From Rhodanobacter denitrificans (GTDB lineage: Bacteria; Pseudomonadota; Gammaproteobacteria; Xanthomonadales; Rhodanobacteraceae), in NCBI GenBank assembly GCA_017848855.1, contig JAFIHF010000032.1:290342-354341 (forward strand): a DNA stretch of 64,000 nt, in the 5' to 3' direction. A program made the translations under genes and the position numbers. Shown piece after piece: positions 1 through 64,000 of the stretch (positions are counted from its first letter, which is position 1; each line of letters opens with the position of its first letter). The notes below the pieces were generated by a model, which worked only from the letters and a program-made list of their open reading frames with translations, had not been told where the DNA came from and did no database searches.

Positions 1-741
1 GGTGGCGAACGGCGCAGCCGGCCCGAAGGGCGTAGGGCAGGATGCCCGGAGTCAAGAGAAAGGAACCAAAGAGAAAGGGCACCCCGCGGCGGCGCTTGCC
101 GGGCATCCTGCCCGGCAAGTCCGTGAGCCGTGGCCGGGCTTTTCGGCCGGGCTTCCTGCCCGGTCGAAAAGGCATCGCCATCCATGGCGATGCCCGCTGC
201 GCGGCCTGATCGTCCCCGCCTCACCGCCGCCGAGGGGCCCCGGAAAAGCAGGCGCGCTCCTGCGCGCCAGAAGCCAAGCAAAGCAGAGCAAAGCCGAAGC
301 GCACGCCGCACCAACTCCCTCTCCCCCAAGCTCCGCTTGGGGGAGAGGGTCGGGGTGAGGGGGCGCTGTTGCTTCTGCGCGCTGGGAGCGCGCTGCTTTA
401 CCCGGGGCCCCTATGGCGCGGCGGGCGGGTGGAGGAAAGTCCGCAGGATGGCTCGCACGGATGCGGGCCAGTTTTTCGCCGGCACACGGAGGTGCCGTTG
501 AAAAAATCCGGAACCCGCCCGCGCACCCGCAGGGCAGGATGCCCGGAGGGCGCGCCATCGGGGTACCGTCTCTCTTTGGTTCCTTTCTCTTGACTCCGGG
601 CATCCTGCCCTTCGCCCTTCGGGCCGGCTGCGCCGTTCGCCACCGCTCCCGGCGGTGGGCGTGGGCAAGCAAAGAGAAAGGAACTCGGGCCGCGGCAGCG
701 GCTCGAAACCGCCTTGTTCCATGCCGCTGGCGACCGGAGCC
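1..741. repeat. Gene-free block of modular hairpin repeats
   Basis: No convincing gene is seen here; open frames on both strands are low-complexity products of high GC. The block is built from inverted modules: a segment near 38-85 recurs inverted near 570-611 (GGCAGGATGCCCGGAGTC core) and runs of TTGGTTCCTTTCTCTT type appear in both orientations (69-85, 579-598, 675-690). A multi-hairpin segment at about 121-272 is repeated at 23803-23951 and, partly, in inverted form near 362-440. A hairpin with CTCTCCCCCAAG and CTTGGGGGAGAG arms lies at 320-346. This is the type of REP/BIME mosaic seen between genes of Xanthomonadales. Confidence 0.7.
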
Positions 742-775
742 GCACAAAAGAAAACGGCGCCGATGGGCGCCGTTT
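742..775 (-). terminator. Rho-independent terminator after pilH
   Basis: A 10-bp stem (AAACGGCGCC at 752-761 with GGCGCCGTTT at 766-775, loop GATG) is followed on the minus strand by a T-rich stretch (745-754). It sits about 20 bases downstream of the pilH stop codon and should end that transcript. Confidence 0.75.
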
Positions 776-796
776 CCATTACTGCATGCCGCCGGC

Positions 797-1162
797 TCAA
801 GCCGGCAACAGTTCCTTGAGCGTGGCCACCAGTTCCTCTTCCTTGATCGGCTTGGTGACGTAGGCGCGCGCGCCCTGGCGCATGCCCCACACCTTGTCGG
901 TTTCCTGGTCCTTGGTGGTCACCAGCACCACCGGGATGTGCGCGGTGGCGGCATCCTTGCTGATCGTGCGGGTGGCCTGGAAGCCGTTGAGGTTGGGCAT
1001 CACCACGTCCATCAGGATCAGGTCGGGGATCTCGCGCTTGGCCACTTCGACGCCGGCCGCGCCGTCCTCGGCGGTGAGGGTTTCGTGGCCGAGCTTCTCG
1101 ACGATCCGCTTCAAGCCCAGGAGCTGCGAAGGCGAGTCGTCGACGATCAGGATGCGTGCCAT
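797..1162 (-). CDS. pilH: PilH, twitching-motility CheY-like response regulator
   Basis: A single-domain receiver of 121 residues, the full length of the family. Acidic pair D8/D9, phospho-acceptor D52 (LILMDVVMP), T82 and K104 (TKP) are all present, and the segment VTTKDQETDKVWGMRQGA is characteristic of PilH rather than chemotaxis CheY. In Pseudomonas and Xanthomonas PilH receives phosphate from the ChpA-type kinase and controls retraction of type IV pili in the cytoplasm. The rest of the pil-chp cluster is not in the window, and the partner pilG is not adjacent, so the gene appears to stand alone here with its own terminator. Recognition is strong; the exact phenotype is inferred from the family. 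Confidence 0.93.
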   Translation of the reverse strand: MARILIVDDSPSQLLGLKRIVEKLGHETLTAEDGAAGVEVAKREIPDLILMDVVMPNLNGFQATRTISKDAATAHIPVVLVTTKDQETDKVWGMRQGARAYVTKPIKEEELVATLKELLPA

Positions 1163-1233
1163 AAGCTGGGTGTCCCCTTGTTGTTTCGGTGGATTCTAAG
1201 CCTGCGATGCGGTGCTTCCAAGCGCCGCAGGCC

Positions 1234-2229
1234 TCAGTTTGCGGCGATGCGCACCACGGTGCGGCCGAAGGAGTCCCCGGCCAGCATGCGATCGAACATC
1301 GCGGGCAGTTCGTCCAGCGCGGCCTCGCGGGTGGCGATGCGTTCGAGGTGGCGCGGCTTCCAGGCGCCGGCCAAGTGCTGCCACACGCGCTCGCGCATGG
1401 CGCGCGCGGTGCCGGCCGAGGCCACGCCGAGCAGGTTCACGCCGCGGATGATGAAGGGCATCACGGTGCTGTCGAACGCGATGCCGCCGGCGTTGCCGCA
1501 GATCGCCACGTTGCCGTAGGGCGCGATCAGCGGCAGCAGGCCGGCCAGCATCGCGCCGCCCACGTTGTCCAGCACGCCGCCGAAGCGGGCCGAGTCCATC
1601 GGCTTGCCGCTGAAGGCGAGCGCGTGGCGGTCGATGCATTCGGCGGCACCCAGCGACTTCAGGTGATCGAAGTGATCAGCCTTGCCGCTGATCGCGTGCA
1701 CCGCGTAGCCGGCGCGGCTGTAGATGTCGATCGCGAGCTGGCCCACGCCGCCGCTGGCGCCGGTGACGGCGATCGGGCCGAGCGCGGGCGTCTGGCCGTT
1801 GTCCTGCATGTGCAAGAGGCCCAGCGCGGCGGTGAAGCCGGCGGTGCCCAGGATCATGCTCTCGCGCAGCGTGAGGCCCGGCGGCAGTGGGATCGTCCAG
1901 CGCGCGTCCAGCCGTGCGTATTCCGCATAGCCGCCGTCGCGCGTCTCGGACAGGCCGCTGCCGGTGCACAGTACCGCGTCGCCTTCCTTGAATTTCGGAT
2001 CGGTGGAGGCGACCACGTGGCCGGCCACGTCGATGCCACCGTTCAACGGATACTGGCGCAGGATGCGGCCCTTGCCGGTGCCGGCCAGCGCGTCCTTGTA
2101 GTTCACGGAGGAGTAGGCGACCTTGACCAGCACCTCGCCGGGCGTCAGCGCGTCGGTGGCCATCGTCTCGATGCCGGCGCGGTAGCCGCTGGCGTCATTG
2201 TGGATGCGGAAGGCGCGGAAGCTGCTCAT
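1234..2229 (-). CDS. acuI: Acrylyl-CoA reductase/YhdH-type zinc-free quinone oxidoreductase
   Basis: 331 residues of the medium-chain dehydrogenase/reductase superfamily, AcuI/YhdH branch. The N-terminal part (FRAFRIHNDASGYRAGIE, then VNYKDALAGTGKGRI) and the Rossmann motif TGASGGVGQLA near residue 155 are diagnostic. AcuI enzymes reduce acryloyl-CoA to propionyl-CoA with NADPH and detoxify acrylate; YhdH homologues of unknown substrate are equally similar in outline. The ATG at 2227-2229 follows a clear GGAGGAAAC ribosome site. It is 14 bases downstream of the LOG-family gene, so the two may be cotranscribed, although no functional link is evident. Confidence 0.82.
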   Translation of the reverse strand: MSSFRAFRIHNDASGYRAGIETMATDALTPGEVLVKVAYSSVNYKDALAGTGKGRILRQYPLNGGIDVAGHVVASTDPKFKEGDAVLCTGSGLSETRDGGYAEYARLDARWTIPLPPGLTLRESMILGTAGFTAALGLLHMQDNGQTPALGPIAVTGASGGVGQLAIDIYSRAGYAVHAISGKADHFDHLKSLGAAECIDRHALAFSGKPMDSARFGGVLDNVGGAMLAGLLPLIAPYGNVAICGNAGGIAFDSTVMPFIIRGVNLLGVASAGTARAMRERVWQHLAGAWKPRHLERIATREAALDELPAMFDRMLAGDSFGRTVVRIAAN

Positions 2230-2243
2230 GGGGTTTCCTCCGT

Positions 2244-2840
2244 TCAGGCCTTGATGCTGGCCGGGTCGATCACGCGCGCGGCGTGGCCGCCTTCGTAGCT
2301 CGCCATCCAGTCGAACAGCGCGGCGATCGAGTCGCCGAACCACAGCCGGTCGCGCTGGCCGGCCTGCACGAAACCCTCGGCCACCATGTGGTCCATCATC
2401 GCGCGCAGCTGCGCGTAGTAGCCGCGCACGTCGAGGAAGGCGCAGGGATAGCGGTGCAGGCCGAGCTGCGCCCAGGTCAGCATCTCGAACATCTCGTCCA
2501 TCGTGCCGAAGCCGCCGGGCAGGGCGACGAAGGCGTCGGACAGCTCGTACATGCGCGTCTTGCGCTGGTGCATGGTGTCCACCACCACCAGCTCGCTGAG
2601 CCCCTGGTGCGCCACCTCGCGCTCGACCAGCTGGCGCGGGATCACGCCGACCACCTTGCCGCCGCCAGCCAGCACCGCGTCGGCGACGATGCCCATCAGC
2701 CCCACGTTGCCGCCGCCGTAGACCAGCGCGATGCCGCGCCTGGCCATCTCGGCGCCGAAGGCGCGCGCCTGTTCGGCGTAGTCGGGATGCTTGCCGGCGC
2801 TGGAGCCGCAGTAGACGCAGAGGGCGGTGGGGAGAGGCAT
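2244..2840 (-). CDS. LOG-family protein (Rossman fold, TIGR00730)
   Basis: 198 residues with the LOG signature PGGFGTMDE at about 108-116 and the preceding MHQRKTRM motif at about 90-97, plus YGGGNVGLMG near 41-50. Proteins of this family hydrolyse nucleoside 5'-monophosphates to ribose 5-phosphate and a base; some make active cytokinins, others act on AMP or are annotated as lysine-decarboxylase-like, which they are not. The start at 2838-2840 was chosen because homologues begin just before the CVYCGSSAG segment. The family assignment is firm; the physiological substrate is not. Confidence 0.85.
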   Translation of the reverse strand: MPLPTALCVYCGSSAGKHPDYAEQARAFGAEMARRGIALVYGGGNVGLMGIVADAVLAGGGKVVGVIPRQLVEREVAHQGLSELVVVDTMHQRKTRMYELSDAFVALPGGFGTMDEMFEMLTWAQLGLHRYPCAFLDVRGYYAQLRAMMDHMVAEGFVQAGQRDRLWFGDSIAALFDWMASYEGGHAARVIDPASIKA

Positions 2841-3079
2841 GGGGCAGGAGAGAGTGAAGAGGAGTGAGGAGTGAGAGAAAGCAGTTCGAGGTGAATGGAT
2901 GATCGGGCAATGTGGGTGGAGAAAGCGTTTGGCGCTGGCGGCTTCGGCTCTCTCTCGCTCCTCACTTCTCTCCACTCACTTCTCGAAACGAAACGGCCCG
3001 CCCATGTCGCCACGAGCGGGCCGTTGGATCCCGTGTCATCGGCCATCCATGGCCTGCACGGGATGAGGTCATCCTGACC
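2841..3079. repeat. Spacer with AGTGAGGAGTGAGAG-type inverted repeats
   Basis: Between the LOG gene and lpd lie short runs of GAGTGAGGAGTGAG (about 2858-2876) and the complementary CTCACTTCTC runs (about 2962-2985), a simple inverted repeat of the sort common between genes in this window. No gene is seen. Confidence 0.5.
2992..3025 (-). terminator. Terminator of the sucA-sucB-lpd operon
   Basis: A perfect 10-bp stem (AACGGCCCGC at 2992-3001, GCGGGCCGTT at 3016-3025) with a 14-base loop lies about 55 bases after the lpd stop codon. On the minus strand it is followed by the weakly T-rich TTCGTTTCGAG, so it is a plausible though not ideal rho-independent terminator. Confidence 0.55.
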
Positions 3080-5842
<2,763 letters not shown>

Positions 5843-5924
5843 GACGGGCCCTTGGGGTTGGTGCGCTCGCCGTGGAGCGCAAGAGTCAGAAGCGGCCTTC
5901 CGTGGCCGCGCGATTCGGGGAAGC

Positions 5925-8762
5925 TTACTCCGCGGAGTGGTCGGTGCCGACCGGCGCGACCAGCGCCTGCTCGACCAGTGCGGCCTGCTCGGCGACGTGG
6001 GTGTTGAGGTGGCCGGCGGCCGGCGCGGCCGAACGTGCGCGGCCGGCGTAGGAGAGGCTGTGCTTCGCGCCCACGCAGGCCTGCAGGTGGTGGCGGATCT
6101 GGAACCAGGCGCCCTGGTTCATCGGCTCCTCCTGGCACCACACCACTTCCTTCGCGGCGCTGTACTTGGCCAGTTCGGCGGAGACCTCGGCGCGCGGGAA
6201 CGGGTAGAGCTGCTCCACGCGCACGATCGCCACGTCGCTGATGCCGCGCTTCTCGGCCTCTTCCAGCAGGTCGTAGTAGACCTTGCCCGAGCACAGCACC
6301 ACGCGCTTCACCTTCTTCGCGGCGAGCTCGCGGTGCTCGCCGAGCACCAGCTGGAAGCTGCCGTTGGCCAGCTCGTCCAGCGTGGACACGGCCAGCTTGT
6401 GGCGCAGCAGCGACTTCGGCGTCATCACGACCAGCGGCTTGCGCACCGCGCGCAGCATCTGGCGGCGGATCATGTGGAAATCCTGCGCCGGCGTGGTGGG
6501 CACGCACACCTGCATGTTGTCCTTCGCGCACAGTTGCAGGAAGCGCTCCAGGCGCGCGGAGGAATGCTCCGGGCCCTGGCCTTCGTAGCCGTGCGGCAGG
6601 AACAGCGCCAGGCCGCACAGGCGGTTCCACTTCGACTCGCCGGAGCTGATGAACTGGTCGATCACCACCTGGGCGCCGTTGGCGAAGTCGCCGAACTGGC
6701 CTTCCCAGATGTTGAGCGTGTCGGGGTCGGTGGTGGCGTGGCCGTATTCGAAGGCCATCACGGCCTCTTCGGACAGCAGCGAGTCCACCACCGCCACGTC
6801 GGCGCCGGCGCGGATCGTGGCCAGCGGCATGAAGGTGTGGCCGTCCTTCTGGTCGTGCAGCACCGCATGGCGGTGGAAGAAGGTGCCGCGGCCCGAATCC
6901 TGGCCGACCAGGCGCAGGTTGTGGCCGGCGTCGATCAGGCTGGCGTAGGCGAGGTTCTCGGCGAAGCCCCAGTCGGCGGGCTGCTCGCCCGCGGCCATCT
7001 TGCGGCGGTCGTCGTAGATCTTGGCCACGCGCGGCTGCAGGGTGATGTCCCTGGGGATGTCGAGCAGCTGGTTCGCCAGCGCCAGCAGCTTCTGCTTCGG
7101 CAGCGTGGTGTCGGCCGGGTCGGACAGCTTGCCGTCCAGGTGGCGCGCCCAGTCGACGTGGACGTCGCGCTGCGGCGCCGGGTCCAGCTCGGTCATCGGC
7201 TTGCCCGCTTCGAGGCGGTCGCGGTAGGCGTCGAAGCGCTTCTGCACGTCGCCGTCGGCGATCACGCCCTGCTGCACCAGCTGCTTGCCGTACAGCTCGC
7301 GCGCCGGCGGCAGCTTCCTGATGACCTGGTACATCACCGGCTGGGTGGCGGTGGGCTCGTCGGCCTCGTTGTGGCCGTGGCGGCGGTAGCAGACGATCTC
7401 CACCACCACGTCCTTGCGGAAGGTCTTGCGGAATTCGTAGGCGAGGCGGGTGACCAGGATCACCGATTCCGGATCGTCGCCGTTCACGTGGAACACCGGC
7501 GCGTTCACCATCTTGGCGATGTCGGTGCAGTACAGCGTGGAGCGCGCGTCCTGCGGGTTGGAGGTGGTGAAGCCCACCTGGTTGTTCACCACCACGTGCA
7601 GGGTGCCGCCGATCTTGAAGCCGCGCGCCTGCGACATCTGGAACAGTTCCATGTTCACGCCCTGGCCGGCCAGCGCGGCGTCGCCGTGGATCAGCACGGC
7701 CATCGACTGCTCGTGGCTGCCGTCGCCGCGGCGGATCTGCCGCGCGTGCACCGAGCCGGCCACCACCGGGTTGACGATTTCCAGGTGCGAGGGGTTGAAC
7801 GCCAGCGCCACGTGCACGCCGCCCTTGGGCGTCTTGACGTCGGCGGAGAAGCCCATGTGGTACTTCACGTCGCCGGAATGCGCAGGGTCGTCCGGATGCT
7901 CGAAGCGGCCCTCGAACTCGTCGAACAGGGTCTTCGGCGGCTTGCCCAGGATGTTGACCAGCACGTTCAGGCGGCCGCGGTGGGCCATGCCGATCACCAG
8001 CTCCTTGATGCCGTTGTCGCCGGCCGCGCGCACCACGTCGTCCAGCATCGGGATCAGGCTGTCGCCGCCTTCCAGCGAGAAGCGCTTCTGGCCCACGTAT
8101 TTCGTGTGGAGGTAGCGCTCCAGACCGTCGGCGGCGGTGAGGCCGTCCAGCACGCGCTGCTTGCCGGCGGCGTCGAGGCCGGCGCTGCCGTTCGCCTTCT
8201 CCAGCCGGGTGTAGACCCAGTTGCGCTGCGCGTGGTCGGAGATGTGCATGAACTCCGCGCCGATGCCGCTCGCGTACACGGTCTTCAGGCGTGCCCACAG
8301 TTCGCGCAGCTTCAGGCGCTGGCCGCCGCCGGCGTAGGTGCCGCAGTCGAACTCGGTGTCGAGGTCGGCTTCGGACAGGCCGTGGAAGGCGAGGCCGAGG
8401 TCGGGCGCTTCCATCTTGTGGGCGAGGCCCAGCGGGTCGAGTTCGGCGGCGAGGTGGCCGCGCGAACGGTAGGCGGTCAACAGGCGCAGCACGCCGGCCT
8501 GCTTGCGCGCGTGCTCGTCGCTGACCGGCGCGGCCACCGCGACGTGGCGCTGCTTCTGCGCCGCCTCGATGCGCGCGATGGCGCCGGCATGCGAAACGTC
8601 GCCGGCCTCGCGGCCCTTGAAGGTTTCGAAGTATTTGCTCCACTCGGCGGGCACCGACGCGGGGTCGGCCAGCCAGGTGTCGTACAGGGATTCGACGTAA
8701 TCGGCGTTGCCGCCTGCGAGTTGGGAGGATTCGAAGAACTCGCGGATCAGGTTTGTACTCAC
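5925..8762 (-). CDS. sucA: 2-Oxoglutarate dehydrogenase E1 component
   Basis: 945 residues, full length for the thiamine-diphosphate E1 subunit. Recognisable blocks include [11 protein letters not shown] near residue 260, the ThDP region [10 protein letters not shown], and [23 protein letters not shown] in the transketolase-like domain. It decarboxylates 2-oxoglutarate and passes succinyl to SucB. The frame opens with GTG at 8760-8762, giving MSTNLIREF; a GGTGG stretch lies just upstream. First gene of the operon with sucB 82 bases downstream. The uronate pathway encoded at 38-46 kb ends in 2-oxoglutarate, the substrate of this complex. Confidence 0.96.
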
Positions 8763-8964
8763 GTCACCACCGACAGGGGAAGGGAGGCTTGCGGCGATCC
8801 GTCGGCAGTACGGATCGCAGGCGAAAAATCCTGTTAATTATAGCCTTGGCCCGCCGCGCGGCGGCAACCCGGGCACCGGCCGGAAGCGGGGCTCCTTAGC
8901 CGGAATTCATGCGGCCGGGATACCGACTTTGGTCGCAGCCTGTGCGTTGCGCGATTCCGCGGCG

Positions 8965-9459
8965 CTACAGGTCCAGCTTCTGCAGCTCGCTGGCGCGCAC
9001 GGAGCGCTCCCAGATCTCGTCGAACTGCTGCTGCAGCGGCGCCTGCGCCGCGCGGTCGGCGAGCGCCATGCGGCCCTGCGGCCGGCTGGCGTCGGGCAGC
9101 ACCAGGTAGCCGCCGCTGTCGTTGAGCAGCCAGGCGCTGGCGTTCTGGCGATCCACGTCCTCCACGGGTGTGCGGATTGCGATGCTGCTGGACAGGCGCT
9201 GGAACAGCGCGATCAGCCGGTGACCGTCGCGCAGCGCGGCGGCGGGATCGTGCAGCAGGATGCGGATCTCGGCGCGGCGGCCGGAAGTGGCGATGCGCTT
9301 GAGCTCGGCCAGCTCCGCCTCGTTGCCGTAGTCGTCGCGGCCGAGCAGGGGCAGGTGCAGCGCCAGCCGGTGGCGTGCGGCGCCCAGCAGCTGCAGCCGC
9401 GCGGCGGCCAGCGCCGCGGGGCCGTCGATGGCCTGGAGGCCGGCGTCGTCCGCGTTCAC
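8965..9459 (-). CDS. Small uncharacterised protein coupled to roxA
   Basis: 164 residues with no recognised catalytic motif. The most conserved-looking stretch is IRILLHDPAAALRDGH followed by ALFQRLSSSIAIRTP, reminiscent of small PLD-like fold proteins annotated as DUF7931 in Xanthomonadaceae; that assignment is from memory and tentative. The start is a GTG at 9457-9459 that overlaps the roxA stop codon in a GTGA arrangement, so translation is probably coupled to roxA. The dicistronic order suggests a role near the ribosomal oxygenase, but nothing in the sequence shows what it does. Confidence 0.6.
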   Translation of the reverse strand: MNADDAGLQAIDGPAALAAARLQLLGAARHRLALHLPLLGRDDYGNEAELAELKRIATSGRRAEIRILLHDPAAALRDGHRLIALFQRLSSSIAIRTPVEDVDRQNASAWLLNDSGGYLVLPDASRPQGRMALADRAAQAPLQQQFDEIWERSVRASELQKLDL

Positions 9460-10664
9460 CGCCGGCGCGCCTTGCGCGGCACCAGGTGGCCGTCGTTGAC
9501 CAGCGCCAGCAGCAGCTCCATCGCCGCCGCCGAGGGCGCGGCACCGGGCGCGAGCTCGCGCTGTGCGCACAGCTGCTTCGCCAGCGCCAGCGGCGCCGGC
9601 CAGGCCTGGCCGTTCGCATACAGCGTGGCGCCGGACTTGCCGCGGCTCCACGCCAGGCGCGACCACGGATGGCGCAGCAGGCGCGCGCCGTCCGCGAGCT
9701 GCTTGCGCAGCGCGGCCTCGCCCACTGCCCGCGCGGGCGGCGCCGGCGTCTGCGCCACGCGGTAGCGGGTGATGAAGCGGCCGAACCAGTCGCGCAGCGT
9801 GTCCTCGTCCAGCGCGGCGGCGAACGGCAGCGCCCGGCGCAGCCGCCCCAGCGCGGCCGCGTCGATCTCGCCCGCGGCCTTGGCCGGCGCGAGGTCGGGG
9901 TCGGCGTAGCGCTGCTCGTCGTGCAGGCGCTCGGCGAGGTAGTCGGCGAGGTCGCCGGTCAGCTCCGCCTGCGAGGGCGCGCGCATGCCCACCGAGATCG
10001 TCATGCACGGGCCGCCGAAGGCCACGCCGTCGTGCGGCACGTCGGGCGGCAGGTAGAGGATGTCGCCCGGGTCGAGCAGCCATTCGTGGGTGGGCGTGAA
10101 TTCGGCGAGCTGCTTCAGCTCCACGTCGGGACGGAAATCCTTCGGCGCCGCGGGGTCGGTGCTGATCGCCCAGTGCCGCTGGCCCAGGCCCTGGATCAGG
10201 AACACGTCGTACTGGTCCACGTGCGCGCCCACGCCGCCGCCGGGTTCGGCGTAGGAAATCATGATGTCGTCCAGCCGCCAGCTGGGCAGGAAGGCGAACG
10301 GCTCCAGCAGCGCGGCCACGTCGGCATCCCACTTGTCCACGTCCTGCACCAGCAGGGTCCAGTTCGCGTCGCCGGTCTTCGCGAAATCGGCCTCGCTGAG
10401 CGGGCCGGTCTGTACCTGCCAGCGTTCGCGCGCCTCGTCGTGGCGGATGAGGCGCGACAGCGCGCCTTCCTCGCAGGCGAGGCCGGCCAGATCCTCGGGC
10501 TGGATCGGCGGCACGAAGCCCGGGAAGGCGTTGCGGATCAGCAGCGGCCGCTTCTGCCAGTAGTCGCGCAGGAACTGCGCGGGCGGCATGCCCAGCGGCT
10601 GGCGGGCGGAGCCGTGCACTTCGATCGGCGGCGTGGTCTTGCGGGAGGCGGGCGTCTTTTTCAT
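9456..10664 (-). CDS. roxA: Cupin-type ribosomal protein oxygenase RoxA/YcfD
   Basis: 402 residues from the ATG at 10662-10664. The JmjC/cupin iron site is seen as H148 and D150 (GAHVDQYDVF) with the distal histidine H211 (DVPHDGVAFGG), and the N-terminal segment QFLRDYWQKRPLLIRNA is typical of this family. Escherichia coli YcfD hydroxylates an arginine of ribosomal protein L16 using 2-oxoglutarate and oxygen. A further in-frame start upstream exists, but this ATG fits the family length. The downstream small gene overlaps its stop codon. Confidence 0.9.
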   Translation of the reverse strand: MKKTPASRKTTPPIEVHGSARQPLGMPPAQFLRDYWQKRPLLIRNAFPGFVPPIQPEDLAGLACEEGALSRLIRHDEARERWQVQTGPLSEADFAKTGDANWTLLVQDVDKWDADVAALLEPFAFLPSWRLDDIMISYAEPGGGVGAHVDQYDVFLIQGLGQRHWAISTDPAAPKDFRPDVELKQLAEFTPTHEWLLDPGDILYLPPDVPHDGVAFGGPCMTISVGMRAPSQAELTGDLADYLAERLHDEQRYADPDLAPAKAAGEIDAAALGRLRRALPFAAALDEDTLRDWFGRFITRYRVAQTPAPPARAVGEAALRKQLADGARLLRHPWSRLAWSRGKSGATLYANGQAWPAPLALAKQLCAQRELAPGAAPSAAAMELLLALVNDGHLVPRKARRR

Positions 10665-10731
10665 CCGCGCATTGTAAGCGCGGAGTCCGGGGGACGCCTC
10701 GCGGGCGAATAGCCGCAGCGGCAAGCCTCGC

Positions 10732-11670
10732 CTACGGGCGATCCAGCCACACTTCCAGGCCCTGCGCGTTCAACTCGATGTCCATCCCCAGCAAGGCGCG
10801 CAGCGCCGCGCGTCCCTGCGTCCAGCCGTGTGCGGCAGCGCGCTCGGCGTACAGGTCGGTCAACGCGGCGGTCAGCGCAGCGTGGCGGTCGGGCTTGCCG
10901 TGTGCGGTGCGCGCCAGCGCCACCATCGCGTCGATCTGCGCGTGCAGGTCGTCGGCGAGCCGCGCCACGTCCTCGACGCGGCCGTAGTGGGTGAGGTACA
11001 TCGCTGCGGGCCTGAGCGCCACGAGGCGGCGGATCGAGGCGTGCAGCGCGTCGGGATCGAACTGCACCGGCGAGGTGGTGGGCAGGATGAACGGGCCGTT
11101 CGCGGTGTCGAAGTCGCGGTAGGAGAGGCCGAACACGTCGCCGGTGAAGCAGGTGTTCGTGCGCACGTCGTGCACCGCGAGGTGGTGCTTCGCGTGGCCG
11201 GGCGTGTCGAGGCAGTGCAGGGCGCGGCCGGCGAGGTCGACGACGTGGCCGTCCGCCGCCTCCACCACCCGTTCGGCGGGAATCGGGCGCAGGCGGCCGT
11301 AGGTCGATGCCATCACCTTCTCGCCGTACACCGCGCTGGCGCCGGCCCACAGCATCGCGGGATCGATCATGTGGCGCGCGCCGCGCGGATGCACCACCAG
11401 CTTCGCGTTCGGCAACTGCGCGATCAGCTCGCCCGCGCCGCCGGCGTGGTCCAGGTGCACGTGGGTGAGGATCAGCCAGTCCACCTCCGCGGGCGCGAGG
11501 CCGGCGTCGTGCAGCGCGGCCAGCATGCGCGGCACCGCGAAGTTGGTGCCGCAGTCGACGAAGGCGCCGCGGCCGCGTTCCACGACCAGGTAGGCCGCGT
11601 CGAAGCGCGGCCGCACGAAGCCGGTGTCGATGGTGTGGATGCCTTGCTCCGCCATGTCCGTTTCGTCCAT
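10732..11670 (-). CDS. Metallo-beta-lactamase-fold hydrolase
   Basis: 312 residues with the binuclear zinc motif LTHVHLDHAGG (H70, H72, D74, H75), a second zinc histidine in DTPGHAKHHLAV and a later LTHYGRV. The fold class covers glyoxalase II, lactonases and many uncharacterised hydrolases; the substrate cannot be named. No signal peptide is visible, so it is probably cytoplasmic. It lies alone between roxA and tpm, on the same strand, 67 bases upstream of roxA. Confidence 0.85.
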   Translation of the reverse strand: MDETDMAEQGIHTIDTGFVRPRFDAAYLVVERGRGAFVDCGTNFAVPRMLAALHDAGLAPAEVDWLILTHVHLDHAGGAGELIAQLPNAKLVVHPRGARHMIDPAMLWAGASAVYGEKVMASTYGRLRPIPAERVVEAADGHVVDLAGRALHCLDTPGHAKHHLAVHDVRTNTCFTGDVFGLSYRDFDTANGPFILPTTSPVQFDPDALHASIRRLVALRPAAMYLTHYGRVEDVARLADDLHAQIDAMVALARTAHGKPDRHAALTAALTDLYAERAAAHGWTQGRAALRALLGMDIELNAQGLEVWLDRP

Positions 11671-11767
11671 TTCCGCCGCAGTGAAGCGTGCAGCGTAGCA
11701 AACGTGCCGGCGGTGCTCCGTTGAACCTTGGTCGAAACTTCGCGCGCCGCAGGCGCGGGCCGCGCGA

Positions 11768-12442
11768 TCAGAGCGGCGCGGCAGCCGGCTTGCGCTGCAG
11801 GCGGTAGACGTCGGTGTGCAGCGCGGTCACGCCGCTCTCCTGGAACTTCGGCTGGGAGGCGAGGATGTCGCGGCGCTCCAGCAGTTCCACGTCCCAGTGC
11901 TCGCCGAACAGCGCGGCGACGTTGGCGGCGTCGACCGAGAACGGCGGGCCGTCCATCTCCTGCTGCGGGTAGTCCAGCGTGATCATCAGGCCGCGGCAGC
12001 CCGCGGGCAGGCGGGCGTAGACCTCGCGCGCGTAGCGCTCGCGCAGCGGCGGGGGCAGGGCGATCACGGCGGCACGGTCGTAGACCGCACTGCAGCCGGC
12101 CAGCGTGGCGTCGTCCAGCGCGAACACGTCGCCCTCGATGATCTCGATGTCGCCGGCCACGTGGTGCACGCCCAGCGGCGAGGCGTGCCGCGCGGGCGTC
12201 AAGCCCTGTTCGGCGAAGAACTGTTGCACCGCCAGCGGCGACAGCTCCACGCCCAGCACGCGGTGGCCCTGTCCGGCGAGCCAAGGCATGTCCAGCGTCT
12301 TGCCGCACAGCGGCACCAGCACGCGGCTGCCGCGCGGCAGCGCCAGCGCGGGCCAGTGCTGCAGCAGCAGCGGCATCGGCGCATCGCGGTGGAAGCCGGT
12401 GCGGCCTTCGCGCCAGCGTTCGAGCCAGAATTCCGCCTGCAT
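11768..12442 (-). CDS. tpm: Thiopurine S-methyltransferase family protein
   Basis: 224 residues opening with the family hallmark [15 protein letters not shown], then [20 protein letters not shown], the SAM-binding region of the TPMT family, and [12 protein letters not shown]. In proteobacteria these enzymes methylate selenite, tellurite or thiopurines using S-adenosylmethionine. The ATG at 12440-12442 immediately precedes the conserved N-terminus. The neighbours give no hint of substrate. Confidence 0.92.
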
Positions 12443-12513
12443 CGTCGCGCTCCGTGGAAAGGCGCCAGTGTCCCACACCCGCGTGCCCTTGCCGAAGTGC
12501 GCGCCGCCAGTCG

Positions 12514-12870
12514 TCAGAGCCGCACGATCGGCTTGAAGCCGCCGAAGAACATGCGCTTGCCGTCGAACGGCAACGAGGCCGGCGACATGCCGGACAGGCG
12601 CGGATCGCTCATCACCCTGGCGATCGCGCGGTCGCGCTGGCTGCGCGAGCGGTAGGCGATCCACGAGAACACCACCACTTCGTCGGGCTTGAGTTTCACG
12701 CTCTGCGGGAACGAGGTGAGCTTGCCGGGCTGCACGTCGTCGGCGACGCACTCGACGACCTCGAGCGCGCCGTGTTCCTTGTAGATGTTGCCGACCTTGC
12801 GCGCGAGGCGCCGATAGGCGGCGAGGTTGGCTTTCGGCACGGGTACGACGAAACCATCGACGTAGTTCAT
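12514..12870 (-). CDS. DUF1428 family protein (dimeric alpha-beta barrel)
   Basis: 118 residues beginning [16 protein letters not shown], the characteristic opening of DUF1428 proteins, and ending in the conserved [14 protein letters not shown]. Members have a ferredoxin-like dimeric alpha-beta barrel fold and no established function. A GGAG ribosome site immediately precedes the ATG. It is followed on the same strand by tpm and preceded by the DUF899 gene, a small-gene series without an obvious common pathway. Confidence 0.87.
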
Positions 12871-12919
12871 GACTCCTCCGCGGTTCGTGGTGGCAGCGGA
12901 TTATGCGGCGCGGGCATGT

Positions 12920-13708
12920 TCACGGCGCGTCGCCGCAGCAGGCCGCGTTCGCCGCGGCGGGCGCCGGCGCCCCGTCGTAGCGGTCGTGCAGGCGTTGCCA
13001 GTGCATGCCCTGGCCGTCCAGGTCGGGCATGCCGTCCCAGCCTTCGCCGCGGCCGAACGGGGTGAGGTCGAGGTAGTGGTAGGTGGTCAGCAGCATGTCC
13101 AGCCCGCGCGCGTAGCTGGAATAGCTGTGATAGACCTGCTCGCCGTCGCGCAGGAACACGCTGATGCCGGGCAGTTCGCCCGCGAGGTTGCCGTGCTCGC
13201 CGCGCGCGAGCAGCTCGGCCTGGTCGCGGTAGTTGTATTCCACCGGCGCCACGGCTTCGTCCTGGGTCACGTGGAAGTCGTAGTTGAAGTCGCTGCCCCA
13301 GGAGGAATACCACGGCAGCGTCCAGCCCATGCGCACCTGGAAGCGCAGCAGCTCCGCCAGCGGCGCGCGCGAGACCAGCGCGAGCGTGGTGTCGCGCGCG
13401 TGCAGATGGGCGAGGTGGCCGAGGTTGTCCACCAGGAAGGAGCAGCCGGGGCAGCCCTCGCCGCGGTCGCGGTGGAACATGAAGTGGTAGACGACCAGCT
13501 GGCGCCGGCCCTCGAACAGGCCGAGCAGGTTGGCCTCGCCGTGCGGCGTGTCGAACAGGTAGGGCTTTTCCACCGGCACCATCGGCAGCGCGCGGCGCTG
13601 CGCGTTCAGCCGGTCCAGCATGCGGGTGGCGGCCTTCTCGGCGGCCAGCAGTTCCTTGCGTGCAGCCAGCCAGGTGGTGCGGTTGGCGATGGCGGGGAGT
13701 GTCGGCAT
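12920..13708 (-). CDS. DUF899 thioredoxin-like family protein
   Basis: 262 residues. DUF899 features seen are the KPYLFDTPHGEANLLGLFEGR segment shortened here to KPYLFDT, the CxxC-type pair in GEGCPGCSFLVDNL, WYSSWGSDFNYDF, and the C-terminal LTPFGRGEGW. The family has a thioredoxin-like fold and no proven role. The C-terminus carries an extra Ala/Pro-rich tail with a CC pair. The ATG at 13706-13708 begins MPTLPAIANRTTWLAARKEL, the usual N-terminus. Confidence 0.87.
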   Translation of the reverse strand: MPTLPAIANRTTWLAARKELLAAEKAATRMLDRLNAQRRALPMVPVEKPYLFDTPHGEANLLGLFEGRRQLVVYHFMFHRDRGEGCPGCSFLVDNLGHLAHLHARDTTLALVSRAPLAELLRFQVRMGWTLPWYSSWGSDFNYDFHVTQDEAVAPVEYNYRDQAELLARGEHGNLAGELPGISVFLRDGEQVYHSYSSYARGLDMLLTTYHYLDLTPFGRGEGWDGMPDLDGQGMHWQRLHDRYDGAPAPAAANAACCGDAP

Positions 13709-13793
13709 CGTTCGTCTCCGGTGGGGTTTGCCTGAAGACGACGAACGAGGGCGGCCGGAATCGACACGCTCACGCTCCTCCACCCGCTTTCTT

Positions 13794-14828
13794 TCAGACC
13801 AGCCCCGCCGGCAACTGCATGGTGATGCAGTGCAGGCTGCCGTTCTGCCAGATCAGCGGACGGCAAGGCACCTGCACCACGACGCGGCCGGGATGCGCGC
13901 TGGCGATGATGCGCGCGGCCGCGGCGTCGGCCTGGTCGCCGTAAGCGGGCACCAGCACGGCGCCGTCGACGATCAGGTAGTTCGCATACGAGGCGGCGAG
14001 GCGGCGCCCTTCGTCGATGATCGGCTGCGCCCAGGGCAGCGGATGCAAGTGGTACGGCTGACCGTCGACGGTGCGCAGCGCGGCCAGTTCCTCGCCCATG
14101 CGCGCGAGCTCGGCGTGGTGCTTGTCGCCGGCGTCGTCGCAGGCCTGGTACACGATGTGCCCGCCCGGCGCGAAGCGGGCGAGAGTGTCGATGTGCGCGT
14201 CGGTGTCGTCGCCTTCGAGGTAGCCATGGTCCAGCCACAGGATGCGGCTGGCGTGCAGGCTGTCCTTGAGGATCGCGCTCATCGCCTCGCGGCTCTGTTC
14301 CGGATGTCGCTGGTGCAGGCATTTCCAGGTGGTGAGCACGGTACCGGCGCCGTCGCTCTCGATGCCGCCGCCTTCCAGCGCCCAGTCGATGCGCCGGTGC
14401 GCGGCCTGGCCGAACACGCCGGCCGCGACCAAGCCCGCGATCAGCGCGTCATCCCGCTCGGCGCCGAACTTGCCGCCCCAGCCGGTGAAGCGGAAATCGG
14501 CGAGCTGGAAGCGGCCGTCGTCGGCCTTCAGCGTGATCGGGCCGGAGTCGCGCAGCCAGGTGTCGTCGTAGGGCAGCTCCACGAAGCTGAGGCGCGCGAG
14601 ATCGACGCCCGCCGTGCGCAGCAGCGCCTCGGCATGCGCGCGCACGTCGGCGTCGGCGACCACCGCGACCAGCCGCTGGAAACGCGTCACCGCCGCGGCC
14701 AGCGCCACGTAGGTGGTTTCCACCTCGGCGAGGCGCTCGGCCCAGTCGGTGCCGGCATGCGGCCAGGCGATCAGCACCGCGGCTTGCGGCTCCCATTCGG
14801 CGGGCAGGCGCCAGCGGGGTTCGGTCAT
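13794..14828 (-). CDS. aguA: Agmatine deiminase
   Basis: 344 residues of the peptidyl-arginine deiminase superfamily. WPHAGTDWAERL, WLRDSGPI, the EGGGIESDGAGT block and the catalytic cysteine C334 in NGSLHCITMQLP are all visible. The enzyme converts agmatine to N-carbamoylputrescine in putrescine synthesis. The usual partner aguB (N-carbamoylputrescine amidase) is not adjacent in this window. The ATG at 14826-14828 gives the standard MTEPRWRLPAEWEPQ start. Confidence 0.93.
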   Translation of the reverse strand: MTEPRWRLPAEWEPQAAVLIAWPHAGTDWAERLAEVETTYVALAAAVTRFQRLVAVVADADVRAHAEALLRTAGVDLARLSFVELPYDDTWLRDSGPITLKADDGRFQLADFRFTGWGGKFGAERDDALIAGLVAAGVFGQAAHRRIDWALEGGGIESDGAGTVLTTWKCLHQRHPEQSREAMSAILKDSLHASRILWLDHGYLEGDDTDAHIDTLARFAPGGHIVYQACDDAGDKHHAELARMGEELAALRTVDGQPYHLHPLPWAQPIIDEGRRLAASYANYLIVDGAVLVPAYGDQADAAAARIIASAHPGRVVVQVPCRPLIWQNGSLHCITMQLPAGLV

Positions 14829-14890
14829 GACGGAATCTCGTGCGAAAGCAGGACGCAGCGGCGCCGGACTGCTCATTTTAGGCGATGACG

Positions 14891-14924
14891 CAAACAAACG
14901 CGCCCCGCGTCGCCGCGGGGCGCG
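14891..14924 (-). terminator. Terminator of the small secreted protein gene
   Basis: An 11-bp GC stem (14899-14909 with 14914-14924, loop of 4) is followed on the minus strand by GTTTGTTTG. It lies 16 bases past the stop codon of the gene at 14940-15287. Confidence 0.75.
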
Positions 14925-14939
14925 TCGAAGGCGCAGGGA

Positions 14940-15287
14940 TCAGTTCGCCGTGGCGGGGTTGGTGTTGTTGCCGGCCGGCGTGTTCAGCACCGAGTGGATC
15001 ACGTGGTCGTGCTCGAAGTACACGATGAAGTCCGAATACTCCCAGCGGTTGATCACCGGGTGCTTCTTCGCGTCGCCGCCGCGCGGCGAGAGCTTGCGCT
15101 GCGGCGCGCCGTACTTCCGCTCGACCTGGGCCATCGTCATGCCGCGCGCGGGCAGGTTCATGCCCTTCTCCTGCTGCACGCGATGGATCAGCAGGTTGTC
15201 GGCGTGGACGGCCGGCGGCGCGGCGAGGCTGCCGGCGCCGAAAGCGATGGCTGCCAGCAAGGGCAGGCTGTGGCGATGCTTGAACAT
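14940..15287 (-). CDS. Small secreted protein with BamE/OmlA-like motif
   Basis: 115 residues with an N-terminal signal peptide (MFKHRHSLPLLAAIAFGAGS, cleavage probably after VHA). The mature part holds GMTMAQVERKYGAPQRKLSP, which resembles the GMTxxQVxxxLGxP motif of SmpA/OmlA/BamE-like domains, but no lipobox cysteine is present. The start at 15285-15287 follows a GGAGAGGGGACC ribosome site. Its function is unknown; it is likely periplasmic. Confidence 0.7.
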   Translation of the reverse strand: MFKHRHSLPLLAAIAFGAGSLAAPPAVHADNLLIHRVQQEKGMNLPARGMTMAQVERKYGAPQRKLSPRGGDAKKHPVINRWEYSDFIVYFEHDHVIHSVLNTPAGNNTNPATAN

Positions 15288-15420
15288 GGTCCCCTCTCCG
15301 CGCATGGCGTTGCCGCGCCGTTGTAGCAGAACTGTTTGCGACTATCCACGGGCAGCTGCGGCGGATGTGACCGGCGCAGCCGTTATCATGGGCGGCCGTA
15401 CGCCCGCCCGAAGTGCCCTG

Positions 15421-17448
<2,028 letters not shown>

Positions 17449-17460
17449 GAGCTTGCACCA

Positions 17461-18375
17461 GTGAACGCGCAACCGACCTGCCTGTGGCTGCCCGCGCTGG
17501 ATCGCTTCGACGCCGCGCATCCGCTGCGCCGCCTGCTGGCGCGGGCCGACCGTCTCGCGGACGGCCCGCGCGAGCGCCTCGCCGCGCTCGCCGCTGCCTT
17601 CGACGGTGGCGGCGCGCCGCTGCCGGCTGCCGCGCTGCTGCGCGAGCAGCTGGCCGGCGATGCGGGCGAAGCGATGTGGCTCAATGCCGATCCCGCCTGG
17701 GTGCAGCCGGACATGACCGGCGTGCGCCTGATGGCATGCGGCTCGTTGTCGCTGCAGCCGGACGAGGCGCAGGCCTATGCGCAGGTATTGCAGCCGGCCT
17801 TCGCCGAAGCCGGCCTGCAGCTGGAAATCACCGCGCCGGGTCACTGGCAGCTGCGCCTGTCGCCGGACATGCCGCTGCCGGATTTCGCCACGCCGGAACA
17901 GGCGCTGGGCGAGGACTTGTATCAGCACCTGCCGTCGGGCGCGGAGGGCCGCCGCTGGCGCGTGCTGCTCAACGAGGCGCAGGTGCTGCTGCACCAGCAT
18001 CCGCTGAATGCCGCGCGCGAATCGCGCGGCTTGTCGCCCGTCAACAGCGTGTGGTTCTGGGGGGCAGGGCACTTGCCTGCGGCGCTGCGCAGCGGGTTCG
18101 CGGGCGCGATCGGCAACGACGCCTTGCTGCGCGCGCTGGCGGCGCGCGCCGGCATCCCCGGCCAGGCGTGCACGCCATCGACCGTGGCGGCGGCAGCGGC
18201 CGGTTCGCTGATCGACCTGCAGGACATACCCGCCGCCGAACTCGGGCGCGAGTGGTGGCCGACTCTGCAAGCGCTGGCGCAACGGCAATCCCTGCACTTT
18301 GCCTTCGCCAGCGGCGAGCACTGGTCGTGGCGGCCGCGGCATCGCTGGCGCTTCTGGCGCGGAGCGCCACGTTGA
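17461..18375 (+). CDS. Phosphoglycerate mutase-like (cofactor-independent) regulatory protein
   Basis: 304 residues from a GTG at 17461, 12 bases after the ABC-F stop. The conserved blocks GVRLMACGSLSLQPDEAQ, ARESRGLSPVNSVWFWGAGHLP and a C-terminal WPTLQAL segment match a group of xanthomonad proteins annotated as phosphoglycerate mutase or regulatory protein; the metal ligands of true iPGM are not evident, so the enzymatic label is doubtful. The stop codon overlaps the recJ start (TTGA), suggesting translational coupling. What it does, and why it travels with recJ, is not known from the sequence. Confidence 0.7.
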   Translation: MNAQPTCLWLPALDRFDAAHPLRRLLARADRLADGPRERLAALAAAFDGGGAPLPAAALLREQLAGDAGEAMWLNADPAWVQPDMTGVRLMACGSLSLQPDEAQAYAQVLQPAFAEAGLQLEITAPGHWQLRLSPDMPLPDFATPEQALGEDLYQHLPSGAEGRRWRVLLNEAQVLLHQHPLNAARESRGLSPVNSVWFWGAGHLPAALRSGFAGAIGNDALLRALAARAGIPGQACTPSTVAAAAAGSLIDLQDIPAAELGREWWPTLQALAQRQSLHFAFASGEHWSWRPRHRWRFWRGAPR

Positions 18376-20084
18376 GCGCGCTGGAACTGCGCCGGCGCGA
18401 GCCGCAGGGCGAGCCGTCCGGCTGGGATGCCGCAGTGCATCCGGTACTGCAGCGCATCTACGCCGCGCGCGGCGTGCTGCAGCCGGCCGGGGTCGAGCAC
18501 CGCCTGCAGCGCCTGCTGCCGCCGCAATCGCTGGGCGGGCTGGAGGCGGCCGTCGACCTGTTGGCCGCGGCGATCCGCGACGACTGGGCTATCCTGATCG
18601 CCGGCGACTACGACTGCGACGGCGCCACCGGCACCGCGGTCGCCGTGCGCGGCCTGCGCCTGCTGGGCGCGCGGCGCGTGAGCTACGCGGTGCCGAACCG
18701 CTTCGTGCACGGCTACGGCCTCACCCCCGCGCTGGTCGATTCGCTGCAGCCGCGGCCGCAGCTGATCGTCACCGTGGACAACGGCGTGGCCAGCGTGGCC
18801 GGCGTGGCGCGGGCGCGCGAACTGGGTATGCGCGTGATCGTCACCGATCACCACCTGCCCGGCGAACAGCTGCCCGCATGCGATGCGATGGTGAATCCCA
18901 ACCTCGTGGGCGACGGCTTCCCGAGCAAGGCCCTGGCCGGTGTGGGCGTGATGTTTTATCTCCTGCTCGCATTGCGTGCGAAGTTGCGCGGGCAAGGTGT
19001 TTTTGCGCAGGGCGAACCCGATCTCTCGTCGCTGCTCGACCTCGTGGCGCTGGGCACCGTGGCCGACCTGGTGCCGCTCGACTTCAACAACCGCGTGCTG
19101 GTGGAAGCCGGGCTCAAGCGCATCCGCGCCGGCAAGGCTTGCGCCGGCATCGCCGCGCTGGTCGAGTGCGGCAAGCGCAGCCTGGCCACCCTGTGCGCCA
19201 GCGATCTGGGTTATTCGGTCGGCCCGCGCCTCAATGCGGCGGGCCGGCTGGAGGACATGCAGCTGGGCGTGGCGTGCCTGCTCACCGACGACCCGGCGCA
19301 GGCGCGCCGCTACGCCGCGCAGCTCGACGCGATCAACCGCGAACGCCGCGACCTGCAGGCTTCGATGGTGGCCGAGGCCGAGGCGATGACCGCCGGCCTG
19401 CGCCACATCGACGCGGTGGGCGTGGCGCTGTACGAGGCTTCCTGGCATGCGGGCGTGGTGGGCTTGGTGGCGTCCAAGCTGAAGGAACGCCTGCACCGGC
19501 CGGTGATCGCCTTCGCTCCCGCCAGCGAGGACGATGTTGAAAACCTGCGCGGCTCGGGCCGCTCGATTTCCGGCTTCCACCTGCGCGACGCGCTGGCGAT
19601 GATCGATGCGCGCCAGCCCGGCCTGATCGAGCGCTTCGGCGGGCATGCGATGGCGGCGGGACTGAGCCTGCGCGCCGCCGATTTTCCGCGCTTCGCCGCC
19701 GCCTTCGATGTCGCGGCGCGCGAGCTGATCGCGCCGGAACGCCTGCAGGCCGCGCTCTACACCGATGGCGAACTCCCGGCGGGTAGCCTGTCGCTGGAAC
19801 TGGCGCTGCAACTGCGCAGCGCCGGCCCCTGGGGCCAGGCCTTTCCCGAGCCGCTGTTCGACAACCTGTTCGAATGCGCGGGCTGGAAGCCGATGGGTGA
19901 GGGCCATTGGCGGCTCAGCCTGCGCGACCCGCGCGACGGCAGCCTGCACGACGCGGTGATGTTCAACGTCGGCAGCGCCGTGCCACCGCCGCGCCTGCGC
20001 GCCGCCTACGAGCTGGTCGTCAACGACTGGCAGGGCCGCGAATCGCCGCGCCTGCTGCTGCGCCACGTCGAACCGGCCTATTGA
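18372..20084 (+). CDS. recJ: Single-stranded-DNA-specific exonuclease RecJ
   Basis: 570 residues from a TTG at 18372-18374 that overlaps the upstream stop codon. DHH-family motifs are clear: GDYDCDGATGTA (motif I), VDNGVAS, VTDHHLPGE (motif III), GRLEDMQLG, and the DHHA1-like ASWHAGVVGLVASKLKE with RSISGFHL and FGGHAMAAGLS. RecJ degrades single-stranded DNA 5' to 3' in recombination and mismatch repair. The TGA stop forms the first bases of a 15-bp inverted repeat element downstream. Confidence 0.94.
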   Translation: MSALELRRREPQGEPSGWDAAVHPVLQRIYAARGVLQPAGVEHRLQRLLPPQSLGGLEAAVDLLAAAIRDDWAILIAGDYDCDGATGTAVAVRGLRLLGARRVSYAVPNRFVHGYGLTPALVDSLQPRPQLIVTVDNGVASVAGVARARELGMRVIVTDHHLPGEQLPACDAMVNPNLVGDGFPSKALAGVGVMFYLLLALRAKLRGQGVFAQGEPDLSSLLDLVALGTVADLVPLDFNNRVLVEAGLKRIRAGKACAGIAALVECGKRSLATLCASDLGYSVGPRLNAAGRLEDMQLGVACLLTDDPAQARRYAAQLDAINRERRDLQASMVAEAEAMTAGLRHIDAVGVALYEASWHAGVVGLVASKLKERLHRPVIAFAPASEDDVENLRGSGRSISGFHLRDALAMIDARQPGLIERFGGHAMAAGLSLRAADFPRFAAAFDVAARELIAPERLQAALYTDGELPAGSLSLELALQLRSAGPWGQAFPEPLFDNLFECAGWKPMGEGHWRLSLRDPRDGSLHDAVMFNVGSAVPPPRLRAAYELVVNDWQGRESPRLLLRHVEPAY

Positions 20085-20177
20085 TCCGGCCCGCAAATAG
20101 TTTCCGAGGTTGTCCTTCGGCTCCGCTTCGCTACGCTCAGGACGAACGGCGAGTGCAACATGTTTGCGGGCCGGATC
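20083..20177. repeat. REP-like element bounded by 15-bp inverted repeats
   Basis: Perfect arms GATCCGGCCCGCAAA (20083-20097) and TTTGCGGGCCGGATC (20163-20177) enclose a core with GTCCTTCGGCTCC and GCTCAGGACGAAC (about 20111-20146), itself a hairpin. The left arm starts within the recJ stop codon. Confidence 0.85.
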
Positions 20178-20187
20178 GATAAACGAC

Positions 20188-20212
20188 AAGGCCCGGCATC
20201 GGGCCGGGCCTT
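20188..20212 (-). terminator. Terminator of the secreted protein gene at 20241
   Basis: A 9-bp stem (AAGGCCCGG with CCGGGCCTT) followed on the minus strand by TGTCGTTT. It lies 29 bases beyond the stop codon of the minus-strand gene. Confidence 0.65.
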
Positions 20213-20240
20213 GCGCGGGAACGGCCGAAGAACCGGCCTG

Positions 20241-21029
20241 CTACTGCTTGTGCGCTGTGGAAGTGGTGGTGATGTCGTTGTGCATGTCGTGGCTGACGGT
20301 CTTCATGCTCTTGCCGTCGGCGGAGACGGTCATCGTGCTGGTGCTGAGCACCTTGCCGTCGCGCTCGTAGGTTTCGCGCAGGCTGTTCGGGCCGAGCTTC
20401 TTCACGCTCACGGTGTCGTTCGCGCCCATGCTGGTCTTGACCGGCACGGCCGGGCCGTCGATCTTCGCGGCATAGGATTCGCCGGTGGGGGTGCTGAGGC
20501 TCACGTCGCTGCCGTCCACCTTGTAGGTGTAGGCGAGGCCGTTGTCGGAGACGTTGTCGACGCTCTTCATCTTCCACGAGCCGGCCAGCAGGTGCGATCC
20601 TGCCGGCGCCTTGGCTACCTTGACGAGGCCGGCCTTGCCGGTCACCGGGCTGCTGCCGAAGTCGTTGGTGACTTCCTCGGTGGCGCTCTTGCCGTCCGCA
20701 GAGCCGGTGACGGTCAGTGTTTCGACGACCTTGCCGGCCTTCTTCAGAGTCTGCTGGATGGTGTGGTCGTCCACGATCTTCACCGCGACGGTGTCGAAAC
20801 CGGGGTGGCCGGATACCGGGTGATCCTCGCCGTCGGTCTTCACGGTGTACGAGGGATCGCTGCAGGAGCACCGGAACTCGCCGTCCTTGAGCGTGATGAC
20901 GATGGGCTTGCCCGTGTCGTGGATCGAACCCGGGTCGGTTTTCCAGGTGCCGTTGAACGCGCTCTGCGCCAGTGCCAGGGCCGGCGTCAGCAGCGCGAAC
21001 ACGGAAACCGCATAAAGCAGTCGTTTCAT
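20241..21029 (-). CDS. Secreted protein of unknown function with internal repeat
   Basis: 262 residues with a clear signal peptide (MKRLLYAVSVFALLTPALALA, cut before QSAFNGTW). The mature chain has two related halves, each opening with FNGTWK or LAGSWK and ending in TLTVTGSADGKSATEE or TSTMTVSADGKSMKTV, so it appears to be a tandem duplication of a roughly 115-residue beta-rich unit. An isolated CSCSDP occurs in the first half. Similar proteins are annotated as hypothetical in Rhodanobacteraceae. Export to the periplasm is inferred; the role is unknown. Confidence 0.72.
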   Translation of the reverse strand: MKRLLYAVSVFALLTPALALAQSAFNGTWKTDPGSIHDTGKPIVITLKDGEFRCSCSDPSYTVKTDGEDHPVSGHPGFDTVAVKIVDDHTIQQTLKKAGKVVETLTVTGSADGKSATEEVTNDFGSSPVTGKAGLVKVAKAPAGSHLLAGSWKMKSVDNVSDNGLAYTYKVDGSDVSLSTPTGESYAAKIDGPAVPVKTSMGANDTVSVKKLGPNSLRETYERDGKVLSTSTMTVSADGKSMKTVSHDMHNDITTTSTAHKQ

Positions 21030-21189
21030 GGCAGTGCTCCGGTTGGATGGAGTCCCCCTATCCGGGTATGGGCACCGGGTTCGCCTACTCTCCGCGCCGT
21101 CCCGTGATCGGCGCGTGCAAGCCGCCGGCCTTGCGCGGCGTTCACGGCGCGCGGGCCAGACTGGCCATCCATCCGCCGTGGAGGTCGCC

Positions 21190-21567
21190 ATGCTGGAACA
21201 GATCGAAGGGTTGCCGCCCGGCACGCTGGGCTTTCGCGCGCACGGCCAGGTGACCGCGGCCGACTACGAGCAGTTGCTGGTGCCGGAGGTGGAGGCGCTG
21301 TTCGCGCTCAACCGCAAGCTGCGCATGCTGTTCGTGGTGGCGCCGGACTTCACCGGCTTCGACGCCGGCGCGATGTGGGACGACTTCATGCTCGGCATCC
21401 GCCACATCAGCGGCTGGGACCGCGTGGCGCTGGTGACCGACGTGCCGTGGCTGCGCACGGCCACCAAGGTGACGAGCTTCCTGGTGCCGGCCGATTTCCG
21501 CCTGTATGCGCTGGCCGAGCTGGAACAGGCGACGCGCTGGATCGCCGAGCCCGTTGCAGGGGAGTAA
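21190..21567 (+). CDS. STAS/SpoIIAA-like domain protein
   Basis: 125 residues matching the SpoIIAA-like family: an N-terminal strand (LGFRAHGQVTAADYE), the central LFVVAPDFTGFDAGAMWDD, then HISGWDRVALVTDVPWLR and a C-terminal ALAELEQATRWI. The fold is that of CRAL-TRIO/STAS-like proteins; function in proteobacteria is not established, and no partner anti-sigma kinase is adjacent. Start ATG at 21190 follows GGAGGTCGCC. Confidence 0.78.
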   Translation: MLEQIEGLPPGTLGFRAHGQVTAADYEQLLVPEVEALFALNRKLRMLFVVAPDFTGFDAGAMWDDFMLGIRHISGWDRVALVTDVPWLRTATKVTSFLVPADFRLYALAELEQATRWIAEPVAGE

Positions 21568-21641
21568 GCAAATGGACGGCCGAATGGCGTCATGCGAAAT
21601 CGTCACTTGCGTTGCGACGCAACATCTGTTCTAGTCGGCTC

Positions 21642-21761
21642 ATGACCTTCACGACCGCCACGTTCCCGAACGCCACCGCGCCTGCCGCGCGGAGCTTCGT
21701 GGCGGCCGCCAACAACAATCGCGCGAACAATAACGCCAACCGTTGGCGGGCCCGCGCGTAG
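21642..21761 (+). CDS. Asparagine-rich leader peptide of asnB
   Basis: A 39-codon frame ending in TAG at 21759-21761. Eight asparagines occur in 39 residues, seven of them in the ten-residue core NNNRANNNAN (codons 24-33). It lies 159 bases upstream of asnB, the gene for asparagine synthesis, and is directly followed by mutually exclusive hairpins and a terminator. This is the arrangement of a transcription attenuator sensing charged tRNA-Asn. The start ATG is the only reasonable one between the preceding gene and the Asn codons; its ribosome site is weak. The peptide itself is presumably not functional. Confidence 0.85.
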   Translation: MTFTTATFPNATAPAARSFVAAANNNRANNNANRWRARA

Positions 21762-21823
21762 CTGAAAGCAACACCTCCAGACACGCGACCAAGGCCCGCC
21801 CAGTGCGGGCCTTGGTTTTTTTT
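21706..21823 (+). promoter_or_regulatory. Transcription attenuator (segments 1-4) of asnB
   Basis: Segment 1, CCGCCAAC (21706-21713), overlaps the first Asn codon and pairs with segment 2, GTTGGCGG (21742-21749). Segment 2 extended, GGCGGGCC (21745-21752), pairs alternatively with segment 3, GGCCCGCC (21793-21800). Segments 3 and 4 form the terminator: CCAAGGCCCGC (21789-21799) with GCGGGCCTTGG (21805-21815), then eight Ts (21816-21823). A ribosome stalled at the Asn codons would cover segment 1 and favour 2:3, allowing read-through; one reaching the stop codon would cover segment 2 and leave 3:4 to terminate. Confidence 0.88.
21789..21823 (+). terminator. Attenuator terminator upstream of asnB
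   Basis: An 11-bp perfect stem with a 5-base loop (CCAGT) followed by TTTTTTTT, 97 bases before the asnB start codon and in its direction of transcription. Confidence 0.93.
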
Positions 21824-21920
21824 GTGCTTGATTTCTGCGCGGCTCCATCCGCGCAAAAGCAAAACCGGCCATCCATGGCCGACTTTCAACAAAAGCCGAG
21901 ACAACTGAGGAGCCACGCCA

Positions 21921-23594
21921 ATGTGTTCGATTTTCGGAATGTTCGACCTGCAACCCGGCGACGATCTCGCCGAACTGCGCCGGCAGGCGCTGGAGCTGTC
22001 GCAGCGCCAGCGCCATCGCGGCCCCGACTGGAGCGGGGTGTTCGTGGACGCGGGCGTGATCCTGGTGCACGAGCGCCTCGCCATCGTCGACCCGGCCTCC
22101 GGCGCGCAGCCGCTGCGCTCGCGCGACGGCGCGCTGGCGCTGGCGGTGAACGGCGAAATCTACAACCACCAGGCGCTGCGTGCGGCCAGCAGTTACGACT
22201 TCACCACCGGTTCGGACTGCGAGGTCATCAACGCGCTGTACCGCGAGCACGGCGCCGATTTCCTCACGAAGCTCAACGGCATCTTCGCCTTCGCGCTGTG
22301 GGACGGCGCGGCGCAGCGCTACCTGATCGCGCGCGACCCGATCGGCGTGTGCCCGCTGTACTGGGGCCACGACGTGCAGGGTCGGCTGTGCGTGGCCTCG
22401 GAGATGAAGGCGCTGGTCGGCGTGTGCGCGGACGTGGCGGCGTTCCCGCCCGGCCACGTCTACGACAGTGCCAGCGGCGAGCTGCGCCGCTACTACCACA
22501 AGCGCTGGCGCGACTACGCCGCCACGCGCGGCCATGCGGTGCAGCCGGCGCGGCTGCGCGAGGCGTTCGAGCAGGCCGTGCATCGTCAGCTGATGACCGA
22601 CGTGCCCTACGGCGTGCTGCTTTCCGGCGGGCTGGATTCCTCGCTGGTCGCCGCCTGCGCCGCGAAGTTCGCGCGCGAACGCATCGAGGACAACGACCGC
22701 AGCGAGGCGTGGTGGCCGCGCCTGCATTCCTTCGCGATCGGCCTGGAAGGCTCGCCCGACCTCGCCGCCGCGCAGATCGCCGCCGACGCGCTGGGCACGG
22801 TGCACCACGGCTTCGTCTACACCTTCTGGGAAGGGCTGGACGCCGTGCCCGAGGTGATCCGTCACCTGGAAACCTACGACGTCACCACCATCCGCGCCGC
22901 CACGCCGATGTACCTGCTGGCCCGCCGGATCAAGGCGATGGGCGTGAAGATGGTGCTCTCGGGCGAAGGCTCGGACGAGATCTTCGGCGGCTATCTGTAC
23001 TTCCACAAGGCGCCCTCGGCCGAGGCCTTCCATGAGGAGACCGTGCGCAAGCTCGACGCGCTGCACAGCTACGACTGCCTGCGCGCGAACAAGGCGATGA
23101 TGGCCTGGGGCGTGGAGGCGCGCGTGCCGTTCCTCGATCTGGAATTCATCGATGTGGCGATGGGCATGGACGCCGCGCACAAGATGGCCGGCGGCGGAAA
23201 AATCGAAAAGCACGTGCTGCGCGCGGCCTTCGACGGCGCGCTGCCGAAGGAAATCCTGTGGCGGCAGAAGGAGCAGTTCAGCGACGGCGTGGGCTACGGC
23301 TGGATCGACGGCCTCAAGGCGCACGCCGGGCAGCAGGTGAGCGACCGCGAGTTCGCCGCCGCGGCCGCGCGCTTCCCGTTCAACACGCCGGCCACCAAGG
23401 AGGCGTACTTCTACCGCCGCATCTTCGAGCAGTTCTATCCGGGCGAGGCCTGCGCCGCCACCGTGCCGGGCGGCAAGTCGATCGCCTGTTCCTCACCCGC
23501 GGCGCTGGCGTGGGATCCGGCGTTTGCGGCGATGGCCGATCCATCGGGGCGCGCGGTGAAGGGTGTGCACGAGCAGGCGTTAGGGAAGCTCTGA
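21921..23594 (+). CDS. asnB: Asparagine synthetase B (glutamine-hydrolysing)
   Basis: 557 residues. C2 is the glutaminase nucleophile (MCSIFGMFD), RHRGPDWSG and NGEIYNH are glutaminase-domain motifs, SGGLDSS at 235-241 is the ATP-pyrophosphatase loop, and GEGSDEIFGGYLYF is the aspartate/ATP site. The enzyme makes asparagine from aspartate, glutamine and ATP. It is preceded by an Asn-rich leader and terminator, so expression is predicted to rise when charged tRNA-Asn is scarce. Monocistronic as far as can be seen. Confidence 0.96.
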   Translation: MCSIFGMFDLQPGDDLAELRRQALELSQRQRHRGPDWSGVFVDAGVILVHERLAIVDPASGAQPLRSRDGALALAVNGEIYNHQALRAASSYDFTTGSDCEVINALYREHGADFLTKLNGIFAFALWDGAAQRYLIARDPIGVCPLYWGHDVQGRLCVASEMKALVGVCADVAAFPPGHVYDSASGELRRYYHKRWRDYAATRGHAVQPARLREAFEQAVHRQLMTDVPYGVLLSGGLDSSLVAACAAKFARERIEDNDRSEAWWPRLHSFAIGLEGSPDLAAAQIAADALGTVHHGFVYTFWEGLDAVPEVIRHLETYDVTTIRAATPMYLLARRIKAMGVKMVLSGEGSDEIFGGYLYFHKAPSAEAFHEETVRKLDALHSYDCLRANKAMMAWGVEARVPFLDLEFIDVAMGMDAAHKMAGGGKIEKHVLRAAFDGALPKEILWRQKEQFSDGVGYGWIDGLKAHAGQQVSDREFAAAAARFPFNTPATKEAYFYRRIFEQFYPGEACAATVPGGKSIACSSPAALAWDPAFAAMADPSGRAVKGVHEQALGKL

Positions 23595-24431
23595 TTGGTG
23601 AGCCCCTCTCCCTCCGGGAGAGGGGGCTCTTGCTTCTGCGTTATCGCGAGCAACAGAGCGGTTTCGAGCGCCTGCCGGCGCCCGAGCTACTTCTCTTTTG
23701 CTTGTCCAAAAGAGAAGTAGCCAAGAGAAAACGACACCCCGCGGCGACGCTCTCCGGGCATTCCCGGATCAAGTCCGGGACAGGCTCTGCCCTCCGAGTC
23801 CGTGAGTCGGGGCCGGGCTTTTCGAGCGGGCTCCTGCCCGCGCGAAAAGGCGAGCCCATCCTTGGGCTCGCCCGCTGCGCGGCCTCCTCGTCCCCGCCTC
23901 ACCGTCGCCGAGGGGCCCCGGGAAAAGCAGCGCGCTCCCAGCGCGCAGAAGCAACAGCACCCCACCCCAACCCTCCCCTGCATGCAGGGGAGGGGGATAT
24001 AGCGCGAGGCGAAGCGAAGCGCTGCGAAGCTTTGTTCCTCAGTTTCCAGATACGTCGCGGGGTGGCCGCTGTAGGGCGACGTGTCGACGAGCGTTGATCC
24101 AATCCCCTCGACACGGCGGGCTTGTAGGGTCGGCGGATTGAACAGGCCATTTCTCTTGGTTCCTTCTCTTTGGGCCAGCAAAGAGAAGGAACTCGGGCGC
24201 CGGCAGGCGACCGAAACCGCTTTGTTGCTGGCGAAAGCGCGAGAGCAAAAAACCGCCGCAGGCGAGCCAAGGCGTGGAATCGAATGGTTCTCGCGAGCCC
24301 CCGTCCCGGAGGGAGAGGAGAGCAGATCACCGGCGAAATATTCCGGACAGCAGTGTGCTTGACCAGCCTTCGGCTGTTGAAAAGCACCTCGCAGGAATGA
24401 CGAACAAGAAGCTGGATTGATCAGACCTTCC
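23595..24431. repeat. Second gene-free block of hairpin repeats
   Basis: No gene is supported. Starting with a CTCTCCCTCC/GGGAGAGG hairpin (23604-23626), the block contains AAGAGAAGTAGCCAAGAG-type runs (23690-23730), a roughly 150-base multi-hairpin segment at 23803-23951 that repeats the one at 121-272 (same order: GGGCTTTTC, paired ATCC hairpin, CTCGTCCCCGCCTCACC, GCGCGCTCC hairpin), and at about 24300-24402 a segment (ATATTCCGGACAGCAGTGTG to CTCGCAGGAATGACGA) repeated at about 60260-60363. Confidence 0.75.
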
Positions 24432-25688
24432 TTAGTGCAGGTCGGCGTGCAACAACTGGCAGCTGTGGCGACCGGGGAAGTCGAAGTAGAAGTCCATGTC
24501 GCCCAGCGCGCCGCTGCCCAGCACGTAGTGCCAAGGCAGCGCGGCGTCCTTGAGCACGCCGAAGGTCATGTCGATGGGCTGGCCGGACACCACCACGCGC
24601 GCGGTCGCCTGGCCGACGCGCGCGGCATGCGTGAGCGCACCGGCGTCATGCAGGCGGATGCGGTGGGCGTAAGTGGTGGTCAGTTCCCTGGCGCTGGCTT
24701 CGTCGCCGCTCAGGTAGAACGCGCTGCCGCTGTCGATCAGCACGGTCTGCGGATGGTCGTCGATGTCCAGCGCCACGGTGGCGCGAACCGAGTTGCCCCA
24801 CAGGTCGCTGGCCAGGAGCAGCGGCTGTTCGCAGGCCGGGCGCTGCGCGGGCGTGCGGTAGACGGTGAGGGCGTCGCGCGCGATGCGGAATGCGCCCAGC
24901 TGGCGGAGTATGTCCAGCCCGATCACGCGGGTGCGCCCCGGCCCCACCGACACCGGCACGTTGTGCAGAACGACAGGGCCGATGTCCAGGCGGTCGAGCA
25001 CGCCCTCCGCCATGACCACGCCGCGCGAGAGCACGCCGTTGATGTGCGTTTCGCGGCCAAGCAGACGCACGCCAAGGCGCTTGGCGGTGGCGGCGTCCAG
25101 CACCAGGTCGCCGGCGCCGGTGTCCACCATCACACGCGCCTTCTCGCCGTTGGCCGCCACTTCCAGCGAGCCGATGTCGCTGCCCGGCGCGTGCTCCAGC
25201 GGCAGGCTGAAATCCTGCGGCGGCAGGTCGACGTGGAAGGCCGCCTCGCCGGTGCGGGCTTTCGCGTAGTCGCGCAGGTGATCCAGCTGCGCCGCCGGCA
25301 CATGGCCGGCGTAGCGCTCGGCGATGGCGACCTCGGCGGCGTCGGCCACGGCGCGGCCTTCGCGCAGGCGCAGGTTGCCGTTGTCGAACAGGGCGCAGAA
25401 GTACGCCACTTGTGGTCGGCTGTCGAACAGGGCGCGCTCGCACAGCTGGGCATCGGCGCCGGAGGCGTCGAGGTTGCCGTGGATGCGCTCCAGCCCCATC
25501 GCCGCCAGCGTGTGGGCGGCATCGTCGGGGGAATGCCGGTACAACTCGGCCAGCGCCGGCACGTCGGCGCTCGCCACCGCCTGTTGCACGCGGCGAATCA
25601 GCGTCGCGTCGTCCGGCATGGCGGCCATGGCCGAACCGGTGCCGAGCATGAGCCAAGCGGCGCAGCAGCACGTGACGATCCATCGCAT
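24432..25688 (-). CDS. Secreted two-domain retropepsin-like aspartyl protease
   Basis: 418 residues with a signal peptide (LMLGTGSAMA then AMPDD). The first half up to about 150 is helical and Sel1/TPR-like in character (LAELYRHSPDDAAHTLAAMG). Then come two aspartyl-protease motifs in one chain: VMVDTGAGDLVL (D189) and VLIDSGSAFYL (D319), each followed by a retropepsin-like LGxR or equivalent segment, with GLDILRQLGAFRI between. Proteins with such DTG motifs are annotated as retroviral-like aspartic proteases; the duplication would allow a pepsin-like active site within one subunit. Periplasmic location is likely; the substrate is unknown. Confidence 0.78.
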   Translation of the reverse strand: MRWIVTCCCAAWLMLGTGSAMAAMPDDATLIRRVQQAVASADVPALAELYRHSPDDAAHTLAAMGLERIHGNLDASGADAQLCERALFDSRPQVAYFCALFDNGNLRLREGRAVADAAEVAIAERYAGHVPAAQLDHLRDYAKARTGEAAFHVDLPPQDFSLPLEHAPGSDIGSLEVAANGEKARVMVDTGAGDLVLDAATAKRLGVRLLGRETHINGVLSRGVVMAEGVLDRLDIGPVVLHNVPVSVGPGRTRVIGLDILRQLGAFRIARDALTVYRTPAQRPACEQPLLLASDLWGNSVRATVALDIDDHPQTVLIDSGSAFYLSGDEASARELTTTYAHRIRLHDAGALTHAARVGQATARVVVSGQPIDMTFGVLKDAALPWHYVLGSGALGDMDFYFDFPGRHSCQLLHADLH

Positions 25689-25762
25689 GGCGGTTGTTCC
25701 CCGGTCCGGTGTGGCTCGCGAATATAGCCCAGCCCAAGCTCGTATGAGTGTGGGCTCTGCAA

Positions 25763-26422
25763 TCAGCGTTTGCGCGCCAGCGTGAGACCGTCGCTCACCG
25801 GCAGCATCGACAGGTCGATGCGCTCGTCGCCGTGCAGGCGCTCGTTGAGCGCCTGCAGCGCGCGGGTGTCGTCGTCCTGCGCCGGCCTTGCCACCGCGCC
25901 GCTCCACAGCACGTTGTCGATCGCAATCAAGCCGCCGGGGCGCAGCAGCTGCAGGCAGCGCTCGTAGTAGTCGGCGTAGCCGGTCTTGTCGGCGTCGATG
26001 AAGGCGAAGTCGTAGCGGCCGGCCGCGCCCGCGGCCAGTTCCGCGTCCAGCGTTTCCAACGCCGGCGCCAGCCGCAGGTCGATCTTGTGCGCCACGTCGG
26101 CGCGCTCCCAGTACGGCCGGCCGATGCGCGTGTATTCCGCGCTGATGTCGCAGGCGAGGATGCGGCCGTCGGCGGGCAGGGCGAGCGCCACCGACAAGGC
26201 GCTGTAGCCGGTGAACACGCCGATCTCGATGGTCTGGCGCGCGCCGAGCAGCTTCACCAGCAGGGCCATGAACTGGCCCTGTTCCGGCGAGATCTGCATG
26301 CCGGCGTGCGGATGGCCGCGTGTCGCCGCGCGCAGGGCGGCTTGCTCCGGATGCTCGCGCAGCGAGTGCGCGAGCAGGTAGTCGTACAGCGTGTCGTCGA
26401 GGTTCAGGCTGCGGGTGGACAT
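25763..26422 (-). CDS. O-methyltransferase, caffeoyl-CoA type
   Basis: 219 residues of the SAM-dependent methyltransferase family 3. EIGVFTGYSALSVALALP is motif I, ILACDISAEYTRIGRPYW binds SAM, and FAFIDADKTGYADYYE with IAIDNVLWSGAVA are the metal-binding blocks. Bacterial members methylate catechols or are of unknown substrate. The ATG at 26420-26422 gives the expected N-terminus. It diverges from prfB with 127 bases between starts. Confidence 0.88.
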   Translation of the reverse strand: MSTRSLNLDDTLYDYLLAHSLREHPEQAALRAATRGHPHAGMQISPEQGQFMALLVKLLGARQTIEIGVFTGYSALSVALALPADGRILACDISAEYTRIGRPYWERADVAHKIDLRLAPALETLDAELAAGAAGRYDFAFIDADKTGYADYYERCLQLLRPGGLIAIDNVLWSGAVARPAQDDDTRALQALNERLHGDERIDLSMLPVSDGLTLARKR

Positions 26423-26549
26423 GGCGGCGCTCCGGTGGGCGATGCCGGGCGTGGATGCTGGCGCCGGGGCGCGCCCGGCCACCGTCCGGCGTCTGTCGCA
26501 GTGCGGCAATTTTGCTACCATGGCGGGCCATTCGCACGACACGCCAACC

Positions 26550-27675
26550 ATGATCGAGACCAATCCGATCCTCGCGCAGATCGCGGACCTCACGGGCCGC
26601 GTCGAGTCGCTTAGGGGGTATCTTTGACTACGCCACCAAGCGTGAGCGTCTCGAGGAAGTAAGCCGCGAGCTGGAGAGTCCCAACGTCTGGGACGACCCG
26701 CCGCGCGCGCAGGAGCTGGGCCGCGAACGCGCCCGCCTGGACACCGTGGTCACCGGCATCGACGAGCTCACCACGGGCCTGTCCGACGCGAAGGAACTGG
26801 TGGAGATGGCCGCTGCCGACGGCGACGAGGACACCGTCGCCTCGGTCGCGGACGACGTGGCGAAGCTGGAAGCCCGCGTGGGCAAGCTGGAATTCCAGCG
26901 CATGTTCTCCGGCAAGATGGACGCGGCGAACGCCTTCGTCGACATCCAGGCCGGCGCCGGCGGCACCGAGGCGCAGGACTGGGCCGAGATGCTGCTGCGC
27001 ATGTACCTGCGCTGGGCCGAATCGCGCGGCTGGAAGACCGAGCTGCTGGAAGTCTCCGGCGGCGAAGTGGCGGGCATCAAGTCGGCCACCTTCCGCGTCG
27101 AGGGCGACTACGCCTACGGCTGGCTGAAGACCGAGATCGGCGTGCACCGGCTGGTGCGCAAGAGCCCGTTCGATTCGGACAACCGCCGCCATACCAGCTT
27201 CACCAGCGTGTTCGTCTCGCCCGAGGTGGACGACGACATCGACATCGAGATCAACCCGGCCGACCTCAAGACCGACGTGTACCGTTCGTCCGGCGCCGGC
27301 GGCCAGCACGTCAACAAGACCGAGTCCGCGGTGCGCATCACCCACGTGCCCAGCGGCGTGGTGGTGGCCTGCCAGACCGAGCGCAGCCAGCACGCGAACC
27401 GCGACCGCGCGATGAAGATGCTGGCGGCGAAGCTGTACGAGATCGAGATCCAGAAGCGCAACGCGGAGAAGGACGCGCTGGAAGCGAGCAAGTCCGACAT
27501 CGGCTGGGGCAGCCAGATCCGCAATTACGTGCTCGACCAGAGCCGCATCAAGGACCTGCGTACCGGCGTGGAGCGCTCCGACACGCAGAAGGTGCTGGAC
27601 GGCGACCTCGACGAATTCATCGAGGCCAGCCTGAAGTCCGGCTTGGACGCGGGCGCCAAGCGCGTCGACGCGTGA
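26550..27675 (+). CDS. prfB: Peptide chain release factor 2 (programmed +1 frameshift)
   Basis: Encoded as join(26550..26624, 26626..27675), 374 residues. Codon 26 is an in-frame TGA within CTTTGAC, preceded by the internal Shine-Dalgarno-like AGGGGG at 26613-26618, the classic autoregulatory frameshift site: when RF2 is scarce, the ribosome slips +1 and completes the protein. The second frame carries the SPF-equivalent region and [14 protein letters not shown] with the catalytic GGQ. RF2 recognises UGA and UAA. Followed by a small repeat protein gene and lysS, a common neighbour of prfB. Confidence 0.96.
26613..26627 (+). promoter_or_regulatory. prfB recoding site
   Basis: AGGGGG, then TAT, then CTT TGA C. 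The spacing of three bases between the SD-like element and the CTT slippery codon matches the canonical RF2 signal. Confidence 0.96.
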
Positions 27676-27722
27676 CGGATGCGGAATCGCCCGACCATCC
27701 CATGACTGACGAGGTAGCCAGC

Positions 27723-28070
27723 ATGCATGCCAAGAAGATCTGCCGCATCCTGTTCGCCGGTGCCGCGCTGGTGGCGTTCGGCGCGAGCGCGCAGAGCGCC
27801 GGCCAGGACATCAAGCAGGGCGCGAAGGACGTCGGCCACGGCGTCGCCACCGGCGCCCGCGAGGTGGGCCACGCCACCAAGCACGTCGCCACCAGGATCG
27901 GCCACGGCGCGAAGGAAGCCGGCACCGGCATCGGCCACGGCGCGAAAAAGGCCGGCATCGCGGTCGGCCACGGCGCCCGGGATGCGGGCAAGGCCATCGG
28001 CCACGGCGCGAAGGAAGGCTGGGACGCCACCAAGGACGCGACCAGGAAAGTGTTCGGCAAGGGCGATTGA
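27723..28070 (+). CDS. Small secreted protein of 11-residue amphipathic repeats
   Basis: 115 residues: a signal peptide (ILFAGAALVAFGASA, then QSAGQ) followed by an almost uninterrupted array of 11-residue units with consensus GHGAKxAGxxI, about six copies, ending in a short Lys-rich tail. The periodicity resembles LEA-type or apolipoprotein-like amphipathic helices. Histidine and lysine are abundant. The ATG at 27723 follows GAGG and gives the best signal peptide; an ATG at 27702 is in frame. It lies between prfB and lysS on the same strand. Function unknown; a stress or envelope role is conjecture. Confidence 0.72.
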   Translation: MHAKKICRILFAGAALVAFGASAQSAGQDIKQGAKDVGHGVATGAREVGHATKHVATRIGHGAKEAGTGIGHGAKKAGIAVGHGARDAGKAIGHGAKEGWDATKDATRKVFGKGD

Positions 28071-28084
28071 GCGCCCAGCTTTTT

Positions 28085-28165
28085 TGTAGGAGCGCACCCT
28101 GTGCGCGATGGCTCTTGCTCCAGTCAAGCACCAGGGCATTCGCGCACAGGGTGCGCTCCTACGGA
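28085..28165. repeat. Inverted-repeat element before lysS
   Basis: Arms GTAGGAGCGCACCCTGTGCG (from 28085) and CGCACAGGGTGCGCTCCTAC (ending near 28162) are perfect complements across about 37 bases. The unit is of the REP type seen in Pseudomonas and Xanthomonadales and may also terminate the upstream transcript. Confidence 0.85.
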
Positions 28166-28221
28166 GAGACGAAAGGCGTCACGGCAACAACGCAAGCGCT
28201 CCCATCCACCACGGAAACCCC

Positions 28222-29813
<1,592 letters not shown>

Positions 29814-29817
<4 letters not shown>

Positions 29818-29870
29818 GTCGGGCTTCAGCCCGACATGCTCGGGTGTCGGGCTGAAGCCCGACCTACGCC
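29814..29870. repeat. REP-like hairpin at the lysS stop codon
   Basis: GTAGGTCGGGCTTCAGCCCG (29814-29833) and CGGGCTGAAGCCCGACCTAC (29851-29870) form a long hairpin; each arm is itself a small palindrome. TAG at 29815-29817 ends lysS. It may also terminate transcription. Confidence 0.88.
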
Positions 29871-29938
29871 CGACCTGCGGCCGGTTTCCAGCGCACTCGG
29901 CTAAAATCGCGGTTTCGACACGCAACGGAGCCTTGCCC

Positions 29939-30238
29939 ATGTGGTTCGCGATCATCGCCCAGGATCATCCCGGTTCGCTGGACAAGCGCCTTGCCGCCCG
30001 CGCCGAGCACTTGGCGCGCTTGAACCAGTTGCAGGACGAGGGTCGCCTGCTGCTGGCCGGTCCGTTCCCGGCGATCGAGTCGGAGAATCCCGGCCCGGCC
30101 GGCTTCACCGGCAGCCTGATCATCGCCGAGTTCTCCGCACAGACCGACGCGCAGCGCTGGGCCGACAGCGACCCCTACGTGGCCGCCGGCGTCTACGCCC
30201 AGGTGAGCGTGAAGCCGTTCCGCAAGACCCTGCCATGA
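29939..30238 (+). CDS. YciI family protein
   Basis: 99 residues with the YciI fold signature: N-terminal [28 protein letters not shown], central LLLAGPFPA and C-terminal [17 protein letters not shown]. The conserved His-Asp pair of YciI proteins is represented by D10/H11 and D-P-Y near residue 80. The family is structurally related to muconolactone isomerase; its function is unclear. The ATG at 29939 follows CGGAG. The stop codon overlaps the bolA start (ATGA), so the two are coupled. Confidence 0.86.
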
Positions 30239-30486
30239 GCGCGGCAATGGTCGAGCAGATTCGCGCGCGGCTCGCGGCGGCGTTCGCGCCCAGCGAGCTG
30301 GAGGTGGTGGACGAGGGCCACAAGCACATCGGCCACGCGGGGGAGGGCAAGGGTCACTACCACGTGCGCATCGTCAGTCCCGCGTTCGCCGGCGTGCTGC
30401 CGATCAAGCGGCACCGCATGGTCTACGCCGCGCTCGACGGGCTGATGAGCCACGACATCCACGCGCTGTCGATAGACGCGAAGTAA
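30235..30486 (+). CDS. bolA: BolA/IbaG family protein
   Basis: 83 residues with the BolA signature: [16 protein letters not shown], then [11 protein letters not shown] and [12 protein letters not shown]. BolA-type proteins form [2Fe-2S]-bridged complexes with monothiol glutaredoxins and influence envelope and stress responses. The conserved histidines of the cluster-binding face are present. Translationally coupled to the YciI gene by an ATGA overlap. Confidence 0.9.
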
Positions 30487-30591
30487 AACAATATGATGCA
30501 AGGCATTCCTGCAGCGATACATCATGCAGAGTGCGTTGCGGCACCGCCACGCGTTTGGCACAGTGCCTGAACCCGACGCGCCGAGTCGTGG

Positions 30592-30673
30592 CGTCATGCC
30601 CGCGAAAGCGGGCATCCATGTGGCCTTGTGGCCCCAGAGGACATGGATTCCCGCTTGCGCGGGAATGACGTCG
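30592..30673. repeat. Inverted repeat between bolA and smc
   Basis: CGTCATGCCCGCGAAAGCGG (from about 30591) faces CCCGCTTGCGCGGGAATGACG (ending 30671), with inner palindromes CCCGCGAAAGCGGG and CCCGCTTGCGCGGG. This is a widespread proteobacterial intergenic repeat design. Confidence 0.82.
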
Positions 30674-30743
30674 TCGAGTTCGGGGCTTTGCCGCTTGCTT
30701 GCCCGCCGATGCGGGCGCCCCACGATTTCCCTGCGATGACCGC

Positions 30744-33700
30744 ATGCGCCTGACCACGATCAAACTCGCCGGCTTCAAGTCCTTCGTCGACCCGACCACG
30801 CTGCACCTGCCGGCCAACATGACCGGCGTGGTGGGGCCGAACGGCTGCGGCAAGTCCAACATCATCGACGCGATCCGCTGGGTGATGGGCGAGAGCGCGG
30901 CCAGCCGCCTGCGCGGCGATTCGCTCACCGACGTGATCTTCTCCGGCTCCACCTCGCGCAAGCCGGTGGGGCAGGCCACGGTGGAGCTGATCTTCGACAA
31001 CGCCGACGGCACGGTGCAGGGCGAGTATGGCCAGTACGCCGAGATCTCGGTGAAGCGCCAGGTGACGCGCGACGGGCAGTCCGCGTATTTCCTCAACGGC
31101 GCGCGCTGCCGCCGCCGCGACATCACCGACCTGTTCCTCGGCACCGGCCTCGGTCCGCGCAGCTACTCGATCATCGAGCAGGGCATGATCTCGCAGATCA
31201 TCGAGGCGCACCCCGAGGAGCTGCGCACGCACCTGGAGGAAGCCGCCGGCATCTCCAAGTACAAGGAGCGCCGCAAGGAGACCGAGAGCCGCATCAAGTC
31301 CACCCGCGAGAACCTCGACCGCGTGAAGGACGTGCGCGACGAGGTGGACAAGCAGCTCGAACACCTGAACCGCCAGGCCCGCGCCGCCGAGCGCTGGAAG
31401 GCCTACAAGGAAGAGGAAACCCGCAAGCAGGCCGAGCTGCGCGCGCTGGAATACCGCGCGCTGAAGGGCCAGCACGACGGCGAAGGCGCGGGGCTGTCCG
31501 CCGCCGAGATCGAGATCGAGAAGCAGCTGGCCGGCCAGCGCGAGATCGAGGCGCAGATCGAGGCGATGCGCGAGCGCCACACCGAGGCCGGCGAGCACCT
31601 GAACGCGGTGCAGGCCGAGGTCTACAAGGTCGGCGCCGAGATCGCCCGCGTCGAGCAGCAGGTGCGCCACAACAAGGAAACCGCCGAGCGCCTGCAGCGC
31701 GCACAGGGAGAGGCCGAGCGCGAACACGCCGAACTGGCCGAGCACATCGCTGGCGACCGCGCCCAGGTCGAGGCGCTGCGCATGGCGCTGGCCGAGGGCG
31801 AACCCAAGCTCGAAGCCCTGCAGCAGCTGCAGGACGACACCGCCGAAGCCCAGCGCAGCGCTGAGACGAAACTCGCCGACTGGCAGCAGCGCTGGGACGC
31901 GCACACCCGCACCGCCGGCGAATCCAACCGCGCCGCCGAGGTGGAGCGCACCAAACTCAACTACCTCGACCGCCAGGCGATCGACCTCGCCCGCCGCCGC
32001 GAAGCGCTGGAAGCCGAGCAGAAGGCCACCGACCTCACCGCGCTGGAAGCCTCCGCCGAGCAGATGCACCTCGAACACGACACCCAGCGCGAGAAACTCG
32101 AAGCGCTGGGCAGCCTGCTCGACCAGCACAAGAGCTCTCACGAGAAGGTGCTGGACGAGGAACGCCAGCTGCAGAGTGCGCTGAACGAAGCGCGCTCGCA
32201 GCTGCAGACCGCGCGTGGCCGCCAGTCCTCGCTGGAAGCGCTGCAGCACGCCGCGCTCGGCCAGGAGGAAAACGCCGCCAGCCAGTGGCTCGCGCGGCTG
32301 GGCCTGGACAAGTCGCCGCGCCTTGGCGAGACGCTGCAGGTGGAAGCGGGCTGGGAAACCGCGGTGGAAACCGTGCTCGCCGGCTTCATCGACAGCGTGC
32401 TGGTGGACGGCGCGCACGCGCTGGCCGCCGACTTCGGCGCGCTGCAGAACGCCGACGTGGCGCTGCTCGACCGTGCCGAAGGCGGCGCCAACACCGCCGG
32501 CACGCTGGCTGCGCACGTGCGCGGCCCGGCGGCGGCCATCGCCGTGCTCGGCCACGTGCTCGTCGCCGAGTCGCTGGACGAGGCGCACCAGCGCGTGGCC
32601 GGCCTGTCCGCGCTGGCGCCGTACCAGTCGGTGATCACCCGCGCCGGCGAATGGCTGGGCCCGGGCTGGGCGCGCGTGCGCCGTGCGCAGGGCAACCAGG
32701 TCGGCGTATTGGCGCGCGAGCGCGAGATCCGCACGCTGGCCGAGCAGGTCGCCGCGCTGGAAGCGCGCATCGAGGAATGCACCGCGCAGCTCGACGAACT
32801 GCGCACCCGCAAGTTCGAAACCGAGCGCGCCCGCGACGACACCCAGCGCGAGCTGTACAACGCGCACCGCCGCGCCTCCGAACTCGCCGGCCAGTTGCAG
32901 AGCCATCGCGGCAAGCTGGAAACCGCCCGCGCGCGCGGCGAAAAAGTGGCGGGCGAACTGTCCACGCTGATCGAGCAGCTGGACGAACTGCAGACGCAGA
33001 CCCGCGAAGCCCGTGCCCGACTGGATGAGTCAGTCGGCCACATGGGCGACCTGGAAGACCAGCGCCGCGAGCTGGAGAACGAGCGCCGCGCGCTCTTGGA
33101 AACCCGCGAGGAAGCGCGCATGAACGCGCGCGAGGCCGCCGACCAGGCGCACGCGCTGGCGCTGTCGCTGGAATCCAAGCGCTCCTCGCTGGCCTCGCTG
33201 GAACAGTCGCTGGCGCGCATGGAAAACCAGCTGCGCCAGATCGAGGCGCGCCGCGGCGAGATCGCCGAGCAGCTCGCCGCCGGCTCCGACCCCATCGCCG
33301 AACTCGAAGCCGAGCGCCAGACCTATCTCGACCAGCGCCTCTTGGTGGACAAGCAACTGGTGGAGGCGCGCCGCGCGCTGGAGGAATGCGACATCGCGTT
33401 CCGCCAACTGGAACAGCGCCGCCACCTCGCCGAGCAAGGGCTGTCGGCGCTGCGCGAGAGCCTGTCCGAGAAGCGCCTCGCCGCGCAGGCGCTGCAGCTG
33501 CGCGCCGAGCAGCTGGCCGAAGCGATCGCCGCCTCCGGGCTGGAACTGGAAACCCTGCTCGCCGAGCTGGCCGAGGACGTGGACGCGGCGCAGTGGAAGC
33601 AGCAGCTCGCCGACCTCGCGCAGAAGATCGCGCGGCTGGAGCCGGTGAACCTCGCCGCGATCCAGGAACACGCCGAGCAGAGCGAACGCAAGACGTATCT

Positions 33701-34253
33701 GGACAACCAGCTCGCCGATCTCACCAGCGCGATGGAGACGCTGGAAGGCGCGATCAAGAAGATCGACCGCGAGACGCGCCAGCGCTTCAAGGAGACCTTC
33801 GACAAGGTCAACGCCGGCGTGCAGGAGCTGTTCCCGCGCCTGTTCGGCGGCGGCCACGCCTACCTCGAACTCACCGGCGACGACCTGCTCGACACCGGCG
33901 TGGCGATCATGGCGCGCCCGCCCGGCAAGCGCCCGTCCAACATCTCGCTGCTCTCCGGCGGCGAGAAGGCGCTCACCGCGGTGGCGCTGGTGTTCGCGAT
34001 CTTCAACCTGAACCCCGCCCCGTTCTGCCTGCTCGACGAGGTGGACGCGCCGCTGGACGAGGCGAACGTGGGCCGCTTCTCCGCGATGGTGCGCGAGATG
34101 AGCGAACGCGTGCAGTTCATCTTCATCAGCCACAACAAGGCCACCATGGAAGCGGCCAGCCAGCTCTGCGGCGTGACCATGCGCGAGCCCGGCGTGTCGC
34201 GCCTGGTGCAGGTGGATCTCGCCGAAGCGGCTAAACTGGCGGGCACCGCCTGA
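30744..34253 (+). CDS. smc: Chromosome segregation protein SMC
   Basis: 1169 residues. N-terminal ATPase half with GPNGCGKSN at about 32-40, a long coiled coil, a hinge around residues 520-660 (LGLDKSPRLGETLQVEAGWE to YQSVITRAGEWLGPGW), the returning coiled coil, and the C-terminal half with signature LLSGGEKALTAVAL and Walker B FCLLDEVDAPLDEAN. SMC organises and resolves replicated chromosomes with ScpA/ScpB. It is followed by zipA, the usual smc-zipA pair of gammaproteobacteria. Confidence 0.96.
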   Translation: MRLTTIKLAGFKSFVDPTTLHLPANMTGVVGPNGCGKSNIIDAIRWVMGESAASRLRGDSLTDVIFSGSTSRKPVGQATVELIFDNADGTVQGEYGQYAEISVKRQVTRDGQSAYFLNGARCRRRDITDLFLGTGLGPRSYSIIEQGMISQIIEAHPEELRTHLEEAAGISKYKERRKETESRIKSTRENLDRVKDVRDEVDKQLEHLNRQARAAERWKAYKEEETRKQAELRALEYRALKGQHDGEGAGLSAAEIEIEKQLAGQREIEAQIEAMRERHTEAGEHLNAVQAEVYKVGAEIARVEQQVRHNKETAERLQRAQGEAEREHAELAEHIAGDRAQVEALRMALAEGEPKLEALQQLQDDTAEAQRSAETKLADWQQRWDAHTRTAGESNRAAEVERTKLNYLDRQAIDLARRREALEAEQKATDLTALEASAEQMHLEHDTQREKLEALGSLLDQHKSSHEKVLDEERQLQSALNEARSQLQTARGRQSSLEALQHAALGQEENAASQWLARLGLDKSPRLGETLQVEAGWETAVETVLAGFIDSVLVDGAHALAADFGALQNADVALLDRAEGGANTAGTLAAHVRGPAAAIAVLGHVLVAESLDEAHQRVAGLSALAPYQSVITRAGEWLGPGWARVRRAQGNQVGVLAREREIRTLAEQVAALEARIEECTAQLDELRTRKFETERARDDTQRELYNAHRRASELAGQLQSHRGKLETARARGEKVAGELSTLIEQLDELQTQTREARARLDESVGHMGDLEDQRRELENERRALLETREEARMNAREAADQAHALALSLESKRSSLASLEQSLARMENQLRQIEARRGEIAEQLAAGSDPIAELEAERQTYLDQRLLVDKQLVEARRALEECDIAFRQLEQRRHLAEQGLSALRESLSEKRLAAQALQLRAEQLAEAIAASGLELETLLAELAEDVDAAQWKQQLADLAQKIARLEPVNLAAIQEHAEQSERKTYLDNQLADLTSAMETLEGAIKKIDRETRQRFKETFDKVNAGVQELFPRLFGGGHAYLELTGDDLLDTGVAIMARPPGKRPSNISLLSGGEKALTAVALVFAIFNLNPAPFCLLDEVDAPLDEANVGRFSAMVREMSERVQFIFISHNKATMEAASQLCGVTMREPGVSRLVQVDLAEAAKLAGTA

Positions 34254-34341
34254 GCGCCGCCGCTGGCGCGCAAGGCACCGAACCGAGGAAGCGCGTTCGC
34301 CGCCCGCCGCCTGCGCGGCCGGCGAACCCCATGAGGAACCG

Positions 34342-35334
34342 ATGATGACGCTGCAACCCGTGCTTGCCGTGGCCTGGAATCCGGCGGTCGGCATACCGCT
34401 GTTGATCGTGGGCGTGGTCGTGCTCGCCCTGATCTGGCTGTTCGGCCAGCCGAAGAAGGAACAGCAGGGCCGGCGGCGCGCGCCGACCGGGCCGGGCACG
34501 CACGGCGGCGAACGCCGCGAGCCCACGCTGGGCGAAGCCGGTGACGAGGACGGGCTTTCCTTCAGCGCCACCGACGCGTTGCATTTCGACGAAACCGTGC
34601 CGCCGAAGCAGGGCGAACTCGACGTCGACCTGCGCGAGGAACTCGAACGCCTCGGTGCCACGCTCGCCGGCGAACGCGGCACCGGCAAGCCGCGCGGCAA
34701 GCTGGCCGGGCAGGCCGCCTCGATCGTCGATGCGCTGCGCGCGCCGTCGTCGGCCGCACCGGCGGCGCCAGTCGAGCAGCCGGCGCCAAGCCCGGCCGTC
34801 GCCGCACCCACGCCCGCACCCGCATCCGCACCGCAGGCATCCCGCCTGCCGCCGCGCTCCGACCTCGGCCGCCGCCCCGCGCAAATGCCGGTGGAGCGCA
34901 TCGTCACCCTGTTCGTGGTGGCGCGCGAAGGCGCCCACTTCAACGGCTCCGACCTGATCGTGGCCGCCGAGAAGGCCGGCCTCGAATTCGGCGACATGGG
35001 CATCTACCACCGCCTCGTCGACGGCAAGCGCGAGCTCGGCCCGATCTTCAGCGTCGCCAACATGCTCAAGCCCGGCAGCTTCGACCTGGCCCGGCTCGAC
35101 ACGCTGCGCACGCCCGGCCTCAGCTTCTTCATGACCCTGCCCGCGCCGTTGCCCGCGCTCGACGCCTGGGACACCATGCTGCCCACCGCGCAGCGCATGG
35201 CGGAGTTGCTCGACGGCCAGGTGCTGGACGAGGAGCGCAACGCGCTCGGCCGCCAGCGCATCGCCCACATCCGCGACGAACTGCGCGGCTGGGATCGCGG
35301 CCACGAGGCCGAGGAAATCCACTTCGGGCGCTGA
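34342..35334 (+). CDS. zipA: Cell division protein ZipA
   Basis: 330 residues: an N-terminal membrane anchor (AVGIPLLIVGVVVLALIWLF, about 15-34), a basic then Pro/Ala-rich linker (PAPSPAVAAPTPAPAS near 150-165) and a C-terminal FtsZ-binding domain from about residue 185 (VERIVTLFVVAREGAHFNGS, then FGDMGIYHRL). ZipA tethers FtsZ to the inner membrane. AGGAACCG precedes the ATGATG start. The following 221 bases up to the PL8 stop contain no recognised feature. Confidence 0.94.
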   Translation: MMTLQPVLAVAWNPAVGIPLLIVGVVVLALIWLFGQPKKEQQGRRRAPTGPGTHGGERREPTLGEAGDEDGLSFSATDALHFDETVPPKQGELDVDLREELERLGATLAGERGTGKPRGKLAGQAASIVDALRAPSSAAPAAPVEQPAPSPAVAAPTPAPASAPQASRLPPRSDLGRRPAQMPVERIVTLFVVAREGAHFNGSDLIVAAEKAGLEFGDMGIYHRLVDGKRELGPIFSVANMLKPGSFDLARLDTLRTPGLSFFMTLPAPLPALDAWDTMLPTAQRMAELLDGQVLDEERNALGRQRIAHIRDELRGWDRGHEAEEIHFGR

Positions 35335-35555
35335 GCGCCCGGAGTCCGTGCGGCCACCCAGCGCAGCGGCGATTCGGAACGGATCGGGCTGCCGGCGCTG
35401 CCGTTCGCGGCAGCCCGATGCCCGGCGACGGCCAGGTGCCGCACGCATCGTTCCGCGATGGAACTGCTGCGCAGACCGCCGCCGGGCGGAACCGGCCGGC
35501 GCTGCCGCGCCTGCCAGCGCGATCCTGTCGCTGCCGCTCGTGCCCGGCGCGACCG

Positions 35556-38033
35556 TCAGCGATGCTGCGACGCCGGCGCCGTGCCGCCGAATCTGACCGA
35601 GTAGCTCTTTCCGGCCGAAGCGTCGACGTTCACGCTCAACTGGATGGTCGGGCTCAGCCGGGTCACGGTCACTTGCGGGTCGGACGAAATCACGCTGGCC
35701 GCACGGCGGTGGATCGTCAGCGTGATCGTGCCGGTATTGGCCCGGGTCGGATCGCTCACCGCCACGTCCAGTTCGCTGCCGCGTTGCTGCGTGGTGACCG
35801 AGGCCTGCTGCGCCGTGCTCAGCCAGGCGACGCCATGCTGGTCGTTCACCGTGGTTGCGCTGTTCGTCCAGAAGTTGGCGCCCACCACGTCGATGCTGGT
35901 GTCGATGACCGCCTGCACCGACGCCGTATTGGCCAGCACGACGATGTCCGGTCTCGCCGCATAGCGCGCCATCGACGCCTCGGTCTGGTTCGGCAGCACC
36001 ACGTAGGCGTAGCTCGCCGCGGCCGGCCGCGTGCCGTGCGCCAGCGCCAGGCTCACGAAGTGGTTGGTGTGGCTCGCGGTCGGGCCGCCTTCGTTGATGG
36101 CCCGCCAGCTGCCGCTGCGCCTTTCGCGCAAGGCGTCGAGGCTGACCGGGGCAGGGAAGTAGTAGCCGATGCCGCTGTGGACGATATTGCCGTCGAGCCA
36201 GGCCCAGCGCACGTCTGCCAGCGTGGTCGGCGAGGTCGCGAGCGCCGTCGGCTGGGCCTTGCCGTTGACCACGAGGGCGTTGTCGCCGGCCGCATCGATC
36301 TTGCGGTTGTCGACGATCGTTTCGACCGCGCCGTCACTGCCGCTCGTGATGCCGGCGCCGAGCGCGACCATCTTGTCGTCGAAGAAGAACCAGGACTTCT
36401 TGCCGGCCAGCGTGCTGCCGGTGACGTTCGCCATCGAGAACTGCATGCCGGCACTGGTATACATGCCATTCAGCACCGAGCCGCCCACCCAGTCGTCCGG
36501 ATTGGTCATGGGCGACCAGTCCTTGTGCGCCTCGGTCGCGCCGTCCGTGGTCACGCCCGGCAGGCGCAGGAGGTCGACGGTCGGCCAGTAGTTGTCGTCG
36601 TACTGGGTCTGGTCGGCGGTGTACAGGTAGGTCATGCCGGCGCCGGTGTACCAGCCCTTGAGGTTCTCGCCGTTGCCGACTTCGTAGGCGGTGATCGTCG
36701 GCGAGAACAGGCTCAGGCCGAAGGCGAAGCCGGGCCGTGCATGCACCACGCGCGCCATCGAGGCGAAGTTGTAGCTGGCCGTCGGCGCCGGTGCCGGTGC
36801 GATGCTGTTGTCGGCCATGATGGCCTTCAGCGTCGCGATGGCATACGGACCGAGGCCGGCGTAATAGTTCTTGTACGTCGTGTCGCGCGTCACCTGTCCC
36901 TTGACCACGCTCTGGATCGAGGCGCGCTGCGCGGCCGGTGCGCCCAGCGCCAGCTTGGCCAGGTTGTCGAGCACGCTGCGTCCGCTGGCATGGTCCCCTT
37001 CGGCGACACGCGAAAGTTTGCGGCCGCTGACCATGTCCATCATGGCGCCGTCGTACAGCAGCGGCGCATACGACTGCAATGCCCACTGCCACACGTTGCC
37101 CTGGTCCGGATCGGCGACCGGCCAGGCCGAATGGTTGAACAGGTCCAGCAGCAGCGCCACGTCGCCGAGCAGGACGTTGCCGTAGCTGCCGGTATAGGCC
37201 ACATCCCCGTGCTGGATGAACGAGCCATCCGCATGGAAGCCGTCGCCTTTCGTGACATACGGGAACAGCGGGCTCATGTTGTCGCGCGCAAGCGCAATCC
37301 GCGCGCCATCCTTGGCCAGCACGCCGCTGGCCAGCACCACCTCGACCTGATCCGAGAGATTCGCGCCGGTCATCACCGGCCCGGCGCTACGCGCGAGCGG
37401 CGTCGGCACGAAGTGGTTCATGGCCTTCGTGTAGTTCGCGATCTGCGCCGGCGTCAGCAGCGGATACACCAGCATCGCCGTCTTGCCCAGGCATTGCGGG
37501 ATGCCGATCTGCCAGTCCCACCAGTTGCCCTTCTCGGCCAGGTTTTCGTTGTAGTGGTTGGCGTAGAGCCAGTCGAGTCCGCCGACGATTGCGCGCCCCA
37601 GCGCGGCATTGCCCCGCATCGAGCCGCCCGGTTGCGCCCACGCGGTCGCCATGGTGCCAAGACGCTCGCAGTTGCGCTCTGCCGCGGGGGCGTGCAGCGA
37701 AAGCTCCGCGAGATCGCTCCAGAGAGAGCGGCGGCCCGCGGATCGATCCATCGCATCGAGGTACCGCTTCGCCTCCGCCGCGGTGGCACGGACCGACGCC
37801 GCCACGTCGGGATCGCGCATGTCGTTCGCGCTGCCGACGTTGATGGCGTTCCAGTGGGTGCGCAGCCGGTCGAAATCGTCCGGCGCGTCGATGGTCGCGC
37901 CGTGCACGGGCGCACCCGAGGCGCCCGCGACGGCCTGCGGCCATGCAAGCACTGCCGCGATGGCGGCCGTCGCGGTTGCCAGCAAGCGAAACCGCAGACG
38001 CGCGTTGTCGCGTGTCGCCATACGCTTCGTCAC
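35556..38033 (-). CDS. Secreted polysaccharide lyase family 8 (hyaluronate/chondroitin/xanthan lyase type)
   Basis: 825 residues from a GTG at 38031-38033, chosen because AGGAGG lies four bases upstream; the ATG 12 bases later is too far from it. A signal peptide (TATAAIAAVLAWPQAVAGA) is followed by the alpha-toroid with NWWDWQIGIP near 170-179 and by the catalytic set N225 (MTGANLSDQ), H275 and Y284 (HGDVAYTGSYG). Spacings of 50 and 9 residues equal those of the Asn-His-Tyr set of pneumococcal hyaluronate lyase. The C-terminal beta domains are complete. It cleaves 1,4-linked uronic acid glycans by beta-elimination. Last gene of the iclR-led operon. Confidence 0.9.
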   Translation of the reverse strand: MTKRMATRDNARLRFRLLATATAAIAAVLAWPQAVAGASGAPVHGATIDAPDDFDRLRTHWNAINVGSANDMRDPDVAASVRATAAEAKRYLDAMDRSAGRRSLWSDLAELSLHAPAAERNCERLGTMATAWAQPGGSMRGNAALGRAIVGGLDWLYANHYNENLAEKGNWWDWQIGIPQCLGKTAMLVYPLLTPAQIANYTKAMNHFVPTPLARSAGPVMTGANLSDQVEVVLASGVLAKDGARIALARDNMSPLFPYVTKGDGFHADGSFIQHGDVAYTGSYGNVLLGDVALLLDLFNHSAWPVADPDQGNVWQWALQSYAPLLYDGAMMDMVSGRKLSRVAEGDHASGRSVLDNLAKLALGAPAAQRASIQSVVKGQVTRDTTYKNYYAGLGPYAIATLKAIMADNSIAPAPAPTASYNFASMARVVHARPGFAFGLSLFSPTITAYEVGNGENLKGWYTGAGMTYLYTADQTQYDDNYWPTVDLLRLPGVTTDGATEAHKDWSPMTNPDDWVGGSVLNGMYTSAGMQFSMANVTGSTLAGKKSWFFFDDKMVALGAGITSGSDGAVETIVDNRKIDAAGDNALVVNGKAQPTALATSPTTLADVRWAWLDGNIVHSGIGYYFPAPVSLDALRERRSGSWRAINEGGPTASHTNHFVSLALAHGTRPAAASYAYVVLPNQTEASMARYAARPDIVVLANTASVQAVIDTSIDVVGANFWTNSATTVNDQHGVAWLSTAQQASVTTQQRGSELDVAVSDPTRANTGTITLTIHRRAASVISSDPQVTVTRLSPTIQLSVNVDASAGKSYSVRFGGTAPASQHR

Positions 38034-38052
38034 GGGTCCTCCTGCGGCCGTC

Positions 38053-39552
38053 CTAGCCGAGGCCGAGCACACCATCTCTGCGCCGGGGGATCTTCATGGG
38101 ATTGGCGTCCTGGAGTTCCTGCGGCAGCATCGCGTCGGGCCAACCTTGGAACGTGACCGGCGCGAGCCAGCGGCGGATGGAGGTGGCGCCGACCGAGGTG
38201 TGCAGCGCGTTCGTCGTCGCCGGCCACGGGCCGCCATGCTGCATGCCCCATGCCACCGCGACGCCCGTGGGCCACTGGTTGTAGATCACGCGGCCGGCGA
38301 TGTGGCGGAAGATCGCCGCCGCTTTCGCCGCGTTGTCCGCGTCGGAAGCAGCCGCCTGCACGCTGGCGGTCAGCGAACCCGGCAGGTGCCCGAGCAGGGC
38401 GAACAGGGCATCGACGTCCTCGTAGGTCACGATCAGGCCGGCCGGACCGAAGCATTCTTCCGTGTACTTCTGCACGTCGCCCGCGAAGGTGGCGAGATCG
38501 ACCGTGAACAGCTGCGGCTGCACGCCATAAGCGTCTTCGCTGGCATTGCCGACCGCGTCGAGCCGGGCATGCGCGGCCAGCGCCTGGGTGCCGGCGGTGT
38601 AGGCGTCGCGGATGCGCGCAGTGAGCATCGCGCCGCCGGCGGTCCTGCCGACCGCTTCGGCGAGTTGCCCGACGAACGGCGTCGGCACGAAGGTGAGGCC
38701 CGGGTTGGTGCAGAACTGGCCCACGCCGAGCGTGAGCGACTGCGCGTAGCCTTGCGCCAGTTCGGCGCCGCGCTCGGCCACCGCACCCGGCAGGATCACG
38801 CCCGGATTGATGCTGCCCAGCTCGCCGTAGAACGGAATCGGATCCGGCCGGCCCTGGGCCAGGTCGAACAGGGTGCGGCCGCCGGTGGTCGAACCGGTGA
38901 AGCCGGCCGCCTTGATCGCCGGGTGCCGCACCAGCTGCGAACCGGCCGCGGTGCCGTAGACGATGTCGAACGTGCCCGCCGGCGCGCCGGCTTCGGCGAG
39001 CGCGCGCGCGACCACCTGCGCGGTCGCGTGCGAGGTGGCGGGCTGCGCGGAATGCGCCTTCACCACCACCGGGCAGCCGGCCGCGAGCGCGGACGCGGTG
39101 TCGCCGCCCGCCACCGAAAACGCGAACGGGAAGTTGCTCGCCGAAAACACCGCCACCGGGCCGAGCGGCTGCAGCATGCGGCGCAACTCGGGGCGCGGCG
39201 GCACGATGCCGGCATCGGCGGAGTCGAGAGTCGCCTCGACATAGCTGCCCTCGCGCAGCACCGTGGCAAACAGGCGCAGCTGGTTCGAGGTGCGCTTGAT
39301 CTCGCCGTTGAGCCGCGGCAGGCCGAGCGCGGTTTCGCCGTCGGCCACCGCGGCGAGTTCGCCCGCGTGCGCATCGATCGCATCGGCGACTTTTTCCAGC
39401 GCCGCCGCGCGCGCGTCGCGCGAGGTGCCGGACCAGGCCGCGAACGCCTGCTGCGCGCGCGCGCAGATCGCGTCGACTTCGGCTGCGGTGGTCGATGCGG
39501 TCGCCGCACCGAACGCTTGCCCTGTACGTGGATTGAAACCCTGGACGCTCAC
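38053..39552 (-). CDS. 2-Oxoglutarate semialdehyde dehydrogenase (aldehyde dehydrogenase superfamily)
   Basis: 499 residues. Catalytic C281 in LGVGQFCTNPGL, general base region E244 in FYGELGSINP, and FSASNFPFAFSVAGGD are typical of the NADP-dependent 2,5-dioxovalerate dehydrogenase group rather than ordinary ALDHs. It would oxidise 2-oxoglutarate semialdehyde to 2-oxoglutarate, the last step of the oxidative hexuronate route. Start GTG at 39550-39552 overlaps the udh stop in a GTGA, so the two are coupled. KdgD, which makes its substrate, is encoded at 45352. Confidence 0.9.
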   Translation of the reverse strand: MSVQGFNPRTGQAFGAATASTTAAEVDAICARAQQAFAAWSGTSRDARAAALEKVADAIDAHAGELAAVADGETALGLPRLNGEIKRTSNQLRLFATVLREGSYVEATLDSADAGIVPPRPELRRMLQPLGPVAVFSASNFPFAFSVAGGDTASALAAGCPVVVKAHSAQPATSHATAQVVARALAEAGAPAGTFDIVYGTAAGSQLVRHPAIKAAGFTGSTTGGRTLFDLAQGRPDPIPFYGELGSINPGVILPGAVAERGAELAQGYAQSLTLGVGQFCTNPGLTFVPTPFVGQLAEAVGRTAGGAMLTARIRDAYTAGTQALAAHARLDAVGNASEDAYGVQPQLFTVDLATFAGDVQKYTEECFGPAGLIVTYEDVDALFALLGHLPGSLTASVQAAASDADNAAKAAAIFRHIAGRVIYNQWPTGVAVAWGMQHGGPWPATTNALHTSVGATSIRRWLAPVTFQGWPDAMLPQELQDANPMKIPRRRDGVLGLG

Positions 39553-40376
39553 TTGGTCTGCTCCTTCGCTTGTTCCTTGACTGCGGTGTTCCAGCCCTCG
39601 CTGCACCAGGCGCCACCGACGTAGCGCATCAGCGGGCTGGCGGGATCGGGTTCGCCTTGTTCGGCCTGCAACTGCGCGGCGAACCGTTCGGAATCGTCCT
39701 GCGGCGCGTAGCCGAGCGCGCGCGCCTCGTCGAGCGACACCCAGTGCCGCGTGTTGTTCGACGCGCCCCAGACCACGCGGAATCCCGGCGCCGGCGCGGC
39801 CACGCAGGCTTCGATCAGCCGCGCGCCGTCGTCCGGAGACAGCCAGGTGCGCAGCATGCGTGCGTCCTTGGGCTGCTCGAAACAGGAGCCGATGCGGATC
39901 GCGACGACCTCGAGCCCGTAGCGGTCGGCGTACATGCTGCCGAGCGCTTCCATCGCGACCTTGCTCACGCCGTAGTTCGTGTCCGGGCGCGGGAAGGCAT
40001 CGGCGCGGACTTCGCCGTCCTGCGTGCCGACGTAGCCGATGGCGTGGTTGGAGCTGGCGAGAATGACGCGCTTCACGCCGGCGCGCCGCGCCGCCTCGAG
40101 GGTGACGTAGGTGCCGTGGATGTTGACGTCGAGGATCGGCGCCCATTCGTGCTCGGTGGACAGGCCGCCCAGATGCACGATCGCATCGACGCCGGCGCAC
40201 GCGGCCTGCATCGCCGCCATGTCGGTGATCGAGGCGCGCACGATTTCGGCGCCGTCGCCGCCGCCGGGAACATCGGCGATGTCGAGCAGGCGCAGCACGC
40301 GCCCTGCGCGTGCCAGGCGGGGACGCAGGAGGGTGGCCATGCCGCCGGCCGCGCCGGTGATGAGGATTCTTTGCAT
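39549..40376 (-). CDS. udh: Uronate dehydrogenase
   Basis: 275 residues of the extended SDR family. NAD motif ITGAAGGMA at 6-14, catalytic Y135 and K139 in TNYGVSKVAME, and the family-specific VVWGASNNTRHWVSL point to Udh, which oxidises glucuronate or galacturonate to the aldarolactone. Length and catalytic positions agree with Agrobacterium Udh. It sits between the GH154-like gene and the semialdehyde dehydrogenase gene. Confidence 0.9.
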   Translation of the reverse strand: MQRILITGAAGGMATLLRPRLARAGRVLRLLDIADVPGGGDGAEIVRASITDMAAMQAACAGVDAIVHLGGLSTEHEWAPILDVNIHGTYVTLEAARRAGVKRVILASSNHAIGYVGTQDGEVRADAFPRPDTNYGVSKVAMEALGSMYADRYGLEVVAIRIGSCFEQPKDARMLRTWLSPDDGARLIEACVAAPAPGFRVVWGASNNTRHWVSLDEARALGYAPQDDSERFAAQLQAEQGEPDPASPLMRYVGGAWCSEGWNTAVKEQAKEQTK

Positions 40377-40401
40377 GTCAGCGATTCATTCCCATTCGAT
40401 G

Positions 40402-41667
40402 TCAGTATCCGACGTGGTAGTCCTGCGGCACCGGCAGCCCCGCCCACGCCTTCTTTTGCGTCCAGTCGGCCGCGGGCGCGGTCCAGAATGCGTGGGTCGG
40501 CGGCAGGCCGAGCGGCAGGAACGACAACGTCGCCATGTACAGGCTGCCGGTCGACGTGTAGCTGTTGGCGAGGTCGGGCTGGTGGTTGGCGAAGCCGAGC
40601 TGCAGCCAGCCGTTCGCATCGAACACGCCGGGGCTCGCGTACATGCGCCGATGCACGGCGCCCAATGCGCAGCGCACCTGCGCGGGAGACACGCCCTCGG
40701 GCAGGTCGTCCTGCAGCGCAAGTTGCGCGAGCGCCTGGAACGCGGCCGTGCGGTACGTGATCGAGCGCCCGATCAGGGGATAGCTGCCGTCCGGCCCGAT
40801 CATGCGCTCCTGCTGGCTGCCGAAGCGGCGCATGCGCTTGCGCGCGCGTTCGTAGCGATCCGCGATCATGTCCTTGCCGCCGTCCCAGCTTCCGCTGTAC
40901 GCGCTGTGTACGCGCAGCAGGTCGACCAGCATCGGGTGGATCACGTACGAGTTGTAGTAGTCGAACGCGAACCTCGGGCCGTCGCTGTACCAGCCGTCGC
41001 CGACATACCAGTCGTCGAATTTGCGCAGGGCGAAGTCGACGCGCGCCGGATCCCACGCCGCATCGACCGAGCGCAGGAAAGTCTCGGTCATCGCCGCGAA
41101 CAACAGCCAATTGGAGTAAGAGGCCTTGCGGTCGCGCAGCGACTGGAACGCGGCGATCACGCCGCGCTTCGTTTTGGCATCGAGCGGATCCCACAAGGCC
41201 TTCGGCGCGCGCAGGAAGGCGTGGGCGAGATAGGCCGCATCGACGATGGGCTGCTGGCCGGCGTGGAAGTTCAGCCGATCCGGGCTGTGCGGATCGACCG
41301 CATGCGTCAGCCCCTGCAGCGCGTCGTCGCGGAGCTGGTGCCGCACCCGGGCTTCGCCGGACGCATCGTCGGGCAGGCTCAGCCACGGCGCCACGCCGGC
41401 CAGCGTGCGGCCGACCGCTTCGACATAGGTCGCGTCCGGATGCAGGTCGTAGCCCGGTCCGCGCTCGAACGGCATGTTCCGGCGCAGCGTTCCCCTAGCG
41501 AGGTTCGACAGCACCGGGCTGGCGATGCGATGCAGCCAGGCCGCCCAGTCGGCGCGGCCGACCGGGCTGTCCACGGCAGCGGTTTTCCGCGCGATGGCGG
41601 CGTTCGCCGGCAGCGCCAGCGCGCTGCTGCCGGCGGATACGGCCAGAAGGAAATCCCGCCGCTTCAC
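40402..41667 (-). CDS. DUF2264 protein, GH154-like glycosidase with Tat signal
   Basis: 421 residues. The N-terminus MKRRDFLLAVSAGSSALA is a twin-arginine signal ending near ANA, so the protein is exported folded. DUF2264 landmarks include MPFERGPGYDLHPDATYVEA, YSNWLLFAAMTETFLRS, DGWYSDGPRFAFDYYNSYVIHPML and the C-terminal GLPPTHAFWTAP. DUF2264 overlaps CAZy family GH154, whose known member is a beta-glucuronidase; release of glucuronate would fit the neighbouring udh. The start is GTG at 41665-41667, three bases after the iclR stop. Confidence 0.85.
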   Translation of the reverse strand: MKRRDFLLAVSAGSSALALPANAAIARKTAAVDSPVGRADWAAWLHRIASPVLSNLARGTLRRNMPFERGPGYDLHPDATYVEAVGRTLAGVAPWLSLPDDASGEARVRHQLRDDALQGLTHAVDPHSPDRLNFHAGQQPIVDAAYLAHAFLRAPKALWDPLDAKTKRGVIAAFQSLRDRKASYSNWLLFAAMTETFLRSVDAAWDPARVDFALRKFDDWYVGDGWYSDGPRFAFDYYNSYVIHPMLVDLLRVHSAYSGSWDGGKDMIADRYERARKRMRRFGSQQERMIGPDGSYPLIGRSITYRTAAFQALAQLALQDDLPEGVSPAQVRCALGAVHRRMYASPGVFDANGWLQLGFANHQPDLANSYTSTGSLYMATLSFLPLGLPPTHAFWTAPAADWTQKKAWAGLPVPQDYHVGY

Positions 41668-41670
41668 GGC

Positions 41671-42519
41671 TCAGCCTATGCTCAAGTGGCGCAAGGAGTC
41701 GCTGACGACGCGAGCGGCCTCGAACAGGCCCTGGACGACTTCCTGCTCGTGCTTCTTGTCGAGGCGCGCGATCGGCACGGACGCGCTGATGGCGTCCACC
41801 GCCGGCGTGCGATAGGGCAGGGCAACCGCGAAGCAGCACAGGCCCGGGGTGTTCTCTTCGCGCTCGTAGGCATAGCCGAGCGAACGGAACTCCGCGAGCT
41901 GCTTGTGCAGCGCGCGCGGGTCGCGCACGGTGTTCGGGGTCAGCTGGGCGAACTTCGCCGGCAGCAGCGCATCGACCTCGGCATCGCTGCGCACCGCCAG
42001 CAGCGACTTGCCGAGCGAGGTGGCATAGGCCGGCACGCGGCGGCCCACGCGCGAAATCACGCGCAGGTGGTGCTGCGATTCGCGGCTGGCGAGATAGACG
42101 ACGTCGCTGCCGTCGAGGCGCGCCAGGTGCACGGTTTCGTTGATCTGGCCGCGCAGCTCGGTGATCACCGGCGCCGTCGCCTGCACGACGCGGTCGTGAT
42201 CCAGATACGACGTGCCCACCAGCAGCGCACGCACGCCGATGCCGTAGGTGCCGAGCCGCGTGTCGCTGTACAGCCAGCCGCGGCCGACCAGCGTCTGCAG
42301 CAGCATGTACAGGCTGGACTTGGGCACGTCCATGGCCTCCTGCAATTCGGTCAAGGTCATGGGGTGCGGGCTGTTCGCCAGGGCCTCGAGCAGCACGATC
42401 GTGCGATCCGCGGATTTCACCGCGCTCGGCGCGGCCTTCGTCACGCTTGCTTCAACTGCCTTTGCTTTTGTGCCGCGGGCGCGAGCAGGGGAGGTACTGG
42501 GTTTGCTCTTCATGACCAT
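41671..42519 (-). CDS. IclR-family transcriptional regulator
   Basis: 282 residues: a Lys/Ala-rich N-terminal extension of about 40, a winged helix (MTLTELQEAMDVPKSSLYML, helix-turn-helix near 60-80) and the IclR effector domain (HLARLDGSDVVYLASRESQH, LGKSLLAV, YEREENTPGLCCFAVAL). It heads the minus operon and is divergent from the TonB receptor gene. It probably senses a uronate pathway intermediate and binds the TTCAYATSYATGAA-like sites between the two genes; effector and sign of control are inferred. Start chosen at 42517-42519 behind GGAGAAAGACC. Confidence 0.9.
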   Translation of the reverse strand: MVMKSKPSTSPARARGTKAKAVEASVTKAAPSAVKSADRTIVLLEALANSPHPMTLTELQEAMDVPKSSLYMLLQTLVGRGWLYSDTRLGTYGIGVRALLVGTSYLDHDRVVQATAPVITELRGQINETVHLARLDGSDVVYLASRESQHHLRVISRVGRRVPAYATSLGKSLLAVRSDAEVDALLPAKFAQLTPNTVRDPRALHKQLAEFRSLGYAYEREENTPGLCCFAVALPYRTPAVDAISASVPIARLDKKHEQEVVQGLFEAARVVSDSLRHLSIG

Positions 42520-42623
42520 GGTCTTTCTCCATTGGGGGATTCGCTTGCGTGTGCGGCATGCACGAAAGGCATGCGCGCCGGCGGGCGTGTGTGCCAGCCT
42601 CGCCTCGACACTCGCGGAATGTA

Positions 42624-42638
42624 GTTCACATGCATGAC
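42624..42638. promoter_or_regulatory. Candidate IclR operator, copy a
   Basis: GTTCACATGCATGAC, matching 12 of 14 bases of the proposed consensus TTCAYATSYATGAA. It lies about 105 bases upstream of the iclR start codon, within the divergent promoter region. Confidence 0.5.
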
Positions 42639-42649
42639 CCATACAACAC

Positions 42650-42679
42650 TTGACAGAACAACTTGGCATGAGTTCATAT
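42650..42679 (+). promoter_or_regulatory. Candidate promoter of the TonB receptor operon
   Basis: A consensus -35 box TTGACA at 42650-42655 with TCATAT at 42674-42679 as a possible -10 box (18-base spacer). The -10 region coincides with operator copy b, so a bound regulator would block RNA polymerase. Confidence 0.5.
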
Positions 42680-42709
42680 GTATGTGAAGCACATTCACAT
42701 GTATGAACT
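42671..42709. promoter_or_regulatory. Double operator-like palindrome (copies b and c)
   Basis: Copy b TTCATATGTATG (from 42673) and copy c TTCACATGTATGAA (42694-42707) lie 21 bases apart, two helical turns, and together form a larger inverted repeat with outer arms AGTTCATA (42671-42678) and TATGAACT (42702-42709). The AT-rich block is striking in this GC-rich sequence and ends 15 bases before the TonB receptor start. Confidence 0.7.
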
Positions 42710-42724
42710 TGGGAGGGGAAAAAC

Positions 42725-45250
42725 ATGAACCTGATCGCTGCTCGCCGTACCCCGTTGTTGCGTCTTGCACTCGCCAGTGCCGTCGTTGCCGCCCTGTATG
42801 GCGCACCGTCGGCCCATGCTTCCACGGCATCATCCGCTGATGTCCCTGCTGCCGGCTCCGCCGCTGCCCAGGACACCACCACGTCGAAAAAGCCGATCGC
42901 CCTGGCGCCGGTGATGGTTTCGGCGAACAAGCGCGTCGAGAAGCTCGAGAACGTGCCGATGTCGATCTCGGTGTTGAACACCGAGCAATTGCAGCGCGCC
43001 AACGTGGGCAATTTCGACGACATCGTCAACATCATCCCGGCGGTGACCGTGGCGTACAGCACGACGCCGGACAACTTCGCCATCAACATGCGCGGCATCG
43101 GCACCATGTCGATCGGCGTCGGCGTCGAGTCCGACGTCTCGGTGGTCATCGACGACGTGCCGTACGGCGCCCAGTACCAGGCCTTCACCGGCCTCGGCGA
43201 CATCAGCCGCGTCGAAGTGCTGAAGGGGCCGCAGAGCACGCTGTTCGGCAAGAACGCCATCGCCGGCGTGATCAGCTACATCACCGCGCCGACGGGCGGT
43301 CCGGCCGGCGCCAAGGTCGGTGCGTATTACACGAGCGATGGCGAGTGGCGCGCCCAGGCGTCGGTGCACGCCCCCGTGGGCGACAAGTTCTCGTTCCGCC
43401 TCGCCGCGAGCGACTCGCGCTTCCCCGGCAATGTCGAGAACCTGACCAACGGCAAGGAGATCAATGGCTGGAGCGGCAAGACCCTGATGGGCAAGTTCAC
43501 CTGGAACCCGACGGACAACCTCACGCTCGAGTTCTCGCCGCATTACAGCAAGTCGAACAACAACTGCTGCGTGCCCGTCTACCGGCGCTTCGACGGCATC
43601 GGGAGCGCCGTGCTGAAGAATACCGGCACCCCGGCCGGTTCGAAGGTGCCGGTGCAGGTGCCGGCCACGACGCTGCTGGCCGGCATCCCGATCGGACCGG
43701 ACAACGTCTACACGCGCACGGATTTCCCGACCGGGCTGACCTCGACCGACAAGGGCGCGTCCCTGCACGCCACCTACACCTTCGCCAACGGCGCCACGCT
43801 GATGGCGATCAGCTCGTTCGACAAGTACACCGCGCTCGACTACCGCGACCAGGACTTCTTCGACGTGCCGGTGTTGCAGTACTTCCCCTGGTCCGCCGGC
43901 CCGCTCAAGAACCAGCCGTCGGGCGTCAACTACGGCATCACGCAGATCGGCACCCACCGCCTCGAGGCGCATACCGACGAAATCCGCCTGACCTCGCCGG
44001 ACGACGGCTCCTTCAAGTACGTGGCGGGCCTGTGGTACGGCAAGAACGGCATCGACCGCAACCTGATGCGCGGCTATCCGAACATCAACGCGAGCTCGCC
44101 GGTGCAATACCTGGCCACGACCTACAACCAGACCTATGCGGCCTTCGGTCAGGCAAGCTGGGAGTTCGTGCCGAGCTGGACGGTGGTCGGCGGCCTGCGT
44201 TTCAACCGCGAGGTCAGCGGCTACAGCTTCGCCCAGGGCCAGCCCACCACGGCCACCCCGGCGCCGTACCCGCCGAGCGCGGATTTCACGCCCTCGACGG
44301 TCAACCTGGCCGGCCATGGCTACGGCGACAACGCCGTCACCGGGCGCTTCAGCCTGCAGCACCAGTTCAACGACAAGCTGATGGCCTATGCGAGCTACTC
44401 GACCGGCTACAAGGGACAGGCCTACGCCCTGACCACCGGCCTGACGGCGCTGGTCGCCAACAGCACCTTCCCGGTCAAGGCGGAGACGGCCAAGTCGTTC
44501 GAGCTCGGCATCAAGGACAACTTCTGGGATGGACGCGCCACCCTGAACGCGAGCCTGTTCCACACGCGCTTCTACAACTACCAGCAGAACGTCGGCATCC
44601 AGATCCCGGGTTCGGAAGTGTTCCAGACCGTGCTGTACAGCATCCCGTACGTGCAGACGAAGGGCGCGGAGGCGGACCTGGCGATCGTGCCGATGGAGAA
44701 CATGCTGGTCAACGCGAGCCTCGCCTACACGCTGGCGACCGTGGGACCGTGGCAGAACGGCCCGTGCTACACGGTCTTCATGAAGACGACCAACGGCGGC
44801 TTCAACGATTCGTGCGTGCTGAAGAATCCGGCTTTCGGCGGCACCAACACGCAGGACCTGACCGGCGCGAGGATGCCGAACGCGCCCAAGATCCGCGCCA
44901 ACCTCAGCGTGCGCTACGACATTCCGCTGGCGACCTCGTTCGATGCGTTCGTCACGGCCAGCGAACGTTACCAGTCCGCATCGACCATCGACGTCAGCCA
45001 GAACCCGTTCAACAATGTGCCGGCGTACGCCATCACCAACCTCTCGTTCGGCATCGCCGACAAGGCCAAGCGGTACAAGCTGAGCTTCTACGTCAACAAC
45101 CTGTTCGACCGGCAGTACCTGGCCCGCGGCTTCGGCATCGGTACCGGCTGGAGTTCGACCAACGGCACGCCGTTGTACGTCTCCGGGTGGACCCCGACGC
45201 GCGACGCGTTCCGCTACTTCGGCGTGGGCTTCGACTGGAACTTCCGCTGA
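42725..45250 (+). CDS. TonB-dependent outer-membrane receptor
   Basis: 841 residues. Signal peptide (LLRLALASAVVAALYGAPSAHA), then the plug domain (MVSANKRVEKLENVPMSISV; MRGIGTMSIGVGVESDVSVV; GPQSTLFGKNAIAGVISYIT) and a long beta-barrel ending in FGVGFDWNFR with a C-terminal aromatic motif region. The sequence type (FNAINMRGIG, VGVESDVSVVIDDV) is that of the IroN/FecA-like receptors used for glycans in Xanthomonadales and Sphingomonads. It probably imports oligosaccharides released outside by the lyases. GGGAGGGG precedes the ATG. First gene of the plus-strand series. Confidence 0.93.
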   Translation: MNLIAARRTPLLRLALASAVVAALYGAPSAHASTASSADVPAAGSAAAQDTTTSKKPIALAPVMVSANKRVEKLENVPMSISVLNTEQLQRANVGNFDDIVNIIPAVTVAYSTTPDNFAINMRGIGTMSIGVGVESDVSVVIDDVPYGAQYQAFTGLGDISRVEVLKGPQSTLFGKNAIAGVISYITAPTGGPAGAKVGAYYTSDGEWRAQASVHAPVGDKFSFRLAASDSRFPGNVENLTNGKEINGWSGKTLMGKFTWNPTDNLTLEFSPHYSKSNNNCCVPVYRRFDGIGSAVLKNTGTPAGSKVPVQVPATTLLAGIPIGPDNVYTRTDFPTGLTSTDKGASLHATYTFANGATLMAISSFDKYTALDYRDQDFFDVPVLQYFPWSAGPLKNQPSGVNYGITQIGTHRLEAHTDEIRLTSPDDGSFKYVAGLWYGKNGIDRNLMRGYPNINASSPVQYLATTYNQTYAAFGQASWEFVPSWTVVGGLRFNREVSGYSFAQGQPTTATPAPYPPSADFTPSTVNLAGHGYGDNAVTGRFSLQHQFNDKLMAYASYSTGYKGQAYALTTGLTALVANSTFPVKAETAKSFELGIKDNFWDGRATLNASLFHTRFYNYQQNVGIQIPGSEVFQTVLYSIPYVQTKGAEADLAIVPMENMLVNASLAYTLATVGPWQNGPCYTVFMKTTNGGFNDSCVLKNPAFGGTNTQDLTGARMPNAPKIRANLSVRYDIPLATSFDAFVTASERYQSASTIDVSQNPFNNVPAYAITNLSFGIADKAKRYKLSFYVNNLFDRQYLARGFGIGTGWSSTNGTPLYVSGWTPTRDAFRYFGVGFDWNFR

Positions 45251-45351
45251 GCAAGTCCCACGCCTCGCAGCGTGGTTGACGGTCCGGGGCGCACGAGCCA
45301 TCGAACGCCCCGGGCCTGATGGCCGCCCCTTCATCTCCCAAAAGCAAGAAC

Positions 45352-46293
45352 ATGAAAATGAATTCTCCCTACGACTTGTCCGGCGTGCTGTTCTTCCCGG
45401 TCACGCCCTTTGCGCCGAACGGCGAGGTGGATGTCGCCGCGTTGGCCGAACACATCCAGCGCGGCGTGGCGAGCGGGCCGGGCGCGGTGTTTGCCGCCTG
45501 CGGTACCGGGGAATTCAATGCGCTGGAAGTGGGCGAGTTCGAGACGGTCGTGCGGGTCGCGGTGGAAGCGACGGCGGGCCGTGTGCCGGTGTTCGCCGGC
45601 TGCGGCGGCTCGCTGCCGCAGGCCAGGCAGTTCGCGGCGGCGGCGCAGCGCGCCGGCGCCCAGGGCCTGCTGCTGCTGCCGCCCTATCTGGTCAGCTGCC
45701 CGCCCGAGGGCCTTGCCCGGTACGTCGAGCAGGTCGCCGCGTCGACGCCGTTGCCGCTGATCGTCTACCAGCGCAACAACGCCGTGTTTACCCCGGAAAC
45801 CGCGCTGCGGGTGGCGCGCCTGCCGAACGTCATCGGTTTCAAGGACGGCCTCGGCAATCTCGATGCGATGCAGCGCATCGTCCTCGCCGTGCGCGGCGGG
45901 ATCGGCGACAAGCCGTTCCAGTTCTTCAACGGCATGCCGACCGCCGAAATCACGCAGCGTGCCTATCGCGCCATCGGCGTGCCGCTGTATTCCTCGGCGG
46001 TGTTCTGCTTCGCGCCCGAAATCGCGAAGGAGTTCTACGACGCCGTGGAGCGGAACGACACGGCGCGAGTGGACGCCTTGCTGCAGAACTTCTACGTGCC
46101 GCTGGTGGAGCTGCGCAACAAGGTGCCCGGTTACGCCGTCTCGCTGGTCAAGGCGGCCGTGCGCTTGAACGGCATCGCGGCCGGATCGGTGCGTGCCCCG
46201 CTGGTCGAGCCGGCGCCGAAGCATCTCGAGCGACTGGAGCAGATCATCGCTGCGGGGCGTGCGCTGGCCGGATCGTCCGCGGCGACGGCCTAG
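45352..46293 (+). CDS. kdgD: 5-Dehydro-4-deoxyglucarate dehydratase
   Basis: 313 residues of the DHDPS/NAL aldolase superfamily. Schiff-base lysine K164 in IGFKDGLGNLD, Y139 in VYQRNN and the phosphate-loop equivalent ACGTGEFNAL, whose GEF is specific for KdgD, are present. It dehydrates and decarboxylates 5-keto-4-deoxyglucarate to 2-oxoglutarate semialdehyde. An in-frame ATG at 45319 would add 11 residues; the start at 45352 better fits family length. Product feeds the dehydrogenase at 38053. Confidence 0.92.
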   Translation: MKMNSPYDLSGVLFFPVTPFAPNGEVDVAALAEHIQRGVASGPGAVFAACGTGEFNALEVGEFETVVRVAVEATAGRVPVFAGCGGSLPQARQFAAAAQRAGAQGLLLLPPYLVSCPPEGLARYVEQVAASTPLPLIVYQRNNAVFTPETALRVARLPNVIGFKDGLGNLDAMQRIVLAVRGGIGDKPFQFFNGMPTAEITQRAYRAIGVPLYSSAVFCFAPEIAKEFYDAVERNDTARVDALLQNFYVPLVELRNKVPGYAVSLVKAAVRLNGIAAGSVRAPLVEPAPKHLERLEQIIAAGRALAGSSAATA

Positions 46294-46378
46294 GCCGCGG
46301 CCCGGAACGTGCCGGATCGGCGACTGACGATGCAGCGCAACCCGCCCGGGCGTTCGCACGGATCGCACGGTTAGCGAC

Positions 46379-47533
46379 ATGGCCCGGCTCGCGCTCGCGC
46401 ATATGTACGTGTGGGACGTGATCGGCGATCCCGACGCGGTGCCGCGGCTGCGCGATCTCGGCATCGGCGCGGTGGCGCTGGCGGCGGCCTATCACTCGGT
46501 GCGCGCCGGCACGCCGCTGCATCCGCGGCACCGCGTCGTCGACGCGTCGCACGCGGCCATGTACCTGCCGGTCAGGCAGGCGGCCTGGGGCAACCGCAGC
46601 CTGCAGCCGGCGCCGCCGGCCTGGCTGGCGACGCCGAATTCCTTCGGCCTCGCGGCGCAGGAAGTGTGGCGTGCGGGGCTCCCGGTCTACGCCTGGGTCG
46701 CATTGACGCATTCGAGCCGGCTGGGCCAGGCCGCGCCCCATCTCACGGTGCGCAATGCGATGGGCGACCGGTATGCGTATGCGTTGTGTCCGGCGCACGC
46801 CGAGGTCGTCGAGTATTGCGTGAACCTCGTTCGCGAAGTCGTGCAGTTGGGGCAACCGCAAGGGCTGATCCTCGAAGCGGCCGGCCCGATGGGGTTCGAA
46901 CACGGCAGCCACCACGAGAAGACCGGCGGTGCCGACTACAACGAGGCGCAGAAGCAGCTGCTGTCCTTGTGTTTCTGCGATGCCTGCGAGGCGCGTTACG
47001 TTAGCGCCGGTATCGATCCCGGGAGCTTGCGCGCCGCGGTGCGTGCCGGCATCGACGGCGGCGCCACGTCGACCGACGTGGCGCTCGGCGAAACGCTGGC
47101 CGACCAGGTGGCGAAGGTACGCGGGGCGATCGCGCGGGAGCTGCGCCGGCAGGTCGTCGCAGCGGCGCGCGAGCAGTCGCCGTTCCTGGATATCGTGCTG
47201 CACGCGAGCGCGGACCGTTGGGCGACGGGGCCGTTCGCCACGGTCGCCGGCGGAGTCGAGGCGGAGGTCGACACACTGGTCGCCAACTGCTGGCCGGAAC
47301 CCGGCGGGTCGCTGGCGAACATCGCCGGCTTGAAAGGATGGCGCCAGGATCGCAGGCTCGCCGCCTACGTGCTGGCGCTGCCGCCGAAGGAGTGCAGGGC
47401 GGATGTGCTGCAGGCCGAACTGGACGCCTATGCCGAAGCGGGTGTCGACGAGTTTCATTTCCATCATGTTGGATTGGCATCACGCGCGCGACTCGAGGCC
47501 ATCGGTGGCGCGCTGAAATCGGGGAGAGCGTAA
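46379..47533 (+). CDS. TIM-barrel-like protein with LCFCxxC motif, family unknown (copy 1)
   Basis: 384 residues, no signal peptide. It opens with LALAHMYVWDVIGDPD and alternates short hydrophobic strands with helices as in a (beta/alpha)8 barrel. Shared with the protein at 55060 are YALCPAHAEVVEYCVNLVRE, GFEHGSHHEK and SLCFCDACEARY. Such CPxxxEVxEY and CFCxxC segments recur in uncharacterised glycosidase-like barrels, so a carbohydrate-active or isomerase role is possible, but I do not recognise the family. Its TAATG overlap with the transporter gene shows coupling, and its place between kdgD and exuT ties it to uronate use. It might supply a step otherwise missing from the pathway. Confidence 0.72.
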   Translation: MARLALAHMYVWDVIGDPDAVPRLRDLGIGAVALAAAYHSVRAGTPLHPRHRVVDASHAAMYLPVRQAAWGNRSLQPAPPAWLATPNSFGLAAQEVWRAGLPVYAWVALTHSSRLGQAAPHLTVRNAMGDRYAYALCPAHAEVVEYCVNLVREVVQLGQPQGLILEAAGPMGFEHGSHHEKTGGADYNEAQKQLLSLCFCDACEARYVSAGIDPGSLRAAVRAGIDGGATSTDVALGETLADQVAKVRGAIARELRRQVVAAAREQSPFLDIVLHASADRWATGPFATVAGGVEAEVDTLVANCWPEPGGSLANIAGLKGWRQDRRLAAYVLALPPKECRADVLQAELDAYAEAGVDEFHFHHVGLASRARLEAIGGALKSGRA

Positions 47534-48831
47534 TGTCGTTGGTCGCGCCGTCAGAAGTCCGAACCGTTGTCGCGCGCGTCGGGCGCTATCGCTGGGTGAT
47601 CTGCGCGCTGCTGCTGGCGGCGACCACGATCAACTACATGGACCGGCAGTTGATCGGCATCCTCAAGCCGCTGCTCCAAGGCGAACTCGGCTGGAGCGAA
47701 ACCGACTACGGGAACATCGTGGTGGCCTTCCAGGCCGCCTATGCGATCGGCTTGCTGCTCGCCGGCCGTGCCGTCGACCGGATCGGCACGCATCGCGGGT
47801 TTTCCGTCGCGATCGCGCTGTGGAGCCTCGCCTCGATGGCGCATGCACTGACCCGCAGCCTCGCCGGGTTCATCACCGCGCGCTTCGCGCTGGGCCTGGG
47901 CGAATCCGCGCATTTCCCGGTGGCGATCAGGACCGTGGCGGAATGGTTTCCGAAAAGCGAGCGCGCCCTCGCCACCGGCATCTTCAACGCCGGCGCGACG
48001 CTCGGCGCGCTGGTCACGCCGCTGTTCGTGCCGGTCGTCGTGGCCGCCTTCGGCTGGCAAGGGGCGTTCGTCGTCATCGGCGCGCTCGGCTTCGTCTGGC
48101 TGGCGTTCTGGCTCGCCTTGCATGCGTTGCCGTGGCAGAGCCGCCGTGTCGGTCGCGCGGAACTCGAGCACATCGCGAGCGAACCCGAGGACGACGAGGC
48201 GCCGGTGCACACCAGCTGGCGCGAACTGCTGCGGCATCGCGAGACCTGGGCCTTCGCGATCGCCAAGTTCCTCACCGACCCGATCTGGTGGCTGTACCTG
48301 TTCTGGCTGCCGGACTTCTTCACGCGCAGCTTCAGGATGGACCTGAAAGGCCTGAGCGTGCCGACCGCGGCGGTGTATCTCGCCGCCGGGGTGGGCAGCA
48401 TCGTCGGCGGCGGGATTTCCTCGTGGCTGATCCGGCGCGGCATGCCGGTGAACCGCGCGCGCAAGCTGGCGATGCTGGCGTGCGCGCTCGCGGTGACCCC
48501 GGTCTGGTTCGCGGCGGGCGTTTCGAATATCTGGACCGCGGTCGCGATGATCGGCCTGGCCGCCGCCGCGCACCAGGGCTGGTCGGCGAATCTTTTCACC
48601 ACCGTGTCCGACCGCTTCCCGCGGCGCATGGTCAGCTCGGTCTGCGGCCTCGGCGGCATGTTCGGCGCGATCGGCGGCATGCTGATCGCCTGGGTCACCG
48701 CGCATCTGTTGCAGCTGACCGGCAGCTACGTGCCGGTGTTCGCGCTGGCCGGCGGCGCCTACCTCGTCGCGCTGGCGCAGTTCCACGTGCTGGCGCCGAC
48801 GCGCGCCGGAACGGCAGGCGCGGCGCGCTGA
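47533..48831 (+). CDS. exuT: Hexuronate-type MFS transporter (ExuT/ACS family)
   Basis: 432 residues with twelve predicted membrane segments and the anion:cation symporter landmarks INYMDRQLIGILKP, LAGRAVDRIGTHRGF and RFALGLGESAHFPVAIRTVAEWFP. ExuT-like carriers take up glucuronate or galacturonate with protons. Its start overlaps the stop of the TIM-barrel gene (TAATG). Context with udh and kdgD supports hexuronate as the substrate; the family also carries other organic anions. Confidence 0.87.
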   Translation: MSLVAPSEVRTVVARVGRYRWVICALLLAATTINYMDRQLIGILKPLLQGELGWSETDYGNIVVAFQAAYAIGLLLAGRAVDRIGTHRGFSVAIALWSLASMAHALTRSLAGFITARFALGLGESAHFPVAIRTVAEWFPKSERALATGIFNAGATLGALVTPLFVPVVVAAFGWQGAFVVIGALGFVWLAFWLALHALPWQSRRVGRAELEHIASEPEDDEAPVHTSWRELLRHRETWAFAIAKFLTDPIWWLYLFWLPDFFTRSFRMDLKGLSVPTAAVYLAAGVGSIVGGGISSWLIRRGMPVNRARKLAMLACALAVTPVWFAAGVSNIWTAVAMIGLAAAAHQGWSANLFTTVSDRFPRRMVSSVCGLGGMFGAIGGMLIAWVTAHLLQLTGSYVPVFALAGGAYLVALAQFHVLAPTRAGTAGAAR

Positions 48832-48928
48832 AGCGCTGCGGGCAGGGGAGCAACGAGCCCGACGATCCGCGAGCGGCGCCCGTTGCAGCGGCGGATTTCC
48901 CGAGACACCACCAAGGCGAGAGGGAACA

Positions 48929-50773
48929 ATGAAGCTTTTGAAGCATGTTGCGGTATGGGGCGGGTTGGGCGTCCTGTTCTCCGCTTGCACGTTTGCCGCC
49001 CCGGCAGTCCCTGCGCGCGGACTTTCCGTCGACCACGGCCATTTCGTGCTCGATGGCAAACCTTTCCGCATCGTCGCCGGGGAGATGCACTACACGCGCA
49101 TCCCGCGCGAGTACTGGCGCGCACGCCTGCAGATGGCCAAGGCGATGGGTTTGAATACCATCACCACCTATGTGTTCTGGAATGTGCACGAAGCGGTTCC
49201 GGGCCACTACGACTTCAGCGGCCAGAACGATGTCGCGGAATTCATCCGCGAGGCGCAGCAGGAAGGGCTGTACGTGATCCTCCGGCCCGGACCGTACGTA
49301 TGCGCCGAATGGGAATTTGGCGGCCTGCCGGCGTGGCTGCTGAAAGATGGCGACCTGCAGGTGCGCAGCACCGACCCGAACTTCATGCAGCCGGCCCTGC
49401 GCTGGCTGCACCGCCTGGGCAGCGAGCTGGCGCCGCTGCAGCTCGACCGCGGCGGCAACATCATCGCCGTGCAGGTGGAAAACGAATACGGCAGCTACGG
49501 TCACGACAAAGGCTACCTGGAGCAGATCCGCCAAGGCGTGATCGACAGCGGTTTCAACGCGTCGCTGCTTTACACGTCCGACAGCGCCGAGCAGCCCGGT
49601 TCATTGCCCGGCCTGCTCGAGGTCATCAATTTCGGCGTCGGCCACGCGAAGAAGAAATTCGCGCAACTGCACGCGTGGCAGCCCGGCGGACCCTACATGG
49701 CCGGCGAATACTGGGCCGGCTGGTTCGACTCCTGGGGCGGGCCGCACCATGTATCGCCCCCCGGCCTGGTTGCCGGCGAGGTCGACTGGATGCTGAAACA
49801 GGGCTATTCCGTCAGTCTCTACATGTTCCATGGCGGCACGTCGTTCGGTTGGATGAATGGCGCCAACTGGAACGAGGGCACTTACCAGCCCGAAGTCAGC
49901 AGCTACGACTACGACAGCCCGCTGGACGAAAGCGGCAGGCCGACGCCGAAATACGACGCGCTGCGCAAGGCCATCGCCGACGCAACCGGAGCGACGCCGC
50001 CGCCGGTACCGCCGACCCCGCCCACCCAAGCCATCGCCGGCATCAAGCTGGACGAGTCGGTGTCGCTGTGGGACGTGCTGCCCGCACCGGTGGCATCGCA
50101 CGAGTTGCAGTCCATGGAAGCGCTTGGACAGTCGTATGGCGACATCCTCTACCGCAAGCGCATCGAGCGCGACTTCACGGGCAAATTGCGCATCCATGGC
50201 CTGCACGACTACGCCGTGGTCTTCGTCAACGGCAAGCGCATCGGCACGCTCGATCGCCGGCTCGGGCAGGATCGATTGCCCGTGAAGCTGGCCAAGGGCG
50301 ACACGCTGGATCTGCTGGTGCAGAACGACGGACGCATCAATTTCGGCGACAAGCTGCGTTCGGAGCGCAAGGGCATCCTCGGCAGCGTCACCCTGCAAGG
50401 CCGTCCATTGCAGGACTGGAGCATCTATTCCCTGCCATTCAGCCAGGTCGATGCCTTGCACTACAGCCACGCTGCGTGCACGCAAACGCCGTGCGTCTAT
50501 CGCGGCCACTTCGACGCGCCGGCCTCGGGCAACGCCGCCGCCGACACCTTCCTCGATACGACCGGCCTGGGCAAAGGCATGGTCTGGCTCAACGGACACC
50601 CGCTGGGCCGCACCTGGAACATCGGCCCGCAACGCACCCTGTATGTGCCGGGCGCCTGGCTGAAGCCCCGCAACAATCGGTTGATCGTGCTCGATCTCCT
50701 GGTGGGAGGCCAGCCGGTGCTGAACACATTGAAGCATCCCGTGCTGGGCACGACGGTCGTGACGGTGCCCTGA
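48929..50773 (+). CDS. Secreted glycoside hydrolase family 35 (beta-galactosidase)
   Basis: 614 residues. N-terminal export signal ending near FSAC or TFAAPA (the cysteine is not in a strong lipobox). GH35 signatures: AGEMHYTRIPREYW, RPGPYVCAEWEFGGLPAW, acid/base E184 in VQVENEYGSYG and nucleophile E260 in AGEYWAGWFDSWG. The C-terminal part holds the jelly-roll galactose-binding domains (KGMVWLNGHPLGRTWNIGPQ). It removes terminal beta-galactose, or a related sugar, from the target glycan. AGAGGGAACA precedes the ATG. Confidence 0.93.
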   Translation: MKLLKHVAVWGGLGVLFSACTFAAPAVPARGLSVDHGHFVLDGKPFRIVAGEMHYTRIPREYWRARLQMAKAMGLNTITTYVFWNVHEAVPGHYDFSGQNDVAEFIREAQQEGLYVILRPGPYVCAEWEFGGLPAWLLKDGDLQVRSTDPNFMQPALRWLHRLGSELAPLQLDRGGNIIAVQVENEYGSYGHDKGYLEQIRQGVIDSGFNASLLYTSDSAEQPGSLPGLLEVINFGVGHAKKKFAQLHAWQPGGPYMAGEYWAGWFDSWGGPHHVSPPGLVAGEVDWMLKQGYSVSLYMFHGGTSFGWMNGANWNEGTYQPEVSSYDYDSPLDESGRPTPKYDALRKAIADATGATPPPVPPTPPTQAIAGIKLDESVSLWDVLPAPVASHELQSMEALGQSYGDILYRKRIERDFTGKLRIHGLHDYAVVFVNGKRIGTLDRRLGQDRLPVKLAKGDTLDLLVQNDGRINFGDKLRSERKGILGSVTLQGRPLQDWSIYSLPFSQVDALHYSHAACTQTPCVYRGHFDAPASGNAAADTFLDTTGLGKGMVWLNGHPLGRTWNIGPQRTLYVPGAWLKPRNNRLIVLDLLVGGQPVLNTLKHPVLGTTVVTVP

Positions 50774-50934
50774 TTCGTGCCGGACGTGGTGCGGGTCGAA
50801 TTGCGCTGATTCCCGCCACGGGCTCGCGAGTCCACGTTTGCCTTCGGCGAGCGGGGTACAGGCGCAAGGAGCGCCTGACCCGTCGCGCCGAATCGCTGGG
50901 GGCAGGGGAGGGGCAGCGAGGAGTGCGGTCATGT

Positions 50935-50950
50935 GGTTCATATCCATGAA
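50935..50950. promoter_or_regulatory. Candidate IclR operator, copy d
   Basis: TTCATATCCATGAA at 50937-50950, a palindrome with 5-base arms, matching copies a to c upstream of the TonB receptor gene. It lies in an AT-rich island 112 bases before the GH105-DUF4861 gene. The rest of the 288-base gap holds nothing recognised. Confidence 0.6.
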
Positions 50951-51061
50951 TTATGAAACATATACTTGCACGTGGTTCTCTAGTCGGATATTTTCGGCTT
51001 GCACGCTGCAGCACCGTTTTGCGTCGCGCCACTGGACTCCAAGAGTCGGGGAACCACCTTC

Positions 51062-53062
51062 ATGAAATCGATCGCCACGATCCTGTTGCTTTCGTTCGCC
51101 GTGCTGTTGCCATGCCGCGCCGCGGAGGCGCCGCTGGCCCCGGACGCGGTGCGCGCGGTGCTGCAACGCTCCGCCGATTGGCAGCTCGCGAACCCGTTGC
51201 CGATCCCCACCACCGACTGGCAGATCGCGCCGCTGTACGACGGCCTGCTGCGCCTGGGCTTTACCACCGGCGATGCGCGCGATGTCGCCGCCGTGCTGCG
51301 CTTCGGCAACCAGTCGGGCTGGTCGCCGGCTTGGGATCCCTATCACGCCGACGACTGGGCGGTCGGGCATGCCTGGCTCGACCTGTACCTGCTCGACCCC
51401 ACGCATACGGAACGCCTCGACACCCTGCGCAAGCGCCTCGCCCCGGTGCTGGCGCATCCGGTGACCGAAGTCCTGGATCGGCGCTACCAGCCGAAGACCG
51501 CCGGCGTCAAAGTCACCGACCGCTGGACCTGGTGCGACGCGCTCTACATGGAGCCGCCGACCCTGGTGCGCCTGTACCGCGCGACCGGCGACAAGAAGTA
51601 CCTCGACTTCCTCGACCGCGAATACCGCCAGACCTACGACCAGCTTTACGACCACGACGCGAAGCTGTTCTATCGCGACGGCCGCTACATCGGCACCAAG
51701 TCGCCGAACGGCAAGAAGGTGTTCTGGAGCCGCGGCAACGGCTGGGTCTACGGCGGCCTGGCGCTGCTGCTCGAACAGCTGCCGAAGGACCATCCGACCC
51801 GCCCGTTCTACGAACAGTTGTTCCGCGAGATGACGCCGGCGGTGGTCGCCGCGCAGCAGGCGGACGGCCTGTGGCGCCCGAACCTCGCCGATCCCGACCA
51901 GGTTGCCATCGGCGAAACCAGCGGCAGCGCGTTCTTCGTGTTCGGCCTGGCCTGGGGCATCGATCACGGCCTGCTCGACCGCGCGCAGTATTGGCCGGCG
52001 GTCGAGCGCGGCTGGCGCGGCCTGACCACGCGGATCAAGCCGGACGGCTATGTCGGCTACGTGCAGCGGGTGGGCGAGGCGCCGGAGAGCATCAACGCGG
52101 ACTCGCGCCAGCTCTACGGCACCGGCGCGGTGCTGCTGGCCGGCAGCGAAATCCTGCGTGCGCTCGACACCGCGACCAAGACCTCGCCGGAGAAGATCCT
52201 CGCCGCGGCGCAGGCGCAGGTCGATGCGGACCGCACGCCGATCGCGTATGTGCGGCTCGTGCCGGAACGCGGGGACGACCTCGCCTGGGAGAACGACCGC
52301 GTCGCGTTTCGCATCTACGGCCCCGAATTGCGCCCCGGCGCGGAGGACAGCGGCATCGATGTGTGGTTCAAGAGCGTTCCGTGGCCGGTCGTGGATTACC
52401 GCTATCGCGAGGATCGCCTGCACCACCTCAGCTACCACCAGGATCACGGCAACGGCTACGACGGCTACCACGTCGGCAATTCGCGTGGCGACGGCGGCCT
52501 CGGCCTGTGGCGCGACGGCAAGATCGTCACCTCGGACACCTACGTGAGCGCCCAGGTGATCTGGACCAAGCCGGACGTGGCCGAGTTCACCGCCGAATAC
52601 GAGTATCCGCCGGTGGCCGGCCGCGACAACATCCACGAAACGCGCACGATCCGGCTGCGCCTCGGCGAGCAGCTGAACGAGATCAGCTCGCGCTTCACCG
52701 TCGACGGCAAGCCGCTGGCCGGGCTCGATCTGGCGGTCGGGCTCACCACGCAAGACGACAAGATCGCCGAGATGACGTTCAAGCCCGAGGCCGGCTGGAT
52801 CAGCGTGTGGGAGCCGGTCGACGGCAAGGGCCTCGGCACGGCGGTCATTTTCCCGCGCAGCGAGACGGTGCTCGGCACGCAGCGCGTCAAGAACGAACCC
52901 GGCCACGACGAGGCTATCGCGTTCGTGCGCACCGACGCGGACGGAACCATCCGCTACCGCGCCGGCTTCGGCTGGGCGGGCGACAAGAAGATCATGAACA
53001 AGAGCGACTGGATGAGCTACGTCGCGGCGCACTCCGGGAGCTCGTACGGCAAGTCCCAATAA
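51062..53062 (+). CDS. Two-domain unsaturated uronyl hydrolase (GH105) with DUF4861
   Basis: 666 residues. After a signal peptide (IATILLLSFAVLLPCRAAEA), residues about 30-395 form a GH105 (alpha/alpha)6 barrel: WTWCDALYMEPPTLVRLYRA, WSRGNGWVYGGLALLL and RLYGTGAVLLAGSE in the related form QLYGTGAVLLAGSEIL. From about 410 the DUF4861 domain follows (WENDRVAFRIYGPELR, DVWFKSVPWPVVDYRY, YHQDHGNGYDGYHVGNSRGD). GH105 and GH88 enzymes hydrolyse the 4,5-unsaturated uronic acid left by a lyase. Fusion with DUF4861 is known from Bacteroidota and Xanthomonadales. It fits directly downstream of PL8 action. Confidence 0.9.
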   Translation: MKSIATILLLSFAVLLPCRAAEAPLAPDAVRAVLQRSADWQLANPLPIPTTDWQIAPLYDGLLRLGFTTGDARDVAAVLRFGNQSGWSPAWDPYHADDWAVGHAWLDLYLLDPTHTERLDTLRKRLAPVLAHPVTEVLDRRYQPKTAGVKVTDRWTWCDALYMEPPTLVRLYRATGDKKYLDFLDREYRQTYDQLYDHDAKLFYRDGRYIGTKSPNGKKVFWSRGNGWVYGGLALLLEQLPKDHPTRPFYEQLFREMTPAVVAAQQADGLWRPNLADPDQVAIGETSGSAFFVFGLAWGIDHGLLDRAQYWPAVERGWRGLTTRIKPDGYVGYVQRVGEAPESINADSRQLYGTGAVLLAGSEILRALDTATKTSPEKILAAAQAQVDADRTPIAYVRLVPERGDDLAWENDRVAFRIYGPELRPGAEDSGIDVWFKSVPWPVVDYRYREDRLHHLSYHQDHGNGYDGYHVGNSRGDGGLGLWRDGKIVTSDTYVSAQVIWTKPDVAEFTAEYEYPPVAGRDNIHETRTIRLRLGEQLNEISSRFTVDGKPLAGLDLAVGLTTQDDKIAEMTFKPEAGWISVWEPVDGKGLGTAVIFPRSETVLGTQRVKNEPGHDEAIAFVRTDADGTIRYRAGFGWAGDKKIMNKSDWMSYVAAHSGSSYGKSQ

Positions 53063-53140
53063 AGCGTTCCGCATTTCATGCGGAGGGCGGGACAGCAGCA
53101 ACCCTCGCGCATGAATGCAAGGCCGAACAGTTTTGTGTGC

Positions 53141-53191
53141 AGCCCCCTTTCCCCGCGCCCCGATCGCAGTTCATCGCGAAAGGGGCTTTTT
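53141..53191 (+). terminator. Terminator after the GH105 gene
   Basis: AGCCCCCTTT (53141-53150) pairs, with one bulge, to AAAGGGGCT (53179-53187) and is followed by TTTTTGGGG. It separates the glycan-degrading series from the D-amino acid operon. Confidence 0.6.
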
Positions 53192-53276
53192 GGGGTGCGC
53201 ATCGATCGATAGCGGGGGCGCTTCGCAGTCGCCGCGAATGGCACGGGAAACGATATTTCTCTCAGGTGGTTGCGCC

Positions 53277-53333
53277 ATGAATGCACTCATCCACAGCGAT
53301 TCGAAGTCCACGCGGACCGGAGTGGTCGAATGA
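53277..53333 (+). CDS. Possible 18-residue upstream ORF coupled to the FHS transporter
   Basis: MNALIHSDSKSTRTGVVE, preceded by AGGTGG at a good distance, ends in a TGA that overlaps the transporter ATG (ATGA). It could be a leader that couples translation, or simply chance. No amino acid is clearly over-represented. Confidence 0.3.
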   Translation: MNALIHSDSKSTRTGVVE

Positions 53334-54661
53334 CGATATCGGCGCTTCAAACACCGCGGCAATACGCCATCTCGATCGCGCTGATCGGCGTGCTGTTCTT
53401 CGTTTTCGGTTTCGTGACCTGGCTCAACGGCCCGCTGATCACCTTCGTCAAGCTGGCGTTCGATCTCGACACGGACGCGAAAGCGTTTCTCGTCACGACC
53501 GCGTTCTACATGGCGTACTTCTTCTTCGCGCTGCCGTCGTCGTGGCTGCTGGAGCGCACCGGCATGAAGCAGGGCATGGCGATCGGCTTGGCGGTGATGG
53601 CGGTCGGCAGCTTCGCCTTCGGCACCTATGCCACGCATCGGAACTACCCGGCCTGCCTTGCCGGCCTGTTCGTGATCGGTTCGGGGCTATCGCTGCTGCA
53701 GACGGCCTCGAATCCCTACATCAGCATCATCGGGCCGATCGACAGCGCCGCGCGACGCATCAGCATCATGGGCATCTGCAACAAGCTGGCGGGCATCCTC
53801 GCGCCGATCATGATCGGCCTGTGGGTGCTCAAGGGCGTCGACCGGATCGGGCAACTGGCTGCCGCGGCGCCGAATGAGGCGGCCAGGGCGGAGGTGCTCA
53901 ACCGGTTCGCGGCCACGGTGTACCACCCCTACCTCGCGATCAGCGCCGTGCTGGTCCTGCTGGCGATCGGCATCGTGTTTTCGCCGCTGCCCGAGATCCG
54001 GGCAGGGGAGGCGAACGTGTCATCCGCGCCCGCACCCGGGGAGCGGGAGAAGGGCAGCCTGCTGCAGTTCCCGCATCTGTGGCTCGGCGTGGTCTGCATC
54101 TTCGTCTACCTCGGCGTCGAGGTGATGGCCGGCGACGCCATCGGCACCTACGCCCGCGGTTTCCAGATACCGAACGACCAGGCGAAGTATTTCACCGCGA
54201 TCACGCTCTCGGCGATGCTGGTCGGCTACGTGATCGGCCTCGCGGTGATTCCGAAACGGCTTTCGCAGGAGCGTTGCCTCGCCGTTTCCGCCGTGCTGGG
54301 CGCGGTGCTGGCGATGCTCGCCTGGGCAACGCATGGCTATGTGTCGGTGGCCTGCGTGGCCGCGCTGGGACTGGCCAATGCGCTGATGTGGCCGGCGATC
54401 TTTCCGCTCGCGATCAAGGGGCTGGGGCGTTTCACCGAGAAGGGTTCGGCCCTGCTCATCATGGGGATTGCCGGCGGCGCCATCGTTCCACGTCTGTTTG
54501 CCGTGCTCAAGGAGCAGTACGACTTCCAGGCCGTGTTTCTCGCGCTGATGTTGCCGAGCTATCTCTACATTCTTTTCTATTCGCTGAAAGGCTACCGGGT
54601 CGGCCAGCCGAAACCGGCGGCCTTCCTGGCGACTCCCGTTTTCTCAGGCTCCGAGGAGTAG
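53330..54661 (+). CDS. FHS-family sugar:proton symporter (FucP/NagP type)
   Basis: 443 residues with twelve membrane segments. The opening ALIGVLFFVFGFVTWLNGPL is typical of FHS transporters (L-fucose, glucose/galactose, N-acetylglucosamine), as are ASNPYISIIGP and LPSSWLLERTGMK. A charged loop lies between segments 6 and 7. Substrate is not determined; its position at the head of an operon for D-amino acid derivatives leaves open a sugar-linked amino acid conjugate. Four bases separate it from ridA. Confidence 0.87.
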   Translation: MTISALQTPRQYAISIALIGVLFFVFGFVTWLNGPLITFVKLAFDLDTDAKAFLVTTAFYMAYFFFALPSSWLLERTGMKQGMAIGLAVMAVGSFAFGTYATHRNYPACLAGLFVIGSGLSLLQTASNPYISIIGPIDSAARRISIMGICNKLAGILAPIMIGLWVLKGVDRIGQLAAAAPNEAARAEVLNRFAATVYHPYLAISAVLVLLAIGIVFSPLPEIRAGEANVSSAPAPGEREKGSLLQFPHLWLGVVCIFVYLGVEVMAGDAIGTYARGFQIPNDQAKYFTAITLSAMLVGYVIGLAVIPKRLSQERCLAVSAVLGAVLAMLAWATHGYVSVACVAALGLANALMWPAIFPLAIKGLGRFTEKGSALLIMGIAGGAIVPRLFAVLKEQYDFQAVFLALMLPSYLYILFYSLKGYRVGQPKPAAFLATPVFSGSEE

Positions 54662-54664
54662 CAC

Positions 54665-55057
54665 ATGTCGATCGAACGCATTGGCGGTATCAAGAGTGGT
54701 AGCGGCGGCCAGGCGCTGCCGTTCTGTCAGGCCGTCCGGGCCGGCGATTTCGTGTTCGTCTCCGGGCAGGTGGCAATGGGCGAGGACGGCGAGATCGTCG
54801 CCGGCGGCATCGTCGAGCAGACGCACAAGACGATGGAGAACATCATCGCGATCCTGGCCAAGGCCGGTTGCACGCTGGCCGATGTGGTCAAGGCGAACGT
54901 CTGGCTCGACGACACGCGCGATTTCCAGGCGTTCAACCGCGCCTACTCCGGCTATTTCGCCGGCAACCCGCCCGCGCGTTCGTGCGTGCGATCGCAGATC
55001 ATGGTCGACGCCAAGGTCGAGATCGACGTGATCGCCTACAAGCCGGCGCACGACTGA
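54665..55057 (+). CDS. RidA family enamine/imine deaminase
   Basis: 130 residues of the YjgF/YER057c/UK114 family: FCQAVRAGDFVFVSGQVAMG, VEQTHKTMENIIAILAKAG, DVVKANVWLDDTRDF and the arginine-bearing PPARSCVRSQIM. RidA enzymes hydrolyse 2-aminoacrylate-type enamines released by PLP dehydratases. The neighbouring DSD1-type protein would release exactly such a compound from D-serine or D-threonine, so the pairing is chemically sensible. Confidence 0.9.
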   Translation: MSIERIGGIKSGSGGQALPFCQAVRAGDFVFVSGQVAMGEDGEIVAGGIVEQTHKTMENIIAILAKAGCTLADVVKANVWLDDTRDFQAFNRAYSGYFAGNPPARSCVRSQIMVDAKVEIDVIAYKPAHD

Positions 55058-55059
55058 AC

Positions 55060-56229
55060 ATGGCCCACGCGCTCTACACGTATCCGTGGAATCTGCACGA
55101 CCCGGATGCGGATGTCGCGGCCATACGCGCGCTCGGCATCGACGAAATCAGCCTGGCAGCGAGCTACCACGCGGGCAAATTCATCCAGCCGCACGATGCG
55201 CGGCGGCGCGTCTACTTTCCCGAGGACGGCACGGTCTATTTCCGTCCGCGTCGGCAGTACGGCACGGTCCAGCCGCAGGTCGCCGCGATCACCGCGCAGC
55301 GCGATACGTTGCAGGAGCTGTGTGGCCGCGGCGCAGTCAAGATCAATGCCTGGGTCGTGCTCAACCACAACACGCGGCTCGGCATGCTGCATCCCGGGCT
55401 GGTCGTGCACAACTGCCACGGCGATCCGTATCCGTACAGCCTGTGTCCCGCGCATGCCGAAGTCCGCGAGTACGCCGTGACGCTGGCGGCCGACCTGGCC
55501 GCGCATTACGACCTGGCGCGCTTGCTGCTCGAGACGCCGGGGTACCTGGGCTACGCGCACGGCTTCCACCACGAGTTCGCGCAGCTGGCCGTCGACGCGA
55601 CGCTGGACGCACTGCTCGGCCTGTGTTTCTGCGGGGCCTGCCTGGCCGGCGCCTTGCGCGCGGGCATCGATGCCCCGGGCCTGCGCAAGCGCACGGCTGC
55701 ACGCGTCGACACCTTGCTCGGTTCCGAAGTCGAGGCCGACGAGCGGCGGGCGTGGGATCGACTCGAACGCGATCTGCAAAACGACGCGGAGTTGGCGGCG
55801 TATCACGCCTGGCGCGCCGAAACGGTGACCTCCCTGGTCGCCGAGATCCGCGCCGAGGTCAGGCCCGAGGTCGCGGTCAAGGTGATTTCCACGACGCAGC
55901 GCAGCCATCGGCTGGCCTATCTCGAAGGGCACGACCTCGGCGCCCTGGCGGACGTCTGCGACGGCCTGGAAGCGCCGCTGTACCAGTCCTCGACGCGCGC
56001 CTTCGAGGACGAACTCCGCTACCTGCGCGGCCAACTCGGCGCCGCGCCGATGAGCGCGATTCTGCGCCCGGGCTTTCCGGACATGGACGAGGAAGCGCAA
56101 TTGCGCGAACGCCATGCGTCGCTGCAGGCAGCGGGCCTCGGCGATATCGCCTTCTACAACTACGGACTGCTGAAGCCGAGCAACCTGGCCTGGATCCGCC
56201 GCCTGCTGACCACGGACAACATCCCATGA
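55060..56229 (+). CDS. TIM-barrel-like protein with LCFCxxC motif, family unknown (copy 2)
   Basis: 389 residues and a clear paralogue of the protein at 46379: YSLCPAHAEVREYAVTLAAD, GYAHGFHHEFAQ, GLCFCGACLAGAL, and a shared N-terminal pattern ALGIDEISLAASYHAGKF. The central Cys-x-Cys-x-x-Cys is intact in both. No signal peptide. It sits between ridA (2-base gap) and an SDR gene (ATGA overlap). Presence of one copy in each sub-cluster suggests that each acts on the intermediate of its own pathway. Function unknown. Confidence 0.72.
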   Translation: MAHALYTYPWNLHDPDADVAAIRALGIDEISLAASYHAGKFIQPHDARRRVYFPEDGTVYFRPRRQYGTVQPQVAAITAQRDTLQELCGRGAVKINAWVVLNHNTRLGMLHPGLVVHNCHGDPYPYSLCPAHAEVREYAVTLAADLAAHYDLARLLLETPGYLGYAHGFHHEFAQLAVDATLDALLGLCFCGACLAGALRAGIDAPGLRKRTAARVDTLLGSEVEADERRAWDRLERDLQNDAELAAYHAWRAETVTSLVAEIRAEVRPEVAVKVISTTQRSHRLAYLEGHDLGALADVCDGLEAPLYQSSTRAFEDELRYLRGQLGAAPMSAILRPGFPDMDEEAQLRERHASLQAAGLGDIAFYNYGLLKPSNLAWIRRLLTTDNIP

Positions 56230-57023
56230 CGACGAGTTTCGATTTCACCGGCAAGCACATCATGATCACCGGCGCCGCGGGCGGCATCGGCATCAGCCTG
56301 TGCAAAGCCTTTCTGGGCTGGGGCGGCACGGTCTACGCCTTCGACCGCGACGAGGCCACCCTCGATTCGCTGAAGGCGGCGCTGGGCGCGCATCCCCACC
56401 TCGTCTGCGCCGCCGCGGACCTGACCGATCTGGCTGCCACGAAGCAGGCGGTCGATCGTCTCGGCAGTCAGCACGGCGCGGTCGATATCCTGATCAACAA
56501 CGCCGGCGCGGCGGCCGCGACCGCCTTGGCCAACCTGACTCCGGAAAACTGGGAGCACGATCTCGCGATCAACCTCACCGCCCCTTACCACTGCGTCGAG
56601 GCGGTCAAAATGGCCATGCTCGCGAACAAGCGCGGCGTGATCGTCAATATCGGCACCGTCAACAGCCTGCTGGCGCTCGGCCACCCGGCCTACAGCGCGG
56701 CCAAGGCGGGATTGGTCAGCTATACCCGTTCGCTGGCGATCGAGTACGGACCGCACGGCATCCGCGCGAACATCCTTTGCCCGGGCACGGTCAAGACGCA
56801 GGCCTGGAAAGCGCGCGTGGCGAAGAAGCCGCAAGTGTTCGACGACTTGAAGAAGTGGTATCCGCTGCGCGATTTCGCCGAGCCCGCCGATATCGCGAAT
56901 GCAGCGGGCTTCCTCGCCTCCGACGCGGCGCGGGCGATCACCGGCGTGGTGCTGCCCGTGGATGCCGGCCTGACCGCGGGCAACCCGGTCATGGCGGCGG
57001 AACTGACGCTGGAATCCTTCTGA
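56226..57023 (+). CDS. Short-chain dehydrogenase/reductase
   Basis: 265 residues, classical SDR: nucleotide motif TGAAGGIG near 16, NNAG near 88, catalytic S in NIGTVNS and YSAAK near 156. A Lys/Trp-rich segment KPQVFDDLKKWYPLRDF near 200 defines the substrate lid. The substrate is not identifiable; sugar alcohols or hydroxy acids are likely. Overlaps the previous gene by ATGA and the next by TGATG. Confidence 0.9.
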   Translation: MTTSFDFTGKHIMITGAAGGIGISLCKAFLGWGGTVYAFDRDEATLDSLKAALGAHPHLVCAAADLTDLAATKQAVDRLGSQHGAVDILINNAGAAAATALANLTPENWEHDLAINLTAPYHCVEAVKMAMLANKRGVIVNIGTVNSLLALGHPAYSAAKAGLVSYTRSLAIEYGPHGIRANILCPGTVKTQAWKARVAKKPQVFDDLKKWYPLRDFAEPADIANAAGFLASDAARAITGVVLPVDAGLTAGNPVMAAELTLESF

Positions 57024-58309
57024 TGGCGACCGACATGCAAGCGCCGTGGGCCTTGCCCGTGCTGACCGGCTGCAAGGGCCTGCCGCTGGCGGCGAGCGCG
57101 TTGCGCCTCGAAGACATCGGCGCGCAAGGCTGGAATCTGCTTGCCGGCGACCTGCCGACGCCGGTGGCCGTGCTCAAGGCCAGCGCGCTGGCGCACAACC
57201 TCACCACGATGCAGGCGTATCTCGATCGCGCCGGCGTGCGCCTCGCGCCGCACGGCAAGACCACGATGTGCCCACAACTCTACGCGCGGCAGATCGGCGC
57301 CGGCGCCTGGGGCATCACTGTGGCGACGTTCGCCCAGGCGCGGGTGGCGATCGCCTGCGGCGTGCGCAACGTGCTCATCGCCAACGAACTGGTCGGCGAG
57401 GCCGAAATCGAGGGGTTGGCGCAACTGCAGCGCGAACACCCCGAGTTGGAACTCTACAGCTTGGTGGATTCGGTCGCGGGCCTGGAACGGCTGCATCACG
57501 TCCTGCAGCGCCATCCCGGCCAGTCGCCGTTCCGCGTGCTGCTGGAAATCGGTTTCCCGGGCGGACGCTGCGGTTGCCGCAGCGCCGAGGAAGCGCTGGC
57601 CGTGGCACGCGCCGCCGCCGCGTTGCCGACGATCGCGCTGAGCGGCATCGAAGGCTACGAAGGCCTGATCGTGAGCGCGGACCGGCATCGCGACGCCGTG
57701 GCGGTCGATGCCTATCTGGCGACCGTCATCGAGGTCTTCCAGCGCTGCGCCAACGAGAAACTGTTCGCCAAGGGCCCGGTGCTGCTCAGCGCCGGCGGTT
57801 CGGCCTATTTCGACTTGGTCGCGCGCGCCCTGGCCAGCGTCAAGGCGCTCGACCTGCTGCCGATCGTGCGCAGCGGCTGCTATCTCACGCACGACACCGG
57901 CTTTTACCAGGCGCTGGTCGCCAACGTGGCCGAACGAGCCGTGCTCGGCGAGGCCCCGGACTTGCGCAGCGCGCTGGAGGTCTGGACCCAGGTGTTGTCG
58001 CGGCCGGAGCCCGACCTGGTCATCTTGAATGCCGGCAAGCGCGACGTGTCTTTCGACATCGACCTGCCGTTCGCCCACAGCTGGTTCCGCGCGCAGGAAT
58101 CGGCGCCGCAGCCGCTGGCGCAGAGCACCGTGCTGCGCCTGAGCGACCAGCATGCGTTCCTGCGCGTGCCCGCGGATTCGCCGCTGCAAGTCGGCGACTT
58201 CGTCGGGTTGTCGATCTCGCACCCGTGCACCACGTTCGACAAATGGCAGGTGCTGCTCGAGGTCGACGACGACTACAACGTCATCGAAGCCCTGCGGACG
58301 TACTTCTGA
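57023..58309 (+). CDS. DSD1-type D-amino acid dehydratase/deaminase (fold-type III PLP, zinc)
   Basis: 428 residues of the alanine racemase N-terminal/D-serine dehydratase-like family. PLP lysine K79 in LAPHGKTTMCPQL and the zinc ligands H400 and C402 in SISHPCTTFDKW are in place, as in eukaryotic D-serine dehydratase. Known relatives deaminate D-serine or D-threonine, or act as D-threonine aldolases. The context (RidA upstream, N-acyl-D-amino acid deacylase downstream) favours dehydration of a free D-amino acid to a 2-oxo acid via an enamine. Starts within the SDR stop codon (TGATG). Confidence 0.88.
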   Translation: MATDMQAPWALPVLTGCKGLPLAASALRLEDIGAQGWNLLAGDLPTPVAVLKASALAHNLTTMQAYLDRAGVRLAPHGKTTMCPQLYARQIGAGAWGITVATFAQARVAIACGVRNVLIANELVGEAEIEGLAQLQREHPELELYSLVDSVAGLERLHHVLQRHPGQSPFRVLLEIGFPGGRCGCRSAEEALAVARAAAALPTIALSGIEGYEGLIVSADRHRDAVAVDAYLATVIEVFQRCANEKLFAKGPVLLSAGGSAYFDLVARALASVKALDLLPIVRSGCYLTHDTGFYQALVANVAERAVLGEAPDLRSALEVWTQVLSRPEPDLVILNAGKRDVSFDIDLPFAHSWFRAQESAPQPLAQSTVLRLSDQHAFLRVPADSPLQVGDFVGLSISHPCTTFDKWQVLLEVDDDYNVIEALRTYF

Positions 58310-59757
58310 TGGAATCCCACGCCTACGACCTGATCCTGCGCGGCGGCACCGTGATCGACGGCACCGGCGCGGCGCGCTACGCCGCCGACGTCGGCATCCG
58401 CGGCGAACGCATCGCGGCGGTCGGCGATCTTGCCGGCGAGCGCGCGGCCTCGACGGTCGACGTTGCCGGCAAGATCGTGGCGCCCGGCTTCATCGACACG
58501 CACACGCACGACGACTGCGCCTGCCTGACCGCGCCGGACATGATCCCGAAGATCAGCCAGGGCGTGACGACGGTGGTGGTCGGCAACTGCGGGCTGTCGG
58601 TGGCGCCGATCCGCTTTCCGCAGTCGGTGCCCGAGCCGTTCAACCTGCTGGGGCAACCGAAGGACTTCGTCTTCGACCGCTTTGCCGACTATGCCGACGC
58701 GGTGGATGCGGCGCAGCCGCGCGTGAACGTCGCCGCCCTGGTGGGCCACTCGACCTTGCGGGCCGCTTGCGTCCGGGATCTCTCGCGCAAGGCGAACGCG
58801 GTGGAGCTCACCACGATGCGCGCCTATGTCGCCGAAGCGATGGCGGCCGGCGCTCACGGGCTGAGTTCGGGCGTGTTCTATCCGCCGGCCGCCGCCGCGG
58901 ACATCGAAGAACTGGTGGCGGTCGCGCGCGAGGTGAGCGCCGCGGGCGGCGTGTATGCGACGCACATCCGCGACGAATACGACGGCGTGATCGAGGCCTT
59001 GCGCGAGGCGTTTGCCACGGCGGCGCAGGCCGCGCTGCCGCTGGTCGTCTCGCACCACAAATGCGCCGGCGTGCACAACTGGGGGCGTTCGGTGCAGACG
59101 CTCGCCCTGCTGGAAGAGACCGCGCGGCGGCAGCCGGTCGGCCTCGACTGCTATCCCTACACCGCCGGTTCCTCGGTGCTCGAACCGGATCTGGCGGATG
59201 GCGAAATCGACATCCTGATCAATTCGTCCAAGCCGCACCCGGAGTGCGCGGGACGTTACCTGCGCGAGATCAGCGAAAGCTGGGGCGTCAGCCAGCGCGA
59301 GGCGGCCGAGCGGCTGGTGCCGGGCTCGGCGTGCTACTTCCAGATCCATGAAGACGACATGCGGCGCATCCTGCAGCACCCCTTGTCGATGGTCGGCTCG
59401 GACGGCCTGCCGAACGATCCCAATCCGCACCCGCGCCTGTGGGGCACCTTCCCGCGCGTGCTCGGCAAGTATGCGCGCGAGCAGGGGCTGTTCACGCTGG
59501 AAACCGCGGTGCACAAGATGACCGGCCTGTCGGCTGCGCGCTTCGGCCTGACCGGCCGCGGCCGCGTCGCCGTGGACCACGCGGCGGACCTGACGATTTT
59601 CGACGCGGACACCATCCTGGACCGGGCGACGTTCGAGCAGCCCCGGCAGACCGCCGCGGGCATCGAGCACGTGTACGTCAATGGGCGGCTGGCCTGGCGC
59701 GGCGGCGAACCGGCGGGTACGCGCAGCGGGCGCTTTCTGCGCCGGGGACTCGCCTGA
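58309..59757 (+). CDS. N-acyl-D-amino acid deacylase (D-aminoacylase)
   Basis: 482 residues of the amidohydrolase superfamily, D-aminoacylase subgroup. H65 and H67 in APGFIDTHTHDDC bind metal, VVVGNCGLSVAP with its cysteine is the conserved metal ligand region, LVVSHHKCAG and MVGSDGLPNDPNPHPR supply further ligands and the catalytic aspartate. It would release free D-amino acids from N-acyl-D-amino acids for the upstream DSD1-type enzyme. Coupled to that gene by TGATG. Confidence 0.9.
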   Translation: MESHAYDLILRGGTVIDGTGAARYAADVGIRGERIAAVGDLAGERAASTVDVAGKIVAPGFIDTHTHDDCACLTAPDMIPKISQGVTTVVVGNCGLSVAPIRFPQSVPEPFNLLGQPKDFVFDRFADYADAVDAAQPRVNVAALVGHSTLRAACVRDLSRKANAVELTTMRAYVAEAMAAGAHGLSSGVFYPPAAAADIEELVAVAREVSAAGGVYATHIRDEYDGVIEALREAFATAAQAALPLVVSHHKCAGVHNWGRSVQTLALLEETARRQPVGLDCYPYTAGSSVLEPDLADGEIDILINSSKPHPECAGRYLREISESWGVSQREAAERLVPGSACYFQIHEDDMRRILQHPLSMVGSDGLPNDPNPHPRLWGTFPRVLGKYAREQGLFTLETAVHKMTGLSAARFGLTGRGRVAVDHAADLTIFDADTILDRATFEQPRQTAAGIEHVYVNGRLAWRGGEPAGTRSGRFLRRGLA

Positions 59758-59807
59758 TGGCGACGGCGTTTGCGATCGACCTGAAGTTTTTCAGCGAAAC
59801 CAGGTAG
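59757..59807 (+). pseudogene. 16-codon remnant or micro-ORF at the operon end
   Basis: Starts with the same TGATG coupling used by the two preceding junctions, encodes MATAFAIDLKFFSETR and stops. It may be the stump of a further operon gene lost at the repeat block that follows, or a chance frame. Related clusters in other proteobacteria often continue with a sugar kinase gene, which is absent here. Confidence 0.3.
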
Positions 59808-60401
59808 CCGCCCGCACTTGCGCCGGCTTCTTTCCGGCTCGCCGCTACAGTCGACACGCCTAAGGAAGGCCTGATTAATCCGGCTTCTCGCTCGTCATTC
59901 CTGCGAGGTGCCTTTCAACAGCCGAAGGCTGGTCAAGCTGGGATCCAGTGTCTGTAGGCCATTGAACGCAGAGGCACTGGATGACTCGCTACGCTCGTCC
60001 CTTCGGGGCCGCCCTGCGGGCGTTCTGCGCGCTACGCGCTTGTCCTGCTTTCGCACACTGGTGTCCGGAATATTCGATGTTCCAGTTCGCAGGCTCCAAG
60101 ACCGCAGGCTCTCGCCTTGAACAACGAAGCCGAGCGACTCGAATTCGGGAAGGTGCTGGTTGGTGAATCCCTCTCCCTCCGGGAGAGGGTGCCGGCAGGC
60201 GGGTGAGGGTTCGGGCAGAGCGAAATGCTGCGGCAAGTCCGAACCCTCACCCCCGGCCCCTCTCCCGGTGGGAGAGGGGAGCCGATCACCGACGAGATAT
60301 TCCGGACAGCAGTGTGCTTGACCGGCCCTGCGGCCGTTGAAAAGCGTCTCGCAGGAATGACGAGCAAAATCAGAGCATCTCCAAAGCAGTAGGTATTTCG
60401 A
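59808..60401. repeat. Gene-free block with duplicated intergenic segments
   Basis: At 59885-59942 TCATTCCTGCGAGGTGCCTT and CAGCCGAAGGCTGGTCAAG are the inverted form of the segment at 24355-24402; at about 60254-60363 the same segment is present in direct orientation (ATATTCCGGACAGCAGTGTG to CGCAGGAATGACGAG). CTCTCCCTCC/GGGAGAGG and CTCTCCCGG/GGGAGAGG hairpins lie at 60169-60188 and 60261-60281. No gene is supported. Confidence 0.75.
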
Positions 60402-62969
60402 ATGTTCTGGCATAAAAGGGATTCTGGTCGGCAAGCGTTCCGCCATGCGCTCTCGATGGCGATTTACCTTGCGATGTTGGCGGCAAATATCTGCCACGCA
60501 GCGCCAGCGGCCAGAACGGCAGATGCAGATGTTCGAGGCAGCCAGGACCTCTCTTTGGCGCGTCCGTGGCTGCCGCGACTGATGCCGCTGACCGAAGACC
60601 AGAGGAGGATTCTGGCTGCTTTCGATGCCCATTTCCGCGTGCCCGATGTCCATCCCGACGGCAGGGGTGTCGACGAGGCAACGATGGCGGGCTTGAGAAA
60701 AGCGGTCCGCGAAGACTACGGGATTCATGTCGAGCGGGGGCGGCTCGTCGGGAAGCCGATCGAATATCGCGAAACGGACGGCAGCAATCACGCTCCTGCC
60801 GGCGGGATCGCGATGCTGGATGTGATGAGGACGATCAATCGCCTCGCCGATGCCTATGCTGATGCTTCCCCCGGACAGGCCGAGGAGTTGAAAGGCCTGT
60901 TTCTCGATGTATGCCGCCATATTCTCGACCAGGGCTTGGTCGAAGGCGCGCCGATTTCGCGATCCCCGTTCGGAATACCCAGTTCGATGTACGGCTGGTT
61001 CGGCCAGAGCGCTGGCATTTTCAAGCTGCGGCAGGTGCTTGATGAGGCTGGTTTGCTCTTGCCCATGAGTCGCGCTGTCGCGTATTGGCAGAACAGGAGC
61101 TGGTTGAGCGAGGTTCCCGATCCCAACAATTCCGATGACTGGCGTTGCGGGTTTTGGCACGACCTCATGGTGGCCATCGCCGCCATGCCCGACACGCCGG
61201 AGAAGTGGCAGCGGCTCTCTGCCGCCATGCGCTATGTTTCCCTGAACATCACCACCGGCGAAGCGTTTTCGCAGGCACTTCCCCCCAGTGGGGAGTTCAA
61301 CCACCACGGCGGCTTTCACTTGGCCTATTCCTATGCCATGGAGAAAGCGCTGGACGTGGTGGGGAGGCTGCACCAGTCCGGTTTGGATGTGAGTGCCGAA
61401 GCGCACGAGCGTCTGCGCGCGTACGGCCGGACAACCGCGTGGATTGTGCTGGATGGGACGGTGGCCACGAATCTGTTGCTCCGTTCGGGAGGCCCGGAGG
61501 GGAAAAAGCCCGTTGCCAACGAGCTGCGCACGCTGGCGGATCTCGGGCCGACCAATGCAAGTGGGACGATCGATCCGGAAATGGCCGCGCTTTATCTGGC
61601 GGTCATCAAGAACGAAAAGAACGACGCGACTGACAATGATGCGCAGCGTTATCGCCGTGCTGGCATTGCTGCCGCGGAACTGAGCGGCGCCGTGGCCATG
61701 CCCAACCGTCCGGCCTTGGTATGGCGCACTCCCGGAACGCTGGTATCCGCAGCGGCCATGCGCCCCGATTTTCGCGGTTTCGAGATGTATGCCTGGACGC
61801 AGAGCAATATTCAGGGGCGATATTCGGTCTACGGCTCGGTGATGGTATTGCAGGCGGGGCGCAAGCCCGTCACTCCGGGCTACATGCCCGAACAAGGCTG
61901 GGACTGGAGCCTGTGGCCGGGAGCGACCACGTTCCTGGCCGGCGACCTGGAACTTACGCCGCGCTCGGACCTGGGCTACGGCGGCAATCGCTCACCGGTC
62001 GGCGGCGTAAGCGTGTTGAGCAACCAGGTCACGTTGCTCAACAACGTCGCCGTCGGCAGCGATGCCGCCGGACTCTTCATGGTCGATTTCGATTCCGACG
62101 GCGTGCATTTCAGGAAAAGCGTTTTTTCGGTGGGTGGGCATGTGCTGGTACAGACCAGCGACATCGGATCGACGCGCCCCGAGCCGATAGTCACCACGCT
62201 GTATCAGGATCACCTGGACGACGCCCAGCAAGCATCGATGCTCGAGGGCGAGACGCTCACGAACGCGAATACCGACCGCAGCATCCGCGTGGACAAGCCC
62301 CTGGTATTGCGCGATGTGGAGGGCATGAGTTACACGGTGCTGCCGGTGCCCGGCCAGTCGGCGCCACCTACCTTGCGCGTATTGCGCCGCCATCAAACGT
62401 GGCGTCTGCCCTACGACAAATTCTTGAAAGAGGGCTTCGCCGAAGGGCTGGGCAAACACGGCTCCTTGCCGAAAAACTTGAGTACGGAGGAATACCTCGA
62501 CCAGTTCGTTCCCCGGGCGGGGGATTTTGCCCTGGCCTATGTCGACCACGGCACCGCGCCGCGCGATGCAGCCGATGCCTATCTCCTCACGCTGCCCTCC
62601 AGTACGACACGTGATACGTCCGACATGCCGAGGCTGCTGGTGCAGACCAGGGCAGGGCATGCCGCATTCGATCCGGTGACGCGAACCTATGCGTACGCGG
62701 GCTTTGAACCGGATACAACATGGAAGCAGGGGCCGCTGCTAAGGCTTGGCCGCCCGGCATCCGTGCTGCTGCGCGAAATGCCGGATGGTTCGCTCAAGCT
62801 CGCCGTTGCGTCATGGAGCGTCAAGGACACCGCGCCATTCATTCTGGTTTTGAAGGGAAACTGGAAGACTTCAGCATCAGGCGGCCGAGCTGTTGCGAAA
62901 AACGGCGAGACGGAGCTGTCGATACCTTATGTGAGCGACTTGCCTCAAAGCCTGGTGCTGAGGAAGTAA
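60402..62969 (+). CDS. Secreted chondroitinase-ABC-like lyase (PL8 super-sandwich)
   Basis: 855 residues. Signal peptide (LSMAIYLAMLAANICHA), an alpha-helical toroid, then a beta super-sandwich. EFNHHGGFHLAYSYAM puts H302 seven residues before Y309 and nine before Y311, in the place of the catalytic His and Tyr of PL8 enzymes. Downstream GWDWSLWPGATTFLAG, FRKSVFSVGGHVLV and EPIVTTLYQ match the chondroitinase ABC beta domain. It is more distant from the lyase at 35556 than expected for a duplicate. It stands alone between repeats, with somewhat less GC-biased codons than its neighbours, suggesting separate acquisition. Likely substrate: a uronate-hexosamine or related glycan. Confidence 0.82.
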   Translation: MFWHKRDSGRQAFRHALSMAIYLAMLAANICHAAPAARTADADVRGSQDLSLARPWLPRLMPLTEDQRRILAAFDAHFRVPDVHPDGRGVDEATMAGLRKAVREDYGIHVERGRLVGKPIEYRETDGSNHAPAGGIAMLDVMRTINRLADAYADASPGQAEELKGLFLDVCRHILDQGLVEGAPISRSPFGIPSSMYGWFGQSAGIFKLRQVLDEAGLLLPMSRAVAYWQNRSWLSEVPDPNNSDDWRCGFWHDLMVAIAAMPDTPEKWQRLSAAMRYVSLNITTGEAFSQALPPSGEFNHHGGFHLAYSYAMEKALDVVGRLHQSGLDVSAEAHERLRAYGRTTAWIVLDGTVATNLLLRSGGPEGKKPVANELRTLADLGPTNASGTIDPEMAALYLAVIKNEKNDATDNDAQRYRRAGIAAAELSGAVAMPNRPALVWRTPGTLVSAAAMRPDFRGFEMYAWTQSNIQGRYSVYGSVMVLQAGRKPVTPGYMPEQGWDWSLWPGATTFLAGDLELTPRSDLGYGGNRSPVGGVSVLSNQVTLLNNVAVGSDAAGLFMVDFDSDGVHFRKSVFSVGGHVLVQTSDIGSTRPEPIVTTLYQDHLDDAQQASMLEGETLTNANTDRSIRVDKPLVLRDVEGMSYTVLPVPGQSAPPTLRVLRRHQTWRLPYDKFLKEGFAEGLGKHGSLPKNLSTEEYLDQFVPRAGDFALAYVDHGTAPRDAADAYLLTLPSSTTRDTSDMPRLLVQTRAGHAAFDPVTRTYAYAGFEPDTTWKQGPLLRLGRPASVLLREMPDGSLKLAVASWSVKDTAPFILVLKGNWKTSASGGRAVAKNGETELSIPYVSDLPQSLVLRK

Positions 62970-62999
62970 ATGAATTCAAGTTTTCCTACGACGAGTTGG

Positions 63000-63797
63000 C
63001 TACAGGCGCACCAGCATCGCGGGCGACCGGTCCGATCCGGCGCAACAGCTCGTGCGCGCCACGACGGGTTTTGGAGCGGTATGTATCGCACCCGGGCTCA
63101 GCGCGGTTTCGCGCGATGGTTGTCGTGAGGTCAAGCGCGACGAAGCTTCCCGCTTCTCCGATGCTTCGAAGTCAAGCCCCCTCTCAACAGCAGCGCAGGC
63201 GGCGGCGTGCAGCCCAAAGCCTGCGGCATGAGCCACCGTCATCGAGCCGGGCGCCCCCTTGAAAGCGGGTTCGGCGGGGAAGGGGGCGGGGGTGCCGACC
63301 GGCGCGGCCGGTGCGGCCGGGTGGACCGCCTCGGCGTCGGGCAGGGTGCGGCCGGCCTCGGGACGCGCTCCCGCGCTCGCGGGGGCTGGCGCCCCCACAC
63401 CCCCGGCCGCGCTCCGGGCGCGATCTTGCAGCCAGAACCGGGCCTGCTCGCAGACGATCGGCCACGCGGCCAGCCGCCACGGCTGGAACACGTAGCCGTT
63501 GCCGCTGACCAGCTCGCCGCGCGGCGTCAGCGTCCAGCCGGCCCAGCCGTCATGCAGCGCGCCCAGATCGCCGCAGCGCAGGAGCCGCAGCAGCCGCACC
63601 GCCGACCACGGGACGCGGTTGCGGCCGGCGTCCCAGTGCCGCACGGTGCGCTCGCACACGCCGAGGAAGGCCGCGCACGCCTTGCGGTTCAGCAGGCACG
63701 CATGGCGCAGCTCGCGGAAGCCGTCCGGGCTGACCAGCCAGACCCGGCGGCGTGGGCGGCGAGCGCCACGGCGAGGGCGAGCCACAGGGCGGCCCAC
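63000..63797 (-). CDS. DUF3653 (phage VC1465-like) protein, inovirus type
   Basis: 265 residues from a GTG at 63795-63797. The N-terminal half is the DUF3653 domain: SPDGFRELRHACLLNRKACA, AFLGVCERTVRHWDAGRNRV, PWSAVRLLRLLRCGDLGAL and LVSGNGYVFQPWRLAAW, which resembles a helix-turn-helix and is common in filamentous phages of Xanthomonas. The C-terminal half (from about 130) is Ala/Pro/Ser-rich and atypical, probably read-through beyond a lost or altered end. The start codon lies 47 bases from the dif site. It is likely a remnant of an inovirus integrated by host XerCD. Confidence 0.75.
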   Translation of the reverse strand: MGRPVARPRRGARRPRRRVWLVSPDGFRELRHACLLNRKACAAFLGVCERTVRHWDAGRNRVPWSAVRLLRLLRCGDLGALHDGWAGWTLTPRGELVSGNGYVFQPWRLAAWPIVCEQARFWLQDRARSAAGGVGAPAPASAGARPEAGRTLPDAEAVHPAAPAAPVGTPAPFPAEPAFKGAPGSMTVAHAAGFGLHAAACAAVERGLDFEASEKREASSRLTSRQPSRETALSPGAIHTAPKPVVARTSCCAGSDRSPAMLVRL

Positions 63798-63843
63798 AGG
63801 GCCGGCGGCGACGGCTCCGGGCGCCTCATCGGCCCCGTCCGCG

Positions 63844-63871
63844 ATTGCGCATAATGTATATTATGTCAAAC
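63844..63871. other. dif: dif site (XerCD recombination site)
   Basis: XerC arm (ATTGCGCATAA), central TGTATA and XerD arm (TTATGTCAAAC) differ from Escherichia coli dif at only four of 28 positions, none in the central hexamer or the inner arm bases. This is where XerC/XerD resolve chromosome dimers, so the window ends at or near the replication terminus. The same site is used by filamentous phages that exploit Xer. Confidence 0.92.
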
Positions 63872-64000
63872 AACGCATCGGCGACGGCCGCGGACGTGGC
63901 ACGTCAGCCCGGCGGGCTTCCGCGAGCTGCGCCACGCCTGCCTGCTCTCGCGCCAAGCGTGCGCGGCCTTCCTCGGCGTCGGCGTGCGCACCGTCTACCA
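63864..64000 (+). pseudogene. Second DUF3653 gene, head-to-head copy, cut by the window end
   Basis: In the frame of 63900 the DNA encodes WHVSPAGFRELRHACLLSRQ followed by ACAAFLGVGVRTVY, a close match to residues of the minus-strand protein at 63000-63797. No start codon exists in this frame after the TAA at 63852; the ATG at 63863, inside the XerD arm of dif, is in a different frame. Either a frameshift has inactivated it or an unusual start is used. Confidence 0.6.

Follow-up and report, generated by a model that had tools for sequence, protein, structure and literature searches.

The asnB locus

The window analysed here is a stretch of 64,000 nucleotides from Rhodanobacter denitrificans. 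It contains asnB, a gene for a glutamine-hydrolysing asparagine synthetase of 557 residues, at 21921–23594 on the forward strand. The product matches two NCBIfam models, NF006949 (868 bits, cut-off 499) and TIGR01536 (442 bits, above the cut-off). The same genome has an asnS match over its cut-off and gave no match to asnA. Of these two kinds of asparagine synthetase AsnB alone was thus found, and the presence of asnS means that free asparagine can be charged onto tRNA. The 557 residues of AsnB include 7 Asn, all encoded by AAC, and this low content might suit an enzyme that is made when asparagine is scarce.

Upstream of asnB lies a short ORF of 39 codons, running on the forward strand from an ATG at 21642 to a TAG at 21759–21761, with the predicted 39-residue product MTFTTATFPNATAPAARSFVAAANNNRANNNANRWRARA. 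The codons at 21711–21740 read N N N R A N N N A N, so that seven of these ten specify Asn. A short ORF, predicted to be translated, here carries a cluster of codons for the very amino acid that the enzyme encoded downstream produces. Beyond the ORF, 21789–21799 pairs with 21805–21815 (11 bp) and is followed by eight T (21816–21823). A first-pass annotation of this DNA had described both a 39-codon leader with seven Asn codons among ten and an 11-bp terminator with eight Ts; each is read directly at its place, and the terminator shows compensatory changes in relatives. The features of the locus are as follows, f1 being the window genome's own family.

21607..21612, forward: predicted −35 element TTGCGT, in a layout conserved in relatives
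21630..21635, forward: predicted −10 element TCTAGT, 6 nt 5′ of the leader ATG, with a conserved gap
21642..21761, forward: leader peptide ORF, 39 aa, translation predicted from a leaderless mRNA; homologous leaders in relatives
21706..21713, forward: segment 1 of the first-pass annotation, complementary to 21742–21749; found in the full-length minimum-energy fold without a ribosome
21711..21740, forward: putative regulatory Asn codons NNNRANNNAN; AAC and AAT interchange at several conserved Asn columns
21734..21739, forward: 5′ arm CGCCAA of a local competitor hairpin with TTGGCG at 21743–21748, from predicted folds
21745..21752, forward: segment 2, outer antiterminator helix with 21793–21800; 87.5% of cells paired, more stable than synonymous recodings
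21755..21759, forward: inner antiterminator helix CGCGT with ACGCG at 21783–21787, predicted by folding
21783..21800, forward: segment 3, forming the 3′ strand of the antiterminator and sharing bases with the 5′ arm of the terminator; from folding and pair comparison
21789..21823, forward: predicted intrinsic terminator; hairpin in 77/77 f1 orthologues, 99.3% of cells paired
21921..23594, forward: asnB, glutamine-hydrolysing asparagine synthetase; NF006949 equivalog model, TIGR01536

The frequency of such an arrangement by chance was estimated with a scan for a short ATG ORF having at least 4 Asn per 14 codons and a terminator no more than 75 nt downstream. The control comprised 381 kb of the same genome beyond the window, in 20 stretches and on both strands; the scan covered 890,732 strand-bases with the window included, and control figures are those left after subtraction of the window. 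An Asn-rich ORF tail followed by a terminator was matched nowhere in the 381 kb control on either strand. Inside the window two matches came up, the asnB leader and the last part of a minus-strand frame of 133 codons that ends at reverse-strand position 49061. Ten-codon stretches with at least six Asn numbered four on the forward strand of the window and none in the control. Given the relatives described below, an Asn leader with a terminator before asnB is far more than chance. The 700 bases scanned at the start of asnS in the window genome gave no Asn-leader match.

Farther along the window, a frame at 26391–26627 ends ...SLRGYL at its stop and is followed by a release-factor-2-like frame at 26746–27675. 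The pair looks like what we take to be prfB with the usual programmed frameshift site.

A predicted leaderless start

Promoter-like elements stand directly before the leader, in the layout TTGCGT, 17 nt, TCTAGT, 6 nt, ATG. Relatives were scored for TTG, 16–18 nt, TnnnnT, 4–9 nt and ATG. This pattern was found at 69 of 72 f1 leaders recovered by the automatic test described below, 17 of 20 in a second family (f2), two of three in a third (f3) and not at the single leader of f8. Taken over f1, f2 and f3, it precedes 88 of 95 leaders versus 41 of 8438 control ATGs, a count slightly favoured by the choice of the best in-frame ATG for each leader. The gap from −10 element to ATG is 6 or 7 nt in 63 of the 69 promoter-bearing f1 leaders and 16 of the 17 in f2. 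A Shine–Dalgarno-like tetramer precedes 1 of 88 leader ATGs versus 60 of 75 asnB ATGs. The RNA is predicted to start at the leader AUG or within a few bases of it, and with a promoter at the leader and no Shine–Dalgarno sequence, translation of the leader probably takes place on a leaderless mRNA.

Distribution among relatives

A search of 117 f1 genomes gave a full-length AsnB match in 90 (in one as two pieces), and upstream bases were taken at all 90 loci. Orthologues at 79% identity or more to the window's AsnB number 77, from 20 genera; the other 13 proteins are 62–66% identical. An automatic test for an Asn leader plus terminator was passed by 72 of these 77. Leaders of the remaining five (L054, L058, L062, L072 and L074) show three clustered Asn codons on inspection by eye. 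All 77 loci have a terminator hairpin between leader ORF and first gene, where termination is predicted. Before the more distant homologues, in contrast, the whole element is absent: leader and terminator were found at 0 of the 13 f1 loci with 62–66% identity. These loci, L077–L089, belong to thirteen f1 genomes in which an AsnB lacking the leader element takes the place of the orthologue, as if the gene and its control had been replaced together. At G028:C44:53515-55168, asnB was matched as two overlapping pieces and may be frameshifted or misassembled; the leader is present there (L090). In L012, L013, L044, L046 and others, stretches like GCCATGGATGGCCGGTATGCCGGAAA lie between terminator and asnB; in L046 the stretch is repeated, and the terminator ends 384 nt 5′ of asnB.

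At the level of the order, 200 genomes were searched and 127 had an AsnB match. Forty upstream regions were taken: 21 from the 32 genomes of f2, perhaps Xanthomonadaceae, with AsnB of at least 76% identity, three of three from f3, and 16 of 62 from the remainder. Leader and terminator precede 20 of the 21 orthologues of f2, all three of f3 and one of the 16 from remaining members of the order. In G239, the one f2 locus that failed, inspection by eye shows a leader with three Asn codons. One genome of f8, G188 (L205/L217/L260), has a leader with MFAIYNTINTTNNRLLRSAGSF and a strong terminator before asnB. This leader lacks a leaderless promoter of the pattern given above; a promoter-like stretch lies farther from the ATG. 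Common origin, transfer and convergence are candidate sources of the f8 leader. A wider scan drew on 60 AsnB loci, 30 from the 32 matching genomes of f8 and 30 from the 105 in the order of G420; six were dropped as their start codon was not located. Among the 54 loci scanned, G188 included, the leader of G188 was the sole convincing one. A second match was rejected, as it has no antiterminator (−2.2).

Named genomes (the best 80 of 465) were also examined, and 76 of 80 loci passed the automatic test, a figure that is not independent since these loci overlap with other genomes counted here. Rhodanobacter, Dyella, Frateuria, Fulvimonas and Dokdonella are among the genera that passed. Three misses, L130, L147 and L171, have at most 250 bases upstream; the fourth, L174, is on a contig equal in length to that of L058, one of the loci with three clustered Asn codons.

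A covariance model was built from 43 f1 leaders, and 30 candidates per genome were scored. Among the matches listed, 75 of 114 f1 genomes had a full-length match at the asnB site (E 3.5e-6 or lower); these are all genomes of the model search that have an AsnB orthologue, and the model's own sequences match by construction. Inspection of weaker full-length matches covered seven and left out others, for example one in G100. None of the seven has an Asn leader, and all look like gene-end terminators, including the match in G074, a genome without the orthologue. In a class-wide search of 274 genomes no match comparable to the window's own appeared, a weak negative because the f1 model is blind to distant leaders and did not list the asnB leaders of the f2 genomes G117 and G128. 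Eleven further class-wide loci were scanned and yielded no convincing leader; three chance ORFs among them had antiterminator energies of −5.3 to −9.7 kcal/mol.

The first-pass annotation had proposed such a comparison of related genera, in which asnB leaders devoid of Asn codons or alternative pairings would have counted against the attenuator. Asn codons, antiterminator and terminator are kept in the orthologues, and no orthologous leader devoid of Asn codons or pairings was seen among them.

Conservation and choice of Asn codons

Codon columns were compared in two leader sets aligned on the stop codon (n=18 and n=24). Asn is largely retained in its columns, several of which switch between AAC and AAT. 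In the first set, codon −15 is Asn in 18 of 18 leaders, with 7 AAC and 11 AAT; in the second, codon −16 is Asn in 24 of 24 (17 AAT and 7 AAC). Other Asn columns are near single-codon, such as codon −11 with AAC in 17 of 18. The residues after the Asn run (RWRARA, GWAGV, GRAGV) are those that spell segment 2. AAT makes up 226 of 498 Asn codons in the 72 f1 leaders versus 84 of 576 in the asnB genes of the 80 named loci. The leaders of some relatives have only three Asn codons.

Alternative RNA structures

Two helices compete for the same bases. Segment 2, GGCGGGCC at 21745–21752, is complementary to GGCCCGCC at 21793–21800, forming an outer antiterminator helix of 8 bp, and the latter segment overlaps the terminator arm at 21789–21799. 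The antiterminator and terminator that the first-pass annotation held to be mutually exclusive thus share bases. The antiterminator is longer than described there, with a predicted inner helix of 21755–21759 and 21783–21787. Compensatory changes accompany the conservation of the antiterminator in relatives. Dyella-type sequences have GCGTGT with ACACGC as inner helix, as seen by inspection without a formal count.

Covariation was counted in an alignment of 45 of the 101 leaders (28/77 f1, 15/20 f2, 2/3 f3, 0/1 f8), picked by eye for genus diversity. A second alignment, which contains 43 of the 77 f1 leaders and underlies the covariance model, did not enter these counts, since it places the inner helix out of register. 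In the 45 sequences, from three families, the outer antiterminator has 87.5% of cells paired, and slid registers reach at most 50%. Cells changed on both sides number 19 versus a shuffle mean of 7.7 (0 of 500 shuffles as high), and four pairs are changed on both sides (7 of 500 as high); in further pair types the antiterminator does not exceed shuffles (242 of 500 as high). In the terminator, 99.3% of cells are paired and 31 cells are changed on both sides versus a shuffle mean of 5.7 (0 of 500 as high). Two other terminator counts do not exceed shuffles: pairs changed on both sides, of which there are four (105 of 500), and further pair types, of which there are nine (149 of 500). The shuffles ignore relatedness, so that all these covariation figures are support and not probabilities.

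A telling change is between families: f1 has GGCGGGCC/GGCCCGCC versus TGCGGGTC/AACCCGCA in f2, and one f2 leader, L196, has CGCAGGCC/GGCCTGCA. The f1 segment 2 forms a duplex of −25.6 kcal/mol with the f1 segment 3 and of −16.1 with the f2 segment 3; for the f2 segment 2 the values are −23.6 within f2 and −18.3 with f1. Mixed f1–f2 duplexes lose 5–10 kcal/mol. The f3 segment 2 pairs better with the f1 segment 3 (−26.4) than with its own (−23.3), and that of f8 (−15.1 with its own) equally well with the segment 3 of other families (−15.3 to −16.6). The f2 segment 2 gives −13.7 with the f8 segment 3. Exchange between f1 genera changes little (−25.6 own, −24.9 exchanged) and is uninformative.

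Segment 2 lies within the leader ORF, and native duplexes of segments 2 and 3 were compared with those of synonymous recodings. In the 72 f1 leaders the mean energy is −26.0 versus −19.0 kcal/mol, with 49 of 72 beyond 95% of recodings, and in f2 it is −23.6 versus −17.4 (9 of 20). The values are −23.3 versus −21.0 in f3 (0 of 3) and −15.1 versus −12.2 in f8 (0 of 1). The gain thus falls short of the 95% mark in 23 of 72 f1 leaders, 11 of 20 in f2, all three of f3 and the f8 leader.

As a pause hairpin, the first-pass annotation paired CCGCCAAC at 21706–21713 with GTTGGCGG at 21742–21749; this complementarity is present in the window, but comparison with relatives gives it no support. A hairpin of at least 4 bp lies near the competitor or pause site in 70 of 72 f1, 20 of 20 f2 and two of three f3 leaders. 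In these families the native hairpin is hardly more stable than in synonymous recodings, with mean energies of −7.9 versus −6.7 (f1), −7.9 versus −8.0 (f2) and −11.0 versus −10.9 (f3).

Proposed mechanism and alternatives

The leader, its Asn codons, the two exclusive helices, their conservation and the compensatory changes are properties that can be read from the sequences themselves. They point to ribosome-mediated attenuation of asnB transcription, with charged tRNA-Asn as the signal. This reading is given a probability of about 0.88; from it we infer the start site, the stalling itself, termination and regulation at the level of expression. The proposed steps are as follows. (i) The leader AUG, or a base adjacent to it, would be the transcription start, and a ribosome would initiate on the leaderless RNA. 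(ii) With ample Asn-tRNA, this ribosome would pass the Asn codons, reach the UAG and cover segment 2. (iii) The nascent RNA would then form the terminator, and transcription would end near 21823. (iv) When Asn-tRNA is scarce, the ribosome would stall on the Asn run, leaving segment 2 free to pair with segment 3. (v) This antiterminator would keep the terminator from forming in time, and RNA polymerase would continue into asnB.

Alternation of the folds with ribosome position, as claimed in the first-pass annotation, is reproduced in computed nascent folds. RNA up to 21804 was folded with an assumed ribosome footprint of 13 nt from the A-site. In the window, every Asn codon from 21711 to 21732 yields the antiterminator when placed in the A-site; no antiterminator forms with the A-site at 21738 or at the stop. 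An antiterminator of at least 5 pairs is predicted for all 96 automatic leaders when the A-site sits on the cluster's first Asn codon, for 67 of 96 when it sits on the last (43/72 f1, 20/20 f2, 3/3 f3, 1/1 f8), and for 0 of 96 when it is at the stop, largely because segment 2 is then masked. In these computations, segment 2 is thus left open by stalling and covered once the ribosome has arrived at the stop codon. RNA up to 21804 also folds into the antiterminator when no ribosome is present. Full-length minimum-energy folds contain the terminator in every ribosome state tried, so the choice between the two structures must be kinetic.

Among other explanations, the one that survives best accepts a translated leader and assigns it a different regulation: the terminated RNA or the Asn-rich peptide would act in trans, or the ribosome would stall on the peptide sequence instead of for lack of Asn-tRNA. 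A trans role is known for a leaderless leader, the rnTrpL/peTrpL of S. meliloti (PMC7298713). A sensor in cis, however, would be expected to preserve Asn codons and RNA pairings, and these are kept although the N-terminal halves of the peptides differ between genera; this explanation is considered quite improbable.

It is less probable still, indeed very unlikely, that the hairpin is merely the terminator of the upstream gene (an ORF ending at 21567) and the Asn-rich ORF incidental. The upstream ORF does lie on the same strand in the window and, by crude calls, at 51 of 61 callable named loci; 13 more gave no call and two had too little DNA. Yet this ORF varies and is on the opposite strand at 10 of the 61 (crude calls as well), and a conserved promoter stands directly before the leader. 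On account of that promoter and the changing upstream ORF the explanation was set aside. The element also tracks asnB orthologues over 20 f1 genera, is absent at 13 of 13 distant homologues, and keeps its Asn codons at the amino acid level.

No Rfam family reached its gathering score in the window or in 20 relatives, T-boxes included. Below threshold there were 16 matches at E up to 1 in the 20 relatives, several of them to Thr, Leu or Trp leader models and none to a T-box. The best was Thr_leader at 30.9 bits in L180 (cut-off 55), and such matches are a generic likeness. Control of asnB by a T-box or metabolite riboswitch, with the ORF as by-product, is scarcely credible, for although T-box control is described for asnS in a few Firmicutes and for an Asn transporter gene (PMC2494555), the Rfam search stands against it, the conserved structure is located within the ORF or directly behind it, and the Asn codons are conserved as codons.

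An extension of the attenuator reading is thought unlikely, less so than the explanations just discussed. The leaders would form an order-wide Asn class on leaderless mRNA whose AAU-rich run also senses the decoding quality of tRNA-Asn, for example queuosine modification of the wobble base, and the terminated RNA of about 180 nt might stay translated and act in trans as in S. meliloti.

Relationship to known systems

Leader-peptide attenuators are classically those of the trp, his, leu, ilv, thr and phe operons. Vitreschak and colleagues reportedly published a proteobacterial survey in 2004. The first-pass annotation had suspected an undescribed leader class. No example of an Asn leader-peptide attenuator was found in the literature searched, which comprised open-access papers, most subscription papers lying outside it. 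By word search, 'asparagin' is absent from the main text of PMC2965389 (premature terminators), PMC1262725 (Actinobacteria) and PMC8632094 (structured RNAs). The kind of mechanism is old. Novelty would lie in the amino acid and the gene concerned, in an occurrence across three families of one order, and in the leaderless start that is predicted; Asn specificity of this textbook mechanism is probably new as such.

If the attenuator reading is true, asparagine joins the amino acids read by ribosome-mediated attenuation. About 100 loci in three families would then provide natural variants for the effects of codon number, codon choice and helix register. The predicted leaderless start would make for a simple system with one promoter, one mode of ribosome loading and one decision. 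The leader may also mark the true asnB orthologues of the order as opposed to homologues without one.

T-boxes bind tRNA directly. The Asn-specific T-boxes of Firmicutes resemble the Asn leader in that uncharged tRNA-Asn is sensed and Asn genes are under antitermination (PMC2494555); unlike it, they need no leader ORF or ribosome. Another related system is uORFC-8-2, a Cys-codon leader upstream of cysS in Rhodobacterales (PMC8632094). It too is a predicted ribosome-stalling attenuator for an amino acid outside the classical set, with Cys and a tRNA synthetase gene where the present leader has Asn and a biosynthetic gene. S. meliloti trpL offers the parallel for the start: its leader RNA is reported to begin with the AUG of the leader ORF (PMC7298713), as is predicted here. 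It differs in its amino acid (Trp), in the bacterial class and in the trans role reported for it. With the classical attenuators represented by the Rfam families Trp_leader, Leu_leader and Thr_leader, the asnB leader shares a short ORF rich in codons for the product, an antiterminator overlapping the terminator, and a logic in which stalling would lead to read-through. It departs from them in its Asn specificity, its asnB target, its predicted leaderless start, a stop codon beyond segment 2 and scores below the Rfam leader cut-offs.
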